Below are positions 1-64,000 of a stretch of DNA of 64,000 nt, piece after piece. A program made the position numbers and the translations under genes. Position 1 is the first letter of the stretch. Each line of letters starts with the position of its first letter. Origin of the DNA: Calothrix sp. FI2-JRJ7 (lineage in GTDB: Bacteria > Cyanobacteriota > Cyanobacteriia > Cyanobacteriales > Nostocaceae). Location: the NCBI GenBank assembly GCA_019359675.1, contig JAHHGX010000089.1, positions 1 through 64,000 on the forward strand, given 5' to 3'. Below the pieces are notes generated by a model. That model had not been told where the DNA came from. It searched no databases and worked only from the letters and a program-made list of their open reading frames with translations.

Positions 1-198
1 ACCCACAACAAGCCACATGTAAAAATTTGATGATTGAGTATAATTTTACTCTTTTTATCATTTATGTAGTTCAGTTATTACCGCATACTACAGTTGAATG
101 GCGCCTTGGGGTGCGGAATGTGGGATAAAAGAGAGTTAATTACCGCACGTTATCTTTTCACGAAAATAAACCCAAACTAATCCAAAACTGTCGTGCCA

Positions 199-360
199 TT
201 ATTTGTGACTGGCTGTTCCGGAGCCAATTGTTGTTAAAGCAATAATTGTACCAAATGTTATATTTGCTTGGAAATGGTTCTCCCATTCATCAAGTCTAGG
301 GTGGAATAAACGAACTTCGGTGCCAGTATTAGGGTCAATTCCAGATATACGGTTCCCTTT
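199..360 (-). pseudogene. C-terminal fragment of an HNH endonuclease
   Basis: Read on the minus strand, this stretch gives a peptide containing HKGNR, GIDPNTG and LFHPR followed by W and HF, ending in a stop at 199-201. That is the conserved tail of a common cyanobacterial HNH endonuclease family, in which the zinc/HNH part would lie upstream. The N-terminal catalytic part is missing: beyond about position 365 the DNA instead matches a HigB toxin on the opposite strand. I infer a recombination or deletion junction near 360-372. No start codon is present, so this is a relic. Confidence 0.55.
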
Positions 361-368
361 ATGAAATA

Positions 369-482
369 AAAGGTAATGATTACCGCTTAATAGTTCATGT
401 CCGTTATGAGATTGGTATAATTTTTATCCGCTTCATTGGAACCCACAAAGAATACGATAAAGTATATGCAACAACAATTTGA
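369..482 (+). pseudogene. HigB-type mRNA interferase toxin, C-terminal remnant
   Basis: The plus strand reads KGNDYRLIVHVRYEIG, then FIRFIGTHKEYDKV, ending at TGA 480-482. This is the typical C-terminal half of HigB/RelE-fold ribosome-dependent RNases. The N-terminal half and start codon are absent; an in-frame stop lies at 330 and the DNA to the left belongs to an HNH gene fragment on the other strand. The intact HigA-like antitoxin gene begins 9 bases downstream, in the normal HigB-HigA order. The toxin is almost certainly inactive. Confidence 0.7.
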
Positions 483-491
483 GGATTTATT

Positions 492-821
492 ATGATGATT
501 GAACTTCGCCCAATCAAAAATGAAACTGATTATCATGCTGCGTTGAAAGAGATTGAAAAGTTATTTGATGCAGAACCAGGTACTCTGGAGTTTGACCGTT
601 TAGACATTTTAACGACGCTGGTAGAAGCATATGAACAGCAGCATTACCCAATTGATCCACCAGAACCAATTGAAGCAATTTTATATTATTTAGAATCTCG
701 TGGACTCTCACAGGGTGACTTAGAACCAATAATTGGCAGTAAAGAAGAAGTTCTTGAAATTTTAAACCGCAAAAAGCCTTTGACTTTGGAGATGATTAGG
801 CGTTTACACCAACATTTATGA
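492..821 (+). CDS. HigA-type antitoxin with HTH domain
   Basis: This 109-residue protein matches the HTH antitoxins that partner HigB-like toxins. The N-terminal half is acidic (EIEKLFDAEPGT, then DILTTLVEAYE), and the C-terminal helix-turn-helix reads LSQGDLEPIIGSKEEVLEIL. Its normal job is to bind and neutralise the toxin and repress their shared promoter. Here the toxin gene immediately upstream is reduced to a tail, so this is an orphan antitoxin; it may persist as a regulator or by protecting against a related toxin elsewhere. A ribosome site (GAGGATTT) precedes tandem ATGs at 492 and 495, and either could start translation. Confidence 0.82.
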   Translation: MMIELRPIKNETDYHAALKEIEKLFDAEPGTLEFDRLDILTTLVEAYEQQHYPIDPPEPIEAILYYLESRGLSQGDLEPIIGSKEEVLEILNRKKPLTLEMIRRLHQHL

Positions 822-963
822 ATTTCTGCCGATGTATTAATTAAACCATATACCATTAGAACAAATTAGGTTGAACTATCTTTATCTTTTTGGGTGTAAG
901 ATTCTCGATATAACCTCGAACGTGCGATACAATACATTGAAAATTTCTTGGTAAATTGAAACA

Positions 964-1242
964 ATGCAGCGTTTTTTTGTTAAAGAAATCCAAAATACTC
1001 ATTATGAGGTTTTAAATAAGGCTGCTGTTAAACCTGTTTTACTAACAGACGAATTGCAACGTAGCTATATAATTATGTCAGTTGAGAACTACGAGCAGTT
1101 AATAAATAGACTTGCTTTGTTAGAAAACTTGATTATAGGTCAACAAGCCCAAACTGCGCTCTCTAACTCGCGAATGGTTGGTACGGAAACTTTTACAGCA
1201 GAACCCAAGCGTCTGGCTGCGCTTGATGATACAACTTTATAG
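964..1242 (+). CDS. Phd/YefM-like antitoxin, orphan
   Basis: A 92-residue protein whose first 60 residues have the Phd/YefM layout: a short beta strand, then PVLLTDELQRSYIIMSVENYEQL and a leucine-rich helix. Such proteins bind DNA and inhibit RelE-, Doc- or PIN-type toxins. The C-terminal third is less typical. No recognisable toxin follows: a short reading frame at 1244 is cut off by a palindromic repeat at about 1303. I regard it as an antitoxin-like gene without a partner. Family assignment rests on pattern only. Confidence 0.5.
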   Translation: MQRFFVKEIQNTHYEVLNKAAVKPVLLTDELQRSYIIMSVENYEQLINRLALLENLIIGQQAQTALSNSRMVGTETFTAEPKRLAALDDTTL

Positions 1243-1302
1243 TATGGCAAAACTGGATGGTCTTGAGACAGTGATAAATTGCGTGGAAAATAGGTCAATT
1301 TT

Positions 1303-1325
1303 TAGCCCCCTTATGAAGGGGGCTG
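1303..1325. repeat. Short GC-rich hairpin repeat
   Basis: AGCCCCC and its complement face each other across a short loop, followed by CTGGGGGAT. This is the kind of dispersed hairpin often found between cyanobacterial genes. It may also end transcription of the Phd-like gene, but no T-run follows. Confidence 0.5.
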
Positions 1326-1415
1326 GGGGATAAATTATAGAAAATTATGTAATCTAGACTATGATGAAATGAGAGTAAAAGTGTTAACCATACATAATTG
1401 AGGAAAGATAAAAGT

Positions 1416-1601
1416 ATGAGGCAAGTAATCATGTATAAAGATGAAGATAATTATTGGGTAGTAGAATGTCCAAGTTTAAAAGGATGTAATAGCCAAGGTA
1501 AAACAAAAGATGAAGCATTAGCAAATATTAAAGAGGCTATAGCAGGATATATTGCTGCTTTGGAGGAAGACGGATTGTTAAATAATTGCGAGTCTTTCTA
1601 A
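1416..1601 (+). CDS. HicB-family antitoxin, orphan
   Basis: The protein begins MRQVIMYKDEDNYWVVECP and continues SLKGCNSQGKTKDEALANI, the classic HicB (UPF0150) partial RNase-H fold. HicB proteins neutralise HicA RNases. The chosen start is ATG 1416, preceded by GAGGAAAG at 1400-1407; a longer TTG start at 1398 would overlap that ribosome site and is unlikely. No hicA gene (a roughly 60-80 residue dsRBD-like toxin) is visible on either side, so it is an orphan. It ends overlapping, tail to tail, a frameshifted gene on the other strand. Confidence 0.75.
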   Translation: MRQVIMYKDEDNYWVVECPSLKGCNSQGKTKDEALANIKEAIAGYIAALEEDGLLNNCESF

Positions 1602-1850
1602 TCTTGCTTTCTCCTTATTAAAAATGATTGCTGGCGCCGTGTAATAATTTCTTCGTTAAAATCAGCAAATATTTCCGAAAAGCATTTCATCCCAACAACC
1701 AGCGAACTCCATAATTTGGTCTACTTGAGCTTGATAATTCTGAACACCTAACCGAAAAAAATGAATCAAATTATATAAATCATCAAGTTTTTCTTCTGGA
1801 ATAAGACCGATTTCTGCTAATATTTTTGTTCTTATGTTTGATGAATCCAT
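1598..1850 (-). pseudogene. Small antitoxin-like protein gene with frameshift
   Basis: The frame from ATG 1850 reads RTKILAEIGLIPEEKLDDLY and later IMEFAGCWDEM. This resembles short cyanobacterial proteins that accompany toxins, in which a GCW motif is followed by an acidic, arginine-rich tail. After DEM the frame hits an early stop at 1662. Removing one T from a short T-run near 1682 restores SEIFADFNEEIITRRQQSF and a stop at 1598-1600, giving about 84 residues. This is either a real one-base lesion or a base-calling error. The restored stop would overlap the end of the convergent HicB gene. Confidence 0.5.
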
Positions 1851-2034
1851 AGTTATACTGTACCAAATAAAGTATTTATAGCGATTCCCACTCTGATGAA
1901 GTAAGTAAGGGCGGGCAGGGATGCGAATGCCACAATAACTTTACTAAGTTAATTTGTACTTTACCAAAATGGGAACCGCTATAGTTCGTTTTAATCAACT
2001 TATGTTATTTCTAAAATTCAGCTTCTGGCTACTT

Positions 2035-2328
2035 TTATGCTGGCTTAAGAGCAATCTCTACTTTTTGATTGAGAGCGCAAGCAATTTTTTGAAGCATAGA
2101 CAAAGAGTGTCCCTCGTAATCAGCATCTTCAAGTCGTGCAATGACAGGTTGCTTTGTGCCTATTAAATCAGCAAGCTCCTTTTGTGTTAAACCTGCTTTT
2201 GTCCTAGCTTCATAAATAAGCTGCGCTACTGTCGCATTAATTGAAGCTACAGCTATCATATCTTGAATCTCAGAATCGTTGTTATTTATCTTGTCAATTA
2301 TCTTTATTGCATCGTTAGTTTTACCCAT
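2035..2328 (-). CDS. XRE-family helix-turn-helix antitoxin/regulator
   Basis: A 97-residue protein with a Cro/C1-type helix-turn-helix at about residues 42-80: AGLTQKELADLIGTKQPVIA followed by RLEDADYEGHSLSMLQKIA. The layout, with an acidic N-terminal helix and a C-terminal ALNQKVEIALKP, matches antitoxins of the HigA/RelB-associated XRE group. No toxin-like frame is found on either side. Upstream on the minus strand is a short AT-rich gap to the divergent hydrolase gene. The plus-strand frame that overlaps it is antisense noise. Confidence 0.8.
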   Translation of the reverse strand: MGKTNDAIKIIDKINNNDSEIQDMIAVASINATVAQLIYEARTKAGLTQKELADLIGTKQPVIARLEDADYEGHSLSMLQKIACALNQKVEIALKPA

Positions 2329-2431
2329 TTTTTTGTTTTGATATTGAGTTATAACAATATTGTTATCTTAAACCTGTAAAAGCTGGTAATTGAAGGCGCC
2401 TATAAATTTCGTAATAATTCATATGTTTAAC

Positions 2432-3217
2432 ATGAATCAAATTGTCGGGACTCACGACATATTATTTATCACTCTGGACACCTTGCGCTATGACGTAGCT
2501 AAAGAATATCTTACCCAACGGCGCCTTCCTAATTTAGCCGCAGTACTTCCAGAAACAGGTTGGGAGCAACGCCATTCTCCAGGTAATTTTACTTATGCTG
2601 CTCATCATGCTTTTTTCGCGGGTTTTCTTCCTACTCCCATAACTCCAGGTATTCACCCACGTCCTTTTGCTTTGGGTTTTGAGGGTAGCACTACTACTAC
2701 AGAAAATACTTGCGTTTTGGAAGGCGCCAATATAGTCGAAGGGTTAGCAGTTAGAGGCTACCATACAGTTTGTATCGGCGGTGTGGGATTTTTTAATAAA
2801 CTCAATCCTTTAGGTAACGTCTTGCCGTCAATGTTCGCTTCTAGTCACTGGAGTCGAGAGTTAGGAGTAACAAACCCTGACTCAACAGAGAAGCAGGTAG
2901 AACTCGCAGAGCAGATTTTAGAACAAACGCCCAAAACTCAGCGTGTGTTCTTGTTTATAAACATTTCTGCCCTACATCAACCAAATTATGTTTACCTGCC
3001 TGGTGCTAAAACAGATACTATTCAATCACACGGCGCCGCTTTGGAATATGTAGATAGTCACCTTGGTAAACTTTGGGATGCTTTCCGACAAAGGGGTTCA
3101 ACGTTTTGTATTCTTTGCTCCGACCACGGGACAACCTATGGTGATGACGGATACACTGGACATCGGTTAAGTCATCCTGTTGTGTGGACGGTTCCCTATG
3201 CAGAGTTTATTTTATAA
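2432..3217 (+). CDS. STM4013-family sulfatase-like hydrolase
   Basis: The protein belongs to the alkaline phosphatase/sulfatase fold. DILFITLDTLRYDVA near the N-terminus carries the first metal-binding aspartate, SPGNFTYAAHHAFFAG is the nucleophile region, and CSDHGTTYGDDG supplies the second metal ligands. It matches the hydrolase family named after Salmonella STM4013, which travels with two radical SAM enzymes; all are of unknown function. ATG 2432 (or 2423) is preferred over an upstream TTG. It lies 59 bases before the radical SAM gene, probably in one transcript. A decayed second copy of its 3' end lies at 5021-5146 and continues about 25 codons past the point where this gene stops, so this copy may be slightly shortened. 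Confidence 0.8.
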   Translation: MNQIVGTHDILFITLDTLRYDVAKEYLTQRRLPNLAAVLPETGWEQRHSPGNFTYAAHHAFFAGFLPTPITPGIHPRPFALGFEGSTTTTENTCVLEGANIVEGLAVRGYHTVCIGGVGFFNKLNPLGNVLPSMFASSHWSRELGVTNPDSTEKQVELAEQILEQTPKTQRVFLFINISALHQPNYVYLPGAKTDTIQSHGAALEYVDSHLGKLWDAFRQRGSTFCILCSDHGTTYGDDGYTGHRLSHPVVWTVPYAEFIL

Positions 3218-3276
3218 GAATTGATCCCCATAGTAAATTAGCACCCTAAAATTTAAAATTACCTATTTAAAACCAA

Positions 3277-4608
3277 ATGATTACAACCCAAATTCAAAAT
3301 CTCAAACCAAAAATCTCTCAATCTCCCTACCAAGCTTACGTTTACTCCTACCCACACAAAACCGCATACCGTCCCCTAACTCCACCTGTAAACCTTGCCA
3401 ACTTATGGTCAAACCAAGATAAAAGCGCGTTATTCCTCTACATACACATCCCCTTCTGTGAAATGCGCTGCGGGTTCTGCAACTTATTTACCACCGTCAC
3501 CCACAACGAAGATTTTGTAACTCAATACGTCAACACGCTACAGCGACAAGCCCAAAGGGTAAAATCAGCTTTAGGAAAATCATCATTCGCGCGCTTTGCT
3601 ATAGGTGGAGGAACACCGACTCAACTACCCATCCAGCACCTTGAAACAATCCTTAATATTGCTGAACAAACAATGGGCGCCAATTTACAGTCCATTCCTA
3701 TTTCTGTAGAAGTTTCCCCAGAGACAGCAACCCAAGATAAATTAAAGCTTTTACGAGAACGAGGCGCCGATAGAATTAGTATAGGTGTCCAAAGTTTCAT
3801 CGAGTCAGAAGTTTTAGCAACCCAACGGCGCCAAACCACTCCTCAAGTAGAAGCAGCTTTAGGAAGAATCAAAGAAGCAGGTTTTCCCACATTAAATATT
3901 GACTTAATTTACGGGCTTCCCGAACAAACTGTAGAAACTTTTTTACAGTCAATACACGCAGCATTGCGATTTCAACCAGAGGAAATATATCTATATCCTT
4001 TGTACGTGCGACCACTCACTGGTTTAGGACGTACTGATAAAGAATGGGATGATATTCGTATTGCTTGCTACCGTGCAGGGCGGCAGTTATTGCTATCTAA
4101 AGGTTATTCTCAGGTTTCAATGCGGATGTTTCAAGGACGCGAAAATAATCCTGCATCACCTGTTTACTGTTGCCAAGCTGATGGTATGGTTGGTTTAGGA
4201 TGCGGCGCCCGTTCTTACACCGACACTTTGCACTATTCTAATGACTACGCGGTTGGTGTAAAAGAAATTAGGGATATTTTACAAGCTTATATACAGAGCA
4301 GTAATGAAGCTTTTGATTTTGCTAGCTATGGGTTTAAGCTAGATGCAAATGAACAACGGCGCCGTTATATTTTGCTATCTTTACTTTCTGATGAAGGGTT
4401 AAATTTTGCTAGCTATGGGCAAAGGTTTAATAGCTGTGTTTATATAGATTTTCCTGAACTTTGCGAACTAAAACAGCTAAATTTGGGAATGGAAGATGGG
4501 GAAATATTACGGTTGACTGAAGCTGGTATTGAACTTTCTGATGTAATTGGCGCCTGGTTGTTTTCTGAGAAGGTGCTGGAGTTGATGGATGGTTATGAGT
4601 TGAAATAA
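3277..4608 (+). CDS. STM4012-family radical SAM enzyme (HemN-like)
   Basis: A 443-residue radical SAM protein related to coproporphyrinogen dehydrogenase HemN/HemW. The cluster-binding motif CEMRCGFC (CX3CX2C) is at about residues 61-68, preceded by FLYIHIPF, and the SAM-binding glycine motif GGGTPTQL follows. It ends in a HemN-type C-terminal domain. The neighbouring hydrolase, STM4015-like proteins and second radical SAM enzyme identify it as the STM4012 family rather than heme biosynthesis. It would cleave SAM to a 5'-deoxyadenosyl radical; the substrate is unknown. It contains several GGCGCC sites, in keeping with long residence in this genome. Confidence 0.85.
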   Translation: MITTQIQNLKPKISQSPYQAYVYSYPHKTAYRPLTPPVNLANLWSNQDKSALFLYIHIPFCEMRCGFCNLFTTVTHNEDFVTQYVNTLQRQAQRVKSALGKSSFARFAIGGGTPTQLPIQHLETILNIAEQTMGANLQSIPISVEVSPETATQDKLKLLRERGADRISIGVQSFIESEVLATQRRQTTPQVEAALGRIKEAGFPTLNIDLIYGLPEQTVETFLQSIHAALRFQPEEIYLYPLYVRPLTGLGRTDKEWDDIRIACYRAGRQLLLSKGYSQVSMRMFQGRENNPASPVYCCQADGMVGLGCGARSYTDTLHYSNDYAVGVKEIRDILQAYIQSSNEAFDFASYGFKLDANEQRRRYILLSLLSDEGLNFASYGQRFNSCVYIDFPELCELKQLNLGMEDGEILRLTEAGIELSDVIGAWLFSEKVLELMDGYELK

Positions 4609-4764
4609 ATTGGCAACGGATGTAACGGATGAACTCATGTCATGCTGAGGTACGTAAACGTAGTTTTCCCGCTTTCTTAGCATCTTCAAGATTTTCACTT
4701 GCTTTAAAAGTAAAGCTGTAACCCGTTTTCAGTATATCAAAGGCTTTAAAAACCTCTCCCCCAA

Positions 4765-4786
4765 CCCCTCTCCTAAAGGAGAGGGG
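4765..4786. repeat. Perfect 9-bp GC-rich hairpin
   Basis: CCCCTCTCC and GGAGAGGGG are separated by TAAA. It lies in the gap after the STM4012-type gene and could act as a terminator or be one of the dispersed cyanobacterial hairpins; no T-run follows on either strand. Confidence 0.5.
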
Positions 4787-4855
4787 AGTAAATTTTATCA
4801 CTGTAACTTAACTTAAATATTTACTATTTATAATACAATTTTTGACCAACAAAAT

Positions 4856-5146
4856 ATGACAAATAATCAAAATCAACCAAGAGAATTCGATGCTGTTCGT
4901 GGAGGAGAAACACCCCCACCTATACAAGGTGCCGTGTTAGGTGGCATTAAGGGAGTCAAACAACGTTTAGGTAGTCCTGTTTTTGAAGTGCGCGTTGCTG
5001 CGTTGAGTGAAGGTCATTGATTGAACCATGCTGTAGTGTGGACGGTTCCCTATACAAAGTTTATTTTAGAAGGAAGTAGGGGAATAATAAGTGTACAAGA
5101 TGTAGAGAACTACATCCAGCATCTTAACTTAGATATTTTCATATAG
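4856..5146 (+). pseudogene. Chimeric relic: STM4015 N-terminus joined to STM4013 C-terminus
   Basis: ATG 4856 opens a frame almost identical to the start of the next two genes (DAVRGGETPPP, GAVLGG, then RVAALS) and stops at TGA 5018-5020 after 54 residues. In the same frame, immediately after the stop, comes HAVVWTVPYTKFIL, matching the last residues of the hydrolase at 3217 (HPVVWTVPYAEFIL), and it goes on for about 25 further residues to TAG 5144-5146. So a truncated STM4015 copy abuts a truncated STM4013 copy. I infer duplication of the cassette followed by a deletion. No product is expected. Confidence 0.78.
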
Positions 5147-5167
5147 AACACTTTTGACAAATCAAAT

Positions 5168-6454
5168 ATGACAAACAATCAAAATCACCCTAAAGAATTT
5201 GATGCTGTTCGTGGAGGAGAAGCGCCCCCACCTATACTAGGCGCCGTGTTAGGTGGTATTGAGGGAGTTAAACGGCGTTTAGCTAGTTCTGAAGAAAAAA
5301 CGCGCGTTGCTGCATTAAGTAGCGCGCTCAACTACGGTGATACAGGTTTAAATGTACTGATTAAAGCTTTAGAAAATGATTCAGCAAAAGTACGGAAAAA
5401 AGCAGCAAAATTATTAAATAATATAGATAAAAATAAAGTTAAAGCAGCTTTGACAAAATATAAGTTCTGGACTAGCTTTGAAAAATATTATGAAATCCCT
5501 TGTAATTACTCGACTACATTCGCTAACCGAAAAGTAATTGAGTTTGACCCTGTAACTGGTATTAGTGATACTGTTGATACTGCTTATGCTTTAAGAGTTG
5601 TCCCAGGAGAAGACTACTATACAAAGTCAGTTTTGAATAGCGTAGAAAAATTGCAAGTTTTATTACAAAGTCATTTTGCTAATGAGGTTGAAGCTTTGGT
5701 ATTTGGATATTGGTATTCAAGGTCTTTGAAAGACCATACTTTTCATCCTGTTTTAGATGCATTACTCGAAGCTGCCGAAAAACTTAATAATGTTAAAGCT
5801 TTATTTATAGGAGATGTTAATTTATCTGAATTGCACAGAATTTCCCTTGTATACTGTAATTTTAGTTATATTTTACTGGCGTATCCACAGTTAGAAACAT
5901 TAAAAGTTCGCAATAATTGCCATAGATACAGTTGTTACTCTAATTACGCAGTAGGATTAGAATTTAGCCCAATTCGACATGAAAAACTTAAAGCACTAAT
6001 TATTGAAGGTGTTGGCATTTCAAATGAAGTGTTTGAAGAAATTTGTAAGCTTGAGTTACCTGCATTAGAATATCTTGAACTTTGGCTTGGTAAAGATAAG
6101 TATATCAATCACCATATTATTAATGAATTTATCTCAATGTTTTATAATAATTTTCCAAGACTTAAGTATTTAGGACTACGGAACTATGGTCATAGGTATT
6201 CAGGTAATATTACTTTTGCAGTAGCAAATTCTCCAATCTGTGAAAATTTAATTGAATTAGACATTTCAATTGGAGAAATTGAAGATGACGCAGCAAAAGC
6301 TTTACTTAAGTGTTCAGCAATTCGTCAACTAGATACTCTTAACATTTCTCATAATTGTTTAAATGATGGAATGGTTGGGAAAATAACCAAGTTAGATATT
6401 GAAGTTATTGCTGATAAACAAAATCCATATAGGTACTATTCTTCATATGGATAA
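5168..6454 (+). CDS. STM4015-family protein with HEAT-like leader and leucine-rich repeats
   Basis: A 428-residue cytosolic protein. Residues 1-40 form a leader (EFDAVRGGEAPPP, GAVLGGIEGVK). Residues 40-100 form one HEAT-like repeat pair (TRVAALSSALNYGDTGLNVL, then KVRKKAAKLL). The STM4015 core begins at FWTSFEKYYEIP with KVIEFDPVTGISD, and from about residue 190 leucine-rich repeats follow (LPALEYLELWLG, LKYLGLRNYG, LIELDISIG, LDTLNISHN). STM4015 proteins accompany the STM4011-4013 enzymes; their role is unknown, and a scaffold or modified target is only a guess. This is the only intact one of three tandem copies. A GC-poor sequence and few GGCGCC sites are typical of the copies. Confidence 0.8.
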   Translation: MTNNQNHPKEFDAVRGGEAPPPILGAVLGGIEGVKRRLASSEEKTRVAALSSALNYGDTGLNVLIKALENDSAKVRKKAAKLLNNIDKNKVKAALTKYKFWTSFEKYYEIPCNYSTTFANRKVIEFDPVTGISDTVDTAYALRVVPGEDYYTKSVLNSVEKLQVLLQSHFANEVEALVFGYWYSRSLKDHTFHPVLDALLEAAEKLNNVKALFIGDVNLSELHRISLVYCNFSYILLAYPQLETLKVRNNCHRYSCYSNYAVGLEFSPIRHEKLKALIIEGVGISNEVFEEICKLELPALEYLELWLGKDKYINHHIINEFISMFYNNFPRLKYLGLRNYGHRYSGNITFAVANSPICENLIELDISIGEIEDDAAKALLKCSAIRQLDTLNISHNCLNDGMVGKITKLDIEVIADKQNPYRYYSSYG

Positions 6455-6626
6455 GACAATTCTATAAGTAGGGCGGGCAGGATGCCCCACAAGAGGTTTA
6501 TTTATAAGGCTGATGTTTGATTTGATTGATAAACGTGAGATTTAATATTTGTCAGTGTTACAACGGATGTAGTAATTAAAATTATTCGTTTATAAAAGAT
6601 TTATTAATTACATTTTTAATAAAAAT

Positions 6627-7892
6627 ATGACAAGCAATCAAAACCACCCTGGAGAGTTTGATGCTATTCGTGGAGGAGATGCACCACCATTACTAGGCGC
6701 CGTTTTAGGTGGAGTTGAGGGTGTTAAGCAACGTTTGGCAAGTTCTGATATTGAAACGCGCATCGGCGCATTGAGTCGCGCGCTAAATTACGGTGATGCG
6801 GGTTTAAATGTAGTAATCAAGGCTTTAGATGATGACTCTGCTAAAGTACGGAAAGCAGCAGTACGTTTATTAAAAGATATAGATAATAGCCAAGTAAAAG
6901 CAGCTTTAAAAGAGCATAAATTCTGGACTAGCTTTGAAAAGTATTATGATATTCCTGACAATCATGCGACTACATTCGCTAACCGGAAAGTTATTGAGTT
7001 TGACCCTGTTATCGGCATTAGTGATACAGTTGATACTGCGTATGCTTTAAGAGTTGTCCCAGGAGAGGACTATTATATAAATTCAGTTATAAATAGTGTA
7101 GATAAACTGCAATTATTATTGCAAAGCCCATTTGCTCATCAGGTTGAAGCTTTGGTCTTCGGTTTTTGGTATACAACTTATTTTGAATACTATAATTTCT
7201 GTCCTGTTATAGATACACTACTTCAATCTTCTGAAAAAATTACCAATCTTAAAGCATTATTTATAGGAGATATAAATAATGCTGAATGGGAAAATATCCA
7301 CTTAGCTTATGCCAATCTTAGTTATATTTTACTAGCTTATCCGCAATTATAAATATTAAAAATCCGCACATCTTATTATTATAAAAAGAAGAATCAAGCA
7401 TTTGGACTAGAATTTAGTCCTATTCTACATACAAAATTAAAAGCTCTTACGATTGAAGGTCGCAATATTTCAAGTGATATCGTTAAAGAAATTTTCAAAC
7501 TAGAATTACCTAACTTGGAATATTTAGAGCTTTGGTTTGATGCAGACCATTGTGATATTTATGAACACATGCATAAATTTCATAATATATTTCCCAAACT
7601 TAAGTATTTAGGGCTAAGGAAGTATTACCACATCGACCCCGGTAGCATTGCTTTTGTAATCAAAGATTCTCTCAAAATTGAAAATTTAATTGAGCTAGAC
7701 CTTTCAATGGGACAAATACAAGATGATGGTGCTAAAGCTTTACTTAGTTGTTCAGGAGTTCGTCAACTAGATACTCTTAATATTTCTTATAATTGTTTAA
7801 CTGATGAAATGGTTAAAGAAATGAAAAAATTGGATATTGAAGTTATTGCTGAGAGGCAAGAACCATATAGGTATTTATCTGCGTATGAATAA
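6627..7892 (+). pseudogene. Third STM4015-family copy, split by one nonsense codon
   Basis: The frame is collinear with the intact copy at 5168-6454, with the same leader, HEAT pair, FWTSFEKYYDIP core and C-terminal leucine-rich repeats. At 7350-7352 a TAA replaces the GAA (Glu) codon found at the equivalent point after YPQL. The reading frame then stays open without shift to the natural stop at 7892. One G-to-T change would repair it, so the lesion is recent, or the codon is read through. As it stands only the first 241 residues would be made, lacking most of the leucine-rich repeats. Confidence 0.85.
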
Positions 7893-7906
7893 GAAAATTT
7901 GGCAAG

Positions 7907-7936
7907 TAAGGCGGGCAGGATGCCCGCTCCACAAGA
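7907..7936. repeat. GCGGGCA/TGCCCGC hairpin repeat
   Basis: The sequence around GGCGGGCAGGATGCCCGC, followed by TCCACAAGAGG, recurs in variants at about 6471-6495, 26301-26327 (inverted) and, more degenerate, at 1908, 17786 and 34315. It is a dispersed palindromic element, here in the 36 bases before the STM4011-type gene's leader. Confidence 0.55.
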
Positions 7937-7987
7937 GGGATGTTTATAATACTGATATATTATAGTTTGATAATAAGAGGATTTTAT

Positions 7988-8845
7988 ATGCATTTGAACA
8001 TTCTTTATCGAGGTTCTTTGGTTAGTTGTAATTATGGTTGTGAATATTGCCCTTTTGCGAAGCGTCAGCAAACAGCGTCTGAATTAGCTAGTGACAAACA
8101 AGATTTAGAACGGTTTGTAAATTGGGTTTCTCAACATCCACAGCATGAGTTTTCAATTCTTTTTACTCCTTGGGGTGAGGCGTTAATTCATCGCTGTTAT
8201 CAGCAAGCTTTGGTAAAGTTAACTCAGATGCCTCATGTTAATAAAGCTGCTATTCAAACTAATCTTTCTTGTAATTTAGATTGGGTGGAAAAGTGTAATA
8301 AAGATAAGCTTGCGCTTTGGGCTACTTTTCACCCGGAATGGGTAGAAAGAGAAAGTTATATTGCTAAATGCCTGGAACTTGATAAACTCGGCGCCCATTT
8401 TAGTGCTGGTGTGGTAGGTTTCCCACAGTTTAAACATGAAATTGCTGCTTTACGTCAAGAATTACCTGAACATGTGTATTTATGGATTAACGCAGTAAAG
8501 GCGGAGTTGCCGAATTTATCACAACAAGACCGAGAGTTTTTTCAGTCTATTGACCCTTTGTATGAATTGAATACACAACATTACCCAAGTTTTGGACGTT
8601 CTTGCCGCGCGGGTAAGTCAGCTATTTCCGTTGATGGTCAGGGTACAATGCGACGTTGCCATTTTATCAAGGCGCCGATTGGTAATATATATCATGCTAA
8701 CTGGGAAGATTATTTAGTTGATAGAACCTGTACAAATCAAACCTGCCACTGTCACATTGGCTATGTACATCTAGAGTATTTAGAACTTGATAAAGTCTTT
8801 GGGTCTGGAATTTTGGAAAGGATTCCACAAAAATTCCCTGCTTAG
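7988..8845 (+). CDS. STM4011-family radical SAM enzyme
   Basis: A 285-residue radical SAM protein. The motif CNYGCEYC (CX3CX2C) sits at residues 14-21, and a cysteine-rich C-terminal part (SCRAG, MRRCHF, then CTNQTCHCHIGY) probably binds an auxiliary iron-sulfur cluster. It matches the STM4011 family, the second radical SAM enzyme of the STM4011-STM4015 gene set. ATG 7988 is chosen because AAGAGGA lies just upstream and the motif then sits at the usual distance from the start; an upstream ATG at 7940 lacks a ribosome site. The substrate is unknown; co-occurrence with a hydrolase and an LRR protein points to modification of a shared target. The usual ATP-grasp-like STM4014 member is not in the window. 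Confidence 0.85.
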   Translation: MHLNILYRGSLVSCNYGCEYCPFAKRQQTASELASDKQDLERFVNWVSQHPQHEFSILFTPWGEALIHRCYQQALVKLTQMPHVNKAAIQTNLSCNLDWVEKCNKDKLALWATFHPEWVERESYIAKCLELDKLGAHFSAGVVGFPQFKHEIAALRQELPEHVYLWINAVKAELPNLSQQDREFFQSIDPLYELNTQHYPSFGRSCRAGKSAISVDGQGTMRRCHFIKAPIGNIYHANWEDYLVDRTCTNQTCHCHIGYVHLEYLELDKVFGSGILERIPQKFPA

Positions 8846-8902
8846 ATTTTCAATCCTAGGCGAGTATGAATTTCTCATGTTGAGTGAGAAACCGGGTTTC
8901 TA

Positions 8903-10276
8903 CTAGGCTTTTGCGCGTTTTAGCCAAAATTCTACAAATGAGAGTAGCGCGGGACTAATAGGACTTATTAACCATTTGAACAAAAAGTCAGCGATAGCAG
9001 TTTTGCGCGGACGGTTAAGAAAGAACGTTGACACTATAATTCCCAAACAAGCCAAAGTTGCCGTAACAAAAAAGAATGGTGCAAAACTTCCAGAAAGACC
9101 TCGTATGGCGCCAATGGTAAAAATTCCACCTAATCCTCCAAAACCAAACGCGGTAAACATTAAACCATAGTTACTAGGGTAATTACTCAAGCCAAAGAAG
9201 CTCAATGTTGCAGCAGGCGCCACTGCTAACCATGCTCCTAAACAAAACCAAAATATACAGTACGCTATCAAGAAATTCGTGATTTCTCCTTGAGATGTAT
9301 TCCACATCACTATTGATGCTATCAAAATCAGGATATTGATAACGATAATAGTTACTTTTGGTTTGAGACGGTCGTTTAACCAGCCAAATAAAGGACGACC
9401 AATACCGTTAAATACCGCAAATAATGGAATTGCAAATGCTAATTGCTCTTGTTGTAACCCGACTATTTCTTTTCCAACTTGTGCAGTTGTGGCAATTGCT
9501 GTTAGTCCAACAAAAGTACCAATAATATAGCAAGTCCACAGTCCGTAAAAAGTCTGTGTTTGCGTCATTGGTATGTCTAAACTATCGGCAGTTTCTGTGT
9601 TTGATATAACTGGGCGCCAATTTGTAGGTTGCCAGCGTTGCGGAGGCATTTTTAACACACTCGCAATTGCTAAAATGATGAATGTAAAGGCAATGCCTAA
9701 AATTACGAAAGTCCCACGTACACCAAAACCAGGAATACCAATTGCGCTGTTACCATTCATTAATGTAATCGCTAACGGCGCCGTTATCAATGGTGACAAC
9801 CCAAAACCAACAACCGTCATCCCCACAGCTAAACCCTTACGGTCAGGAAACCAACGTGCCGCAACTGCAAGTGGCACACCATAAGCAATACCAACACCAA
9901 TACCAGCTATTAAACCATAACTAAGTATTAAAAATGGTAAGTTGGGAGCAATACTTGAGAGTAAATACCCTATTCCAACAGTAATTCCGCCAACAGTCGT
10001 GAGTATGCGAGGACTAAACCTATATATGTATAACCCCGAAATTGGCATGACAAGGGTAAAAATTACACCTAGCACCATAAAGGGTAGTAAAATAGTTCCA
10101 GGTTTGGCTTTTAGCGCTGTCTCAAATGGACTACTGAAAATACTCCAAGAATAAACTGTTCCCAAACATAGTAGTACCGTTAAACCCGAAGGGATAAACA
10201 ACCATCTCCCTACTTCGGGTCTTAGTCCAAAAAGTTTCTCTTCGCGCGGAAAATCAAAGAATGTAGTACTATCCAT
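8903..10276 (-). CDS. MFS transporter, OFA (oxalate/formate antiporter) family
   Basis: A 457-residue inner-membrane protein with about twelve hydrophobic segments. The signature region between helices 2 and 3 and the stretch GVPLAVAARWFPDRKGLAVG are typical of the OFA branch of the major facilitator superfamily, which exchanges small organic anions such as oxalate, formate or lactate. The last ~40 residues extend into the cytoplasm. It is a single gene: convergent with the STM4011-type gene and divergent from the acyl-ACP synthetase gene. Substrate cannot be told from sequence. Confidence 0.82.
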   Translation of the reverse strand: MDSTTFFDFPREEKLFGLRPEVGRWLFIPSGLTVLLCLGTVYSWSIFSSPFETALKAKPGTILLPFMVLGVIFTLVMPISGLYIYRFSPRILTTVGGITVGIGYLLSSIAPNLPFLILSYGLIAGIGVGIAYGVPLAVAARWFPDRKGLAVGMTVVGFGLSPLITAPLAITLMNGNSAIGIPGFGVRGTFVILGIAFTFIILAIASVLKMPPQRWQPTNWRPVISNTETADSLDIPMTQTQTFYGLWTCYIIGTFVGLTAIATTAQVGKEIVGLQQEQLAFAIPLFAVFNGIGRPLFGWLNDRLKPKVTIIVINILILIASIVMWNTSQGEITNFLIAYCIFWFCLGAWLAVAPAATLSFFGLSNYPSNYGLMFTAFGFGGLGGIFTIGAIRGLSGSFAPFFFVTATLACLGIIVSTFFLNRPRKTAIADFLFKWLISPISPALLSFVEFWLKRAKA

Positions 10277-10289
10277 AATAAAATTTTTT

Positions 10290-10341
10290 GTAGAGACGTG
10301 ATTAATCCCTACGGGAAAACCTCCGGTTTACACGTCTCTAC
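10290..10341. repeat. GTAGAGACG...CGTCTCTAC palindromic repeat
   Basis: The ends TGTAGAGACGTG and CACGTCTCTACA are inverted complements around an internal TAATCCCTACGGG and AACCTCCGG. A near-identical element lies inside the SNF2 gene at 42201-42251 and a diverged one at 47778-47873. Its size (about 52 bp) and ends suggest a non-autonomous mobile or REP-type element. Confidence 0.7.
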
Positions 10342-10538
10342 ATCTCTGTGGTGAAATACTTTATTTAATCATGGAGAGAGAGAATCTTTCTATGGCTATT
10401 AGTTTATAGTTACCATAGTATTTATCATCGGCAGGTTGCTAAACTGTCTATACCCTGGTCATTTCTGGAACTTTATTTGCATAAATAGTAGTTAGCAGTG
10501 ACCATATAGTAACTAGATATAAGAGGCAAAATTTATAT

Positions 10539-12470
10539 ATGACTACTCAAGATACAACCAAATATTCTTTTTCTCAAACCGAGCAATATCAAATGACAGG
10601 TCTAGTCAGCTACGCTGAGTTGCAGTCTCTACCTGAAATGTGGAAAATAGCAGCTACACAGTTTAAGGATGTTACTGCATTAATAGACCCCCATGTCAAA
10701 CCCCAAGTAACTCTCACCTACGAACAATTGCACTATCAAATCCAACAGTTTGCGATTGGAATTCAAGTATTAGGTTTTACTCAAGATACAGAAGATTCAG
10801 TATTACCACGAATTGCATTATTTGCAGATAATAGCACACGCTGGATGATTGCCGACCAAGGTATTATGATGGCAGGCGCCGCGAATGCAGTTAGGTCTTC
10901 AGCAGCAGAAAAAGAAGAGTTACTATATATATTGGAACATAGCGGCAGCACTGGTTTAGTTGTCGAAAATATAAAAACTCTCAAAAAGCTTGAACCAGAA
11001 CTTTATAGTTCAAAGGTACAGTGGATAGTTTTGCTGTCTGATGAGGAAGCACCAATAAATCCAAATGTAAAAATAATTAACTATAATCAACTCATACAGT
11101 TAGCATCGAGTAATACTCTCAAAGAAGTAAAATTAAATCGCGAACAGTTAGCAACATTAATTTACACTTCCGGGACAACAGGCAAACCCAAAGGTGTAAT
11201 GTTAACCCACGGAAATTTAATTCATCAACTTAATACTCTCACAGCAGTTATTCAACCTGCGGTTGGTGATAAAACATTGAGTATATTGCCTACCTGGCAT
11301 AGCTTTGGACGTGTTGGAGAATATTACACACTTTCTCAGGGTTGTACTCAAGTTTATACTAATCGTCGTTTTTTGAAGCAAGACTTACAGGAATATAAAC
11401 CGCAGTACGTTGTTGGTGTACCGCGTTTATGGGAGTCTATATACGAAGGAATTCAAAAATCCTTCCGTGAAAAGTCTCCACGTATGCAAAAGCTGATTAA
11501 TAACTTCCTTGCTGTCAGTGGTAGATTTATCAAAGCAGTCAGAACTTGGAAAGGTTTAGACTTACAAAACTTAAATCCAACACGCGCACAAATAATCAAC
11601 GCTTGGAAAACTACCATTTTACTGGCGCCACTACACTTCCTAGGTGAGATGATAGTTTACAAGAAAATTCAGCAGGCAACAGGTGGCAACGTCAAACAAC
11701 TAATTTGCGGTGGTGGTTCACTAGCACAGCACTTAGAAGAATTTTTTGAAATCGTTGGCATCAATATTTTAGTTGGTTATGGACTCACAGAAACATCTCC
11801 CGTTCTTTCTGCACGTCGTCATTACAAAAACTTACGTGGTTCTTCCGGTATACCCATTGCTGGTACAGAATTCAAAATTGTAGACCTAGAAACTCGTCAA
11901 ACTTTACCACCACAGAAAAAAGGTTTGGTCATGGCAAGAGGACCGCAAGTCATGAAAGGATATTATCTAAACCCCGAAGCTACAAGCAAAGCTATCGATG
12001 CAGAAGGATGGTTTGACACTGGTGACGTTGGTTGGTTAACCCAAGATAACCAAGTCGTTTTAACTGGTCGAGCCAAAGATACAATAGTACTAACAAACGG
12101 TGAAAATATCGAACCTCAACCAATAGAAGACGCTTGTTTACGAAGTGACTATATCGACCAAATAATGCTTGTTGGTCAAGATGAGAAATTCTTGGGCGCC
12201 TTAATTGTACCGAATTTGGAAGCATTAGAAGCAAAGCTAGGCAGCCAAATTGATTTAAATAGCAAACCAGTGCGAGATTTATTTAGAGAAGAAATCAATC
12301 GCGAGACGCGCAACCGTCCCGGTTATCGTCGCGATGATGAAATTCTCGTATTTGATTTAATTCAAGAGCCATTTACAATTGAAAATGGTTTACTAACCCA
12401 AACCCTGAAAATTCGCAGAAACGTTGTAACAGAACGTTATCAAGATATTATTAGCAAAATGTTTGCATAA
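10539..12470 (+). CDS. aas: Acyl-ACP synthetase / long-chain acyl-CoA ligase family
   Basis: A 643-residue member of the ANL adenylating superfamily. The P-loop-like motif YTSGTTGKPKGVML is at about residues 208-221, GYGLTETSPV at about 412 and GWFDTGDVGWL near 490. Cyanobacteria use one such enzyme (Aas) to reload fatty acids released from membranes onto acyl carrier protein; the length and N-terminal layout fit that enzyme. It would adenylate a fatty acid with ATP and transfer it to the phosphopantetheine thiol. AAGAGGC lies upstream of ATG 10539. It stands alone with its own upstream region. The alternative is a CoA-specific ligase. Confidence 0.8.
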   Translation: MTTQDTTKYSFSQTEQYQMTGLVSYAELQSLPEMWKIAATQFKDVTALIDPHVKPQVTLTYEQLHYQIQQFAIGIQVLGFTQDTEDSVLPRIALFADNSTRWMIADQGIMMAGAANAVRSSAAEKEELLYILEHSGSTGLVVENIKTLKKLEPELYSSKVQWIVLLSDEEAPINPNVKIINYNQLIQLASSNTLKEVKLNREQLATLIYTSGTTGKPKGVMLTHGNLIHQLNTLTAVIQPAVGDKTLSILPTWHSFGRVGEYYTLSQGCTQVYTNRRFLKQDLQEYKPQYVVGVPRLWESIYEGIQKSFREKSPRMQKLINNFLAVSGRFIKAVRTWKGLDLQNLNPTRAQIINAWKTTILLAPLHFLGEMIVYKKIQQATGGNVKQLICGGGSLAQHLEEFFEIVGINILVGYGLTETSPVLSARRHYKNLRGSSGIPIAGTEFKIVDLETRQTLPPQKKGLVMARGPQVMKGYYLNPEATSKAIDAEGWFDTGDVGWLTQDNQVVLTGRAKDTIVLTNGENIEPQPIEDACLRSDYIDQIMLVGQDEKFLGALIVPNLEALEAKLGSQIDLNSKPVRDLFREEINRETRNRPGYRRDDEILVFDLIQEPFTIENGLLTQTLKIRRNVVTERYQDIISKMFA

Positions 12471-12497
12471 AATATCATTAGTTACGCAAAGTAAAAA

Positions 12498-12594
12498 ATG
12501 TCATTCTGAGCGAAGCGTAAACGGAGTTTTCCCGCAGGGTAGAATCTCTGTAAACTTGATGGTTATTAAGATGCTTCACTACGTTCAGCATGAC
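12498..12594. repeat. Inverted TGTCATTCTGAGCGAAGC / GTTCAGCATGACA repeat
   Basis: The ends TGTCATTCTGAGCGAAGC (about 12498) and GCTTCACTACGTTCAGCATGACA (ending about 12594, given in two overlapping parts: GCTTCACTACG and GTTCAGCATGACA) can pair around a core with GTTTTCCCGCAGGGTAGAA. A degenerate relative lies at 4636-4690. It is a dispersed repeat placed just before the serine hydrolase gene. Confidence 0.5.
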
Positions 12595-12605
12595 AACACT
12601 CAACT

Positions 12606-13643
12606 ATGTTTTTTACAGAAGCTTTGCAAAACCAGTTAAACCAGTCGCTTCGCTTTGAAGCGTGTATTGGTGTGAATGTGGCAATAAGTGACGAAAAGCA
12701 TATTTGGACGGCAAGTGCTGGATACTCAGATTTGGATGCGCGCGAAAAAATGGGCGCCAGTCGCTTCTATATATATAGTATTACCAAGACTTTTGTCGCT
12801 GCTTGCTTATTGCTATTAATGCAAGAAGGATTAATAGATTTAGATGACCCTGTTACAAAATGGCTTCCTAAACTACCATTTCCTGAAACAGTAACTCTAC
12901 GGCGCCTGCTAAATCATCGAAGCGGAATGCCTAATTATACAAGCTTAGAGAATTATTTACCTGCTGTAAGAGCAAATCCTTCAATACCTTGGACACATCA
13001 GCAAGTTATGGAGTTAACGTGTCAAGGACAACTTGATTTTGAACCAGGAGAAAAATTTCGTTACTCGAATACTGGGTACATGTTACTGTATGAAGTTATT
13101 GAAGCAGTCACAGGTAAAACTTTTGCCGAAGTGTTAAAGAGTAAGATTTTTGACGTATTGAATTTACATAATACATATATAGCACATAAAGTTGATATTA
13201 AAGGAGAATTGGCGCCGGGTTATAGTAGAGAATTAAATCAAGAAAACCGCATCGAAAACGTAATTCCTCGCTATCATCCAGACTGGTGTGCAACAGGATT
13301 AATTGTTTCAACACCAGAAGACGTTGTGAAATTCTTTGAAAATCTCTTTACTGGAAAACTACTTAATTCTCAATCTTTACAAGAAATGCTAACCCCAGTA
13401 CCAACACCCACTCGTCACCCTTGGTACAAAAACCCTTGTTATGGTTTAGGAGTAATGATTGACCCTGAATCTAAATATGGTATCTTGTACGGTCACGGTG
13501 GTGGTGGGCCTGGTTACAGTACTTGGACAATGCATCTACCAAATTTTAAAGGTCATAAATTAACATTAGCGGTTTTTTGTAACGCTTCAATGTTCGACCA
13601 CCCTTATGGAATGGTTGATGATATACTTCGATTAATATCGTAA
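12606..13643 (+). CDS. Serine hydrolase, class C beta-lactamase / penicillin-binding-like family
   Basis: A 345-residue protein of the beta-lactamase-related fold. The catalytic SxxK motif is SITK at about residue 58, the second motif is YSN (RYSNTGYML) at about 155, and GHGGGGPGYS near residue 298 takes the KTG/HxG position. No signal peptide is evident, so it is probably cytosolic, acting as an esterase or peptidase rather than a resistance enzyme. The methyltransferase-like gene begins within about 20 bases of its end, suggesting a two-gene operon. Substrate unknown. Confidence 0.78.
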   Translation: MFFTEALQNQLNQSLRFEACIGVNVAISDEKHIWTASAGYSDLDAREKMGASRFYIYSITKTFVAACLLLLMQEGLIDLDDPVTKWLPKLPFPETVTLRRLLNHRSGMPNYTSLENYLPAVRANPSIPWTHQQVMELTCQGQLDFEPGEKFRYSNTGYMLLYEVIEAVTGKTFAEVLKSKIFDVLNLHNTYIAHKVDIKGELAPGYSRELNQENRIENVIPRYHPDWCATGLIVSTPEDVVKFFENLFTGKLLNSQSLQEMLTPVPTPTRHPWYKNPCYGLGVMIDPESKYGILYGHGGGGPGYSTWTMHLPNFKGHKLTLAVFCNASMFDHPYGMVDDILRLIS

Positions 13644-13661
13644 CCTTAAATCTTGAGAACA

Positions 13662-14693
13662 GTGGCAGAAAAAATTACTAACAGTTTACAAAATCAAAGT
13701 CCTATCATAACTAATAATATTATTGCAAAGCCAAGTTCTGAGTTTTATACAGTTTTTTCGCAAAAGGAAATTTTAAATCTAATTGAAGCCCTGAAAACTC
13801 GACGCGAAATACCTTTAAAATATTCTTACAAAGGTGCAGGCGCCAATATTTGGGATAATTTCTACAGAAAGCTGATAGTTCCTAATTGGTATCGCTCGAA
13901 TGTAGAAATCAATCTACTCAGGGATAACTTTGAATATCTTAACGGTAAAACACAAAATTGCCATAAAGTCAATATAATCGATGTCGGCGCCGGAAATTCA
14001 TATCCAGTCAAAGAGTATATTCGTAAGCTTGATAAACTTGGCAAAATAAATAGATATACAGCGTTAGATATTAGTGAAGAATTACTCGACGTATCGAAAA
14101 AAAACTTTACTAAATGGTTTCCATTCATCAAGTATACAAATAGCTATATTGACATAGAGAATAATCCTATTCCTGAATACTTGTTACACCAAAATGGCAT
14201 AAATATATTTTTGCACTTAGGTGTCACTATCGGGAATCTACAACATCGAATCAAAGCACTTAAAAACTTTAGACAAAGTATGAGTGAGAATGATTTACTA
14301 GTGCTAACTAACGAAATTGGTAATAACTCTCAATGGGATGGAATACCAAGAGGTGGTTGTTACTATCACGCCGAACAAATATACCAACGTATCAATAAGA
14401 ATATTGGTATTCAACACCAAGACTGTGAGCTTGTCAGAAAATATGATGAAACAACAGATAGTGTAGTAGCCAATCTGAAATTTACTTGTGATTACACTAT
14501 TGATTTTAGTGGCACAGGTATAGATAAAAAAGTAGTAATTTCCAAAGATGAAGAAATTACAATTTGGCGCCATCACAAACACCAGCTTCCTGAACTTATC
14601 CAAGAATTAGAGCAAGCAGGATTAAAACTCGTTCACCATAGTACAAACAAATACCAATCACATATAATGGCAATTTGCAAAATTCAAGCGTAG
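13662..14693 (+). CDS. EgtD-like SAM-dependent methyltransferase (histidine-specific methyltransferase family)
   Basis: A roughly 343-residue protein with a Rossmann methyltransferase core: NIIDVGAGNSYPV is the SAM-binding loop and ALDISEELL the acidic loop. The overall layout fits the family that includes L-histidine N-alpha-methyltransferase EgtD. EgtD makes hercynine for ergothioneine, but no egtB-like gene is near, so the true substrate is open. GTG 13662 is a likely start; a TTG at 13653 is possible. It is nine to eighteen bases from the serine hydrolase stop and probably co-transcribed. The gene is followed by two palindromic repeats. Confidence 0.65.
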   Translation: MAEKITNSLQNQSPIITNNIIAKPSSEFYTVFSQKEILNLIEALKTRREIPLKYSYKGAGANIWDNFYRKLIVPNWYRSNVEINLLRDNFEYLNGKTQNCHKVNIIDVGAGNSYPVKEYIRKLDKLGKINRYTALDISEELLDVSKKNFTKWFPFIKYTNSYIDIENNPIPEYLLHQNGINIFLHLGVTIGNLQHRIKALKNFRQSMSENDLLVLTNEIGNNSQWDGIPRGGCYYHAEQIYQRINKNIGIQHQDCELVRKYDETTDSVVANLKFTCDYTIDFSGTGIDKKVVISKDEEITIWRHHKHQLPELIQELEQAGLKLVHHSTNKYQSHIMAICKIQA

Positions 14694-14754
14694 GGTGCGT
14701 GAAAGCTATTACAATCAAGCAATGTAACCCAAGATTAAAGTGCTTTCACGCACC
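14694..14754. repeat. GGTGCGT...ACGCACC palindromic repeat, copy 1
   Basis: GGGTGCGTGAAAGC pairs with GCTTTCACGCACC about 60 bases on. It begins one base after the methyltransferase stop codon. This is one of seven members of the same family in the window, always about 60 bp long, with ends of the type GGTGCGT(G/A)ACGC. Confidence 0.75.
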
Positions 14755-14810
14755 ATCTATGTTAATTGCTGCTAACTTAATTATAATTTATACGCTTTAC
14801 TTAATATTTT

Positions 14811-14874
14811 GGTGCGTTACGGCACGAGATTTTTCGTTTTGTTCGATAATTTTTTATGCCGTAACGCACCCTAC
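14811..14874. repeat. GGTGCGT...ACGCACC palindromic repeat, copy 2
   Basis: GGTGCGTTACGGCA pairs with TGCCGTAACGCACC. It lies just past the end of the SDR gene on the other strand and may serve as its terminator hairpin. Confidence 0.75.
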
Positions 14875-14882
14875 GTAACGAT

Positions 14883-15638
14883 TTATTTACGATTGACCAA
14901 AGTCGCACTTGCTTGGTCTACGGGCATTAAAATAACTTCGTTGATGTTGACGTGGGCTGGTCGGGTAGCACAAAAGTAAATGACATCAGCGACATCATCA
15001 GGTGTTAAGGGCGTAACTCCTTGATAGATTTTTGCTGCGCGTTCGCTATCACCGCGAAACCGCACTTCGCTAAATTCTGTTTCTACCATACCTGGGTCAA
15101 CCGAAGTTACACGAATAGGAGTACCAAGTAAATCTTGTTTTAATCCTTCAGAAATTGATTTGACAGCGGCTTTGGTACCGCAGTATACATTACCATTTGG
15201 ATATGTTTGGTGTCCGGCAATTGAACCGATATTAATTACATGACCACGTGCGCGTTGTACCATTCCTGGCACTATATAACGTGTCATGTACAATAAACCT
15301 TTGATATTTGTATCAATCATTTCTTCCCAGTCTTCAAAAGCGCCTTCGTGGAGTTTATCTAAACCGCGACTTAAACCAGCGTTGTTAATTAAAATATCTA
15401 TATTCGACCATTCGGCTCCAAGTGAAGAAATAGCAGACTCTACAGCCTCTCGGTTACGTACATCAAGTTCGATTAAATGCACATGCGACGAGTTTATACT
15501 TAGAGACTCGACTAATTGCTGTAATTTCTCTTTTCGACGTGCTGCGAGAATTAATTTGGCGCCTGCGCTAGCAAATATTTTTGTACAAGCGGCGCCTATA
15601 CCACTGCTTGCACCAGTAATTAAGACTATTTGATTCAT
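14883..15638 (-). CDS. Short-chain dehydrogenase/reductase (YdfG-like)
   Basis: A 251-residue classical SDR. The cofactor motif TGASSGIG is at residues 7-14, ARRKEKL follows and suggests NADP preference, NNAG is at about 86 and the catalytic tyrosine and lysine are in YCGTKAA near residue 150. It resembles the YdfG group of 3-hydroxy acid / serine dehydrogenases, but SDR substrates cannot be read from sequence. It is flanked on both sides by GGTGCGT palindromes, so it is probably transcribed alone. Confidence 0.85.
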   Translation of the reverse strand: MNQIVLITGASSGIGAACTKIFASAGAKLILAARRKEKLQQLVESLSINSSHVHLIELDVRNREAVESAISSLGAEWSNIDILINNAGLSRGLDKLHEGAFEDWEEMIDTNIKGLLYMTRYIVPGMVQRARGHVINIGSIAGHQTYPNGNVYCGTKAAVKSISEGLKQDLLGTPIRVTSVDPGMVETEFSEVRFRGDSERAAKIYQGVTPLTPDDVADVIYFCATRPAHVNINEVILMPVDQASATLVNRK

Positions 15639-15663
15639 AATTGGGTAATCAATAACTGAAGAT

Positions 15664-15722
15664 GGTGCGTAACGCTATGAGTCTTATCACTACATTCAAA
15701 TTTTTTCATAGCGTTACGCACC
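15664..15722. repeat. GGTGCGT...ACGCACC palindromic repeat, copy 3
   Basis: GGTGCGTAACGCTATGA pairs with TCATAGCGTTACGCACC, a 17-bp arm with no mismatch. It fills most of the gap between the SDR gene and the NTF2-like gene. Confidence 0.8.
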
Positions 15723-15725
15723 CTA

Positions 15726-16535
15726 CTATTTCACAATTTGAAGCCTTTGCGTCACCATTGTTGTACCTTCACCGCGCATAATTACTGCTGATACCCAGCG
15801 ACTTCCTGGAGTTGCAGGCGCCTGACCAATTTTAAATAACCCACCAGAACTAAGTAATTCAAGATTTACAGGAGTGGGTTTAAGAAGCGTCTCAGGTTTT
15901 ACTGGTTCTTCTAATGCGGCGCCAAGAAGATAATCTTCACCAAGAGGTTCAGAGACAATAGCATCGAAACTAAATTGCTGCCCGACTTTGACTTGTTGAG
16001 GTAATCTAAAATCAACTTGTGGGGGTTTTGCTCCTGATGTGAGTTGCGTGCGTTCGGATATTATATTTTGTTGTATTATTTGCTGCCCATTGATACGTTG
16101 CTCAGAACGAATAGTGGCATTAAGTGCCATATTTTGACTGTTTGCATTTGGTAAACCAGAAATTTGCGTAACTGTTTGGGCAATAACTGTGTTCCCTTGT
16201 CTTCTCCACGATTGTAACTGCGTTGTGTAACGTAATCTTGGATAACGTTGCCAGAGAGACACTAAAGCCTTTTCCATGCTTTGGCGGTTTAAACCATCGC
16301 TATGGGTAAAGTTGGGGCTGTAATATTGCATTACTGCTTTGGTGTTACCCTGACTTGCGGCAGAATCGATTTGTGTTAACAAATTTGTAAGTTCGGCAGG
16401 AGCATTTTGTGCCGTACTAGCTTGGACAGACTGCCAACTAGTGAATAAACTCATTACAAGCAGAAAAAAAGTTAACTTGTGGTTGACTTTGGTACGATAC
16501 GAGCGTAAAGGTAATAACTTAATAAAGTTAGGCAT
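15726..16535 (-). CDS. Exported NTF2-like protein of unknown function
   Basis: A 269-residue protein. The start has arginines and lysines, then a hydrophobic stretch (LTFFLLVMSLFTSW) ending in SVQAS, a plausible signal peptide or anchor. Residues 45-150 look like the nuclear-transport-factor-2/SnoaL fold (LLTQIDSAASQGNTKAVMQY and later YSPNFTH). The C-terminal 100 residues are beta-rich. Such proteins are often small-molecule binding or scaffold domains; no catalytic residues can be named. It is divergent from murG, with about 85 bases between the starts. Confidence 0.55.
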   Translation of the reverse strand: MPNFIKLLPLRSYRTKVNHKLTFFLLVMSLFTSWQSVQASTAQNAPAELTNLLTQIDSAASQGNTKAVMQYYSPNFTHSDGLNRQSMEKALVSLWQRYPRLRYTTQLQSWRRQGNTVIAQTVTQISGLPNANSQNMALNATIRSEQRINGQQIIQQNIISERTQLTSGAKPPQVDFRLPQQVKVGQQFSFDAIVSEPLGEDYLLGAALEEPVKPETLLKPTPVNLELLSSGGLFKIGQAPATPGSRWVSAVIMRGEGTTMVTQRLQIVK

Positions 16536-16620
16536 TGCTGATACGTAAGATATTTACGAAAGAAAACTGCGAATTTGTTTTATCTTAATTAAACTAGGGC
16601 TGATACGGGTAAAAGTTTAG

Positions 16621-17694
16621 ATGGTAGACACACCAACACGATTATTGATTGCTGCGAGTGGCACCGGGGGACATTTGTTCCCCGCAATTGCACTCTGCGA
16701 GAAATTGCCAGAGTATCAAATTGAATGGCTGGGTGTTCCCAATCGTCTGGAAACTCAGCTAGTTCCCAAACAGTATAAGCTGAATACCATATCTGTCGAA
16801 GGATTTCAAAAAGGTTTTGGAATTTCTTCGCTCTTTACGCTTGGGAAACTTATCGGTTCCATTTTGGAGGTTCGCAAACTCCTCAAGCAAGGTAACTTCC
16901 AAGGAGTTTTTACAACAGGGGGTTATATCGCTGGCCCATCGGTTATTGCCGCGCGCTCCCTTGGTTTGCCCGTTATTCTCCACGAATCTAACGCTTTACC
17001 CGGAAAAGTTACCCGCTTTTTTGGTCCTTGGTGCGATGCTGTCGCTGTTGGTTTTGAGGTGGCTGCAAAATATTTGCCCAAAGCTAAAACTATTTATACC
17101 AGTACCCCTGTACGTTCTCAATTTTTAGCTCCAGGAGTTGCTGCGACTTTAGATTTACCGATTCCTTTTGAGGCGCCTTTAATAGTGGTATTCGGTGGTA
17201 GTCAAGGCGCCGTAGCTGTAAATAAATTAGTTCGACAATGCGCTCCAGCTTGGTTTGAAGCAGGCGCCTACATTGTTCACCTTACAGGAGAAAGTGACCC
17301 CGACGCTAACAGCTTACAGCATCCACAGTATATATGTTTGCCATTTTACGATAATATGGCAGCATTATTACGTAGAGCTAACTTAGCGATAAGTCGCTCA
17401 GGCGCCGGAAGTTTAACCGAGTTAGCAGTATGTGGCACCCCGTCAATATTAATACCTTATCCCTTCGCCGCAGAAGACCACCAAACCTATAATGCCAACG
17501 TGTTTACAGCAGTGAACGCAGCATTATTATTTAAACAATCAGATTTAACAGCAGAAACTTTGCAAAAAGAAGTATTACGCTTGTTAAAATGTCCAGACGA
17601 ACTGCGACAAATGGGAGAAAACTCCAAAGTTGTAGTCCTACCAGATAGCGCCGAAAAATTAGCACAGCTAGTACGTGAAATAATAGAAAAATAA
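16621..17694 (+). CDS. murG: UDP-GlcNAc:lipid I N-acetylglucosaminyltransferase MurG
   Basis: A 357-residue glycosyltransferase of the GT-B fold. The glycine-rich loop GTGGHLFPAIAL is at residues 14-25, and the second glycine loop and donor-binding region contain VVFGGSQGAVAVN and SRSGAGSLTELAV. MurG adds GlcNAc to lipid I on the inner face of the cytoplasmic membrane, the last cytosolic step of peptidoglycan precursor synthesis. Length matches the family. It is not in a dcw cluster, as is usual in cyanobacteria. Confidence 0.95.
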   Translation: MVDTPTRLLIAASGTGGHLFPAIALCEKLPEYQIEWLGVPNRLETQLVPKQYKLNTISVEGFQKGFGISSLFTLGKLIGSILEVRKLLKQGNFQGVFTTGGYIAGPSVIAARSLGLPVILHESNALPGKVTRFFGPWCDAVAVGFEVAAKYLPKAKTIYTSTPVRSQFLAPGVAATLDLPIPFEAPLIVVFGGSQGAVAVNKLVRQCAPAWFEAGAYIVHLTGESDPDANSLQHPQYICLPFYDNMAALLRRANLAISRSGAGSLTELAVCGTPSILIPYPFAAEDHQTYNANVFTAVNAALLFKQSDLTAETLQKEVLRLLKCPDELRQMGENSKVVVLPDSAEKLAQLVREIIEK

Positions 17695-17700
17695 CTAAAT

Positions 17701-17785
17701 TAATATCTTATAGGATGTAATATCTTGTGGGATGTAATATCTTGTGGGATGTAATATCTTGTGGGATGTAATATCTTGTGGGATG
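17701..17785. repeat. 17-bp tandem repeat, five units
   Basis: Four exact copies of TAATATCTTGTGGGATG follow one diverged copy (17701-17717), right after the murG stop. The 3' edge runs into a degenerate GGGATGGGTATCCTTGCCC hairpin. Exact copies imply recent expansion by slippage. Confidence 0.9.
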
Positions 17786-17817
17786 GGTATCCTTGCCCGT
17801 CCCATTAACCACATCAC

Positions 17818-18229
17818 TTAATCATCGCCTGCATGATAATCAGGAGATTGTGGATTAGCAATCAATTGCTGTTTTCTACAATCCACAAGCAAATCCAGTT
17901 TATCCATGCGGGACTTGACCAATCAACACATCATTACCTACAACCAAAGCTTCATCAACAGTCTTACGTCCTAAACATTCAACAATCACAGGCCCAGTAA
18001 AACCAATAACTTCTTCACTACCATTTGCTGACTTGACCTTACGCTGACCAATAATTCTTAAGCCCAACTCAGAAGCCATTTTTACAGGAATTACTAGAGA
18101 AACGGCGCCTGTGTTAACTAGTCCTTCTGCCTCTATTACCCGTAACAGTCTAGGAGCAAGCAAACCTCGATTTACTAATTCGTCATCAATTGCATTTGTA
18201 AGGTTGATTCTGGCACGAACTGTCCCCAT
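17818..18229 (-). pseudogene. Retropepsin-like (clan AA) aspartic protease, frameshifted
   Basis: The frame from ATG 18229 matches small cyanobacterial retropepsin-like proteases: VRARINLTNAIDDELVNRG, then GAVSLVIP, and VDEALVVGNDVLIGQ. It stops early after GQVPHG at 17900. One extra base near 17908 explains this: shifting frame gives MDKLDLLVDCRKQQLIANPQ and a stop at 17818-17820, the normal tail of the family. In addition, the catalytic DTG motif reads NTG (codon AAC), which would abolish aspartic protease activity even if the frame were intact. Two independent lesions make a pseudogene likely. Confidence 0.75.
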
Positions 18230-18461
18230 AAATTTACGTGTAATATAGTAGCACTATTTATTGTATCATTTATAGTACAAGTTAAATACAAAAAATAGTA
18301 TTTTTATATGATAAGCATATATTTATACTTAATGGTAAGTAACAATTTTGTACCCTTTGTAAATTTAACTTTATAGCTCACGCAGTATCTAGATAAAAGT
18401 TATGTTAAATGTTATGATTAGATAATAAAATATATTAATGTACTGATTAAGTAGTTAAAAA

Positions 18462-18686
18462 ATGTCAAAACAACAGCCTGTTAATGTGTGGGATTATAAA
18501 CCTTGGTGGTGTCAACCTTGGTCTATTTTACTAACTGGTACAACAATAATCGGCGCCAGTTGGATTATATTTAAAATTATTTGGTTAACTATTCTCGTTG
18601 CTATACCAATATTGACATGGATGGGATTTTTTCTATTAGTATACCCTAAATTAGTCGCCAATAGCGGGATGTTAGATGAGCAATAA
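18462..18686 (+). CDS. Small two-helix membrane protein (DUF6737-like)
   Basis: A 74-residue protein with WDYKPWWCQPWSI at the start and two hydrophobic segments (about 20-40 and 42-64). It resembles a conserved short cyanobacterial membrane protein family, which I recall as DUF6737. Function is unknown. It has its own hairpin terminator just downstream. Confidence 0.6.
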   Translation: MSKQQPVNVWDYKPWWCQPWSILLTGTTIIGASWIIFKIIWLTILVAIPILTWMGFFLLVYPKLVANSGMLDEQ

Positions 18687-18693
18687 ATCAATT

Positions 18694-18733
18694 AGATACC
18701 CGGTTTTTGAAAAAACCTGGTATCTCAATTTTT
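18694..18733 (+). terminator. Intrinsic terminator after the DUF6737-like gene
   Basis: AGATACCCGGTTTTT and AAAAACCTGGTATCT form a 15-bp stem with one mismatch, followed by CAATTTTTG. It lies eight bases after the stop codon. Confidence 0.6.
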
Positions 18734-18886
18734 GAAACTTAAATTAAAATTTATTATTTGTAAAGCTTCTTAATTTTAAATTATTAAACGTTAATTGCTA
18801 ACTATTACTTAAGAAAGAGCAGAAAATTCAAGAAAAAGTGCAATATTTACAAACAGATAAGCTGTGAGGCTGGATTTTCAGCAATT

Positions 18887-19939
18887 ATGAAAATTGAACA
18901 CGTTCACTTTTACGTGGAAGATGCCAAAGCTTGGCGTGGCTGGTTTGTAAGTACTTTAGGTTTTGAAGCGGTAGACGACTACATGCTTCCTCCTTATCCT
19001 CTTAACTACGAGAATGATAATCATACTTGTACTCAAGTAGTCAAAAGCGGTTCTATCTGCTTCGTACTATCTTCACCGTTATTACCTAACAGTCCAGTCG
19101 CTGAGTTTCTACGTCACCACCCACCTGGTGTAGCTGATGTGGCATTTACTGTAGAAGATATTCAAGATATACAGGAGCGCGCTTATAATTACGGCGCCAA
19201 AATTTTGCAACCAATTAGCGAATATTATTGGAATGGTATTTATACTCAATTTACCAAAATTAAGGCTTGGGGTTCCCTATCGCATACCTTAATCGAAACA
19301 GACCTCAAGGCGCCTACAAAAACGCCTGGGACACTAGTCAACATCGACCACATTGTATTAAATGTACCAACAGGGGAATTAGACAACGCTGTAACTTGGT
19401 ACGAAAAAATACTTGATTTTCAACCACAGCAAAGTTTTAACATCCAAACTGAAAATTCAGGGTTACACAGTCGGGTCATGATATCGCGTTGTGGTGGTGT
19501 ACAGCTACCAATTAACCAACCTACAACAGGTAACTCGCAAATTCAAGAGTTTCTGGACTTCAACCGAGGTGCAGGAATTCAACATATTGCTTTATCGTCG
19601 TTTAACCTACTGGAAATGATTTCCCTGTTTCGTTCTCGTAGCTTGCCTTTTTTAGTGGTTCCCCCAACTTATTATTCTCAGCTTGTAACTAGACCCGGTT
19701 TTCCACTTTCTCCATCCGAAATTAACTCCCTCACTCAACAAGAAATTTTAGTTGACTGGCGAGAAGATAATCCAGGCGCCTTATTGTTACAAATCTTTAC
19801 TCAACCCATTTTCGGGCAACCGACATTTTTCTTTGAATTCATCGAACGTCGTAACCTCGCTAAAGGATTTGGGGAAGGCAATTTTCGTGCGCTATTTGAA
19901 GCTATCGAGCGCGAACAGTTAAAACGCGCTCCGGAGTAA
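18887..19939 (+). CDS. hppD: 4-hydroxyphenylpyruvate dioxygenase
   Basis: A 350-residue member of the vicinal-oxygen-chelate superfamily with two repeated domains. Iron ligands fit the histidines in IDHIVLNVP (second domain start) and GIQHIALSS, and the glutamate in FFFEFIERR near the C-terminus. The enzyme converts 4-hydroxyphenylpyruvate to homogentisate, the head-group precursor of tocopherol in cyanobacteria. Sequence ends in GFGEGNFRALFEAIEREQ, the family's C-terminal lid helix. It stands alone, followed by a small hairpin. Confidence 0.9.
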   Translation: MKIEHVHFYVEDAKAWRGWFVSTLGFEAVDDYMLPPYPLNYENDNHTCTQVVKSGSICFVLSSPLLPNSPVAEFLRHHPPGVADVAFTVEDIQDIQERAYNYGAKILQPISEYYWNGIYTQFTKIKAWGSLSHTLIETDLKAPTKTPGTLVNIDHIVLNVPTGELDNAVTWYEKILDFQPQQSFNIQTENSGLHSRVMISRCGGVQLPINQPTTGNSQIQEFLDFNRGAGIQHIALSSFNLLEMISLFRSRSLPFLVVPPTYYSQLVTRPGFPLSPSEINSLTQQEILVDWREDNPGALLLQIFTQPIFGQPTFFFEFIERRNLAKGFGEGNFRALFEAIEREQLKRAPE

Positions 19940-19955
19940 CCATTTAAATGTCAAA

Positions 19956-19990
19956 TTCCCGATTTGTTCACTGAATCGGGAACCTAAAAA
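19956..19990 (+). terminator. Hairpin after hppD, possible terminator
   Basis: TTCCCGATT and AATCGGGAA form a perfect 9-bp stem around a 9-base loop, 16 bases past the hppD stop. A-rich rather than T-rich sequence follows, so termination is not certain. Confidence 0.4.
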
Positions 19991-20112
19991 ATTTATATTA
20001 CATTTTCCAATATTTTATATAAGTTATTCAAAACTTTACACTGTCACAAGTCGTTCTCAACTGGGGTAGTGTAATAACGAAATATTAAGATTATTAAAGT
20101 AATAATAAAAAT

Positions 20113-20805
20113 ATGTTAAGAATCTTTACAGATTTTGATGGTCCAATAGTTGACGTATCCGAGCGGTATTATCGGGTATATGAGCTTTGTTTAGAAAAAA
20201 CTCGGCATCCCGAACAAAAGGTGCGGTTGCTACCGAAACAGGAATTTTGGCTTTTAAAGCGTGACCGGGTTCCTGAAAAACAAATTGGTATTATTTCAGG
20301 ATTAAGTGAAGACCAAGCAACTGCGTTCGCTTCTCTACGTAAAAACACAGTGCATACGCAGCCTTATTTTGAACTTGATACGTTGGCACCTGATGCGGTT
20401 GAGGCACTGATAAAAATTAAACAACTAAATATAGACCTAGCAGTAATGACAATGCGACGTGTAAGTGAACTAGATTTCGCGTTTAAACAGCATGACTTGG
20501 GGAGGTTTTTCCCAGAAAATCGGTGTTACTGTCTCAGTAATGACTACGTTAAAACCCGCGATGTTGATGATAAGCCTTTACTAATGGAGCGCGCGCTAAC
20601 AGAGTTACCGAAAGCTACAAATACGTGGATGATAGGAGACACAGAAGCGGATATTGCTGCTGCAAAAAAACATAGCATTAAAGTTATAGCTGTAGAATGC
20701 GGTATTCGCAGTCGCAAGCAATTAGAGAGTTTTCAGCCAGATTTAATTGTTAAAAACTTGAGCGCTGCCGTCGAAATCATTTTAAAGAGCGAGAAGCGAA
20801 GTTAA
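20113..20805 (+). CDS. HAD-superfamily hydrolase (phosphoglycolate phosphatase-like)
   Basis: A 230-residue haloacid-dehalogenase-type phosphatase. Motif I is FTDFDGPIVDVS at residues 5-16, with the nucleophile aspartate in DFDG; motif II is AVMTMRR; motif III lysine precedes IGDTEADIAAAK, which contributes the acidic metal ligands. The cap domain is alpha-helical. Substrate is unknown. The gene is convergent with the CPP1-like gene, 33 bases apart. Confidence 0.82.
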   Translation: MLRIFTDFDGPIVDVSERYYRVYELCLEKTRHPEQKVRLLPKQEFWLLKRDRVPEKQIGIISGLSEDQATAFASLRKNTVHTQPYFELDTLAPDAVEALIKIKQLNIDLAVMTMRRVSELDFAFKQHDLGRFFPENRCYCLSNDYVKTRDVDDKPLLMERALTELPKATNTWMIGDTEADIAAAKKHSIKVIAVECGIRSRKQLESFQPDLIVKNLSAAVEIILKSEKRS

Positions 20806-20838
20806 AACTCCGCGCCTCATAACTCCTGACTTTTAATT

Positions 20839-21465
20839 TTAACGGAGAAAGCTACTAATAAGCCACAGTAGGACAAAAGTCAATACTGTGGAAAATTGAT
20901 CTACGCTTATGCCTACCATAACAATTTGTGATATTAAGCCAGCAGCTATTAGCCCTCCACCAATTAAACCAATCATCAACCCTGCAAAAGTCCATAGCAC
21001 AGCTCTGCCGAGTCGATTTTCTTTGCGGTTTAAAAAGTAAACGCTAATACCAACACCCAATATAAGCGACAGTTGTAGAACTTGGTCGCCTGTTGTTTTG
21101 TAGAAGATAGAAATTGCGCTCAAACCCAAATACCACACCAAAGGTAAAACTACGTCACCCGGAGCTGGCTTATCGAGCATTCTATTCAACCACGTTGGAG
21201 ACTGGTCGCGTTTTGGTAAACTTTCTTGCGGCGGCGCCTGGACAATACGCTCAGGGAATCGAATACGTTCAGGCACCTTGATTTTTCCTTCTTGGCGCAT
21301 CCGCAAGCGGTCCATTAAAACAGCATCATAGGCAGCTTCGACTAACTCAACACGTTTACTGTCGCCTTTACACTGTTCTAAAAGGCGACTACGCGCATTT
21401 TGTATGTCCTCGAAGGTTGCATCTTCTGATACCCCAAGTTTTTCGTAGGGATTTTGGTCGCTCAT
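20839..21465 (-). CDS. CPP1-like chaperone-like membrane protein
   Basis: A 208-residue protein with a J-domain-like N-terminus lacking the HPD tripeptide (NPYEKLGVSEDATFEDIQNA, then ELVEAAYDAVLM) and about four hydrophobic segments in the C-terminal half. This is the layout of the cyanobacterial relatives of plant CPP1, a chaperone-like protein that stabilises protochlorophyllide oxidoreductase in plastids. In cyanobacteria it probably helps membrane or pigment-protein assembly; that is by family, not shown here. Confidence 0.8.
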   Translation of the reverse strand: MSDQNPYEKLGVSEDATFEDIQNARSRLLEQCKGDSKRVELVEAAYDAVLMDRLRMRQEGKIKVPERIRFPERIVQAPPQESLPKRDQSPTWLNRMLDKPAPGDVVLPLVWYLGLSAISIFYKTTGDQVLQLSLILGVGISVYFLNRKENRLGRAVLWTFAGLMIGLIGGGLIAAGLISQIVMVGISVDQFSTVLTFVLLWLISSFLR

Positions 21466-22231
21466 GGGAGTTAATTATTTTAGCCTCAGTACTAGGCGTG
21501 CTTAATGTAAAAAACAAACGAATTCAAGCTTGCCTTACGGTTTTTATCCGCCGAAACGAAGTTTTGCGCTTATGAACAAGTTTAAACTAGGTTCCGCTCA
21601 TTATATATATATATTCTAACTGGATATTAGCACGAGTTTTTTAATAAAAGTCTGGTAATTTTAACTATGGTTACTTTAACATATTGCAATAACTCAGTGT
21701 ATCCCCTCATGCCGCTACTGGGTAGTAAGCTCTACTCTAGAATTTAAGTTAAGAATACCATTACTGTAGCGTATACAACATGTTACATCTTTTTTTTCCG
21801 ACTTGGTTACTCACCGTGCCGTAAACTTTGCTTTAATTAGTAAGCGTCATAATCCTTTATGGTGTGTAGCTATAACTTAATTTTAAATCGGGCGCGAATT
21901 TAATTACATAGTAACTAGGATAACGAAAGTATCATGCAGTACTATGAAGATACCGTTAAGATTTAATGCATCTACAGGCGTAATTACTTAAGGCGTGCCA
22001 AAACCTCACAATTATCGGAATTTTGTATCCCAGTCAATTACCAATTGTAGCTCTGGGTTATAATTCTCCGCAATCCTGATTACACTGGATGAGGTGTAAA
22101 ACATCAGGGAAAAGTGTAAGGCGCCTTGTAGATTGTTATTACCCACCACTTGAAGAGCGTTGCAGAAGCAAATCTCACATGCGACATGCACGCACATTTA
22201 ATCCTATAAATTTTTGTAAGAAGAGATGGTC
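21466..22231. other. Long intergenic region upstream of the response regulator
   Basis: About 760 bases without a convincing gene. It is AT-rich with a short TA run (about 21603-21613). No tRNA, hairpin terminator or conserved reading frame was seen; two 60-65-codon frames near 22012-22286 overlap in opposite directions and look like chance. The length suggests a long 5' leader or a non-coding RNA, but I see no specific structure. Confidence 0.5.
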
Positions 22232-22951
22232 ATGGCTCCCGCCAAGATTCTTGTTGTCGATGACGACCCAGCGGTTCGTAACCTAATCCAACGCTTTCTC
22301 AGCAAGCAAAGCTACCAGGTCGAAGCTGCCGAAGACGGCAAGTCAGCCCTAGCATTGTTCGAGCAGTTTAACCCTGATTTGGTGATTCTAGATGTGAATC
22401 TACCAGATGTTATTGGGTTTAACCTCTGCCAAGAGATGCAAAGCCGCAATGGTGTTTTTGTATTAATGCTAACTAGCCGCGCCGACGAAGCCGATAAAAT
22501 TCGCGGTTTCTCAAAAGGCGCCGACGACTACTTAACCAAGCCATTTGGTTTGGGAGAGTTAGAAGTACGAGTCGCTGCCATTTTAAAACGCCAGCGAGTA
22601 GTTACCACAGCCGAACAAAAACGCCTGGTATTTGAAAAGCTGATGATAGACCCCGTGCGACGCGAGGTGACATTAAACAGCCAACCTGTGCTGTTGACTG
22701 CCTTGGAATTTGACTTATTGCATTTCCTTGCTAGCCACCCAGGTCGTGTTTGGCGCCGAGCTGAACTGATTCAGGAGGTATGGGATTATGAATATGTTGG
22801 CGACCAACGAGTCGTTGACGTTCATATCGGTCAAATTCGCAAAAAAATCGAAGCTGACGCCAGTCAGCCAGCTTTAATTCAAACTGTTCGCGGTGTTGGA
22901 TATAAGTTTGAATGTCCAACTCACCCACAGGAACAAAAAGCTGCTATTTGA
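22232..22951 (+). CDS. OmpR/PhoB-type response regulator
   Basis: A 239-residue two-component regulator. The receiver domain (1-120) has the acidic pair in VVDDDP, the phospho-acceptor aspartate in LVILDVNLP at about residue 53 and the conserved lysine in DDYLTKPF. The winged-helix DNA-binding domain (about 135-230) includes LTALEFDLLHFLASHPGRVW, VVDVHIGQIRKKI and TVRGVGYKFE. ATG 22232 (MAPAKI) is preferred to ATG 22226 because GAAGAG is then seven bases upstream. No sensor kinase is adjacent, so the signal is unknown. An intrinsic terminator lies at 23171. Confidence 0.88.
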   Translation: MAPAKILVVDDDPAVRNLIQRFLSKQSYQVEAAEDGKSALALFEQFNPDLVILDVNLPDVIGFNLCQEMQSRNGVFVLMLTSRADEADKIRGFSKGADDYLTKPFGLGELEVRVAAILKRQRVVTTAEQKRLVFEKLMIDPVRREVTLNSQPVLLTALEFDLLHFLASHPGRVWRRAELIQEVWDYEYVGDQRVVDVHIGQIRKKIEADASQPALIQTVRGVGYKFECPTHPQEQKAAI

Positions 22952-23170
22952 AACCAAACTAAAAGAAATTTAAAATCTACACAGTTTGATTCAAACCCCG
23001 CGCTTTCTCAACCTCTATAGTATTAAGCAGCCCACTAAATTGCTGCTTAATATAAATTTAACTATTTAGCGTCAGCAATAAATTAAATTTATTACTCAAC
23101 CAAGTCCAACTCAATAGCTACATAGCTTTATCAAGAAATAAGTATATTATTATTTAGCTATATATTATAG

Positions 23171-23208
23171 AGCAATCGCTATAGATAAGCGATTGCTTTA
23201 TTTTTTAT
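23171..23208 (+). terminator. Intrinsic terminator
   Basis: AGCAATCGC and GCGATTGCT form a perfect 9-bp stem with a 9-base loop, followed by TTATTTTTT. It is the only clear feature of the 341-base gap (22952-23292) between the response regulator and the convergent DUF2811 gene; it is 220 bases past the regulator's stop, implying a long 3' untranslated region. Confidence 0.7.
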
Positions 23209-23292
23209 TCCTTGGACAAAAAGTACTTATTTTTTGTTAACTTTAGGTTTTTGGATATACAAATTAACCTGTTGTAACATCTAATAACCCGG

Positions 23293-23490
23293 CTAGGAGT
23301 GGTGGAACAGCGTTTCAAGGTAAACGCGCGCAGTACGACGGTCACTTTCACCATTCTGGAGCAAGAACAACGACAAAGCCGCCGTTAGCACCCGATTTTG
23401 GTCCCAATCAGGATGAGTTTCCAAGTAGGTTTTGAGGGATTCGTGGAGGGTATCAGGAATTTCTGTGAATAAATTAACTGTTGCGTTCAT
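23293..23490 (-). CDS. DUF2811-family small protein
   Basis: A 65-residue soluble protein: LFTEIPDTLHESLKTYLETH, then RVLTAALSLFLLQNG and RTARVYLETLF. This pattern is the cyanobacterial DUF2811 family. The two amphipathic helices resemble a ribbon-helix-helix or dimerisation unit, but function is unknown. It stands alone. Confidence 0.75.
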   Translation of the reverse strand: MNATVNLFTEIPDTLHESLKTYLETHPDWDQNRVLTAALSLFLLQNGESDRRTARVYLETLFHHS

Positions 23491-23869
23491 GCGTCTTTTG
23501 TCTCCATGTCTCGTCCATCAATCTTTCGTTGCCTGTTTAAAAAAGCAAGCCGAATTATTGTGCGAAACAGGAGGTGGGTTTGTCAATGCTGCGAAATGTT
23601 ACAAGATAATTCATAAAGAATAAATATTTACGTGAGAATAAGTGTTTGACCCTCAAAAAGTTTACTTAACTTTACAATAACTCAGTATGATATGTAAAAG
23701 AGTGGGCAACACAAAAAATCCACAAGCTACTATACACAGTCGATTCAATCGTGAAATAGCTGTGGAAAACCTACTCGTTCCTGTGGAAAACTTGTGGAAT
23801 TAATGAGGATTATAGAAAGTGAATGATAAGAATTACAAAAAAGTAAATTTTAATTAATATTCTGATAGT
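23491..23869. other. Intergenic region with a cluster of DnaA-box-like sites
   Basis: Two exact TGTGGAAAA (23761-23769, 23782-23790), one TGTGGAATT (23794-23802) and one inverted AAATCCACA (23716-23724) fall within 90 bases. TTTTCCACA (the complement of TGTGGAAAA) is a known cyanobacterial DnaA-box form. No gene is seen in these 379 bases. Neighbouring genes are not typical of an origin, so this is a possible DnaA-binding or titration site, not a proposed oriC. Confidence 0.4.
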
Positions 23870-25111
23870 ATGAAATTACTACGCAAGCCGAGTTTTCCGA
23901 AGTGGCTATCCGCGATTCATCCACAAGTATGGATTTTAGCGATTGGTCGCTTCTTGTCAGAGGTAGGAACCGGATTCACTTTGTTTTATGCTCCAATATT
24001 CTTTGTTAATCAAGTTGGTTTAAGTGCTACCGAAGTGGGTTTTGCTTTGGGCAGTGGTTCAGTTGCTGGGATTTTTGGCAGAATATTGGGTGGTTCACTT
24101 ACTGACTCTCCTCGATGCGGGCGCCGACGTACATTATTACTAGCTACTGGAATTGCAGCAATCGGTTCATCGGTACTAGCAACGGCTCATAGTTTTATCA
24201 CTTTAATAATTGGAAATTTAATTTATGGATTTGCGACGGGGTTATATTGGCCCTCAACAGAGGCAGTTGTTGCCGACTTGACGGTAAATAGTAATAGGCG
24301 CCTATCTTTTGCCATTACCCGATTAGCAGATAATTTGGGAATGGGAATGGGAATAGTTTTGGCGGGAATTGTAATTTCAACGACAAATAATTACCGTTTA
24401 TTGTTCACCGCTGATGCTATCTCATTTGTTGTATTTTTCGTTGTTATCTGGATTGCAATTAGTGAAACATTAGTAATCGAAGATAAAAAATCAGAAAAAG
24501 GGCAATATTTAAAGGCTTGGGTAGCAGCACTGCAAAACCAAAAGCTTTGTATTTTTGTGGTGGTAAATATTATTTTTACAACATATATATCTCAACTTCA
24601 CAGCACTTTACCTTTATATTTCAAGAATTATGTGAATATTCAAGGCGCCAAGAGTATATTCAGCGAAACTGATATTAGTGCTTTATTTGCTTGGCATTTA
24701 GTCGTGGCAATTTTTGCTCAGTTACCAGTTGCCCGGATTTTAAATCGTTTTTCCCATACGCAAGCTTTAACGGTTAGCGCGTGCTTTTGGGCAATAGGCT
24801 TTGGTTTAGTTTGGCAAACAGGCACCTTAGTATCAAAAGAGATGGCTATTGCTGCTTTGGGTGTGTTTGCTATCGCAATTGTTTCGTATACACCATATGC
24901 AGTAGCGCTCGTGAGTGACTTGGCGCCTGCTTCACAACGTGGAGTATATTTATCAATTAACTCGCTTTGCTGGGCTTGTGGATATTTTATTGGTCCAATT
25001 TTAGGTGGTTGGGTCTTGGACAATGGTGTAACAGGAACTTATTGGATTAGTTTAGCTTTTAGTGTAGTCATAACGATTATGATTTTACAATATCTTCAAA
25101 AAATGCGCTAA
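23870..25111 (+). CDS. MFS transporter
   Basis: A 413-residue inner-membrane protein with about twelve hydrophobic helices. GRILGGSLTDSPRCGRRRTL after helix 2 is the MFS loop 2-3 signature and the LYWPSTEAVVADLTV stretch is in helix 4-5. It resembles drug/metabolite efflux-type MFS members, but the substrate cannot be inferred. It is a single gene preceded by the DnaA-box-like cluster. Confidence 0.82.
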   Translation: MKLLRKPSFPKWLSAIHPQVWILAIGRFLSEVGTGFTLFYAPIFFVNQVGLSATEVGFALGSGSVAGIFGRILGGSLTDSPRCGRRRTLLLATGIAAIGSSVLATAHSFITLIIGNLIYGFATGLYWPSTEAVVADLTVNSNRRLSFAITRLADNLGMGMGIVLAGIVISTTNNYRLLFTADAISFVVFFVVIWIAISETLVIEDKKSEKGQYLKAWVAALQNQKLCIFVVVNIIFTTYISQLHSTLPLYFKNYVNIQGAKSIFSETDISALFAWHLVVAIFAQLPVARILNRFSHTQALTVSACFWAIGFGLVWQTGTLVSKEMAIAALGVFAIAIVSYTPYAVALVSDLAPASQRGVYLSINSLCWACGYFIGPILGGWVLDNGVTGTYWISLAFSVVITIMILQYLQKMR

Positions 25112-25386
25112 TTACTCAGCACTCAGCACTTAATAATAACCATAAGATTTATCAATCAAAGATTGTGTCAATTGTTGATAGAGATACATTTACTATATTA
25201 AATACACTTGAGGTAATAACATTTACATTCTTCAAGTAGTGTATATACCAGAAGTATCATTTTTTTGCAAGGCTTCATTTGCCGAAAATGATATTAACTC
25301 TAATTGAATATTCTTTGTTTTTTGGTGGGTGTAGGTCAATTTTGCGATTGAGCAGACTAAATTAATTTAAAGTGTGAGGAGTAACA

Positions 25387-26282
25387 ATGAAAAAATATCT
25401 ACTCACTTCTGCTGGTGGAGCTAGCTTTTTATGTCTTTTAGCTAGCTCAATTTGTGTACAAGCGGCGCCCGTAAACACAATAACACCAAACAAGCAGGAA
25501 TCAGAACGTAAACTATCTGATAATAATTTTGCAATCGAAATCAGCAATAATCTTGAAAGTAATCCAGATAACGTTAAAAATGTCAATGAAACTGACATAA
25601 GAATAAATAATGGGAAATATACAGATTGGCGAATATTCCTCAAAATGCTCCAGATATTTTACCTAGTGTTTCAGGAACTCCACTAGGTTCAGGGATATTT
25701 GGTGGAAGTTCAGTTGTAGTAGCACAACTTACCTTAAAACCAAGTAGATCAATAGATATTGGTTTGAACTACGCCAACAGTTATCATGAAATAAATATTC
25801 TTGGTACAGGCTTAACAAGTAGCGATATTTTTGCATTGTCAGGCGCCAACATTGGCTTAGGAATCCCAGTTAAACTCAACTCGTTTGGTGGTACCGTAAA
25901 CTTCCGTTTTAGTGACCAATTAGCACTTTCAGGATACGGCGCCGCCATATTTGTAGATGACTCTTCGGGTCGTGTAAATGCATCCAGCACTTTTACCAGT
26001 TGGATGGTTGGTTTACACTTAAAGGATTTAATCAAAAAAGGAAACACTGCGGGTATCCTCTTTGGTCAACCACTGTATCGTACTGATGCAGACGGTAATG
26101 CAAATCTTGCTGCTGCGGGTGTACAACGCGCAACACCTTACCATTTAGAGGCTTATTACAAATTCAAAGTCAACGATAACGTTAGCATTACCCCTGGCGC
26201 CTTCGTTTTATTCAACCCCGAAGGAGACAGCAGAAACGACACAACCACAGTAGGTGTACTAAGAACAACATTCACCTTCTAA
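25387..26282 (+). pseudogene. Iron-uptake porin (SLH/OprB family) with large internal deletion and frameshift
   Basis: The start has a good ribosome site (GAGGAG) and a signal peptide (MKKYLLTSAGGASFLCLLAS to VQAA). About 80 codons later the frame changes: from about 25626 another frame reads LPSVSGTPLGSGIFGGSSVV, RPSRSIDIGLNYANSYHEI-like sequence and ends LFNPEGDSRNDTTTVGVLRT plus TFTF. The latter is the C-terminal beta-barrel half of cyanobacterial iron-uptake porins. The SLH domain, the coiled coil and the first half of the barrel (roughly 300 residues by family size) are missing. Both the deletion and the frame break indicate a non-functional relic. Confidence 0.82.
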
Positions 26283-26309
26283 CCACAGTTTCCTAAAACC
26301 TCTTGTGGA

Positions 26310-26327
26310 GCGGGCATCCTTGCCCGC
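26310..26327. repeat. GCGGGCA...TGCCCGC hairpin repeat
   Basis: Perfect 7-bp arms around TCCT, preceded by CCTCTTGTGGA. It is the inverted form of the element at 7907-7936 and lies 28 bases past the porin relic's stop. Confidence 0.6.
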
Positions 26328-26515
26328 CTCTAATATTCCCTCTAATATTCATGTCTTTAACCAAATATTAAAAATTATGTAATCTTGGCGCCACAAAATA
26401 CCCTACTAGCTAAAATCGCTACATATTTATTCAATCAAACAACGCTATTCTATGAAATATCTAAGCAGCGTGTATGTATGCACACTGCCGCATCGCGCGT
26501 GAATGGCTTTTAGAA

Positions 26516-29197
26516 ATGAATAATTGGATAGCTTGGGTAGTAATCTGCGGGTTACTGCTGTGGAATTGTATATTTAGCACCAACAGTGCATTTGCCAGTG
26601 GGATATCAGATTTTGAGGGTCAGCAATTTCAAGTGGCTATTGCTGATACTTTTGCCAGTTCGGAAAATCGAATAATTGAGCGTAAAGAAGCGATTCGACG
26701 CTATCGTGAGATAACTCGCGATGGTCGGAAATTAGACGGTCTATTTACGCTTTATCAGTATAAAGACACTGGTGAAGCTTATCTCGAAGTCAAGCCAGAA
26801 CAACTAAATAAAAATTACTTAGCGACTGTAACACTTGAGTCTGGGATTGGCGAAAGTGGAATTTATAGCGGACTTCCACTTCAAGACTTTCTGTTTTACT
26901 TTCAACGTGTTAACAATACTTTACAATTTGTTGTGCGAAATGTAAAATTCCGTACAGAAATTAATGCACCAGAAGAGCGTTCGCTGAAGCGTTCGTTTAC
27001 AGATTCGGTACTTGGCGCCGCAGAAATTGCAGGAAGTGACCCGTATACTAAAAGTCTGCTGATTGATTTAGGCGATTTGTTAATGCGTGATTTCCCAGGT
27101 TTAACTGGGCTATTAAAATCATCACTCCAAGCAGATTATCATTTAGAGGAACATAGGTCATACTTTAGTGACGTTAATAGCTTTCCTCTGAATGTGGAAA
27201 TTGACTCAGTTTACGGATTTTCTTCAAAAGAAGGCACCGATTTGGTGACAGTTCCAGATAGTCGAGCATTATCGCTGTCAGTTCACTACAGCTTTTCTCA
27301 ATTGCCAGAAAATAATGGTTATATACCAAGACTTGCTGATGACCGAGTAGGGTACTTTATTACTGCGTTTCAGGATTTTTCCCGTAATCGTGGTGATGAT
27401 TTATTTGTACGCTATATAAATAGATGGCATTTGGAAGCATCGAACCCAGAATTACCATTATCGGCGCCAAAAAAACCAATTGTGTTCTGGATAGAAAACG
27501 CCGTACCCTTAGAATATCGCGATGCTATTAGAGAAGGCATTTTGATGTGGAATGAAGCATTTAAAATTGCCGGGTTTGAGAACGCCATCGAAGTGCAACA
27601 AATGCCAGATAATGCTGATTGGCAACCCGCAGATGTACGGTACAATACAGTTCGCTGGTTTAATTCCCTTGATGCAGGATTTGCACGCGGTCCAACACGA
27701 GTTAATCCGCTAACAGGTGAAATTTTAGACGCGGATATTATTGTTGATGCTAGTATGGTGCGTTCGCTAGAGAATGAGTATCGCGCGTTAGTAAAAGGTA
27801 GTTCAACGGCACTAGCAGAAGAATTTGAACCCACAACCAAACATTCTTGTCTCGCTGATAATGATGCTTGTTATGGGGCTGAATCTTCGTTTCAAGCGAA
27901 GATGGGTACACTGGCACTATCACTGCTTACAGATACAATACCTGACTCTGAGCAAATGCATAAGTATGTGCATGAGTATCTACGTTATTTAATAGCTCAT
28001 GAAGTTGGACACACATTAGGATTGCGGCATAACTTTCATGGCAGTACAATGTTGGCGCCGGAGGAATTAAATAATGTAGAAATTACCCATACTTTGGGTT
28101 TAACAGGTTCAGTAATGGATTATCTACCTGTTAACATTGCACCTGCTGGAGTCCAACAAGGTGATTATTTTCCTACCCGGATCGGTCCTTACGATAAGTG
28201 GGCAATAGTTTATGGATATAAACAACTCGAAAATGATGTTGAAGAAATAACTCCACTTCAGGAGAAAGCATTTTTAGAGCAAATAGCTGCTGCATCACCC
28301 GAACCCGAATTATCCTACGCAACCGATGAAGACATATGGGACGTAAACCCTTTAGCCAATGCTTGGGACATGAGTGGAGATGTACTGCAATATTCGCAGT
28401 CACAGCTAGATAATGCTCGCATCATGTGGACACGCTTAGATGAACGCTATCCTTTAAAAGGAGATAGTTACAGCAACCTGCGCGTACTATTCAACCGTGT
28501 ATTTAACTACTACGGACGCAACGCCAATCTACTCGTGCAATACATAGCTGGGCAATCATTTGGGCGCCATCACGCAGGTGAAAACACGCAATGGGCATTT
28601 ATTCCCATGTCAAAACAAAAACAACAGCAAGCATTGACAAACTTGCAAAATTATGTATTCGCCGAAAACGCCTTTAACTTTTCACCCGAATTACTAAATC
28701 AACTGGCGCCATCACGTTGGCAACACTGGGGAAACGCCATACCCGTCTCTCGTCTCGACTATCCCATCCACGCGCGTATATTCAACTTACAAAGTAACGT
28801 ACTGCACTCACTACTAGATGGAGAACGTCTAAGTCGTTTACTCGACATTGAACTAAAAACTGTACTAGAAAATGCGTTAACTATCCCCGAACTCTTCGAC
28901 ACCTTACAACAAGGAATCTGGAGTGAAGTATTAACTGGCAGTAAACCCCAACAAATATCTAGCATTAGACGCTCACTACAACGCGAGCATCTCAACATCT
29001 TATTGCATATGGTACTACGAACCGTAAACGTACCCGAAGACGCAAGTACAATAGCTTGGCACCAATTAAACCAACTCCAAGCAGCAATAAACGCTAGTCT
29101 CAAACACCAAAACCTCAACACGTACACACTCGCACACCTTGAACAAACAAGCGCACGTATCACCCAAGCACTAAACGCACAACTACAAACACGTTAA
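26516..29197 (+). CDS. Large secreted zinc-dependent metalloprotease (DUF5117/DUF4953-type)
   Basis: About 893 residues from ATG 26516, which begins a clear signal peptide (MNNWIAWVVICGLLLWNCIF to SAFAS); the ATG at 26474 would add a hydrophilic leader before it. The N-terminal part is the DUF5117-like domain (GLFTLYQYKDTGEAYLEV), and the catalytic site is HEVGHTLGLRHNF, an extended HExxHxxGxxH zinc motif at about residue 500. The C-terminal part contains long helices rich in Q and L. Probably periplasmic or cell-surface; substrate unknown. It follows the porin relic but has its own gap and likely promoter. Confidence 0.82.
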   Translation: MNNWIAWVVICGLLLWNCIFSTNSAFASGISDFEGQQFQVAIADTFASSENRIIERKEAIRRYREITRDGRKLDGLFTLYQYKDTGEAYLEVKPEQLNKNYLATVTLESGIGESGIYSGLPLQDFLFYFQRVNNTLQFVVRNVKFRTEINAPEERSLKRSFTDSVLGAAEIAGSDPYTKSLLIDLGDLLMRDFPGLTGLLKSSLQADYHLEEHRSYFSDVNSFPLNVEIDSVYGFSSKEGTDLVTVPDSRALSLSVHYSFSQLPENNGYIPRLADDRVGYFITAFQDFSRNRGDDLFVRYINRWHLEASNPELPLSAPKKPIVFWIENAVPLEYRDAIREGILMWNEAFKIAGFENAIEVQQMPDNADWQPADVRYNTVRWFNSLDAGFARGPTRVNPLTGEILDADIIVDASMVRSLENEYRALVKGSSTALAEEFEPTTKHSCLADNDACYGAESSFQAKMGTLALSLLTDTIPDSEQMHKYVHEYLRYLIAHEVGHTLGLRHNFHGSTMLAPEELNNVEITHTLGLTGSVMDYLPVNIAPAGVQQGDYFPTRIGPYDKWAIVYGYKQLENDVEEITPLQEKAFLEQIAAASPEPELSYATDEDIWDVNPLANAWDMSGDVLQYSQSQLDNARIMWTRLDERYPLKGDSYSNLRVLFNRVFNYYGRNANLLVQYIAGQSFGRHHAGENTQWAFIPMSKQKQQQALTNLQNYVFAENAFNFSPELLNQLAPSRWQHWGNAIPVSRLDYPIHARIFNLQSNVLHSLLDGERLSRLLDIELKTVLENALTIPELFDTLQQGIWSEVLTGSKPQQISSIRRSLQREHLNILLHMVLRTVNVPEDASTIAWHQLNQLQAAINASLKHQNLNTYTLAHLEQTSARITQALNAQLQTR

Positions 29198-29240
29198 CCC
29201 CTCCCCGATACGGGGAGGGAGCAAGAGTTTATAAAAACCG

Positions 29241-29359
29241 TAGGTTGGGTGAAGGCTTTGCGTAACCCAACACCAACATCTTTTGACACCCAAAAATCAA
29301 ACATCACATTCAAGCATTTACAACGTTGGGTAACGAAGTGCCACTGCACCCAACCTACG
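29241..29359. repeat. TAGGTTGGGT...ACCCAACCTA inverted repeat
   Basis: GTAGGTTGGGTGAAGGC at the left and CACCCAACCTACG at the right enclose a second pair, CGTAACCCAAC and CGTTGGGTAACG. It abuts the 3' end of the RAYT transposase remnant. Shorter members with the same ends lie at 31688-31722, 34365-34399 and 38261-38294. Confidence 0.7.
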
Positions 29360-29360
29360 T

Positions 29361-29564
29361 TTACTCATATCCCACATCTTCAGGAAACTTCATCTCTACA
29401 CCAGCACCCCAACCAATATCTAAAACCTCACGCTTGACATAAACATGAAAACTTGAATATTCCCAGAGCGAAGGCGCCATTACATAACCATGCTTAACCG
29501 GATTATAATGTATATAATCAACATAATTATTAAAATCGTTTTCATCCTTCCACAAACACTGCCA
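29361..29564 (-). pseudogene. REP-associated tyrosine transposase (RAYT), C-terminal remnant
   Basis: The minus strand reads WKDENDFNNYVDYIHYNPVK, HGYVMAPSLWEYSSFHVYVK and ends GWGAGVEMKFPEDVG. The YIHYNPVKHG and WEYSSFHRYV-like motifs are hallmarks of the C-terminal part of RAYT / TnpA-REP transposases, which mobilise palindromic REP sequences. The N-terminal domain with the HUH motif and the catalytic region is missing; upstream (plus direction) the DNA belongs to the LRV protein gene. A palindromic repeat sits directly past its stop, as expected for RAYT loci. Confidence 0.8.
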
Positions 29565-30680
29565 ATAGAGAATGCTAAATTATCAAGTAATTTTGCTGCT
29601 GCCAATCACCTCAATCTTTTAGTATCAGATTTAGATACTCTCTTTCTTAAGTTAGAAGATAAAGATTGGTGTAAAAAAATAATAAATATCTTTATAGAGA
29701 ATCCTGGTATTCACATATGTCTAGTTGATTTGATACAGAAACCAATGGGTTCTAGAAGTAGAAGAAGTTATTTAATAAATATGCTCACTGATTTTGACAG
29801 AGGTAGATATAAAAAGTATAGCCCAGTATTAATTAGAATTTCTAATTTAGAATATTATGGTGTAATTTTAGCAAGCGAAGAAAGCACTTCACCGCAAATC
29901 CTATCGAAATTAGCTCTGCATCCAATTCAGGGGGTGAAAGTTTTGGTTGCTAGTCATCACAATATAAGTAAAAACTCTTTAAATAAGTTACTTGACGATT
30001 GTTGTTTGGAAGTTAGAGCAGCAGCTTTGGTTAATCCCAAACTCGATTCAATGCTTAAAGAACAATTAGTAAGCTTGGAAAATCCAAATTTATCTTCTAT
30101 AGATTTACTAGAACTAGCAAATAGCAAGCATACTCTTGTCAGAGCTAAAGTTGCTCAACACCAGAACGTTGATGCTTCAACTCTTACAACACTAGCTAAC
30201 GATAAGTTGATTGTCAGATTAGCTGTGGCTAGACATCCGAAAACTCCACCCGACATCCTAACTAAATTTACCAAGCATCCAGAGCGACGACTACATCTAG
30301 CAGTCGCCCAAAATGCTGGTGCGCCAATAGATTTACTGATTCAACTAGCAACTCAACCAGCAGTACGTGGTGGATTTTACTTTAACCCACTTAATTTGGC
30401 TGCTGTTAAAAGTTTACTGACTCAAGAACCTGATGCGGCAATTCCTTTTTTAGATCGATGTCTAAAATCTCCTGATCAACCATCCTTTTCTCGCTTTTTA
30501 GTACTGATGAATGCTCACATACCCAGTTCGTTTCTGGCAAGGTACTATAAATCTTGGTTTTGGGCTGAAAGATACGCGATAGCTCAAAACCCCAATACTG
30601 ACCGCAACATTTGTCAACAACTAACGCAAGACCCTAATTGCCTTGTTCGTGCTGCTGCTCAGGAATCGTTGGTCGGGTGA
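29490..30680 (+). CDS. LRV (variant leucine-rich) repeat protein
   Basis: Up to 396 residues of helical repeats of about 24 residues of the type LASHHNISKNSLNKLLDD, LANSKHTLVRAKVAQHQNVD, LANDKLIVRLAVARHPKTPP and LTQDPNCLVRAAAQESL. This is the LRV/HEAT-like pattern used for protein binding. The first 25 or so codons run antisense through the conserved RAYT motifs, so the true start may be further in (for instance past 29580) or the 5' end was replaced when the transposase fragment arrived. No catalytic domain is seen. Function unknown. Confidence 0.6.
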   Translation: MLNRIIMYIINIIIKIVFILPQTLPIENAKLSSNFAAANHLNLLVSDLDTLFLKLEDKDWCKKIINIFIENPGIHICLVDLIQKPMGSRSRRSYLINMLTDFDRGRYKKYSPVLIRISNLEYYGVILASEESTSPQILSKLALHPIQGVKVLVASHHNISKNSLNKLLDDCCLEVRAAALVNPKLDSMLKEQLVSLENPNLSSIDLLELANSKHTLVRAKVAQHQNVDASTLTTLANDKLIVRLAVARHPKTPPDILTKFTKHPERRLHLAVAQNAGAPIDLLIQLATQPAVRGGFYFNPLNLAAVKSLLTQEPDAAIPFLDRCLKSPDQPSFSRFLVLMNAHIPSSFLARYYKSWFWAERYAIAQNPNTDRNICQQLTQDPNCLVRAAAQESLVG

Positions 30681-30789
30681 AGCGTTTTTCGTAACCTAAC
30701 CTACGTTGTTAGCTCTAAAAATTTAGTATGCTTTGTCAGGACTATGACGGGGCTTTAGGTGCCTGATTAATTATTACATATTACAATTA

Positions 30790-30814
30790 TAGGACAGGCG
30801 AGACGCCTATCCTA
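30790..30814. repeat. Short hairpin upstream of xisH
   Basis: TAGGACAGGCG and CGCCTATCCTA pair imperfectly around AGA. It lies 18 bases before the xisH start and may be a member of the dispersed CAGGC/GCCTG hairpins. Confidence 0.45.
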
Positions 30815-30832
30815 CGGAATAATTTAATAGAT

Positions 30833-31244
30833 ATGGCAAAAGACATCTACCACAATACGGTAAAAGCTGCCTTAGAAAAAGATGAGTGGATAATTACGAG
30901 CGAGTTGTTCCGATTCTCCATAGGTTCTCGTTCGGTCTATATCGACTTGATTGCAGAAAAACTTTTAGTAGCTGAAAAAGAAGGACGCAAAATAGCTGTA
31001 GAAATTAAAAGTTTTTTAAGCCCTTCACCTGTAAATGACCTAGAAAATGCGCTAGGACAATACATACTTTATCGAGACACCTTAGAACGTTTAGAACCCG
31101 AACGACTTCTTTATCTAGCTATTCGAGAAGAAGTATATACAGATTTTTTTAAAGAAGAAATAGCCCAGATGGTAGTTGAGAATAATCACCTTAAATATTA
31201 TTTTTAATGTTAAAAAAGAAGAGGTCGTCCAATGGATAAATTAG
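30833..31244 (+). pseudogene. xisH: xisH, frameshifted near its 3' end
   Basis: Residues 1-121 match XisH, the fdxN-element excision controlling factor: DIYHNTVKAALEKDEWIITS, YIDLIAEKLLVAEKEGRKIA, VEIKSFLSPS and LGQYILYRDTLER. The VEIKSF and E-x-K pattern is a PD-(D/E)XK-like nuclease core. In the present frame it stops at 31207 after KYYF. Removing one T from the T5 run at 31201-31205 restores FNVKKEEVVQWIN and a stop at 31242-31244, the normal XisH tail, overlapping the xisI start as is usual. The catalytic core is intact, so a shortened protein may still fold. Confidence 0.8.
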
Positions 31245-31567
31245 ATTCATACCGCGATATTATCCAAAATATTCTGGAATATCACCATCGTATACCGTAC
31301 ACCTACGGAGAAATCGATAGCAAATTAATTATTGACTGCGAACGTAATAATTTTGTGCTAATGAACGCGGGGTGGCTTGGCAACCAAAGAGTCCACGGTG
31401 TAATTGTTCACGTCGAAATTATTAATGACAAAATTTGGATTCAGCGTGATGGAATTGAAGATGGGATAACTTGTGAACTTGTAGCTGCTGGAGTCCCTAA
31501 AGATGACATCGTTCTCGCATTCCATCCTGAATACGTGAGGCAGCATACGGGATATGCTATTAATTAA
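31232..31567 (+). CDS. xisI: XisI, fdxN-element excision controlling factor partner
   Basis: A 111-residue protein: LDSYRDIIQNILEYHHRIPY, then GWLGNQRVHGVIVHVEIIND and DGIEDGITCELVAAGVPKDD, the XisI family from end to end. In Anabaena PCC 7120, xisH and xisI are required with xisF for heterocyst-specific excision of the fdxN element, but xisHI pairs are abundant across cyanobacteria away from any element. Here no xisF recombinase or nif gene is near. ATG 31232 overlaps the restored xisH stop, supporting translational coupling. Confidence 0.9.
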   Translation: MDKLDSYRDIIQNILEYHHRIPYTYGEIDSKLIIDCERNNFVLMNAGWLGNQRVHGVIVHVEIINDKIWIQRDGIEDGITCELVAAGVPKDDIVLAFHPEYVRQHTGYAIN

Positions 31568-31687
31568 CGGTTTATAAGCAAACAGAAGCAAGAGAAAATT
31601 AAGGTTTTGTCTTTGTTGGTGGTGCCTAAACTTGTCTCTGTGTACTCTGTGTCTCTGTGTCTCTGTGGTAAATTTCATCAATATTTT

Positions 31688-31722
31688 GTTGGGAAGCGAA
31701 AAGTCGCTCCACCCAACCTACG
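31688..31722. repeat. TTGGG...CCCAACCTACG repeat, short form
   Basis: TTGTTGGGAAGCGAAAAGTC and CGCTCCACCCAACCTACG. The same sequence is found at 34365-34399, identical over about 35 bases. Confidence 0.7.
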
Positions 31723-31732
31723 ACAGTTTTTA

Positions 31733-33316
31733 TTAAAAATGTTTGGTGAAGTAATTTACGTCAGAAGGGTCGATTAAATCTGAGACAGTCCAACCGTTGA
31801 TGTCATATTCAGCCATGCATTGTTCGGCGAAACCTTTGTAAAGTTGAGTTTGACCTGTTGCCATTGCTCCAAATAATGCTTGAATACGAATTTCTTCGTG
31901 GTTCCCTGCGTAGTTTCTTTCGTACAATTCGTGGCGCCCACCAAATTCAGAACCGAAAGCGTCCCAAAGTAATTTCATTAATTTAACTCTATCGATTGCT
32001 TCGTAATTATTAGAACCACGAATATATTTATCTAAATAAGGACGCAATTCAGGATTTTGAAAATCGCTAGCGTGGGAGTTGATATATATTAAGCCACTAC
32101 CAACTGTTTGCTCTATTATTTCTTTGATACGCGAGTAAGCGACGGTTGAAAAAACACGATATGCTGTTCCTGAATCTGGATTTGGTAATACGGTGTTGCC
32201 AATCCAAGGTACAGGATTAAGTACCATAGAATCAGTTAAACCCCAAAATAAATTTCGCCATGCAATTACTTCTCCAACTTGCACTTGTACGCCTCGAAAG
32301 TTGGACGTACCTGTTGCTTCAACTGCTTTGAGCAAAAGTCCGGCAATAAAATCAAGTTTGACTGCAAGCCGAGTACATCCATGTAAAGCTAAACGTTGAA
32401 CGAAGCCGGAAGTTGGAAGTACTTTGTTAGTCTTTTCTAAGTCACCATAAATCAGAACGTTTTCCCAAGGTACTAATACTTTATCTAGTACCATAATTGC
32501 ATCGTTTTCATCTAAGCGACTCGATAATGGATAGTCAAAGGGACTGCCCATTACATCAGCTGTCATTGCATAGCTGGGACGGCAAATTAATTTTAGTCCT
32601 GGCGCCGCTGTTGGTATTATGCAAGCAAGTGCAAATTCTTTCTTTTGTATAGGTAAACCATAGTGAGCAATAAAATTATAGTTAGTTAGTGCTGAATTGG
32701 TCGCCACAACTTTGGCGCCACTTACAATTAAACCTGCATCTGTTTCTTTCTCAACATGAACACACACATCCGCAGTTTCATCTGCTGGACGGTTACGGTC
32801 AATAGGAGGATGTACAAGTGCGTGGTTAAGATATAATAATTTCTCTTGGGCACGACGATACCAAGCAAGCGCATTTTCACTATATGGTGAGTAAATATCT
32901 GTATTGGTGCTTAACGTTGCTAAAAAAGCAGCTTTATAATCAGGTGAACGACCCATCCAACCGTAACCAATACGTTGCCATGTCGTTATAGCTTCTCTTG
33001 CTGCTACTAAATCTTGTGGGGTGTATGGTACTTTGAAAAATGGATGTGTAAATCCACCATTTCCTGTATCTGTATTACAAGTAAGTATGTTTTTTAAATT
33101 TGGGTCATGCATCGCATCGTATAATCGTGCTACCATGCGCGCGCAATTACGAAATGCTGAATGTTCTGTTACGTCTTTTACTCGCTCACCATAAATCCAA
33201 ACTTCTCGGTCGTCGCGTAAACTTTCTAAATACTCATTACCAGTCATAGGTATTGTGACAGAAGGCTCACAATCTCTTACACTGGCACTTATATTTGTAA
33301 TTGGAGTTGTAAACAT
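31733..33316 (-). CDS. 4-hydroxyphenylacetate 3-hydroxylase family (HpaB-like) flavin oxygenase
   Basis: A 527-residue protein with the acyl-CoA-dehydrogenase-like fold of HpaB two-component monooxygenases: [20 protein letters not shown] at the start, then [37 protein letters not shown] and a long helical C-terminus with [17 protein letters not shown]. HpaB uses FADH2 from a separate reductase (HpaC) to hydroxylate phenols. No reductase gene is adjacent, so substrate and partner are open; relatives act on chlorophenols and other aromatics. It stands alone. Confidence 0.85.
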
Positions 33317-33552
33317 TTAAATAATTATTTAACTTATATAACGATATCGCGTTTTTAAAAAAAAATCTTGACTATTTTTTAGCGTTTTATATACATGTAA
33401 ATGCTTTTTCTAAATAAATATACGGTGATGTAAAGAAAAGTGTATAACTATTACAAAGCATTAATGGCTTGTTAATAATTTCGGTGCCTAGTGACAATAT
33501 TACAATTTAAGTTAAAATTAGTAGTACATTCGCGCTTGCCGGAGCTACACCA

Positions 33553-34290
33553 ATGGTTACTCAGTTGCAACCGACAGTCCAAGAGGACATCATCTACCCT
33601 GAAAGTGATGGACAGCCAATGGCAGACAATACTAAGCAGTTTGAATTAATTGTATTTCTTAAAAAGAACTGCGATTTACTGTTTGCAAATAACCCAGATG
33701 TTTTTGTGGCTGGGGACTTATTGTGGTATCCGGTTAAAGATGATAACGTGACTCGCAGGGCACCTGACATAATGGTAGTCTTTGGCAGACAGAAAGGAGA
33801 TAGAGGTTCCTACGTTCAGTCCAAAGAAAATAATATCCCTCCACAAGTTGTATTTGAAATTCTCTCTCCAGGCAACACTCATAAAGAAATGATTGCTAAA
33901 TATAATTTCTATCAACGCTATGGTGTGGAAGAATATTATTTATATGACCCCAATACAAGTGAGTTAACGGGCTGGCTACGCTCAAATAATGAATTACAAG
34001 AAATTGAGCAAATGGCAGGTTGGGTTAGTCCACGTTTAGGAATTCGTTTTGAACTACCAAATAATGAGTTACAAATTTTCCGTTCTGATGGACAACCATT
34101 TTTAACTTTCTTGGAACTCGACCAACTTAGAGAGCAAGAACGTCAGCGCGCAGAACAGGAACGTCAACGTGCGGAACAGGAACGTCAACGTGCAGAACAG
34201 GAACGTCAACGTGCGGAACAAGCTGAAACACAGTTAGAAGCTTTACGTGCTTTACTTCGAGAAAAAGGAATTAATCCAGAACAACTTTAA
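33553..34290 (+). CDS. Uma2-family (DUF820) putative endonuclease with heptad repeat tail
   Basis: A 245-residue protein. Residues 20-185 form the Uma2/DUF820 fold, related to restriction endonucleases: RRAPDIMVVFGRQ, PPQVVFEILSPGNTHKEM and YQRYGVEEYYLYDPNTSELT supply the PD-(D/E)XK-like positions. Residues 198-235 are a charged coiled coil made of four EQERQRA heptads encoded by near-identical 21-bp units, ending with a short ALLREKGINPEQL tail. The family is hugely expanded in cyanobacteria; its biological role is unsettled. Confidence 0.85.
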   Translation: MVTQLQPTVQEDIIYPESDGQPMADNTKQFELIVFLKKNCDLLFANNPDVFVAGDLLWYPVKDDNVTRRAPDIMVVFGRQKGDRGSYVQSKENNIPPQVVFEILSPGNTHKEMIAKYNFYQRYGVEEYYLYDPNTSELTGWLRSNNELQEIEQMAGWVSPRLGIRFELPNNELQIFRSDGQPFLTFLELDQLREQERQRAEQERQRAEQERQRAEQERQRAEQAETQLEALRALLREKGINPEQL

Positions 34291-34364
34291 CTAATTTAAA
34301 ATTTCATCTCATTCTTGTGGGATGGGCATCCCGAACCGTCCTATTATAATTTCAAATGGTAAGA

Positions 34365-34399
34365 TGTTGGGAAGCGAAAAGTCGCTCCACCCAACCTAC
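34365..34399. repeat. TTGGG...CCCAACCTACA repeat, short form
   Basis: Near-identical to 31688-31722 (TTGGGAAGCGAAAAGTCGCT then CCACCCAACCTAC). It is preceded by a degenerate GATGGGCATCCC hairpin at about 34320 and sits between the Uma2 and hisIE genes. Confidence 0.7.
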
Positions 34400-34436
34400 A
34401 ATACCATCCGTTACATCCGTTGTATCTGTTGCCAGA

Positions 34437-35084
34437 TTATCGGCGCCTTTCTTGAAGTTTCCGGTACACGTCTTTAATATCTACTTTATGATGCGCTAAT
34501 GCGACCATTGTATGGTAAAATAAGTCGGCAACTTCGCCTGCGATTTCTTCGCCATTATCGTCTTTGAACGCCATGACAACTTCGGCGCCCTCTTCACCAA
34601 TTTTCTTCAAAATCTTATTGTCGCCACCTGCAAATAACTTACACGTATAAGAGTTTTCGTTGGGGTTATCGCGACGGTCACAAATTACTTGAAATACTTG
34701 AGATAAAGTGTCTGCTGGAGGGGGAATTATGTTACCATCAACTTGGTGGAAACAACTGCGCTCTCCGGTGTGGCAGGCTATATCACCAATTTGTTCGACG
34801 CTAATTAAAATCGCGTCGCTATCGCAATCGTAACGAATACCTTTTATCTTTTGCGTATGACCTGATGTAGCGCCTTTGTGCCAAAACTCTTGACGCGAAC
34901 GACTCCAAAACCAAGTTTCTCCAGTTTCCAACGTTTTTTGTAACGATTCGCTGTTCATCCAAGCCATCATTAACACTGTTCCATCCAAGTAATCTTGGAC
35001 AATGGCAGGCACAAGCCCTTTTTGGTCGTAACGAATCTTATCAGTTGGGATAGCGTTGCGTAATGAATGTGACTCAGAAAACAT
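34437..35084 (-). CDS. hisIE: Bifunctional phosphoribosyl-AMP cyclohydrolase / phosphoribosyl-ATP pyrophosphohydrolase
   Basis: A 215-residue fusion enzyme for steps two and three of histidine synthesis. The HisI part (about 15-110) has [36 protein letters not shown] and the zinc ligands in DCDSDAILI and CHTGERSCF. The HisE part (about 125-215) has the MazG-like helix bundle [20 protein letters not shown] and [13 protein letters not shown]. Length and order match the cyanobacterial fused form. It stands alone, as his genes are scattered in cyanobacteria; hisB is 18 kb away in this window. Confidence 0.95.
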
Positions 35085-35224
35085 ACCAGTTGCTCACAAG
35101 GCCAGAATGATTCATTCAATCAACATACCATTCTTGGCAAAACAACTGGCAACTTTTTATTTTTTGTACCTTCTACTTTTCCTAAATCCAGGATGATTTA
35201 TTTACATTTGATTTCAATCAAAAC

Positions 35225-35410
35225 TTAAACACCAACACCTCTATGCACTGCCGCTTGCATTCTCACAGCGCTTCGAGCGACTTGGTGAGCTTTGGAGGCT
35301 TCACCATACCAGTGTACAGCCGAATTAAAGGCTGCTCTATAGACATCCTGGCACTCTTGTGATAGAGACCGAATTTCTACAGGTAAGTCTTGATTACATT
35401 TGTATAACAT
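35225..35410 (-). CDS. ChaB-like small protein
   Basis: A 61-residue protein: LYKCNQDLPVEIRSLSQECQ, DVYRAAFNSAVHWYG and ARSAVRMQA. The QDLP start and the A-F-N-x-A helix match the ChaB family, small helical proteins once linked to cation transport; function is unsettled. It lies in the gap between hisIE and hemL, on the opposite strand to hemL. Confidence 0.65.
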   Translation of the reverse strand: MLYKCNQDLPVEIRSLSQECQDVYRAAFNSAVHWYGEASKAHQVARSAVRMQAAVHRGVGV

Positions 35411-35515
35411 ATTGTTATTTTTTGGTTCCGCTATTCTTCTAGAATATAAAGTTTAAGGTATTTTTGCGCCTATCCTAGGATAGAGCTTCATTTTTAGCAT
35501 CGTAGGAGATAACCC

Positions 35516-36814
35516 TTGGTAAATACCACGATTAAAACCACAAAATCACAAGAAATTTTTGCTGCGGCTCAAAACCTAATGCCTGGTGGTGTTAGCTCTC
35601 CTGTGCGCGCGTTTAAATCTGTCGGTGGACAGCCTATTGTGTTCGACCATGTGAAAGGCGCCTACATTTGGGATGTAGATGGCAATCAATACATCGACTA
35701 CGTAGGCACATGGGGGCCTGCAATTTGTGGTCATGCACATCCCGATGTTATAGGCGCCCTCCATGCCGCTCTAGATAAGGGTACTAGCTTCGGTGCCCCT
35801 TGTGTGCTAGAAAATGTCCTCGCTGAAATGGTTATCGATGCTGTACCAAGTATTGAGATGGTGCGCTTCGTTAACTCTGGTACAGAAGCTTGTATGGCGG
35901 TACTGCGTTTGATGCGCGCTTTTACCGGACGCGATAAAGTCATTAAGTTTGAGGGTTGTTATCACGGTCACGCTGACATGTTCCTTGTTAAGGCAGGTTC
36001 GGGTGTGGCGACACTTGGTCTTCCTGATTCACCAGGAGTACCAAAATCGACTACTGCTAACACTCTCAATGCACCATACAATGATTTGGAAGCAGTAAAA
36101 GCATTATTTGAACAAAACAAAGACGAAATCGCTGGTGTCATTCTTGAGCCTGTTGTCGGAAATGCTGGGTTTATTACTCCTGATGCTGGCTTTTTAGAAG
36201 GACTCCGTGAACTTACTACTGAACACGGCGCCTTACTTGTGTTCGATGAAGTTATGACTGGTTTCCGCATTGCTTATGGTGGCGCCCAAGAAAAGTTCGG
36301 CGTTACACCTGACTTAACTACCTTGGGTAAAGTTATTGGTGGCGGTTTACCTGTAGGTGCTTATGGTGGGCGCCGCGACATTATGTCAATGGTGGCACCA
36401 GCAGGGCCAATGTATCAAGCAGGAACTTTATCGGGTAATCCTTTGGCGATGACGGCAGGTATTAAAACACTTGAGTTACTGCAAAAACCAGGTACTTACG
36501 AATATCTCGATAAAATTACTAAAAAGCTTGCTTCGGGTTTGTTACAAATTGCCAAAGAAACAGGGCACGAAGCTTGTGGCGGTCAAATTAGCGGTATGTT
36601 TGGTATGTTCTTTACGTCTGGGCCTGTACACAGCTATGAAGATGCGAAAAAGTCCGACACCGCTAAATTCGGACGTTTCCATCGTGGCATGTTAGAACAA
36701 GGCATTTACTTGGCTCCTTCACAGTTTGAAGCTGGGTTTACTTCCATATCCCACACTGATGAAGATATTGAACGGACTCTTGCTGCTGCACGAGAAGTAA
36801 TGTCAAGTTTGTAA
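35516..36814 (+). CDS. hemL: Glutamate-1-semialdehyde 2,1-aminomutase
   Basis: A 432-residue class III PLP aminotransferase. Family hallmarks are [48 protein letters not shown] and the PLP-binding lysine in [20 protein letters not shown] at about 274. HemL makes 5-aminolevulinate in the C5 pathway to heme, chlorophyll and bilins. The start is TTG 35516, because AGGAG lies eight bases upstream and homologues begin with [14 protein letters not shown] at this point; no ATG is available. Length is normal. It is a single gene. Confidence 0.95.
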
Positions 36815-36835
36815 GTAATAAGTTTGGGGGAGTAG

Positions 36836-37135
36836 TTAACTTCCCCACTCTAAGGTAATTTCTAAGTTTGCTGTATTGGTACCTTTGGCTAATACAGCAG
36901 TTAGTCTGCCTGAGTCTACACCGATTTCTACACCAAACCTTACACTCGCTTTATCGGGCTTAACTTTTTGCACAGTTTCCGAAATTTCTTTAGCCAAAGA
37001 TTCGATGGCGCCAGTAACTTCACTAAACGGTCGAGTTTGCAATCCAATTTTACGGTCGCCTATCGAAGTCGCCTCAACTCGAACGATTGTACCATCAGTA
37101 AGTTCAACAGAAATTATTTTGCTTTGAAATTCCAT
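36836..37135 (-). CDS. Trypco1 / CU044_2847-family protein
   Basis: A 99-residue protein with IISVELTDGTIVRVEATSIG, PFSEVTGAIESLAKEISETV and ASVRFGVEIGVDSGRLTAVL. This matches the trypsin-co-occurring domain 1 (Trypco1) family, often next to trypsin-like or other effector domains in bacterial conflict or signalling loci. No protease is adjacent here, so it is a stand-alone member. Function unknown. Confidence 0.75.
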   Translation of the reverse strand: MEFQSKIISVELTDGTIVRVEATSIGDRKIGLQTRPFSEVTGAIESLAKEISETVQKVKPDKASVRFGVEIGVDSGRLTAVLAKGTNTANLEITLEWGS

Positions 37136-37207
37136 CTTCGTTACACATACTTTCTATGCTTTTATAGCATTTAAGCACATGTCAAAAATATAACTCTTAT
37201 CACATCA

Positions 37208-37241
37208 AGAAACCGGGTTTCTGTGTAGAAACCCGGTTTCT
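37208..37241. terminator. AGAAACCGGGTTTCT double palindrome, probable terminator
   Basis: AGAAACCGGGTTTCT and AGAAACCCGGTTTCT stand four bases apart and can pair over 15 bp. The same pair recurs at 58060-58094 and a half-copy at 8887-8901. It lies between two minus-strand genes, just past the SWIM protein stop. Confidence 0.55.
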
Positions 37242-37245
37242 GATA

Positions 37246-38133
37246 TCAATTTTTCCCTTCTCCAACATTCATTGCTGCAATAACAGCTTTCTGACTAACA
37301 TCTTTGTAAAGACTATCTAAATACCTCATCACAATATCAGCCGTTGAAAAGTTTGGTAAACTTTCTTCATCTTTGGCTAAAGGAATTGGGCCTAAAACAT
37401 CTAAAATCATTTCACCCGTAGATGGTGCGATTACAACTAAAGAAGATTCTAGGGGTTGATTGTATTGCCAGTAGGTATCAAGATTAACTGGGTGTTTTTG
37501 TGTAGGTACTGATTCTCTAGTATTAGTTACTTCTGGTGGATTAATATCATCACTTTTATTTTCTTGCGACGTATCATCAGTTGTATTTATACCAATGTTT
37601 TTACCGCGCAGCTTGCGTAAATTACTAATAATTTCTGCTTTTGTGCGTCCGCGTAACTGGAATAATACAAATGGGTCTTCGCTGAATCTATCACCTAATT
37701 GATAGTAAACAGCAGCAACGTGCTTACAAGGATTTGCTTTATCAGGACATGAACATTTACTTCTTACATCTGACAGTGTAAATGGAAATAATGATAATCC
37801 ATTTGCAGTAAAAACTTGCTCGATATTTTGGGGCATTTCTCCAGCTAACAATTTTGCGGCAAAAATTGCCTTTTGTGACATAGTTTCAACTACGTAACCC
37901 CATTCTTCATCACTAAAATGGTCGATAGAGAGCGCTACACTGTATGGTTCAACCTCGCTTCCTTGTACCTTTGCCAGAACTTTGGCGCCTTTAAATTCGA
38001 TACTTAAAACATTACCTTGCCGTGAGTAATTTCTCGCACGCTCTAAACGCTTCTTAAAACGATAAGAATCAAGTAATTCTAGCCACCGTTGTGACCACCA
38101 TTCGCGACTTGCTTGTAAAGTATAATCAGACAT
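37246..38133 (-). CDS. SWIM zinc-finger protein
   Basis: A 295-residue protein with a SWIM motif at about residues 128-142: KCSCPDKANPCKHVAAVYY (CxCx7CxH). The N-terminal SREWWSQRWLELLDSYRFKK region is typical of bacterial SWIM proteins that sit next to SNF2-type helicases. That is the case here: the SNF2 gene lies upstream on the same strand, about 170 bases away with two palindromes in between. The pair probably works together in DNA or chromatin-like remodelling or repair; the exact role is unknown. Confidence 0.85.
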   Translation of the reverse strand: MSDYTLQASREWWSQRWLELLDSYRFKKRLERARNYSRQGNVLSIEFKGAKVLAKVQGSEVEPYSVALSIDHFSDEEWGYVVETMSQKAIFAAKLLAGEMPQNIEQVFTANGLSLFPFTLSDVRSKCSCPDKANPCKHVAAVYYQLGDRFSEDPFVLFQLRGRTKAEIISNLRKLRGKNIGINTTDDTSQENKSDDINPPEVTNTRESVPTQKHPVNLDTYWQYNQPLESSLVVIAPSTGEMILDVLGPIPLAKDEESLPNFSTADIVMRYLDSLYKDVSQKAVIAAMNVGEGKN

Positions 38134-38164
38134 AGAAAGTTATGAGTTAAGAGTTAGGAGGTAG

Positions 38165-38223
38165 GGTGCGTGACGCCATAACAATCGTAAAGTAAAACTA
38201 ATGAACTAGTAGCGTCACGCACC
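38165..38223. repeat. GGTGCGT...ACGCACC palindromic repeat, copy 4
   Basis: GGTGCGTGACGCCA pairs with TAGCGTCACGCACC. It lies between the SNF2 helicase and the SWIM gene. Confidence 0.75.
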
Positions 38224-38260
38224 TTACGAGTAAGGAATAGCTTAAAAATAGAAATATTTT

Positions 38261-38294
38261 ATGTTGGGTTACGCAAAGCCTTCACCCAACCTAC
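38261..38294. repeat. TTGGGTTACGCAAAGCC/ACCCAAC repeat
   Basis: TGTTGGGTTACGCAAAGCC is followed by TTCACCCAACCTAC. The GGTTACGCAAAGCCTTCACC core is the inverse of part of the element at 29241-29359. Confidence 0.65.
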
Positions 38295-38305
38295 TATTCG
38301 TGTGG

Positions 38306-41300
38306 TTATTCATCGTCAATTACGGCGCCTCTATCGAGAAGGAGTAAGTCGCGTAATTGGTTGGTGTCTAGTTCGGTTAGCCATTGTTCTCCGGCGCCTA
38401 CTACTTGTTCAGCTAGTTGTTTTTTGCTTTCTATCATGTCGTGGATTTTTTCTTCGAGCGTGCCAGTACATACAAATTTATGGACTTGGACGTTACGAGT
38501 TTGACCAATCCGAAATACGCGGTCGGTTGCTTGGTTTTCTACGGCAGGGTTCCACCATCTATCAAAGTGGAAAACATGATTCGCGCGTGTTAAGTTTAAA
38601 CCAACACCACCCGCTTTTAAGGATAAAATCATTATTGGTGGTCCTTGGGGATCATGTTGGAAACGGTCTATCATTTCTTCGCGCTGTTTTTTGCTTGTGC
38701 TGCCGTACAGGAAGAAAATTTCGCGTCCTAGCTGTTTTTCTAAGTGTGGTTGAAGTAATTTACCCCACTCCGCAAATTGCGTAAATATTAATGCTCTATC
38801 TCCTTCTGCTAAAGCGACATCTAACATTTCGTCTAACCGCTGTAGTTTGCCTGAGTCTTTAGTATTTATTGAATCTTGTTTTAAGTATTGAGCAGGGTGA
38901 TTACAAACTTGTTTGAGTTTGACTAATAGTGCCAAAATCATACCGCGTCGCTGCACACCTTCTGCTTCGTCAATTTGTGCTAAAGATTCTTCTACTACTT
39001 GTTGATATAATTTTGCTTGTTCAGAAGATAGTCCGCAGAAGACTGTCATTTCTTGCTTTTCTGGCAAATCTTGGATGATTTCACGGTCTGTTTTCAGGCG
39101 CCGCAATAAGAAAGGTTGTACCAAAGAGCGCAATTGACCTAAAGATGAAGTATCACCGTATTTTTCTACGGGTGCTGCAAAGCGTCGCTGGAAAAATTGT
39201 TTATTGCCTAAATATCCTGGGTTGAGGAAATCTAAAATTGACCAAAGCTCTTGCAAACGGTTTTCTACAGGTGTACCCGTTAAGGCAATACGGAAAGTAG
39301 TTTCTAGTTGTCGTACTGCCTGTGATTGTTTGGCATCGGAATTTTTAATATTTTGCGCTTCGTCTAATACAATAGTTTGCCACTCAACGGTTTGTAGCAA
39401 TTTTAAATCGCGATAAACTAATGAGTAGCTGGTAATTAGCACATCATGCTTTTTAACTGTAGTTTCAAATTGTTTTCCTTTTGGACGCTTATCACCGTGA
39501 TATTGTAAGACCTTTAAAGTTGGGGCAAATTTCTTAAATTCACGTTCCCAGTTTCCTAACACTGAAGTTGGACAAACAAGCAAGGTTGGTTTTTCAAGTA
39601 TTTGTTGTTCTTTGAAATGTAGCAGAAGCGCAATGAACTGCACTGTATTGTGGCAAATAATATTATTTGCTACAAAATTGTGATATTTACTCACTTCAAA
39701 ATCATAGACCCAGCCTTCGTAATCAATATCCTCAATGCTTTCGATTTTACAGTAAAATACCTCTTGATTAAGCAGATGTTGCAAGGATTTTTGGGTTACT
39801 GTTAGGTATTCAAAATTTAAACTTGAGTCAGCTTCTAGAGTTTTATTTGTCCACTTTGAAGTTTTTAATTGCCGATACTCTTGTAAAGCTTCTCCACTGA
39901 TAACTTTATTTAAACCTACTACTACCTGTTGCAAACTCTCTTTGGAAAACTGTTGTGTTCCATTAATATACACTGTGTTGTGCGTACCAAAATGTCGCAA
40001 CGGCAAACCTGTTGTTTTAATCACTTCTGCTACGATATCAGAAGCTGGAATTCCTTCTACATTAGTATTGCTTACTACCTGACAAATTTTTTCTAACTTC
40101 TGCTGTTTTTCTGCAATTCCAAAACCAATTTCTTCTATAAACCTGCGGGCACTATTACCACCAATAGTACCAATGTAGTAGGTACGATAAATACCAGAAC
40201 CATTTGTAGCGCATTTCTGCTTTGGTGCTATTCGCATCCAAATTCCAAAGCGTCGTAGTAAAGTAGAAAGCTGCTGAATAATCGTATGTGAGGCAGAAGC
40301 TATTTCAATGCTCCGCATACTATAAATAACAGAACCTTCAGCGTCAAAATAATTGCGTAAGAAAATACGCACGCTGCTAAAGTCCGCTTGCATGATGAAA
40401 GACGGAATTGTTTTTTGTGCAGATAGATGACCCCATTGATAACCCCTGCTTTCTAGAAATAGTTGATATGAACGACTATTTAATCTCAAAAATGCAATTT
40501 CTGTTTTTTTGTGAGTAGAAATTGAGGGATGATTTATTTTAATACTAAATTTTTGGCTCAATCTTAAGAGTGCAAGCCGCAAATCTTCTAAAATCGTGGT
40601 ATCTTTTTGCGTTATTCTTAATCTGGCTGTTTCTTTTATTTCATCTCCCTCAGCGATTTGCCAAGCAATAAATTTCACTAAATCAGGGTCAATAGGTTCT
40701 CCTTTCCAGAGTAATTTAGCTGGTACACAAACGTAATCTCCTACTTGTAATTCGTTCGTCCAACCTTTATTAGTTAAAAGTTTATGCTGACGGGTGATAG
40801 TTATATTGCTACCATCTTGCAAAGTTACTTTTCGTAACTGTTCTCGTACTTCTTGCCGATATAAACGCGCTACTGGCGCCTGTACGATTTTGTTAGTGTC
40901 ATCAATAGAGTTTACAAGTAAATCATCTGTTGGATTTGCCCAAAAACCCTCACCATCAAATGCAGTTTCCCCAGCATAGTTTTTCCAAATTTCTTCTGCT
41001 GTGATAATTTTCCCATTTATGTACAAACGAGTATCATTTTTAACACATTTACCTAATCCCATATCGTCCGCAAGACAGGCGCCTAAACCCCAACGTTCAA
41101 GAAAAGCTAACCAAGCAACACCGCGTTCTTGATAAGGACGTAATTCTCCCTTAAAGTCTTTGGGTGTAGGTAATGTGGCGATGGCTTTATTGTTAGTTAA
41201 TGCTGTTACTAATTCTTGTAAGGCGCCTGAAGCTTCAAAGCTAACTACTGGTAATTTTTCTATCGTCTGAGTATCACCACTACTTAAACGCAATGCGTCT

Positions 41301-42988
41301 TCGAGTGATAAAGACATTTCCTCTTTTCGAGAAGCAAAAAAGTTTTGCGCTGTTTTTATATCATTTGGACGCAATTCTACCCATTCGCCGTTAATTTCCA
41401 CCAATGGACTATTTAATGCCACTAGCTTATCGAATTCAGCTTTGGAAATAGTCTGGCCACCAATTGCTAACTGCCATTCAAAATTTAATAATGATTTTAA
41501 GTTGAGGCGCCCTGGCTGTTGAAGTGTTTGGGCGGTTACTTTTAGTCCTAAACGGTTTGCCCAGCCTTCGCGGTTTGCCAAACTCGGTGGTAATATTACT
41601 CCTAAACCGCTATCTTCAAAACGCCAAGCTACAGCTTTAATAAACTCATACGCTTGCATTGGGGTAACAGGGCAAAATGTAGGTGCCTCGTTATCAAGAT
41701 TTTCGGCAAGATGTGGATATAACCGCGAAGCTAATCCTAAACCGCGTAAAAATGTTTCTTGCGGCTGTTCAATATTACGATTTTGATATGTAAAGCTTTC
41801 AACTGGATGTTGCCAAATTGTTGCTGCGTCAATTAAAAACTCAGTATCATCGGTTGCTTGCAAAAAATACGCTAAACTCCACTCTGTTTCATCAGGTTCA
41901 GGAGAACGCAGTTCAAAACACGTCCTAAATAGCGTTTTGCCAGCTAACTGATATTCTAAGGGCATTTTCCAGGCTTTGAGTGCAGCTTGTACACGCTCCA
42001 TTTCTGAGACAGTTGCACTATTTTGATTTGATGAGGGAAAAGGTGTTAATCCTTGTAACCATTGCCGTACTGGTAAAGGTAAACCTGCTATTAAACGAGC
42101 TTCTGCTGCACCCAAAGGACTTACCATCCCTCGGACTTGAGTATCAATAATCGTATTTAGGAAATCTAGTAATAATTTTTGCGGTTCAATAGGAATAATT
42201 GTAGAGACGTGTAAACCGGAGGTTTTCCCGCAGGGATTAATCACGTCTCTATCATCACCGTCTGTATTGCCATCGTCTTGGTATGTTCTACAAGCGAGGG
42301 GCATTTGTTGCGAAAATTTTTCTAATCGCGATGTATCAATTGCGCTATCTAAAAGTGCTTGCCACTTAGAAATAAACGAACCATTAGATTTATCTATACT
42401 AGGTAAAAATTTGCACCGTGAGATTAAATCTAAACTCCAACGCGCGATTTGTGACCAAAAGCGTAAGTCTCCTCCTAAATAGTAACTTTTTAGAGAGGCC
42501 CCTGTTTCAATATGTAAAGGTAGGGATGCTAGAAATTTGATAGTATCTGCTGGTTCTAGACAAAATCCTTCTATTCGCCAAGGTTGTAGTTGTACTGTTT
42601 GAGTATCAAGCGTATCACCTATTGAAGAGGAGTGTAGTACCGATATTTCAAATGTATGTTTGTTTGAGCCTTCTGTTATATAAGTTGGTAAGGCAATGAT
42701 TTGCTCGCTACTGGGTAAGCTTATTTCTACTGTCGCTGTTGCTTTACTCGAACGGCGCCCTGAAGTTTTGTTTTGCTCAATATTTACTGGGTATAATGAT
42801 TTTGGCAGCGTCACTCCAAGAGTTTGCATCCATTTCAATAACTCTTCAGGCGCCATGAAGAGCGGACTTAATAATATATCATCTCCCACTTGAGTAGATA
42901 TTGATTCTTGGACTCGCCAAGTTTCACCCCAAATAAATAAACAACTATTTTGACTTTTATATAACCAAGTTCCGTGTAATATTGCCAT
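38306..42988 (-). CDS. SNF2-family DEAD/DEAH-box helicase interrupted by an intein
   Basis: A 1560-residue precursor. The extein is about 1093 residues: an N-terminal SNF2-associated region (1-600), then the ATPase core. The Walker A motif DDMGLGK ends at residue 647; motif II is DEAQ in VLDEAQNIKN; TGTPVENRL and the C-terminal helicase motifs RWWNPAVENQATDRVFRIGQ follow. The intein occupies residues 648-1114. Residues near 263-280 (DVINPCGKTSGLHVST) are encoded by a palindromic repeat that sits in frame. It would use ATP to move on duplex DNA, acting with the SWIM protein downstream. Without splicing the Walker A lysine is separated from the following threonine, so activity depends on splicing. 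Confidence 0.9.
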   Translation of the reverse strand: MAILHGTWLYKSQNSCLFIWGETWRVQESISTQVGDDILLSPLFMAPEELLKWMQTLGVTLPKSLYPVNIEQNKTSGRRSSKATATVEISLPSSEQIIALPTYITEGSNKHTFEISVLHSSSIGDTLDTQTVQLQPWRIEGFCLEPADTIKFLASLPLHIETGASLKSYYLGGDLRFWSQIARWSLDLISRCKFLPSIDKSNGSFISKWQALLDSAIDTSRLEKFSQQMPLACRTYQDDGNTDGDDRDVINPCGKTSGLHVSTIIPIEPQKLLLDFLNTIIDTQVRGMVSPLGAAEARLIAGLPLPVRQWLQGLTPFPSSNQNSATVSEMERVQAALKAWKMPLEYQLAGKTLFRTCFELRSPEPDETEWSLAYFLQATDDTEFLIDAATIWQHPVESFTYQNRNIEQPQETFLRGLGLASRLYPHLAENLDNEAPTFCPVTPMQAYEFIKAVAWRFEDSGLGVILPPSLANREGWANRLGLKVTAQTLQQPGRLNLKSLLNFEWQLAIGGQTISKAEFDKLVALNSPLVEINGEWVELRPNDIKTAQNFFASRKEEMSLSLEDALRLSSGDTQTIEKLPVVSFEASGALQELVTALTNNKAIATLPTPKDFKGELRPYQERGVAWLAFLERWGLGACLADDMGLGKCVKNDTRLYINGKIITAEEIWKNYAGETAFDGEGFWANPTDDLLVNSIDDTNKIVQAPVARLYRQEVREQLRKVTLQDGSNITITRQHKLLTNKGWTNELQVGDYVCVPAKLLWKGEPIDPDLVKFIAWQIAEGDEIKETARLRITQKDTTILEDLRLALLRLSQKFSIKINHPSISTHKKTEIAFLRLNSRSYQLFLESRGYQWGHLSAQKTIPSFIMQADFSSVRIFLRNYFDAEGSVIYSMRSIEIASASHTIIQQLSTLLRRFGIWMRIAPKQKCATNGSGIYRTYYIGTIGGNSARRFIEEIGFGIAEKQQKLEKICQVVSNTNVEGIPASDIVAEVIKTTGLPLRHFGTHNTVYINGTQQFSKESLQQVVVGLNKVISGEALQEYRQLKTSKWTNKTLEADSSLNFEYLTVTQKSLQHLLNQEVFYCKIESIEDIDYEGWVYDFEVSKYHNFVANNIICHNTVQFIALLLHFKEQQILEKPTLLVCPTSVLGNWEREFKKFAPTLKVLQYHGDKRPKGKQFETTVKKHDVLITSYSLVYRDLKLLQTVEWQTIVLDEAQNIKNSDAKQSQAVRQLETTFRIALTGTPVENRLQELWSILDFLNPGYLGNKQFFQRRFAAPVEKYGDTSSLGQLRSLVQPFLLRRLKTDREIIQDLPEKQEMTVFCGLSSEQAKLYQQVVEESLAQIDEAEGVQRRGMILALLVKLKQVCNHPAQYLKQDSINTKDSGKLQRLDEMLDVALAEGDRALIFTQFAEWGKLLQPHLEKQLGREIFFLYGSTSKKQREEMIDRFQHDPQGPPIMILSLKAGGVGLNLTRANHVFHFDRWWNPAVENQATDRVFRIGQTRNVQVHKFVCTGTLEEKIHDMIESKKQLAEQVVGAGEQWLTELDTNQLRDLLLLDRGAVIDDE
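39647..41047 (-). mobile_element. LAGLIDADG intein in the SNF2 Walker A motif
   Basis: 467 residues inserted after GLGK and before TVQF. It begins with Cys (CVKNDTRLYINGKI, block A), has a TRQH block B at intein residues 85-88, a dodecapeptide pair (LVKFIAWQIAEGDEI and FLRNYFDAEGSV) that marks a LAGLIDADG homing endonuclease, then EGWVYDFEVSKYHNFVANN (block F) and ends IICHN, with T as the first C-extein residue. All splice-junction residues (Cys1, penultimate His, final Asn, +1 Thr) are present. The acidic residues of the dodecapeptides are Glu rather than Asp, so nuclease activity is plausible but not certain. SNF2 inteins are known in other bacteria. Confidence 0.93.
42201..42251. repeat. 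GTAGAGACG...CGTCTCTAT palindrome inside the SNF2 coding sequence
   Basis: The element is nearly identical, in inverted orientation, to the intergenic copy at 10290-10341, sharing GTAGAGACGTGTAAACCGGA and CAGGGATTAATCACGTCTC. Here it is translated without disrupting the reading frame. Confidence 0.85.
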
Positions 42989-43425
42989 CTGCCAGACACT
43001 AATAATTACTAAATAATATTTGGTTCACTGCGCGACGTAGATTTTTAATTATAGCTTGTCATAAATTAAGTAGCGCTTGTGTTAAAACGATGTCTCGTGG
43101 CTCTTTGTAGGGTTAGTAGCAATGTTTTATGACTCGGCTGCCAGTTTTAAGTACAAGCGCATTTGTTCTACTACTATGATTGTACAACGGGCGGGCTGCT
43201 TGAACATAGGCGCCCAAAACCTTTGTGAGGTACAAAATAATTCTACATGTAAAGTAGAAGCAAAATTGGCTACAATATGCTTGAACATTGAAAAAACTAA
43301 CAAACGGCGGAAAAAGTTATAGATATTTACTCAAAAGTCTTAACTATAATAACTACCAGCCATAGTACATAAATGTTAGGATTGCCTTACTAGAGAAAAG
43401 AGATCGTAGAAGGAAAAAAAACTGA
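42989..43425. other. Intergenic region between SNF2 and pnp starts
   Basis: A 437-base divergent promoter region. A 66-codon plus-strand frame at 43122 shows no ribosome site or family resemblance and is disregarded. No rpsN/S14 gene or hairpin terminator was seen. It must hold the promoters of both genes and a 5' leader for pnp, which is autoregulated in other bacteria. Confidence 0.5.
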
Positions 43426-45576
43426 ATGGGAGAATTTGAGAAGTCAATATCCTTTGATGGACGGGATATTCGACTGAAGGTCGGCTTGCTTGCTCCCCAG
43501 GCTGGTGGGTCTGTTTTGCTACAATCTGGGGATACGGCGGTTCTAGTGACAGCGACGCGCTCGCAAGCCAGAGAAGGCATCGATTTTCTACCTTTGACCG
43601 TAGATTACGAAGAAAGACTGTATGCAGCAGGTAGAATTCCTGGAGGGATGTTACGGCGCGAAGGACGACCACCAGAAAGAGCTATTCTGACAAGTCGTTT
43701 AATTGACCGTCCACTACGTCCTCTTTTTCCATCTTGGTTGCGCGATGACCTGCAAGTGGTAGCATTGACGCTCTCGATGGATGAATTAGTACCACCTGAT
43801 GTATTGGCAGTTACAGGTGCCTCAATTGCAACGCTGTTAGCAAAAATTCCATTTAATGGTCCAATGGCAGCCGTGCGCGTCGGCTTAGTAGGTGATGATT
43901 TTATCATCAACCCTACTTATGGCGAAATTGAGGCTGGTGACCTTGATTTAGTTGTTGCAGGTTCGCCTGACGGTGTAATCATGGTGGAAGCTGGCGCCAA
44001 TCAACTGCCCGAACGCGATATTATTGAGGCAATCGAATTTGGCTATGAAGCGGTTCAAGATTTAATTCAAGCACAGCGCGATTTATTAGCTGAACTAGGA
44101 ATTGAAATAATTCAAGAAGAACCTCCAGAAGTAGACCAAACGTTAGCGAACTTTATTCGCGAACGTGCGACTTCGGACATTAAAAAAATCTTGGCACAGT
44201 TTGAATTTACTAAAACTGAACGCGATGCTGCTTTAGATGAAGTCAAGGATGCCATCAAACATGCTATAGAGGAAATGTCGGAAGAAGACCCGATACGTTT
44301 AGCTGCTGTAGCAGATGGTAAAGCGCTTGGTAATACTTTTAAAGAAATTACCAAACACTTTATGCGGCTTCAAATTATTGAAGATAATGTTCGTGTAGAT
44401 GGTCGTAAACTCGACGAAGTACGTCCTGTTTCCTGTCAAACTAGCATTATTCCCAAGCGCGTTCATGGTACTGGTTTATTCAACCGTGGACTAACCCAAG
44501 TTTTGTCTGCATGTACTCTTGGTACTCCTGGTGATGCTCAAAATTTGAACGATGATTTGCAGGTAGACCAAGAAAAACGCTACATGCATCATTATAATTT
44601 CCCTCCTTTCTCTGTTGGAGAAACCAAACCTATGCGGGCGCCAGGTCGGCGGGAAATTGGGCATGGTGCTTTAGCTGAAAGAGCCATGTTACCTGTACTA
44701 CCACCTAAGAACGAGTTCCCTTATGTTATTCGTGTGGTTTCTGAGGTTTTATCTTCTAACGGTTCTACCTCAATGGGTTCAGTATGTGGTTCTACCTTAG
44801 CCTTAATGGATGCAGGTGTACCAATTACGAAACCTGTTAGCGGCGCCGCGATGGGTTTAATCAAAGAAGGCGACGAGGTGCGTGTACTTACGGATATTCA
44901 AGGTATAGAAGATTTCTTGGGTGACATGGACTTTAAAGTCGCTGGTACCGACTCAGGAATTACTGCCCTGCAAATGGACATGAAAATTTCTGGGTTATCG
45001 ATGGAAGTAATTGCTCAAGCTGTCCATCAAGCCAAAGACGCGCGCTTACATATTCTCGGTAAAATGTTGGCTGCTATTGATAAGCCACGCACGGAAATGT
45101 CGCCGTTTGCCCCACGTCTACTTACCATTAAGATTGACCCAGACATGATTGGTCTGGTCATTGGACCCGGTGGTAAAACGATTAAAGGCATTACCGAAGA
45201 AACTGGCGCCAAAATCGATATCGAAGATGATGGTACCGTTACTATTTCCGCTATCGATGAAAATAAAGCCAAGAAAGCACGCAATATTGTTCAAGGCATG
45301 ACACGTAAACTCAATGAAGGTGATGTTTACGTAGGTCGTGTGACTCGAATTATACCAATTGGTGCTTTTGTAGAATTTTTGCCTGGTAAAGAAGGCATGA
45401 TTCACATTTCTCAGCTTGCTGATTATCGCGTCGGCAAAGTTGAGGATGAAGTAGCTGTTGGTGATGAGGTGATTATTAAAGTACGCGAGATTGATAACAA
45501 AGGTAGAATCAATCTCACTCGCTTAGGTATTCATCCTGACCAAGCAGCAGCAGCACGTGAAGCTGCTACTAAGTAG
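43426..45576 (+). CDS. pnp: Polyribonucleotide nucleotidyltransferase (PNPase)
   Basis: A 716-residue 3'-5' phosphorolytic exoribonuclease. Two RNase PH domains (first with [20 protein letters not shown] and [13 protein letters not shown]; second with [20 protein letters not shown] and [20 protein letters not shown]), a linking helical domain, a KH domain ([20 protein letters not shown]) and an S1 domain ([20 protein letters not shown]) follow in the normal order. It degrades and tails RNA. AGAAGGAA precedes ATG 43426. Length is normal. Confidence 0.97.
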
Positions 45577-45587
45577 GCGTGGGTAAT

Positions 45588-45646
45588 GTAAGGGCGGGTT
45601 TACTATACTCTGAGTAGTTGTAGGATATGTGTTAACCCGCCCTTAC
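45588..45646. terminator. GTAAGGGCGGGTT hairpin after pnp
   Basis: GTAAGGGCGGGTT and AACCCGCCCTTAC form a perfect 13-bp stem with a long loop, beginning 11 bases past the pnp stop. It lies between convergent pnp and the PrsW gene and could end both transcripts, though no T-run follows. Confidence 0.5.
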
Positions 45647-45669
45647 AGTAGGGCTATAGTAGGGGTGAG

Positions 45670-47205
45670 CTAAAATCCTTCCAGTTCAGCTTTCTCCATT
45701 TCTGACACTATTTGTTGACTGCGATTTAAGTATGTAACAAATAGTAAAATGGAGAAGCCAAGAATACCAAAACCAATTAGTCCGCTAGAAAAAGTATTGT
45801 AACTTCCATGTAACACAGCAGAAATCGTTAGACCGATAAATAATATTGAACCTTTTCGGGACGGGTTAATTGCTGCCAAACCAATAAAATATCCAAATAT
45901 ACCTGCCCAGATAGCGTGATACAAAGGTAAAGATACAAATCTAATAGTATTTATTAGTACATAAAAGCCAAAATCGCTTTGCCCAGTTGCAAGACTAATT
46001 GCGTATTTATAAGAATATTGAACACCTTCTGCAACGGCAAATCCTAAACCTGACATTGCTCCATAAAATGCGGAAGTAAACGGGTCTTGTAATTTACCTG
46101 GACGTAGTAAAAATAAGTAAACTGGTAAAGCTTTACACGCTTCTTCTAAAACACCGACTCCCAAAACAAAACCAATTAGTTGCGGAATCAGTGCTTCTTG
46201 GTCGATTGCACTGTAAAGAAATGTAAATGGGGGTACTCTTTGGAAAAATAAGAGTATTGGAATACCGATGAACGCTGTGAATAAGCTACATTTCAGCGTA
46301 TTTCCCCAGGAGAATGCTGCTGGTTTAAGCAAATCATACAGTACTACTCCCCAAATAGATGAATAATAAATACCTAATATAAAAGCTATTGAACCAAGAC
46401 CGGATGTTCTAGCAATTAAACTTATCCCTAAAGGAAATAAACCAAAGAATAAAAGTAGTCTAACTGTATTACTATTATATAACTTACCGCTAAGAACATC
46501 TTTGAATGGTACTACCGAGTCAAACTTGAACGTTCGCAACATTGCTAAAAATTCTGGATTTGCTGGTGCCGTTTTTGTTGGTACTATCGGTGTTAGCTTA
46601 CCTTCACCCACATTAAACTCTTGAAACCAAGCAGGTATTTCTTGCTTTAATTCTCTACCATAAACTTTGATTGTCTTGATTGACTGAATTTTTAATCGCA
46701 CTAATTCTTTACGAAGAATAGCTGTTGCTAGCGATTGATTAGGTGTTTGAGAAGATTCTAATAATATTTGTAAACAATTATCTTTTATAGTAATTTTTGC
46801 CGTTTTAATATTTTGTTTATCAAAAGCAGTATTTAAAATTTTTGCTATTGCTTCAACGTTTCCAGAACTCGCAAGCTGCTTAAGTTCTTGTTCTTGTTGA
46901 GACGCATCTAAGTTATCTAAACGAAATTCAGCATTCCAACAAGGTTGATTTTCACTTCCTTGCCATGCGTAAACTTTAACTGTTTTGATAACGCTGGCGC
47001 CTAATTTCGTCATTCCCTTTTGGATAAATGCAACCGAACTTGTTTGGTCGGGTGGTTGATTTGATTTCAGCCAAACTTGTAAGGAATTATCTTGAAGAAG
47101 CGCCTCCACACTAATGCCATGAGCTTGGAAAGAACGATTCAACAGTGACGTTATTGCCTTGGGGTCGCCTTTTTTTGCTTGTTCCATTATGTTTGGCGGT
47201 GTCAT
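45670..47205 (-). CDS. PrsW-family intramembrane protease with duplicated N-terminal domain
   Basis: A 511-residue protein. Residues 1-95 and 100-195 are two copies of a soluble domain (GDPKAITSLLNRSFQAHGIS and GNVEAIAKILNTAFDKQNIK, each followed by IKTVKVYAW/G). From about residue 230 come eight or more membrane helices. The protease motif EEACKALPVYLF (EExxK) and the later histidines in LYHAIWAGIFGYFIG and LHGSYNTF fit the PrsW / CAAX-like family. PrsW in Bacillus cleaves an anti-sigma factor. The substrate here is unknown; the duplicated domain may bind a partner. Confidence 0.82.
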   Translation of the reverse strand: MTPPNIMEQAKKGDPKAITSLLNRSFQAHGISVEALLQDNSLQVWLKSNQPPDQTSSVAFIQKGMTKLGASVIKTVKVYAWQGSENQPCWNAEFRLDNLDASQQEQELKQLASSGNVEAIAKILNTAFDKQNIKTAKITIKDNCLQILLESSQTPNQSLATAILRKELVRLKIQSIKTIKVYGRELKQEIPAWFQEFNVGEGKLTPIVPTKTAPANPEFLAMLRTFKFDSVVPFKDVLSGKLYNSNTVRLLLFFGLFPLGISLIARTSGLGSIAFILGIYYSSIWGVVLYDLLKPAAFSWGNTLKCSLFTAFIGIPILLFFQRVPPFTFLYSAIDQEALIPQLIGFVLGVGVLEEACKALPVYLFLLRPGKLQDPFTSAFYGAMSGLGFAVAEGVQYSYKYAISLATGQSDFGFYVLINTIRFVSLPLYHAIWAGIFGYFIGLAAINPSRKGSILFIGLTISAVLHGSYNTFSSGLIGFGILGFSILLFVTYLNRSQQIVSEMEKAELEGF

Positions 47206-47499
47206 AGCATATTACATTGAGGAGATTAGAAGCGAACTTGCTACTCCCAAAATGGCTTTATTATGTATTTTTCTACAACCGCAAAAATACGCAACTACTT
47301 AAAGGCATTTTTGCTTGATCTGTATCATGAGTATTATGTCTAAATACTAGTTCCATTTATATTTATTTTATAAATTTATGACAAACGACTTAGGTACTGT
47401 ACAAGTCAAATCACAATATTTGATGTAAGTTAGTTAGATGTACAGCGATGTACGGTCATAATTACGTAACTAAGTAAAAGAATCTAATTAATTAATGCT

Positions 47500-47763
47500 G
47501 TGAGTGCCAAACGTCTACCTGAAACTACTGCCCATGTTAGGGTTATACGCCAGTCTTGGCAGCAAGGCTTACTTGAAGGCGAAGTGCGCGCGGGCGAATT
47601 TGAGTGGCAGTTCCAATGGCATTTCCGCCAAGGGGAACTGACTGTTAAACCTTCTCAAGGTCGAGCATTAATTAAGGAACCGCTTGGTCGCTTTTTAGAG
47701 CAAAAGGACTATCAGCTTGAACCAGGAGGTGATTATGCGTTTACTATTCGTGCCGATTTATGA
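47500..47763 (+). CDS. DUF3146-family small protein
   Basis: An 87-residue soluble protein: LPETTAHVRVIRQSWQQGLL, FEWQFQWHFRQGELTVKPSQ and LGRFLEQKDYQLEPGGDYAF. This is the cyanobacterial DUF3146 family. A GTG start at 47500 is used; no ATG fits. It is divergent from the PrsW gene and convergent with the YqgF-like gene, from which it is separated by a palindromic repeat. Function unknown. Confidence 0.78.
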   Translation: MSAKRLPETTAHVRVIRQSWQQGLLEGEVRAGEFEWQFQWHFRQGELTVKPSQGRALIKEPLGRFLEQKDYQLEPGGDYAFTIRADL

Positions 47764-47777
47764 AAAAATACGTTCGT

Positions 47778-47873
47778 GTAGAGACGCGCTCTTCGTTGCT
47801 TCTCCGTTATCCGGAGGATATCCCGCAGGGTAGGAAAATTTACCTTCGGTACACTCCGTGAACGCGTCTCTAC
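47778..47873. repeat. GTAGAGACGCG...CGCGTCTCTAC palindromic repeat
   Basis: The ends GTAGAGACGCG and CGCGTCTCTAC are perfect inverted complements; the interior includes CCGGAGGATATCCCGCAGGG. It is a longer, diverged relative of the elements at 10290 and 42201 and fills the gap between the DUF3146 and YqgF genes. Confidence 0.7.
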
Positions 47874-47874
47874 A

Positions 47875-48291
47875 TTATTTATTAGTTAGTCGGCTTAAAT
47901 ATCGTTCGATGAGCAAAATCGCTACGATATCGTCGATTGGTCGTGGAGGTTGACGCATACCTTGGGGTAAAAGTTTATTTAATCCTTGAGGTGGATACAT
48001 TTGCCAGTAACGGTCACGCGCTTCTAGGGTTGTATAACGTTCATCTACCAAAATAATATTTATTGTTTCCGTCAATTCGTCGCTTAACTTTTTTTTCCAT
48101 TGTTTGGCGGTGGTTTGGTCGCCCATTACTAGTAATGTTATGGGGTATTTTTGCCGCAGTTGGGTGATTTGTACAATCGCCGAAGGCGCCGGAACAACTT
48201 CATGGTAGTATAACTGGCGGTCTAGTCCCATTACCGCTACACCACATTTATCTTTTCCAGGGTCAAAACCTAGAATCATTGGTTGTGTCAT
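47875..48291 (-). CDS. YqgF/RuvX-like RNase H-fold nuclease
   Basis: A 138-residue protein with the YqgF/RuvX fold: ILGFDPGKDKCGVAVMG (first acidic residue), LVDERYTTLEARDRYW and PIDDIVAILLIERYL (last acidic residues). YqgF proteins process the 5' end of pre-16S rRNA. This is the cyanobacterial subgroup that is more divergent than canonical RuvX. It follows the DUF3084 gene on the same strand, about 95 bases away. Confidence 0.8.
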   Translation of the reverse strand: MTQPMILGFDPGKDKCGVAVMGLDRQLYYHEVVPAPSAIVQITQLRQKYPITLLVMGDQTTAKQWKKKLSDELTETINIILVDERYTTLEARDRYWQMYPPQGLNKLLPQGMRQPPRPIDDIVAILLIERYLSRLTNK

Positions 48292-48385
48292 AACTTCAGA
48301 ATATAGAATTCAGAATACAGAATTTAGAATAGAGAATTTAGAATTTTAAGTTAGCGCCTCCTGACCCCTACCTCCTAACTCCTGA

Positions 48386-49876
48386 TTAAGTACTAAAAAT
48401 AACTTGCCCGTTTTGGATTGCGATTAGCTTAACCCTTAGAGGTCCTGCTGTATAAGTATCTTCAGCTGCAATCGCTCGAATTTCAACAGGTTGCTGGTAC
48501 TGTCGTAGCTGTGCTAAGAAGCGCAAGAATGTACTATCAATTTGAATATCGTTTAATATACCAGCATTCCGTGCCCGGAATTGCGAAGCGGAAATTAACA
48601 AATCGAGTCTTTGGCGCATTTGATAAGATGTCATTGTATTGGGGTCAGCTGTTGTGGTTGCCAAAAGCTCTCCCCCTCGAAATACGATTTGATTTAAAGT
48701 GGCATCGGTGAAAAATTCAATTCGCCTTTCTCCTCGTACATAGTTACCTGCTGAAAACACTCGCACTACATATTCACGTCCATTTTCAATTTGCTTGCTC
48801 AATTGCTGTACTTGTTCTTTTGAGATTTGCAAAATACCGTCTGCTGGTGGATTTGTACCAGGTTCGGTCAGTTCTGAAACCGCGTTACGATTAGCTTCTT
48901 CTAAAAGTTGTCTTACTGCTTGCTTGGCTGCACTTGGTTGTTGCACGCTAACTACTGCTGATGCAATAACTTGACCGCGAACCAAAGCTAATTTACCCAA
49001 ACGCAAGTCGCGGAATGATTGATAGTACTTTTCTAGTCTTGCAACTTCTTGCTCTAAATCAGTTTGCTGCGATTCAAGTTCTTTAAGACGTGATTCGCGT
49101 TGGGCAATAATTTGCTCGCGTGCTGTAATTTCGATGTTGCGCTTTTGGATTACGGTATCGAGGTTATTGATTTTGCGGTCACGTGACTCAATGGCATCTT
49201 TACGCTTGGCAAGTTCACGGTCACGTCTACTAATGGCATTTTTGGCTTCGTCGATTGCTGCTTTGGCATCGTTAAATAGTCTTTGGCTTTCTGCCTTTTG
49301 TAAGCTAATTTCTTGCTGAAGCTTTTTACGTTCGTCGTAGACGCTTTGTAATTGTGATATCGCTTGTCGGTATTGCGCGACTACCTTAGTCAAACGGGTT
49401 TGTGTTCCTTGGAGTTGATTTTGAGTTTGTGCTTGGACTGTCAGGGTTTTGTTAAGTTGGGTTTGTGTTTCTCTTTGTTTTTTGTTTGCCTGTTGCAGGT
49501 TCTGATTCGTCGCTTCTAAACGCTGTTGTGCTTCTGCTTGCTGCTGCTTTGCTTGACCCAGTTCGTTTGTGACTTGACTAATTTGAGTTTCGGCACCTTT
49601 TAGCTGTTCACGTTTACGTCGTAAATCCTTCTGAATATTCTCTAACTCAAATACTCCTTTTCGTAACCCATCATCGGCGAGAAATAATATCCCTAACGTT
49701 GAACCAGAAATGCCAATACCCGTTAGTATTGTTACTACTACCGCTGTATTTTTTGGACGTAGGTTAAATAGCGAGAGTCGTTTTTTACCAACTCGTGTAC
49801 CAATTCGGTCACCAACGGTAGCAATAACGCCTCCCAAAATTAAAATAGCTGTAATTAGGATGAACGCGGTGGTCAT
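48386..49876 (-). CDS. DUF3084-family membrane-anchored coiled-coil protein
   Basis: A 496-residue protein with two N-terminal hydrophobic segments (residues 2-20 and about 44-66), a long coiled coil from about 75 to 290 rich in Q, E and R (for instance QQAEAQQRLEATNQNLQQAN), and a globular beta-rich C-terminal third. It is the DUF3084 family of cyanobacteria. A structural or cell-envelope role is likely from the layout; nothing more can be said. The gene order DUF3084-YqgF is often seen in this phylum. Confidence 0.85.
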   Translation of the reverse strand: MTTAFILITAILILGGVIATVGDRIGTRVGKKRLSLFNLRPKNTAVVVTILTGIGISGSTLGILFLADDGLRKGVFELENIQKDLRRKREQLKGAETQISQVTNELGQAKQQQAEAQQRLEATNQNLQQANKKQRETQTQLNKTLTVQAQTQNQLQGTQTRLTKVVAQYRQAISQLQSVYDERKKLQQEISLQKAESQRLFNDAKAAIDEAKNAISRRDRELAKRKDAIESRDRKINNLDTVIQKRNIEITAREQIIAQRESRLKELESQQTDLEQEVARLEKYYQSFRDLRLGKLALVRGQVIASAVVSVQQPSAAKQAVRQLLEEANRNAVSELTEPGTNPPADGILQISKEQVQQLSKQIENGREYVVRVFSAGNYVRGERRIEFFTDATLNQIVFRGGELLATTTADPNTMTSYQMRQRLDLLISASQFRARNAGILNDIQIDSTFLRFLAQLRQYQQPVEIRAIAAEDTYTAGPLRVKLIAIQNGQVIFST

Positions 49877-49974
49877 ATAATGGCTACTGTAACCTCTTGG
49901 TGATAGGGAATACCACGAACAGCCTCGTTAAATATAAAATTCAAGATACTTGTATCCAAATATAATGTGTGACA
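49873..49974 (-). pseudogene. PIN-domain (VapC-like) toxin, N-terminal remnant
   Basis: The minus strand reads TLYLDTSILNFIF, the typical first strand and helix of PIN-domain RNases, then drifts into unrelated sequence and stops at TGA 49873-49875, overlapping the DUF3084 start codon. There is no start codon (a stop lies just upstream) and the other catalytic acids are absent. It is a short relic in the leader of the DUF3084 gene. Confidence 0.4.
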
Positions 49975-49980
49975 ATTATC

Positions 49981-50266
49981 AGCTCACCAAATAGCACGTG
50001 CGATTTGTAATTTGCAAGCTAATTTAATTTTAGTAAATTTCAACTTCACGTTAAAAGCGGCTTACGCCGTCCCTCTAAAAATATTGGTCGCGCTAGTCCT
50101 GCGATTATTATTTTAGTCAGGATCCGCTTGGTGAGTGGAGGCGCGAGCAATAATAGGGTACGGCGTTCCGCACTTGGAGCTATTGGTATAGCAGTAGTAC
50201 TAATTACACGTGTAGAGCAATAGACTACATAAATTCTATGCCACCGAAATATTCCTCCACTAAGTT
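49981..50266. other. Gap between DUF3084 leader and ntcA end
   Basis: No gene was recognised. The sequence is less AT-rich around 50055-50190 and contains a short self-complementary part (AGCGGCTTACGCCGT at about 50056). A stop-free frame of about 60 codons exists without start codon or family resemblance. It may hold the 3' untranslated region of ntcA. Confidence 0.4.
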
Positions 50267-50938
50267 TTAAGTGAACTGACGACTCAGAGTTACAGGTTTA
50301 TGGACAGTGATTTTTTTCTTGTGGATTGAAATCATCTTTTTCTCGCGTAGATCGCCCAATAACCTAGTAACGGTTACACGAGTCGAACCAATAGCTTCAG
50401 CGATAGCTTGATGCGATAACTTCAAATCAATTGTGATGCCATCAGCACAAGGAACTCCAAAATCTCGACAAAGAATCAGTAGAAAGCTCACTAACCTTGA
50501 ACCCATGTCACGGTGTGCGAGCGTTTCAATCATCATCTCCGTTTGCAATATCCGCGAGGAGAGTCCGCGCAGCATTAACATCGACAATTCGGGATTTTCC
50601 TTTAACGCTTGTTCGACTTGCTCGATTGGCGCCGATAGCAATTCCACAGGGGTAAACGCAACCGCATGGTAAAATCTGTCCGACTTGTTTCCAGTCAGTA
50701 AGGACAAAACGCCAAAAACGCTATTTTCCCTCAGCAGCGCAACCGTTATTTCTTCTCCTGCTTCGTACACCCTGGATAGCTTCACAGCACCTTTAAGAAG
50801 AAAATAAACTCGTTCAGCAGGGTCACCGGGAAAAAATATGGTTTTATTACGTTCAAACGTTTCCACAACAGGTGGGAACGCTCCGGTTGCCATCTGACGA
50901 AAAACATTTGCTAGGGCTTTATCTTGTGTCACGATCAT
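50267..50938 (-). CDS. ntcA: Global nitrogen regulator NtcA
   Basis: A 223-residue CRP/FNR-type transcription factor. The start is ATG 50938 ([16 protein letters not shown]), the known N-terminus of NtcA; the longer frame from 50956 is only the leader. The cNMP-like effector domain ([20 protein letters not shown]) binds 2-oxoglutarate, and the helix-turn-helix reads [20 protein letters not shown]. NtcA activates nitrogen assimilation genes and, in heterocystous strains, hetR and nif-related genes. A GTA-N8-TAC site lies 88 bases upstream, consistent with the known autoregulation. The sequence is nearly identical to NtcA of other Nostocales. Confidence 0.97.
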
Positions 50939-51025
50939 CTCCCTTCCCCTACCCAATGCCAGAAAATAAAAACAGATTACCTAAGAATACACTCGAAAAT
51001 TCAAGAATACATTGTCAACAATATT

Positions 51026-51039
51026 GTACTTTCCTATAC
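51026..51039 (-). promoter_or_regulatory. Candidate NtcA box upstream of ntcA
   Basis: GTACTTTCCTATAC fits the NtcA consensus GTA-N8-TAC exactly (palindromic, so the same on both strands). On the minus strand TTGACA and two TATTCT hexamers lie between it and the ntcA start, although none has the ideal 22-base spacing from the box. The remaining 440-base ntcA-fabI gap is AT-rich with no other feature recognised; fabI starts 341 bases to the right. Confidence 0.6.
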
Positions 51040-51379
51040 CCAACCTCGCTTTATCAACGTTTATCACAGTTATTTGTCCTGTATGATACATAATTTTTGA
51101 TGACTTCGGCTACTACTTTTTGATAACTATTTACAAAAACACTCCCATACGAAATTTAAGAGCAAATTACCCACATAAAATTCAGAAAATCTTAACAAAG
51201 AACTAGGGCATTCGTAATAACACGCTTACAAATAACATTATTCCTTGGTAATAACACTCTCACTTTATACAAAAACTTTTGATGAGAAGTTGAGTCTAGT
51301 TGCGTTTGAACATGCTCGTACAAAAGACATCAGATTCTAGTATGCTCCTAGTTATGCGTCTGTCTTGAAATATATATAT

Positions 51380-52156
51380 ATGCTCGATTTAAGCGGAAAA
51401 AATGCCCTTGTTACAGGTATCGCCAATAACCGTTCCATCGCTTGGGGTATAGCCCAGCAATTACACAAAGCTGGCGCCAATCTAGGTATTACGTACCTTA
51501 GCGACGACAAAGGCAAAATGGAAAAAAAGGTTAAAGAACTCGTTGAACCACTCAATCCAAGCTTATTCCTGCCTTGTAACGTCCAAAATGAAACTGAGAT
51601 TCAATCGACTTTTGCTGAGATTAGCTCAAAATGGAACAAGCTGGATATACTCATCCACTGTCTTGCTTTTGCTAACAAAGATGATTTAAGCGGTGACTTC
51701 AGTCAAACTTCGCGTTCCGGTTTCAATACTGCCTTAGAAATTAGCACTTACTCGCTTATTCAGTTAGCAGGCGCCGCAAAACCCCTTATGACAGAAGGTG
51801 GGAGCATTGTCACCCTAACTTATTTAGGAGGTGTACGCGCCATTCCAAATTATAATGTCATGGGTGTCGCCAAAGCAGGTTTAGAAGCAAGTGTTCGCTA
51901 CCTTGCCAGCGAACTTGGACAGCAAAACATTCGCGTCAACGCCATTTCGGCAGGTCCCATTCGCACCCTCGCATCGAGCGCTGTTGGTGGCATTTTAGAC
52001 ATGATTCACCACGTCGAAAAAGTGGCGCCGTTACGTCGCACAGTCACACAAACAGAAGTAGGTAACACTGCTGCTTTCTTATGCAGCGACTTGTCAAGCG
52101 GTATTACCGGACAAGTCCTGTATGTCGATGCAGGTTATGAAATTATGGGAATGTAA
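51380..52156 (+). CDS. fabI: Enoyl-ACP reductase
   Basis: A 258-residue SDR-fold enzyme, with ATG 51380 chosen (MLDLSGKNALVTGIANNRSI). The FabI hallmarks are the TGIANNRSIAWGIA cofactor loop and the catalytic YNVMGVAK (Y-x6-K). It reduces enoyl-ACP with NAD(P)H in the last step of each fatty acid elongation cycle. The frame extending to TTG 51365 has no ribosome site. It is followed by two GGTGCGT palindromes. Confidence 0.95.
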   Translation: MLDLSGKNALVTGIANNRSIAWGIAQQLHKAGANLGITYLSDDKGKMEKKVKELVEPLNPSLFLPCNVQNETEIQSTFAEISSKWNKLDILIHCLAFANKDDLSGDFSQTSRSGFNTALEISTYSLIQLAGAAKPLMTEGGSIVTLTYLGGVRAIPNYNVMGVAKAGLEASVRYLASELGQQNIRVNAISAGPIRTLASSAVGGILDMIHHVEKVAPLRRTVTQTEVGNTAAFLCSDLSSGITGQVLYVDAGYEIMGM

Positions 52157-52165
52157 TAATATGTA

Positions 52166-52226
52166 GGGTGCGTGACACCACCAGCAATTCTTGAACGAAG
52201 CTATTGACCTGCTAGCGTCACGCACC
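52166..52226. repeat. GGTGCGT...ACGCACC palindromic repeat, copy 5
   Basis: GGTGCGTGACACCACC pairs partly with GCTAGCGTCACGCACC. It begins ten bases past the fabI stop. Confidence 0.72.
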
Positions 52227-52296
52227 TCACTTACCTGTTGAAACACGAAAAATCTTGGAAACGAGTGGTCAGACTTACCGGAGCGCATCCTTGTAA

Positions 52297-52358
52297 GGTG
52301 CGTGACGCTACTTGATCACTTGCTTCGTTTAAAAATTGTTAATAGCGTCACGCACCCT
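52297..52358. repeat. GGTGCGT...ACGCACC palindromic repeat, copy 6
   Basis: GGTGCGTGACGCTA pairs with TAGCGTCACGCACC. It ends eight bases before the hisB start codon and so lies where the ribosome site should be. Confidence 0.78.
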
Positions 52359-52365
52359 ACTCAAA

Positions 52366-52977
52366 ATGCAAACGATCACAAATTTAAACCAACGTACAGC
52401 TACTGTTTGTCGCACCACTGGCGAAACAGATGTAGAAGTATCTATAAACCTTGATGGTACAGGTGTTTGTCACGCTGCCACTGGTATTCCCTTTCTTGAC
52501 CATATGCTGCACCAAATTGCTTCGCATGGACTTATTGACTTAGACGTGCGCGCGACAGGTGATTTACATATCGATGACCACCATACTAACGAAGATGTTG
52601 GTATTACCCTTGGACAAGCATTAAATAAAGCTTTGGGCGATAGAAAGGGAATTGTGCGCTTTGGTAATTTTCTTGCACCCCTTGATGAAGCTTTGGTTCA
52701 AGTTGCTCTCGACTTTTCTGGGCGCCCTCACCTTAGCTACGGGTTACAAATTCCTACGCAACGAGTAGGTACATACGACACTCAGTTAGTACGTGAATTC
52801 TTTGTTGCGTTAGTCAACCATAGCTCTACAACACTACATATTCGTCAATTAGATGGTATTAATTCTCACCATATCATCGAAGCCACATTTAAAGCTTTTG
52901 CGCGTGCTACCCGCATGGCAGCTGCAATAGACCCACGTCGTGCGGGCATTATCCCCAGTTCCAAAGGAGTTTTGTGA
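52366..52977 (+). CDS. hisB: Imidazoleglycerol-phosphate dehydratase
   Basis: A 203-residue enzyme for the sixth step of histidine synthesis. The two manganese-binding motifs are [14 protein letters not shown] and [36 protein letters not shown] near the N-terminus is also diagnostic. ATG 52366 ([12 protein letters not shown]) is chosen over a TTG at 52336, which lies inside the palindrome. No Shine-Dalgarno sequence is visible. Length is normal for a monofunctional HisB. Confidence 0.96.
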
Positions 52978-53053
52978 ACCACGGTTCACATTTTCATTAT
53001 CATGGTTTCATAACATTGTGACACAGGCATCCTTGCCTGTGCCTTACCCATGC

Positions 53054-53535
53054 TTAATCAGTTCTCGATTTTTTATGCTGACCATTCAAAAACAAAGTCA
53101 ATGACGTAATTACTAATGCAACACTGGCACCAAAAGGCTAAAGATTAGCTTCCCCATTCCATGTAACAGCTTGCCCTAAAAATAATACACTCAACAGCAC
53201 TACTACTACACTAATCAGCTTACCTTTCAAATCATCTAAAGTATGTATTTCAAGCCATTCAGGTACTTTTATTCTGTCGTCAATAAATAACTCGTACAAT
53301 CCCAACGCAGTAATATAAAATACCGTTGACAATAAAAATAAGTCTATTACCTCAACAAAAGCGACAACAACCTTTTTGGCGCCTTTACTAGAGACTGGGC
53401 CACCTAATATTATGTGTATAACCGCGTCACTCGTTTCGATGACTCCGTAAATCAAAACTGTAACTGAAGCCATAAAAGAGCAGATGACCGCTAAAAGTAT
53501 CAATTTCTACTGCTTGCCAGAATGCGATGAATCAT
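53054..53535 (-). pseudogene. YqhA/UPF0114-family membrane protein, broken
   Basis: Joining three pieces gives a normal-length YqhA-like membrane protein: MIHRILASSRN from ATG 53535, then after a one-base frame change near 53504 LILLAVICSFMASVTVLIYG and further helices to GQAVTWNGEANL, then after an in-frame TAG at 53138 a last helix PFGASVALVITSLTLFLNGQ ending at 53054. One missing T and one nonsense codon are enough to explain the damage. Two independent lesions make loss of function very likely. Confidence 0.7.
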
Positions 53536-53544
53536 AATTAAGTC

Positions 53545-53591
53545 CTAAAGGGCAATTGTTAATTGGGTTTAACATTACAATTGCCCTTTAG
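53545..53591. terminator. 15-bp perfect hairpin
   Basis: CTAAAGGGCAATTGT and ACAATTGCCCTTTAG form a perfect stem with a 17-base loop. It lies between the alpha/beta hydrolase end and the YqhA relic's start. It could end the hydrolase transcript; a T-run is lacking. Confidence 0.5.
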
Positions 53592-53651
53592 CCAACTTTA
53601 TATTAATTCGTGTTCAACGATGTGTTGACTATGCCGCATCTAATCTGATTT

Positions 53652-54545
53652 TTACGGCAGTTGCTCTATGAGCCAATTGATAATTTCTGGGTTAACTTTG
53701 TCTGGAACTTCATCGTGGGGACAATGACCAGCACCTGGAATAGCTACTATTTTTACTTCTTTCCCATCCGCACGCGCTTGTTCGTAAATTTTTGACCCAG
53801 TTATTGGTGTCCAAGGGTCCGAAGCACCCCAAAGTACAAGTAATGGTACATTTACCTTGGGTAATAGTTCATTTGGACTTGCACCAGGAGGCGCCGTTAT
53901 AATTGACGCGAACACTTTTTGGGCGCCTGGGTCACACGATGGTTCGTACAATAAATCTACTAATTCATCGGTTACAGCATTGCGGTCACGGTACACTTGG
54001 TACAATGTGCGGCGAATTTGAGGCTTTTGACGAATGCGGTTAAATACAAATGAACCTGTAATTGGATGATTGACTAACCGATTAAAAGTTGACATGACGA
54101 TACGTAACGGTGGGTTTAACTCGTGTGGACGGTGACTTAACCCACCTGCGCTGTTTATTAATACACCACCTGCGGCAATTTCTGGATGTTCAGCCAGTAC
54201 AGTCAAACCAATAAGGGCGCCGATGGAATTACCAATAAATACTGCTGGTTGCTGAATATGGGCAGTCCAAAAATCTTTAAGTAAATCTACCCACAGTTCT
54301 ATGTTGTATTGGAGTGGTGGTTTATCTGAACCACCAAATCCTAATAAATCAACAGCAAACACACTATATCCAGCTTCTGCAAGAACAGGTATGTTTTTTC
54401 GCCAGTGACCAATAGAGGCGCCGAACCCGTGAATGAGTACTAAGGGTTTACCCGTACCCATAACTGTGTATTGAATTTGATAACCTCGCCAAGTCCAAAA
54501 ATGTTTCTCAAACGAGGTTGTTACTGTTTGCTGTTGCGTAATCAC
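53652..54545 (-). CDS. Alpha/beta-fold hydrolase
   Basis: A 297-residue hydrolase. The oxyanion-hole motif is LVLIHGFGASIGHWRKNIP, the nucleophile elbow is GNSIGA at about residue 105, the acid is in LLVLWGASDPWTP and the catalytic histidine is in GAGHCPHDE near the C-terminus. It resembles the cyanobacterial/plastid pheophytinase-like or haloalkane dehalogenase-type esterase group. Substrate unknown. Confidence 0.85.
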   Translation of the reverse strand: MITQQQTVTTSFEKHFWTWRGYQIQYTVMGTGKPLVLIHGFGASIGHWRKNIPVLAEAGYSVFAVDLLGFGGSDKPPLQYNIELWVDLLKDFWTAHIQQPAVFIGNSIGALIGLTVLAEHPEIAAGGVLINSAGGLSHRPHELNPPLRIVMSTFNRLVNHPITGSFVFNRIRQKPQIRRTLYQVYRDRNAVTDELVDLLYEPSCDPGAQKVFASIITAPPGASPNELLPKVNVPLLVLWGASDPWTPITGSKIYEQARADGKEVKIVAIPGAGHCPHDEVPDKVNPEIINWLIEQLP

Positions 54546-54618
54546 TGTTACTATTAATTTTTCTAAACTGCCTCCTCATATTTTAAGTTTTATTGCATAA
54601 AAATTAAATCTGCCCAAC

Positions 54619-55092
54619 TCACGATTTTTTTTCTTTTGTCTGTATAATTCTGCCGATGACAATTAAAGTGGCGCCAAAAGCTAAAAATCCTAAATCCCAT
54701 GCGAGTTGGTTAGGCCCCGGTTTAACGTGGTGGATACCAAGAATTTGGTGGTCGATGATTCCTTCGATAACATCGAACATGCCGGCACCTATCAACATGG
54801 AACCAAAAAACGTATTCGGCGCCCAAATTACATCATCGCGTTCGCCTGCACGCCACAGTAAAATTACCCCAGTAAAGGTCATGACAAAATCAAAGGCGTG
54901 AAATAAACCGTCCCAAACCATGTTTAAATCAATATTGGCAACTGTAAACAATGGTTTAACATTGCTTAACATATGATGCCACTGCAAAATCTGATGGAGT
55001 ACAATGCCATCAAAAAACCCGCTAAAACCCACACCTAGAAAAATTCCAGGTGCAATTAGAGGTTTGGAACTCTTACTGACTTGTGTCTCCAT
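54619..55092 (-). CDS. DUF2243-family membrane protein
   Basis: About 157 residues from METQVSKSSK (ATG 55092; an upstream ATG at 55125 is possible). Four hydrophobic segments, with the conserved GFSGFFDGIVLHQILQWHHM and later DVIEGIIDHQILGIHHV, both rich in His and Asp. These features mark DUF2243. The paired histidines suggest metal or heme binding, which is an inference only. Function is unknown. Confidence 0.8.
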   Translation of the reverse strand: METQVSKSSKPLIAPGIFLGVGFSGFFDGIVLHQILQWHHMLSNVKPLFTVANIDLNMVWDGLFHAFDFVMTFTGVILLWRAGERDDVIWAPNTFFGSMLIGAGMFDVIEGIIDHQILGIHHVKPGPNQLAWDLGFLAFGATLIVIGRIIQTKEKKS

Positions 55093-55287
55093 GAATTTCT
55101 CGTCCCATATGATTCGTTTTTCCAACGATAAGACTGATTTATATAGATAATCTTCTGTCCGAAGGTAAATGTCTATGCAATTGCGTACAGGAGGTGATTA
55201 TTATTGGTATATGGGATATTTTCTAAAATATTTCTTAAATATTAAATAAAAATCTGTTAAAAAGTTTATATAAAGCTTTTTATAAAA

Positions 55288-55779
55288 ATGACGATATATT
55301 TTTACAAGGTTTGTGACCCTTACGGTTGTTTTTCTAATTTTTCTCCCCACGCTATCGAAATTGAGGGGACAGTTTGGGCAACAGTAGAGCATTACTACCA
55401 AGCGCAAAAGTTTGTTGGTAGTCCAGATGCGGCGATTATTCCAGAGATTTACATAGCACAGACACCTGAGAAAGCAGCAGCACTGGGACGCTGTAAGACT
55501 AGGTGTGTTCGTCCAGATTGGGATATCGTGAAAACCCAAGTAATGCACAAAGCTGTACACAAAAAATTTTTGACCCACATTGATATTCGTGAAGTTCTTT
55601 TTAGTACAGGTACAGAGTTACTTGTAGAAGATTCACCTTGTGATTATTTTTGGGGATGTGGCGCCGATAAAAGTGGTCAGAACCATCTTGGCAAAATTCT
55701 GATGCGTGTGCGTGGCGAACTCAGAAATGTACGAAGAAGCCAAGTTCAAAGTCAGCGTTCTGGAGGCGCCTGTAACTAA
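55288..55779 (+). CDS. NADAR-family protein (YbiA-like)
   Basis: A 163-residue protein: FSNFSPHAIEIEGTVWATVE, HYYQAQKF and DYFWGCGADKSGQNHLGKIL are the conserved NADAR (NAD and ADP-ribose) motifs. Members hydrolyse N-glycosidic bonds in riboflavin intermediates or remove ADP-ribose from DNA. No DarT-like ADP-ribosyltransferase is adjacent, so a YbiA-like metabolite-damage or stand-alone role is as likely. The last 20 residues are atypical and probably run-on. It overlaps nothing and is convergent with lepB. Confidence 0.85.
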   Translation: MTIYFYKVCDPYGCFSNFSPHAIEIEGTVWATVEHYYQAQKFVGSPDAAIIPEIYIAQTPEKAAALGRCKTRCVRPDWDIVKTQVMHKAVHKKFLTHIDIREVLFSTGTELLVEDSPCDYFWGCGADKSGQNHLGKILMRVRGELRNVRRSQVQSQRSGGACN

Positions 55780-55837
55780 ATGTAAAAAAAAGAAGAAATC
55801 CAAGACTTCTTCCTTTTTTCTGCTTTACAACAATTTT

Positions 55838-56476
55838 TTATGGATACGCAGGGGCTTTATCAATACCACCGACCTTGTTGAGTGGCCAAAAGCGGACTAC
55901 TGCACGACCAATGATATTTCCGCGAGGTACTAAGCCCCAGCAGCGTCCATCATAACTTTGAGCGCGGTTGTCACCAAGTACAAGATATTGACCTGGGAGT
56001 ATTGTTGTGGGTTTTTGTAAAAATGGCGGATTTGGGCTAGAGACACAAACATCAATTGAAGTTTGCTGGTTGGCGCCAAGATAATTTTCTGCAAGTGGCT
56101 TGCCATTAATCAAGACTTTACCGTCTTTAAGTTCTATTTTTTCTCCAGGTAAACCAATTACACGCTTAATAAATGCATCTTGATATTTTTCTCTTTGTAG
56201 CTCGTCTGTAGGTGAAAATACTACAATATCGCCTCGTTGTGGGTCAGAAAATCTATACTTTAATTTATCAACTATAATTTTGTCAGCTTCCCATTGGTTG
56301 GGGGTACCGTGAAGAGTAGGTTCCATTGAACCAGAAGGAATCCAGCGCGCTTCGGCAACGAAAGTCCTAATTCCTAGGGCAAGAACGACGCTTAGTATTA
56401 CAGTTCTACCTAGTTCGCCAATCCAGGAATGGTCAGGTTGTTTGTTAGAGTTATTTTCAGACACTTGATTCTGCAT
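55838..56476 (-). CDS. lepB: Signal peptidase I
   Basis: About 212 residues from ATG 56476 (MQNQVSENNSN); an ATG at 56527 adds an unlikely leader. One N-terminal membrane helix (TVILSVVLALGIRTFV), the catalytic serine in WIPSGSMEPTL and lysine in FIKRVIGLPGEKI, then the GDNRAQSYDGRCWGLVP box. It cuts signal peptides from exported proteins on the outer face of the membrane. It is divergent from pyrC. Confidence 0.93.
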   Translation of the reverse strand: MQNQVSENNSNKQPDHSWIGELGRTVILSVVLALGIRTFVAEARWIPSGSMEPTLHGTPNQWEADKIIVDKLKYRFSDPQRGDIVVFSPTDELQREKYQDAFIKRVIGLPGEKIELKDGKVLINGKPLAENYLGANQQTSIDVCVSSPNPPFLQKPTTILPGQYLVLGDNRAQSYDGRCWGLVPRGNIIGRAVVRFWPLNKVGGIDKAPAYP

Positions 56477-56712
56477 GTAGTTACTTAAATAATAGATTGA
56501 TACACAGGTGGCATACCTGTAAAACAAATAAGGCGATATTTTTTAATCTTAACCATAGATGATGGACATGCAAGTGATGTTATCATTTTGACCTACCCTT
56601 ATAGGGTAAAGAAAAAATGAACTTTTTTGTCAGATGGTCAAAAAGTGATTGCGATTGAGACAACCAAGTTTAACCTTAAAAATATAATCGTTATTTCCAA
56701 GGGAACTTTTGT

Positions 56713-58050
56713 GTGAGTGCATTTACCTCTATGTCATCTCCAATGAGTTTACTAATTCGCCGTGCAAGCATCATTTTACCTGATGGTACGTACATGGTTG
56801 GGGATGTACTAACGCGCGGCGGAATGATCGTCGAAGTTGGACCCGACATTGAAGCCACGAGCGCGACTACGGAAATTGACGCAGAAGGGTTAACTTTGTT
56901 GCCCGGAGTTATAGACCCGCAGGTACACTTTCGCGAACCGGGACTCGAACATAAGGAGAACCTGTTTACTGCAAGTTGTGCTTGTGCCAAAGGCGGAGTC
57001 ACTTCGTTTTTAGAGATGCCGAATACGCGACCTCTAACTACTACTCAGCAAACCTTGGACGACAAGTTACAGCGTGCGTCACAAAAGTGCCTAGTTAATT
57101 ATGGCTTTTTTATTGGAGCAACGTCCGAAAATTTACCTGATTTGCTTTCATGTAACCCCACATGCGGAATCAAAATTTTTATGGGGTCAATGCACGGTCA
57201 GCTTTTGGTAGATGACGACACTTTACTCGATAAAATATTTGCTTCGGGTTCGCGCTTGATTGCGGTTCATGCCGAAGACCAAGCACGTATTAACCAACGG
57301 CGCCAAGAATTTGCTGGTATTACTGACCCAGCAGTTCATTCTCAAATTCAAGATAACCAAGCTGCACTTCTAGCAACCAAACTAGCATTAAAACTATCTA
57401 AAAAATATCAGCGGCGGTTACATATTCTGCATATGTCTACGGCAGATGAAGCAGAGTTGTTACGTGAGGATAAACCAAGTTGGGTTACGGCAGAAGTGAC
57501 GCCACAGCATTTGCTCTTAGATACAAGCGCTTATGCAAAAATTGGAACCTTAGCGCAAATGAATCCTCCCCTACGTACATCTCACGACTGTGAAGTACTA
57601 TGGCAAGCGCTACACGATGGTGTTATTGATTTTATTGCTACTGACCACGCACCTCATACTTTGGAGGAAAAAGCTCAACAGTATCCTAATAGTCCTTCTG
57701 GAATGCCTGGAGTTGAGACTTCGCTCTTGCTAATGCTAACCGCAGCAATGCAGGGTAAATGTAGCGTTCATCAAGTCGTTAACTGGATGTCTACTGCTGT
57801 AGCCAAAGCTTATAAAATACCAAACAAAGGGGCAATTGCTGTAGGCTATGATGCTGACTTAATACTAGTTGACTTGAAAACATATCGTCCTGTACTGCGT
57901 GAAGAACTATTTACGAAGTGTGGATGGAGTCCTTTTGAAGGTTGGAACTTGACGGGATGGGTACAAACGACAATTGTCGGTGGTCAAATCGTTTATCACC
58001 AAGGTAAACTCTGTACCTACGTGCGTGGTCAAGCTTTGCAGTTTGGCTAA
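56713..58050 (+). CDS. pyrC: Dihydroorotase (class I)
   Basis: A 445-residue amidohydrolase. The zinc ligands are in PGVIDPQVHFREPG (HxH-like), the bridging-lysine region is around GATSENLP and KIFMG, further histidines are in ILHMS and the acid in ATDHAPH. It interconverts carbamoyl-aspartate and dihydroorotate in pyrimidine synthesis. GTG 56713 has AAGGGA eight bases upstream; ATG 56731 is a possible alternative. Class I dihydroorotases of this kind may also be inactive partners of ATCase, but all visible ligands are kept. Two terminator-like hairpins follow. Confidence 0.9.
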   Translation: MSAFTSMSSPMSLLIRRASIILPDGTYMVGDVLTRGGMIVEVGPDIEATSATTEIDAEGLTLLPGVIDPQVHFREPGLEHKENLFTASCACAKGGVTSFLEMPNTRPLTTTQQTLDDKLQRASQKCLVNYGFFIGATSENLPDLLSCNPTCGIKIFMGSMHGQLLVDDDTLLDKIFASGSRLIAVHAEDQARINQRRQEFAGITDPAVHSQIQDNQAALLATKLALKLSKKYQRRLHILHMSTADEAELLREDKPSWVTAEVTPQHLLLDTSAYAKIGTLAQMNPPLRTSHDCEVLWQALHDGVIDFIATDHAPHTLEEKAQQYPNSPSGMPGVETSLLLMLTAAMQGKCSVHQVVNWMSTAVAKAYKIPNKGAIAVGYDADLILVDLKTYRPVLREELFTKCGWSPFEGWNLTGWVQTTIVGGQIVYHQGKLCTYVRGQALQFG

Positions 58051-58059
58051 CTAGAAACC

Positions 58060-58098
58060 AGAAACCCGGTTTCTACGCAAGAAACCGGGTTTCTTTTA
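58060..58098 (+). terminator. AGAAACCCGGTTTCT hairpin with T-run, pyrC terminator
   Basis: AGAAACCCGGTTTCT and AGAAACCGGGTTTCT pair over 15 bp around ACGCA, followed by TTTT. It starts ten bases past the pyrC stop. Same family as 37208-37241. Confidence 0.65.
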
Positions 58099-58161
58099 CG
58101 TAAGTGCCAAACTATGCGTAAATTCTCTTAATTCATAATAATAATCAATTTCTAATTTAGT

Positions 58162-58191
58162 AAAAAACTCGCAGATGAAGCGAGTTTTTTT
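58162..58191 (+). terminator. Intrinsic terminator
   Basis: AAACTCGC and GCGAGTTT form an 8-bp stem around AGATGAA, flanked by an A-run and a T7 run, so it could work in both directions. Confidence 0.7.
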
Positions 58192-58271
58192 ATATTTACT
58201 TAACGTGCTCTTAATATTATCAATATATACGACCTGTGACATTTGTGGTTTTTACTGACTGATGATTCTAC

Positions 58272-58308
58272 TTATCTAAGTAAGAAATACTTAGATAATG
58301 TTTTTTTT
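58272..58308 (+). terminator. Strong hairpin with T8 run upstream of the small-gene pair
   Basis: TTATCTAAGTA and TACTTAGATAA form a perfect 11-bp stem around AGAAA, followed by TGTTTTTTTT. It is the third terminator-like element in the 400-base gap after pyrC and lies 143 bases before the next gene, so it may be a leader attenuator for the genes downstream or the end of a small RNA. Confidence 0.65.
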
Positions 58309-58450
58309 ATTAATAATAATCGACATCGAATAGATACTTAAGAAAATAAATTTAAGTAATTATTTTTTGTTACTTTACGGAGAAATACTCAGGTGAAAGG
58401 AAAATCTCTATGTAAAGCTGAGAAAAAGTTCAAACATTAATCAGGGGTCA

Positions 58451-58756
58451 ATGATAATAAATAGTTCAAAACAATCTTTAAATTATCCATTTTTTTGGAT
58501 AAAAGAGATATTTAATGTTAAATGGATACTTAATTATTTGAAATATGAATATATATATTGGCTGAATTGGGCGCCTTTGATATTGACGGCTATCTGGACT
58601 ACATTCTACCAGTTCGGAAAATTTTTTAAAAACAGTCAAAAAAAATCCGGATTGCACAAGAGGCAGGGTGTAATTGGACTTGATGTATTTAAACTCGAAA
58701 CTAAATTCAGTTTACATACTCTAGAAAGCCTGTATCTATTTGATTCTAGGAAATGA
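58451..58756 (+). CDS. Small protein of unknown function upstream of the patS-like gene
   Basis: A 101-residue protein preceded by AGGGGT at 58443. The middle (about 38-52: YWLNWAPLILTAIWTTF) is hydrophobic and may be a membrane segment; the ends are basic (FKNSQKKSGLHKRQG). I do not recognise a family. It ends 44 bases before the patS-like start, on the same strand, so both may share a transcript. A GGCGCC site and a good ribosome site favour a real gene, though it may be lineage-specific. Confidence 0.45.
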   Translation: MIINSSKQSLNYPFFWIKEIFNVKWILNYLKYEYIYWLNWAPLILTAIWTTFYQFGKFFKNSQKKSGLHKRQGVIGLDVFKLETKFSLHTLESLYLFDSRK

Positions 58757-58800
58757 ATATTTAAATTGTAAAACTATTAATTAAAATCGAGGAAAGAAAA

Positions 58801-58914
58801 ATGATGGTATTTTTTGACTGCGAAAGAGGTAGCGGTAGAGTTGATGCAGTAATGTTTTTAAGTGATGATAGAGGTAGCGGCAGAATTAACACTATAATGG
58901 ACACCAACTCATAG
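58801..58914 (+). CDS. patS: PatS-like heterocyst inhibitor peptide with two RGSGR motifs
   Basis: A 37-codon gene with a strong ribosome site (GAGGAAAG, seven bases before ATG 58801; ATG 58804 is the alternative). Residues 1-13 read MMVFFDCERGSGR, closely matching the end of Anabaena PatS (LVNFCDERGSGR). Residues 18-28 repeat the plan: MFLSDDRGSGR, followed by INTIMDTNS. ERGSGR and RGSGR are the peptides that bind HetR and block heterocyst differentiation in neighbouring cells. Two copies in one small peptide, neither at the C-terminus, is unusual. The stop overlaps the end of the convergent sigma-factor gene by six bases. Identification rests on the motif and size; no hetR is in the window. 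Confidence 0.8.
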   Translation: MMVFFDCERGSGRVDAVMFLSDDRGSGRINTIMDTNS

Positions 58915-59595
58915 ATAGCCTTCGCTTTCTGCAAATTGACGTAACCTAGGTATACACTGACGCTGGTAAAAACTGCTCAAAGTCGAAACTGTTAATCCGT
59001 ATTCGTTCGCTAATTCCTTCCAACTAACTTCTGGTGGTAAACGTTTCAAGATTAACACCTGGCAGTTTACATCGGGTCGTCCTTGAATATAAGTTTGACG
59101 TAAGTCTCCTGAAATATCAGCTTCTGCCCACAACTGAACATTTTCTAAAATAGGAGGAGCGTCAGGAGGTGCAGCAATATTGTCTACAGGGTCATATATA
59201 TCACTTTTATCACCCGAAGCTAACTGCTGTATGCCCAAAGATGCTTTTCTGATATTGTCTTCTTGTGTTTTTAGGTACAAATCTTGTAACCTATGCTTTA
59301 AGTACGCATTCAGCCACGTTATAACCGTTCCCCGGTCAGGGTCATAACCCTCACAAATATTTCGGCAGAAATATAACCAAGTTTGCTGTAAAGCGTCTTG
59401 ATAATAAGAAGTATTTTCTCTCCACAGTCTGACGGTAACTAAACGAATAATTTGCGTCAAAACTCTAGCTCTTTGTGGACTTCCGGGTGGATGTCCACAA
59501 GCTTCTTCAACTAATTGACGTAATTGTCCCTCCAATCCACTCATGCAATAATTCAAGCCAAACGATGCTATCTGAGTATTGCTTATGGTCTGCAT
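58909..59595 (-). CDS. ECF-like sigma-70 family factor
   Basis: A 228-residue protein. Region 2 includes YQDALQQTWLYFCRNICEGYDP and GTVITWLNAYLKHRLQDLYL; region 4 near the C-terminus has LPPEVSWKELANEYGLTVSTLSSFYQRQ, a helix-turn-helix. The pattern fits the cyanobacterial group-3-like sigma factors that lack region 3. The start could be ATG 59595 or a later Met (SGLEGQLRQLVEEA). No anti-sigma gene is adjacent. Its 3' end overlaps that of the patS-like gene. Confidence 0.78.
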   Translation of the reverse strand: MQTISNTQIASFGLNYCMSGLEGQLRQLVEEACGHPPGSPQRARVLTQIIRLVTVRLWRENTSYYQDALQQTWLYFCRNICEGYDPDRGTVITWLNAYLKHRLQDLYLKTQEDNIRKASLGIQQLASGDKSDIYDPVDNIAAPPDAPPILENVQLWAEADISGDLRQTYIQGRPDVNCQVLILKRLPPEVSWKELANEYGLTVSTLSSFYQRQCIPRLRQFAESEGYL

Positions 59596-59658
59596 AAGTA
59601 ATATTACCCTTGATGGTGATATTACCTGTTTGATGAGAAAAGGGGAAGGCTTTAGTTC

Positions 59659-60936
59659 TTAAGATTGGTTTTTTTGCTTGATTTTTTGACGAATATCTCG
59701 AATATTCCAATTAGTGAGTTTCGCTAGAGTTTGCGCTTCAAGTTCAAAACGTTTGTTTAAACGACGCTTATATTCTCGACCCACAGCGCATTTCGCTTCA
59801 CCTGTAAAGGGATGTTGAAGGATGTAACGTCCTTGAAAATTTTCTTTATTTGAAGTTTCTTGGAATATCAAGTCTTCAGGAAACTTATCGCGTGTGTAGC
59901 GAACATGCAACCGGGTAATGAAAACGTTATTACTTTTATCACCCCAAAATACACCTGCGTCTTTTAGTTCAGAATTACTCAAAGGTTCAGCAGAGCAAGG
60001 GTCACAGCTTGCCATGTCCCAAGCATATTCAAGAAATGCGACTTTACGGTCTTCTTTGGTGTAAGAGGTTTGAAACATCGACTTGTAAAAGTCTGCAAAT
60101 TCTTCTTTCACAAATACTGGAATGTTGACATCACTCGGAACCTTGACCGTTCGATAGTTAGTAATTTCAGCTTGTCCTTGTGGAGAAAGTATATACACTA
60201 TCAAATCTTGTTCACTCAGAGCGTTCATCATCCCCAAACGGATTGGCAGCATGAATTTGGGAGAAGTGTAAGATATTTGCAGGGGACGTAAATATTGATA
60301 ACCACTTTCTTCAAACTTATCAAGATTTACCTTCGCGACGAAGAACTTCATTTTTTGGCGAATGTAAGGTTTGAGTAATGAAGAAGCTTCTCGTGGAATT
60401 TTATAACCGTTACGGTTGAGCCACGTTTGTAAACCTCCTGATTCTTTGGCGCCAAGAATTAAAATATCATACTCCCCGACACTATACCGTGCTTCCACCG
60501 TCACACCTAAATCTCCACCGCGTTCGCTACGAGCAGATGGTGGTAAAGGCATTGGTAGGGGTCTTAGTACATCGCGTTGTCTAGTAGGATACCTTTGCTC
60601 ACATGGGTCAGGATCAAAATATTCAACTAAACGGGGAGCGCTAAAAGCATCCAAACGTTCGATAATCTTAGGCTTACCAACAATGACTTGTTCTTTTTGC
60701 AACACAGTTGGTACAGGAACAACCATTGCAAAATCTTTGACTTCACCCTGAAAGTCATTTGCCATTGTTAACACAGTTTTTTTATCGTCTCTCGCAATGA
60801 CTACCTGTGATGCTTTGTTGTAAAGTTTAGTATCAGCTTTAGCTACGTAAAAACCGCAAAAAGCCCAAGCAGCAGGTGTAAAGCATAATAGTGCAATACA
60901 CAAAACAAATACTGTCATCAAAAATTTTAATTTCAT
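59659..60936 (-). CDS. DUF2330-family exported protein
   Basis: A 425-residue protein with a signal peptide (MKLKFLMTVFVLCIALLCFT to AAWAFCGFYV). It continues YVAKADTKLYNKASQVVIAR and DFAMVVPVPT, the DUF2330 hallmark with conserved cysteines (CGFYV, DPCEQ, CDPCS). The C-terminus is lysine-rich. DUF2330 proteins are found beside an RnfD/NqrB-like membrane protein in cyanobacteria, as here, so they may form an envelope redox system; this is inferred from context. Confidence 0.82.
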   Translation of the reverse strand: MKLKFLMTVFVLCIALLCFTPAAWAFCGFYVAKADTKLYNKASQVVIARDDKKTVLTMANDFQGEVKDFAMVVPVPTVLQKEQVIVGKPKIIERLDAFSAPRLVEYFDPDPCEQRYPTRQRDVLRPLPMPLPPSARSERGGDLGVTVEARYSVGEYDILILGAKESGGLQTWLNRNGYKIPREASSLLKPYIRQKMKFFVAKVNLDKFEESGYQYLRPLQISYTSPKFMLPIRLGMMNALSEQDLIVYILSPQGQAEITNYRTVKVPSDVNIPVFVKEEFADFYKSMFQTSYTKEDRKVAFLEYAWDMASCDPCSAEPLSNSELKDAGVFWGDKSNNVFITRLHVRYTRDKFPEDLIFQETSNKENFQGRYILQHPFTGEAKCAVGREYKRRLNKRFELEAQTLAKLTNWNIRDIRQKIKQKNQS

Positions 60937-60959
60937 AACTCCTAATTCCTAACTCGTAA

Positions 60960-61018
60960 GGTGCGTGACGCTACTAGATCATTAGTTTTATTTCATAATT
61001 TTGATAGCGTCACGCACC
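60960..61018. repeat. GGTGCGT...ACGCACC palindromic repeat, copy 7
   Basis: GGTGCGTGACGCTA pairs with GATAGCGTCACGCACC. It separates the RnfD-like gene from the DUF2330 gene and lies just upstream of the latter. Confidence 0.78.
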
Positions 61019-61033
61019 CTACCTCCTAACTTT

Positions 61034-61861
61034 TTACTCAGCACTCAACACTTTCCACTTAAAAGAGTGTCCTTGAAACAAAGTATCAAACCATACTGTG
61101 GTGGGAGCGAGAGCAAATAACGCCCAAAAAACAGCGGTAGATAAATAAAAGTAGTTGCGTAAAATAAAAGTAAGTGCGGCAATACATAATGCCCAAGTAA
61201 CTCTGCCGATGGGGGTATTGGGTATTGAGCGAGGGTCTGTCACCATGAATAAAGCAAACAATAATAAAGACCCACTCATTAAACGATGCCCGAATACATC
61301 CCAAGTCCATTCAAGCCAAAAATTGCGAACAGCTTCAAGTAAACTATAGGCGCCTAAAAATGCAGCAGTAGTATCCCAACGACCAACGCGCTTGAGAACC
61401 AGACCTCCACATCCAGCAAAAATTATTGCATACCACCAATCTTCACCCCACTGTCCAGGTGATACCCAAGCATCATTTGTAAAGACTAAAGCTGTAATAA
61501 TGCCAAAGTTTGCCGGGTTGAAAAAGTGTTTATCACCGACTTTAAATACAAATTTACTTGTAATCGCACAAGTTGCTGCAAGTGCCATCGTTGTCCAATG
61601 GTCTACACGCAGCAGCAAACTAAGTCCTAAAGAAGTAATTAAGGCACTTTTTAGCGATTTTCCTAGGTGTGACTCCTTACTGAGAAAAAAAGACATTAAT
61701 AATTGTGTAACTAAGCACGTGCCAATAGCTACACAAACAACTTCAGGTTTTAATGTCCAATCTCTGGCGCCTATTCCCAGTATTAGAAATGAACACAGGA
61801 ATAAAATTTGATAATCACGAGGGTCTTTAAAGTAAATTGCTAGCCACTTCACAATATACAA
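61034..61861 (-). CDS. RnfD/NqrB-like membrane protein
   Basis: A 275-residue protein with about eight membrane helices. GDKHFFNPANFGIITALVFT and SGSLLLFALFMVTDPRSIPN resemble RnfD/NqrB, the subunits that carry covalently bound FMN at a serine/threonine in an SGAT-like motif; that motif is not clear here. No other rnf or nqr genes are present. With DUF2330 downstream it likely forms a two-gene unit. Confidence 0.75.
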   Translation of the reverse strand: MYIVKWLAIYFKDPRDYQILFLCSFLILGIGARDWTLKPEVVCVAIGTCLVTQLLMSFFLSKESHLGKSLKSALITSLGLSLLLRVDHWTTMALAATCAITSKFVFKVGDKHFFNPANFGIITALVFTNDAWVSPGQWGEDWWYAIIFAGCGGLVLKRVGRWDTTAAFLGAYSLLEAVRNFWLEWTWDVFGHRLMSGSLLLFALFMVTDPRSIPNTPIGRVTWALCIAALTFILRNYFYLSTAVFWALFALAPTTVWFDTLFQGHSFKWKVLSAE

Positions 61862-61938
61862 GCCATGTAGTTGTTTTAATCTACATGGCTTGCATTCAAA
61901 ATTTCTTATCCGTTACAGATTTTGTTACAACTAGCTGT

Positions 61939-62466
61939 TTAATTACCTGCTCTTTCCAAGTACTTACGCACACCGTCGCTCATTTGGACTAAACTTGGTT
62001 TTATTTTGGCAGCGAGAAAATCTTCGACGACACGAGCTATTTGACCTGTAAGAAATGCAGGTGCTCCATGAATTTGATTCGGGTCTATCTTCAGTTCGCC
62101 TCGACTTTGAATAATAGTTGCATCACCATCTTCAATAAAAGTATTTTTACCTATACAAGAAACAGCTTCAGTAAAAGCGCGCGTTTCCAGGCGCCAATCT
62201 AGTGTAAATTTTGATTCATCCCAGACATCGTGTTCAAGCCAAGACAGCATATCATTGCTAAGTAACGCTCTTGCTGCCAATGGAATTTCGCCACCACCAT
62301 GCCACTCGTTGACTATATATATAATGTTATCTGCTTCACGTCGGGACTTGACGTTAATGCTGCGAATATCTGGCACATAACGAACTAATTCGGTTATTTT
62401 GTCCCGGTAGGTAGTATATACAATTTGGCGTGGAAAGGGAACTCGGTTATCGGTCGAAATTTTCAT
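61939..62466 (-). CDS. SRPBCC/START-like fold protein
   Basis: About 175 residues from MKISTDNRVPFPRQIVYTTY; the Met at 62475 is a possible alternative start. The N-terminal PRQIVYTTYRDKITELVRYV and a C-terminal long helix (LTGQIARVVEDFLAAKIKP) fit the SRPBCC hydrophobic-ligand-binding fold. No function can be named. It stands alone. Confidence 0.6.
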   Translation of the reverse strand: MKISTDNRVPFPRQIVYTTYRDKITELVRYVPDIRSINVKSRREADNIIYIVNEWHGGGEIPLAARALLSNDMLSWLEHDVWDESKFTLDWRLETRAFTEAVSCIGKNTFIEDGDATIIQSRGELKIDPNQIHGAPAFLTGQIARVVEDFLAAKIKPSLVQMSDGVRKYLERAGN

Positions 62467-62475
62467 CGGTGACAA

Positions 62476-63029
62476 ATTAATAGTATAAACAGCCAGATAA
62501 ATAACAATTAACCATTAACGAGAAGCAATTAACAACTAACCGTTGAGAATATTTAGATTTTGCTACGGTAGTATATTTATCCAATTGCGATTATTGCATC
62601 ATTTATATGCGTAAATTGCAAGTGAACAGCACAATTGGCTTGAAACGAAATCAAAACATTTGTACATAGTGCCATAATGATGAGACTCATGGGTTTATTT
62701 ACTTACGCACAAATGCAGAAAAGCAGCGGAGAGCGATTTATCGTCCTAGCACGCCTTTCTGCAATTTCATTTTATTACGTGTATCAAAAGAATTTTTTAA
62801 GTTCTGTAGACCAGAAAATAATGCTGCTCAAGCCTAAGCATACGATTAAATCGGTAGCCGAGAGTGGTGTAGTTGAGAAGATTCGCACGAATTCGGGAAC
62901 ATAAATTATTACTAGCTGCATAAAGAGCGTGAGTGTAACTGCCATTAATAGGGGTTTGTTTGAAAATAATCCAATTTTGAACAGCGATTCACATATTTAC
63001 TTCTTTCGCAATATGAATAGCTCTGAGGT
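62476..63029. other. Long intergenic region before the metK-like gene end
   Basis: About 550 bases, AT-rich. A 75-codon plus-strand frame at 62677-62904 has no ribosome site or family resemblance and is not called. There is a short direct repetition of AATTAACCATTAACG / AATTAACAACTAACCG around 62507-62543. No tRNA or terminator recognised. Confidence 0.4.
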
Positions 63030-64000
63030 TTACCTTTTTAGAAGTGGAACCATATCAAGTTCTTCCCAAAGTAAATTTTTTAAATCGTCTCTACCAACGT
63101 GACCGTAAGCAGCAAGTTTACGAAAAAATCCGCCATCGGTAATGGCAGGTAGTGCGCGTAAATTAAATTTACGAATAATGCCACCCAAGCGAAAGTCGAA
63201 GTGTTCTTCTAAAATAGCAGCAATATCAGCATCGGGGATGGCGCCTGTTCCGAAAGTTTCTACTTGAATACTAACAGGACGTGCGAGTCCCATTGAGTAA
63301 GTAACTTGCACCTCACACTCCGAAGCAAGTCGAGCAGCAACGATATTTTTTGCAGCGTAACGGGCAGCATATGCACCCACTCGATCAATACGAGTGGGGT
63401 CTTTACCACTTAATGCGGCGCCGCTATGGCGTGAATATTCACCATAAGTGTCAATAGCGTTTTTGCGACCAGTTAAACCAGAATGTACAGATGGCCCACC
63501 AATAGCGAAAGACTGGTCAAAGTCAATGAAAATACGAGTATTATTATCAGGTTTGATAACTTCGTCTTTAAAAACGTAATCAATGACCGCTTCTTTAATC
63601 TCTTGCTGTGCGACTTGTGAGCTAGAGCGCTGATTTTGACTAGCTAAAATAGAAATACTGTGAATGCGATGAGGTTTACGATTACTATATTCAACCCCCA
63701 CTTGAGTCTTACCATCAGGAGCAATATAGGGTAATATCTTTTCTTGACGTACTGCCGTTAAACGACGTGCTAATTTATGCGCCAACCAAATCGGTAAAGG
63801 CATAAAAGTTAGAGTTTGATTACAAGCAAAGCCAAATACCGTAACCTGGTCTTTTACAGGTATTAAATCTAACTCTTCATCAGATAATTGTCGCGCGTCC
63901 CAATACCGATAGCCACTATAAGGTAACTCCTTCAAACTCGTAATAATACTGCAAGTGTTAGCATTAAAATCAGGGTCATTGTAACCAACTTGTTTAATAA
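63030..64000 (-). CDS. Divergent methionine adenosyltransferase (MetK-like), 5' end outside the window
   Basis: The minus-strand frame is open to the window edge and reads IKQVGYNDPDFNANTC before the Met at 63935, so that Met is not the start. The rest follows MetK: VFGFACNQTLTFMPLPIWLA, IGGPSVHSGLTGRKNAIDTY, SGKDPTRIDRVGAYAARYAA and AYGHVGRDDL. MetK makes S-adenosylmethionine from ATP and methionine. Two hallmark sites differ: the GAGDQG loop reads PVKDQV, and the phosphate-loop GD of GGPxGDxGLTGRK is VH. It is therefore probably a paralogue with altered or lost activity rather than the housekeeping enzyme. Confidence 0.8.
   Translation of the reverse strand, partial: IKQVGYNDPDFNANTCSIITSLKELPYSGYRYWDARQLSDEELDLIPVKDQVTVFGFACNQTLTFMPLPIWLAHKLARRLTAVRQEKILPYIAPDGKTQVGVEYSNRKPHRIHSISILASQNQRSSSQVAQQEIKEAVIDYVFKDEVIKPDNNTRIFIDFDQSFAIGGPSVHSGLTGRKNAIDTYGEYSRHSGAALSGKDPTRIDRVGAYAARYAAKNIVAARLASECEVQVTYSMGLARPVSIQVETFGTGAIPDADIAAILEEHFDFRLGGIIRKFNLRALPAITDGGFFRKLAAYGHVGRDDLKNLLWEELDMVPLLKR

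Follow-up and report, generated by a model that had tools for sequence, protein, structure and literature searches.

A probable patS ortholog with two internal RGSGR signals in Calothrix sp. FI2-JRJ7 and its multi-unit relatives

The window analysed here, a 64,000-nucleotide stretch of the genome of Calothrix sp. FI2-JRJ7, carries a short gene whose product contains two RGSGR motifs (Table 1). Its translation, MMVFFDCERGSGRVDAVMFLSDDRGSGRINTIMDTNS followed by a stop codon, bears out what had been described from the sequence alone: ERGSGR lies at residues 8–13 and DRGSGR at residues 23–28, and neither motif is terminal, with a tail of 9 residues following core 2. An AGGA-type stretch precedes the start codon in six of the six loci examined, this one included. 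The gene starts 750 nt after a dihydroorotase-like gene, which we take to be pyrC, and on the same strand. The intervening sequence holds a terminator-like hairpin, a conserved block and a small open reading frame (ORF). The last 6 nt of the frame overlap the 3′ end of a convergent neighbour, which is present in the loci of all nine relatives with the tandem gene. The sequence-only reading had called this neighbour a sigma-factor gene; the overlap stands, and the sigma identity is weakly supported (TIGR02937, 20.4 bits against a cut-off of 42.9, E 3.2e-4). Searches of Rfam returned matches below gathering scores only.

Table 1 Features of the probable tandem patS locus in the window.
Feature	Position	Strand	Description
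pyrC (presumed; dihydroorotase-like)	56713..58050	+	synteny marker for patS across the family
Terminator-like hairpin	58162..58190	+	after pyrC, sets pyrC apart from the patS unit; GCGAGTTT arm conserved in alignment
Putative promoter block	58374..58419	+	NtcA-like TTAN8TAC (58375-58388), 20 nt, TATGTA (58409-58414)
Small upstream ORF	58451..58756	+	length 101 aa in this genome, of which about 65 aa (58451-58645) form a conserved core; weakly hydrophobic
DIF1 motif	58646..58674	+	TCCGGA (58646-58651), 17 nt, TGTAAT (58669-58674); at -155 of patS
Shine-Dalgarno-like GAGGA	58789..58793	+	ahead of the tandem patS start
Tandem patS (probable)	58801..58914	+	37-codon frame, ERGSGR (58822-58839) and DRGSGR (58867-58884)
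Signal core 1, ERGSGR	58822..58839	+	residues 8-13; RGSGR identical in 24/24 units, 10 genomes
Signal core 2, DRGSGR	58867..58884	+	residues 23-28; RGSGR identical in 24/24 units
Convergent neighbour	58909..59595	-	228-codon frame, weakly sigma-70-like; overlaps the patS frame at 58909-58914

The 37-codon frame with its two RGSGR motifs is confirmed as real rather than fortuitous. Among 300 order-1 Markov shuffles of the whole window, none contained a pair of RG[ST]GR motifs at most 40 residues apart in one frame, compared with one such pair in the window, and single motifs arose 0.12 times per shuffle compared with two in the window. What speaks for a chance frame or a low-complexity repeat is that genome-wide sites coding approximately for [EDHQ]RG[ST]GR show no excess (15 sites, compared with 22 when the pattern is reversed), so that the case rests on the pair, the frame and its conservation. 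The absence of pairs from the shuffles and the retention of the frame in ten genomes at a syntenic place rule this explanation out, leaving it a vanishingly small probability.

When checked for conservation, the frame and both motifs proved to be kept in all seven genomes of the genus, the other six being Dulcicalothrix desertica PCC 7102, Calothrix sp. PCC 7103, HK-06, PCC 7716, NIES-4105 and the metagenome-assembled genome (MAG) C42_A2020_038. At the same locus in a second Calothrix genus, the number of RGSGR copies rises to four in Calothrix elsteri CCALA 953 and to three in both Calothrix sp. NIES-4101 and MAG CSU_2_0. A profile of the tandem gene matched 13 of 217 family genomes at E ≤0.01; ten of these matches are the tandem patS genes, and the remainder comprise one polyketide-synthase-like frame (G198) and, in G039 and G041, frames with a single motif.

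The tandem genes share a regular architecture, with a unit period of 15 residues in nine of the ten and of 14 residues in NIES-4101. Around the invariant RGSGR of the 24 units, the preceding residue is D in 17 and E in 7, the following residue is I in 17 and V in 7, and an F lies four positions ahead of the acidic residue in 17. The proposal that a PatS-sized unit had been duplicated in tandem agrees with the 15-residue period and with the 76% identity of the two 33-nt cores of the present gene. Compared within each tandem gene, these cores are 61–94% identical; the top pair is found in C. elsteri, as expected of a recent tandem duplication there. The seven genus sequences (87 aligned nt) differ in 23 columns, distributed over codon positions 1, 2 and 3 as 7, 4 and 12, and within the two RGSGR cores all three variable columns fall at position 3 (0/0/3). 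For the 11 pairs of tandem genes that involve NIES-4105 or C42, pS is 0.25–0.39 and pN 0.09–0.18. The five close genus sequences hold too few changes for pN/pS, with pN exceeding pS in two pairs.

The product resembles PatS in being a short peptide with [DE]RGSGR. The NCBIfam PatS model NF047415, of 13 positions, matches it in two stretches with 23.9 bits (E 2.4e-5), below the 30-bit cut-off that is exceeded in 70 of the 217 family genomes. Stronger evidence of identity than this score comes from the place of the gene downstream of pyrC. In 62 of the 70 genomes with an over-cut-off patS, pyrC was among the matches listed (the other eight were left out of the count), and among these matches the canonical patS lies 0.8–2.8 kb downstream of pyrC in 52, on the pyrC strand in every one of the 52. 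In the remaining ten, patS does not follow pyrC on the same strand, and in six of these it sits on another contig, which counts against the argument from synteny. Forty stretches downstream of pyrC, hand-picked from genera both with a PatS match and lacking one, contained an RG[ST]GR frame in 23 cases and none in 17, one of the blanks (L232) being only 500 bases long. All 23 frames are single-copy, with RGSGR terminal in 16 and followed by a tail in seven. One such frame, MREIFDCERGSGRLTFELQ in genome G093, about 0.7 kb downstream of pyrC, is a tailed single unit similar to the first unit of the tandem gene; given this form, tail and multiplication may have been successive evolutionary steps.

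A separate canonical patS, the presence of which had been named as telling against the sequence-only reading, was looked for elsewhere in the genome. No match exceeds the NCBIfam PatS cut-off and the sole match has an E value of 0.945, and on this cut-off a hidden canonical copy was rejected. The tandem frame itself occupies the canonical place downstream of pyrC. Membership of PatX was likewise rejected: the frame scores 13.3 bits with NF047413, against a 30-bit cut-off, and by eye has no hydrophobic, secretion-type N-terminus. The best reading of the frame is a patS ortholog whose signal unit was multiplied by tandem duplication. Of the 15 genomic sites mentioned above, obtained with a pattern limited to E, D, H or Q before RGSGR and thus not reaching HetN-like proteins with other flanks, six read RG[ST]GR in frame. 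Two are the motifs of the tandem patS and one is that of patX; the others lie in frames of 731 aa and 23 aa and in a stop-to-stop frame of 37 aa. The last of these (L027, G000:C22:31714) ends in RRERGSGRRR, has no NCBIfam match, and could be either a chance occurrence or another inhibitor. A search of a plasmid collection gave one irrelevant Streptomyces match.

Upstream of the gene, the block at 58374–58419 is conserved in all ten tandem loci and is a putative promoter; its TTAN8TAC element is one base off the NtcA consensus. The block was not found, at up to eight mismatches, in 71 other loci, many of which span only 1.5 kb beside patS. The DIF1 motif is known from patS and patX promoters. 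Here its arrangement may form a second promoter inside the small ORF, weakly indicated because TCCGGA occurs at this place in only four of the ten tandem loci, and its role as the main patS promoter at −155 is doubtful on the same count. This contrasts with patX of the source genome, whose promoter has retained DIF1 at −62 and, at −89, an NtcA box.

The small upstream ORF has no Pfam or NCBIfam match. Its profile matches 33 of the 217 family genomes at E ≤0.1, ten of them strongly (E ≤1.6e-11); these ten are the seven tandem genomes of the genus and the three of the second genus, and the next best match has an E value of 6.9e-4. A stop interrupts the ORF in one of the ten tandem genomes. Pairwise comparison of six sequences from the genus gave a pN lower than pS in 14 of the 15 pairs, with the two values close against NIES-4105, so that the ORF is probably coding and under weaker constraint than patS.

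Heterocyst spacing serves as a model of patterning, with HetR as the activator and PatS or PatX as the diffusible inhibitor. The source genome encodes a single HetR, close to solved HetR structures, in which R223 is kept and 66 of the 82 hood residues (215–296) are as in a genome with canonical patS. It also encodes a PatX with one HRGSGR, located elsewhere than the tandem patS and scoring over the cut-off (50.3 bits). With this single-copy PatX present, the small upstream ORF broken in one genome and the DIF1 motif not conserved, the tandem gene might be thought a remnant of patS that is decaying or has lost its function, leaving the work to patX. We regard this as very unlikely, as all 24 cores are intact, changes in the cores of the genus are silent only, the Shine-Dalgarno-like stretch is kept wherever examined, and the copy number is greater in the second genus.

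The likely explanation is instead that this is patS, in the position it usually has after pyrC, with its signal unit tandemly multiplied, such that each precursor would give several HetR-blocking peptides. The tandem patS would be transcribed from its own promoter in nitrogen-starved heterocysts or proheterocysts, presumably along with the small ORF ahead of it. Each unit would then be released by a cytoplasmic protease as a peptide of the [ED]RGSGR type, and the released peptides would pass into neighbouring cells, where, judging from PatS and PatX biology, they would bind the HetR hood domain in the manner of PatS-5/6 and block differentiation. Neither core is terminal, and so a cut after the core would be required. 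Anabaena PatS ends at RGSGR; the extra cut that internal cores need counts against this explanation, as does the residue ahead of core 2, which is D and not E. The PatS profile score below its cut-off, the C-terminal tail and the DIF1 motif kept in only four of ten loci weigh against it as well. ERGSGR and HRGTGR are described as acting on HetR (PMC7476756; PMC12756182). By analogy with yeast alpha-factor, where pheromone output rises with repeat number (PMC5850478), a precursor with two cores could at most double the signal from each round of translation.

HetR is oligomeric, and the peptide might alternatively act uncut, as a multivalent inhibitor whose two cores bind two HetR hoods of one oligomer in the producing cell. 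Such an inhibitor would be predicted to give tighter, cell-autonomous inhibition and not more diffusible signal. The regular spacing described above, the copy number of 2–4 and the flanks conserved on both sides ([DE] before and [IV] after the core) are in its favour, as a free peptide of five or six residues would not need all of these; the conserved flanks are, however, equally explicable as cleavage sites. Published work moreover holds that PatS is processed to a C-terminal peptide of about eight residues, PatS-17 processing being treated in the same source (PMC4133259), and that PatX is processed to a hexapeptide, with cleavage by PatP (PMC12756182). On this balance the uncut inhibitor is quite improbable.

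Somewhat less improbable, although still unlikely, is a difference in job between the cores, with ERGSGR as the PatS signal and DRGSGR as a second ligand of other affinity or range. This division of labour is compatible with the release of several peptides from one precursor. It draws on the order of the two residues, core 1 being preceded by E and core 2 by D in each of the seven genus genomes, and has a precedent in the diverged duplicate autoinducers of Bacillus Phr precursors (PMC5199041). All ten units of the second genus carry D before RGSGR, however, so that E and D need not mark a functional split.

Among known systems, the closest is PatS of Anabaena (Nostoc) PCC 7120 (asl2301; NF047415). 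Like the tandem gene, most PatS of the family are encoded downstream of pyrC on the same strand, and canonical PatS has a similar short start (MLVNFCD-ERGSGR-type, compared with MMVFFDC-ERGSGR in the tandem gene) with an acidic residue before RGSGR. Unlike PCC 7120 PatS, the tandem gene has two cores, neither of them terminal, a C-terminal tail and an extra small ORF upstream, and it is without a conserved DIF1. HetN of Anabaena, which resembles the short-chain dehydrogenases, shares with the tandem PatS an internal RGSGR, and we know of no relation between the two beyond the motif. Cytoplasmic hydrolysis has been suggested for HetN (PMC4133259). PatX (NF047413) is alike in that its RG[ST]GR may be internal and in that some PatX or PatX-like proteins are multi-copy. 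It differs in having a Sec signal sequence and being exported (PMC12756182), whereas the tandem PatS shows no such sequence and its genome has a PatX of its own.

Repeated autoinducers within one precursor are already known from Bacillus Phr (PMC5199041) and yeast alpha-factor (PMC5850478). Phr is likewise a short precursor with several identical or similar signals of 5–6 residues that bind a cytoplasmic regulator; it is a secreted quorum signal for Rap receptors, of unrelated sequence, and does not serve filament patterning (PMC5199041). Yeast MFalpha1 similarly has tandem signal repeats in one gene, with a copy number that varies among close relatives (PMC5850478), although this is a eukaryotic pheromone precursor unrelated to PatS. 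No report of several RGSGR motifs in PatS or PatX was found in the literature searched, which was seen in part and did not cover Elhai and Khudyakov 2018, where they may be described.

Multi-copy frames also occur elsewhere in the order. Of 388 genomes sampled from the order, 35 matched the tandem profile at E ≤0.1, and in all, PatX-like frames with 2–17 RGSGR copies were found in 11 other genomes, only some of them scoring as PatX. Six multi-motif frames are among 28 newly found loci (L052–L079), with 17 copies in G308, 11 in G224, four in G333, three in G412 and two each in G267 and G394. A set of 16 long PatX frames has several motifs in five, one motif in seven and none among those listed in four, copy numbers that give no rate because the frames were chosen for length. 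The five with several motifs (L179–L183) carry five copies in G316, four in G361 and three each in G248, G288 and G320, and every one of them passed the PatX cut-off when the genomes were searched; the 30 best loci of that PatX search are all single-copy. By eye, the multi-copy PatX-like frames have secretion-type N-termini. Scored as whole proteins, those of G361 (98.4 bits) and G316 (71.8 bits) exceed the 30-bit PatX cut-off, and those of G308 (15.8), G224 (23.3), G333 (13.4), G412 (12.5) and G267 (18.1) fall below it; in the PatX genome search the G224 frame reaches 34.1 bits and the G308 frame 26.1 bits. The repeat sequences differ between groups, which may point to several origins; multiplication of the HetR-inhibiting peptide may have happened repeatedly.

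In the Calothrix-type group, then, patS appears with its signal two to four times in a row, and a single product could yield the signal several times over. Whether filamentous cyanobacteria have repeatedly made the HetR-inhibiting morphogen a polyprotein, as PatS with 2–4 units in the Calothrix type and as PatX or PatX-like proteins with 2–17 units elsewhere, we judge to be evenly balanced. If so, evolution would be able to adjust inhibitor dose through the number of units, and with the dose the distances between differentiated cells, within a Turing-type system. The natural series of one, two, three and four units at one orthologous locus, extending to 17 in PatX-like proteins, offers a ready-made test of the way the pattern depends on inhibitor dose and processing. 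The internal cores also sharpen the question of PatS processing, as a free terminal RGSGR requires a cut after the core.

Several of the multi-copy loci have features of their own. The 17-copy protein of G308 (L195, contig C95, 4248–5264, minus strand) is a PatX-like protein of 338 aa with KSDFQSFDDGRGSGRI-type repeats and a secretion-type N-terminus. The same genome has a single-RGSGR frame (L270), a single-motif frame being scored there at 21.4 bits, below the PatX cut-off, and a PatX-scoring frame (L266) with no RG[ST]GR among the motifs listed. The PatX-like protein of G224 (L196, contig C156, 5004–5609, plus strand) has 201 aa and 11 RGSGR copies, and a search of this genome for HetR at E 1e-5 gave no match. 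In G333 (L197, contig C1, minus strand) the four-copy PatX-like frame (5196–5528) lies directly upstream of a frame that is HetR-like by eye (4019–4933), and G316 has two single-copy PatX frames besides its five-copy frame. The polyketide-synthase-like match in G198 (L012, contig C148, about 19200–19380), PfaA-type by NCBIfam at a score below the cut-off, consists of four tandem ERGTGRVNSILGEED units in a frame with acyltransferase and carrier domains; one ERGTGRVNSILGEED unit occurs within a frame with the same kinds of domain in G178 (L071).
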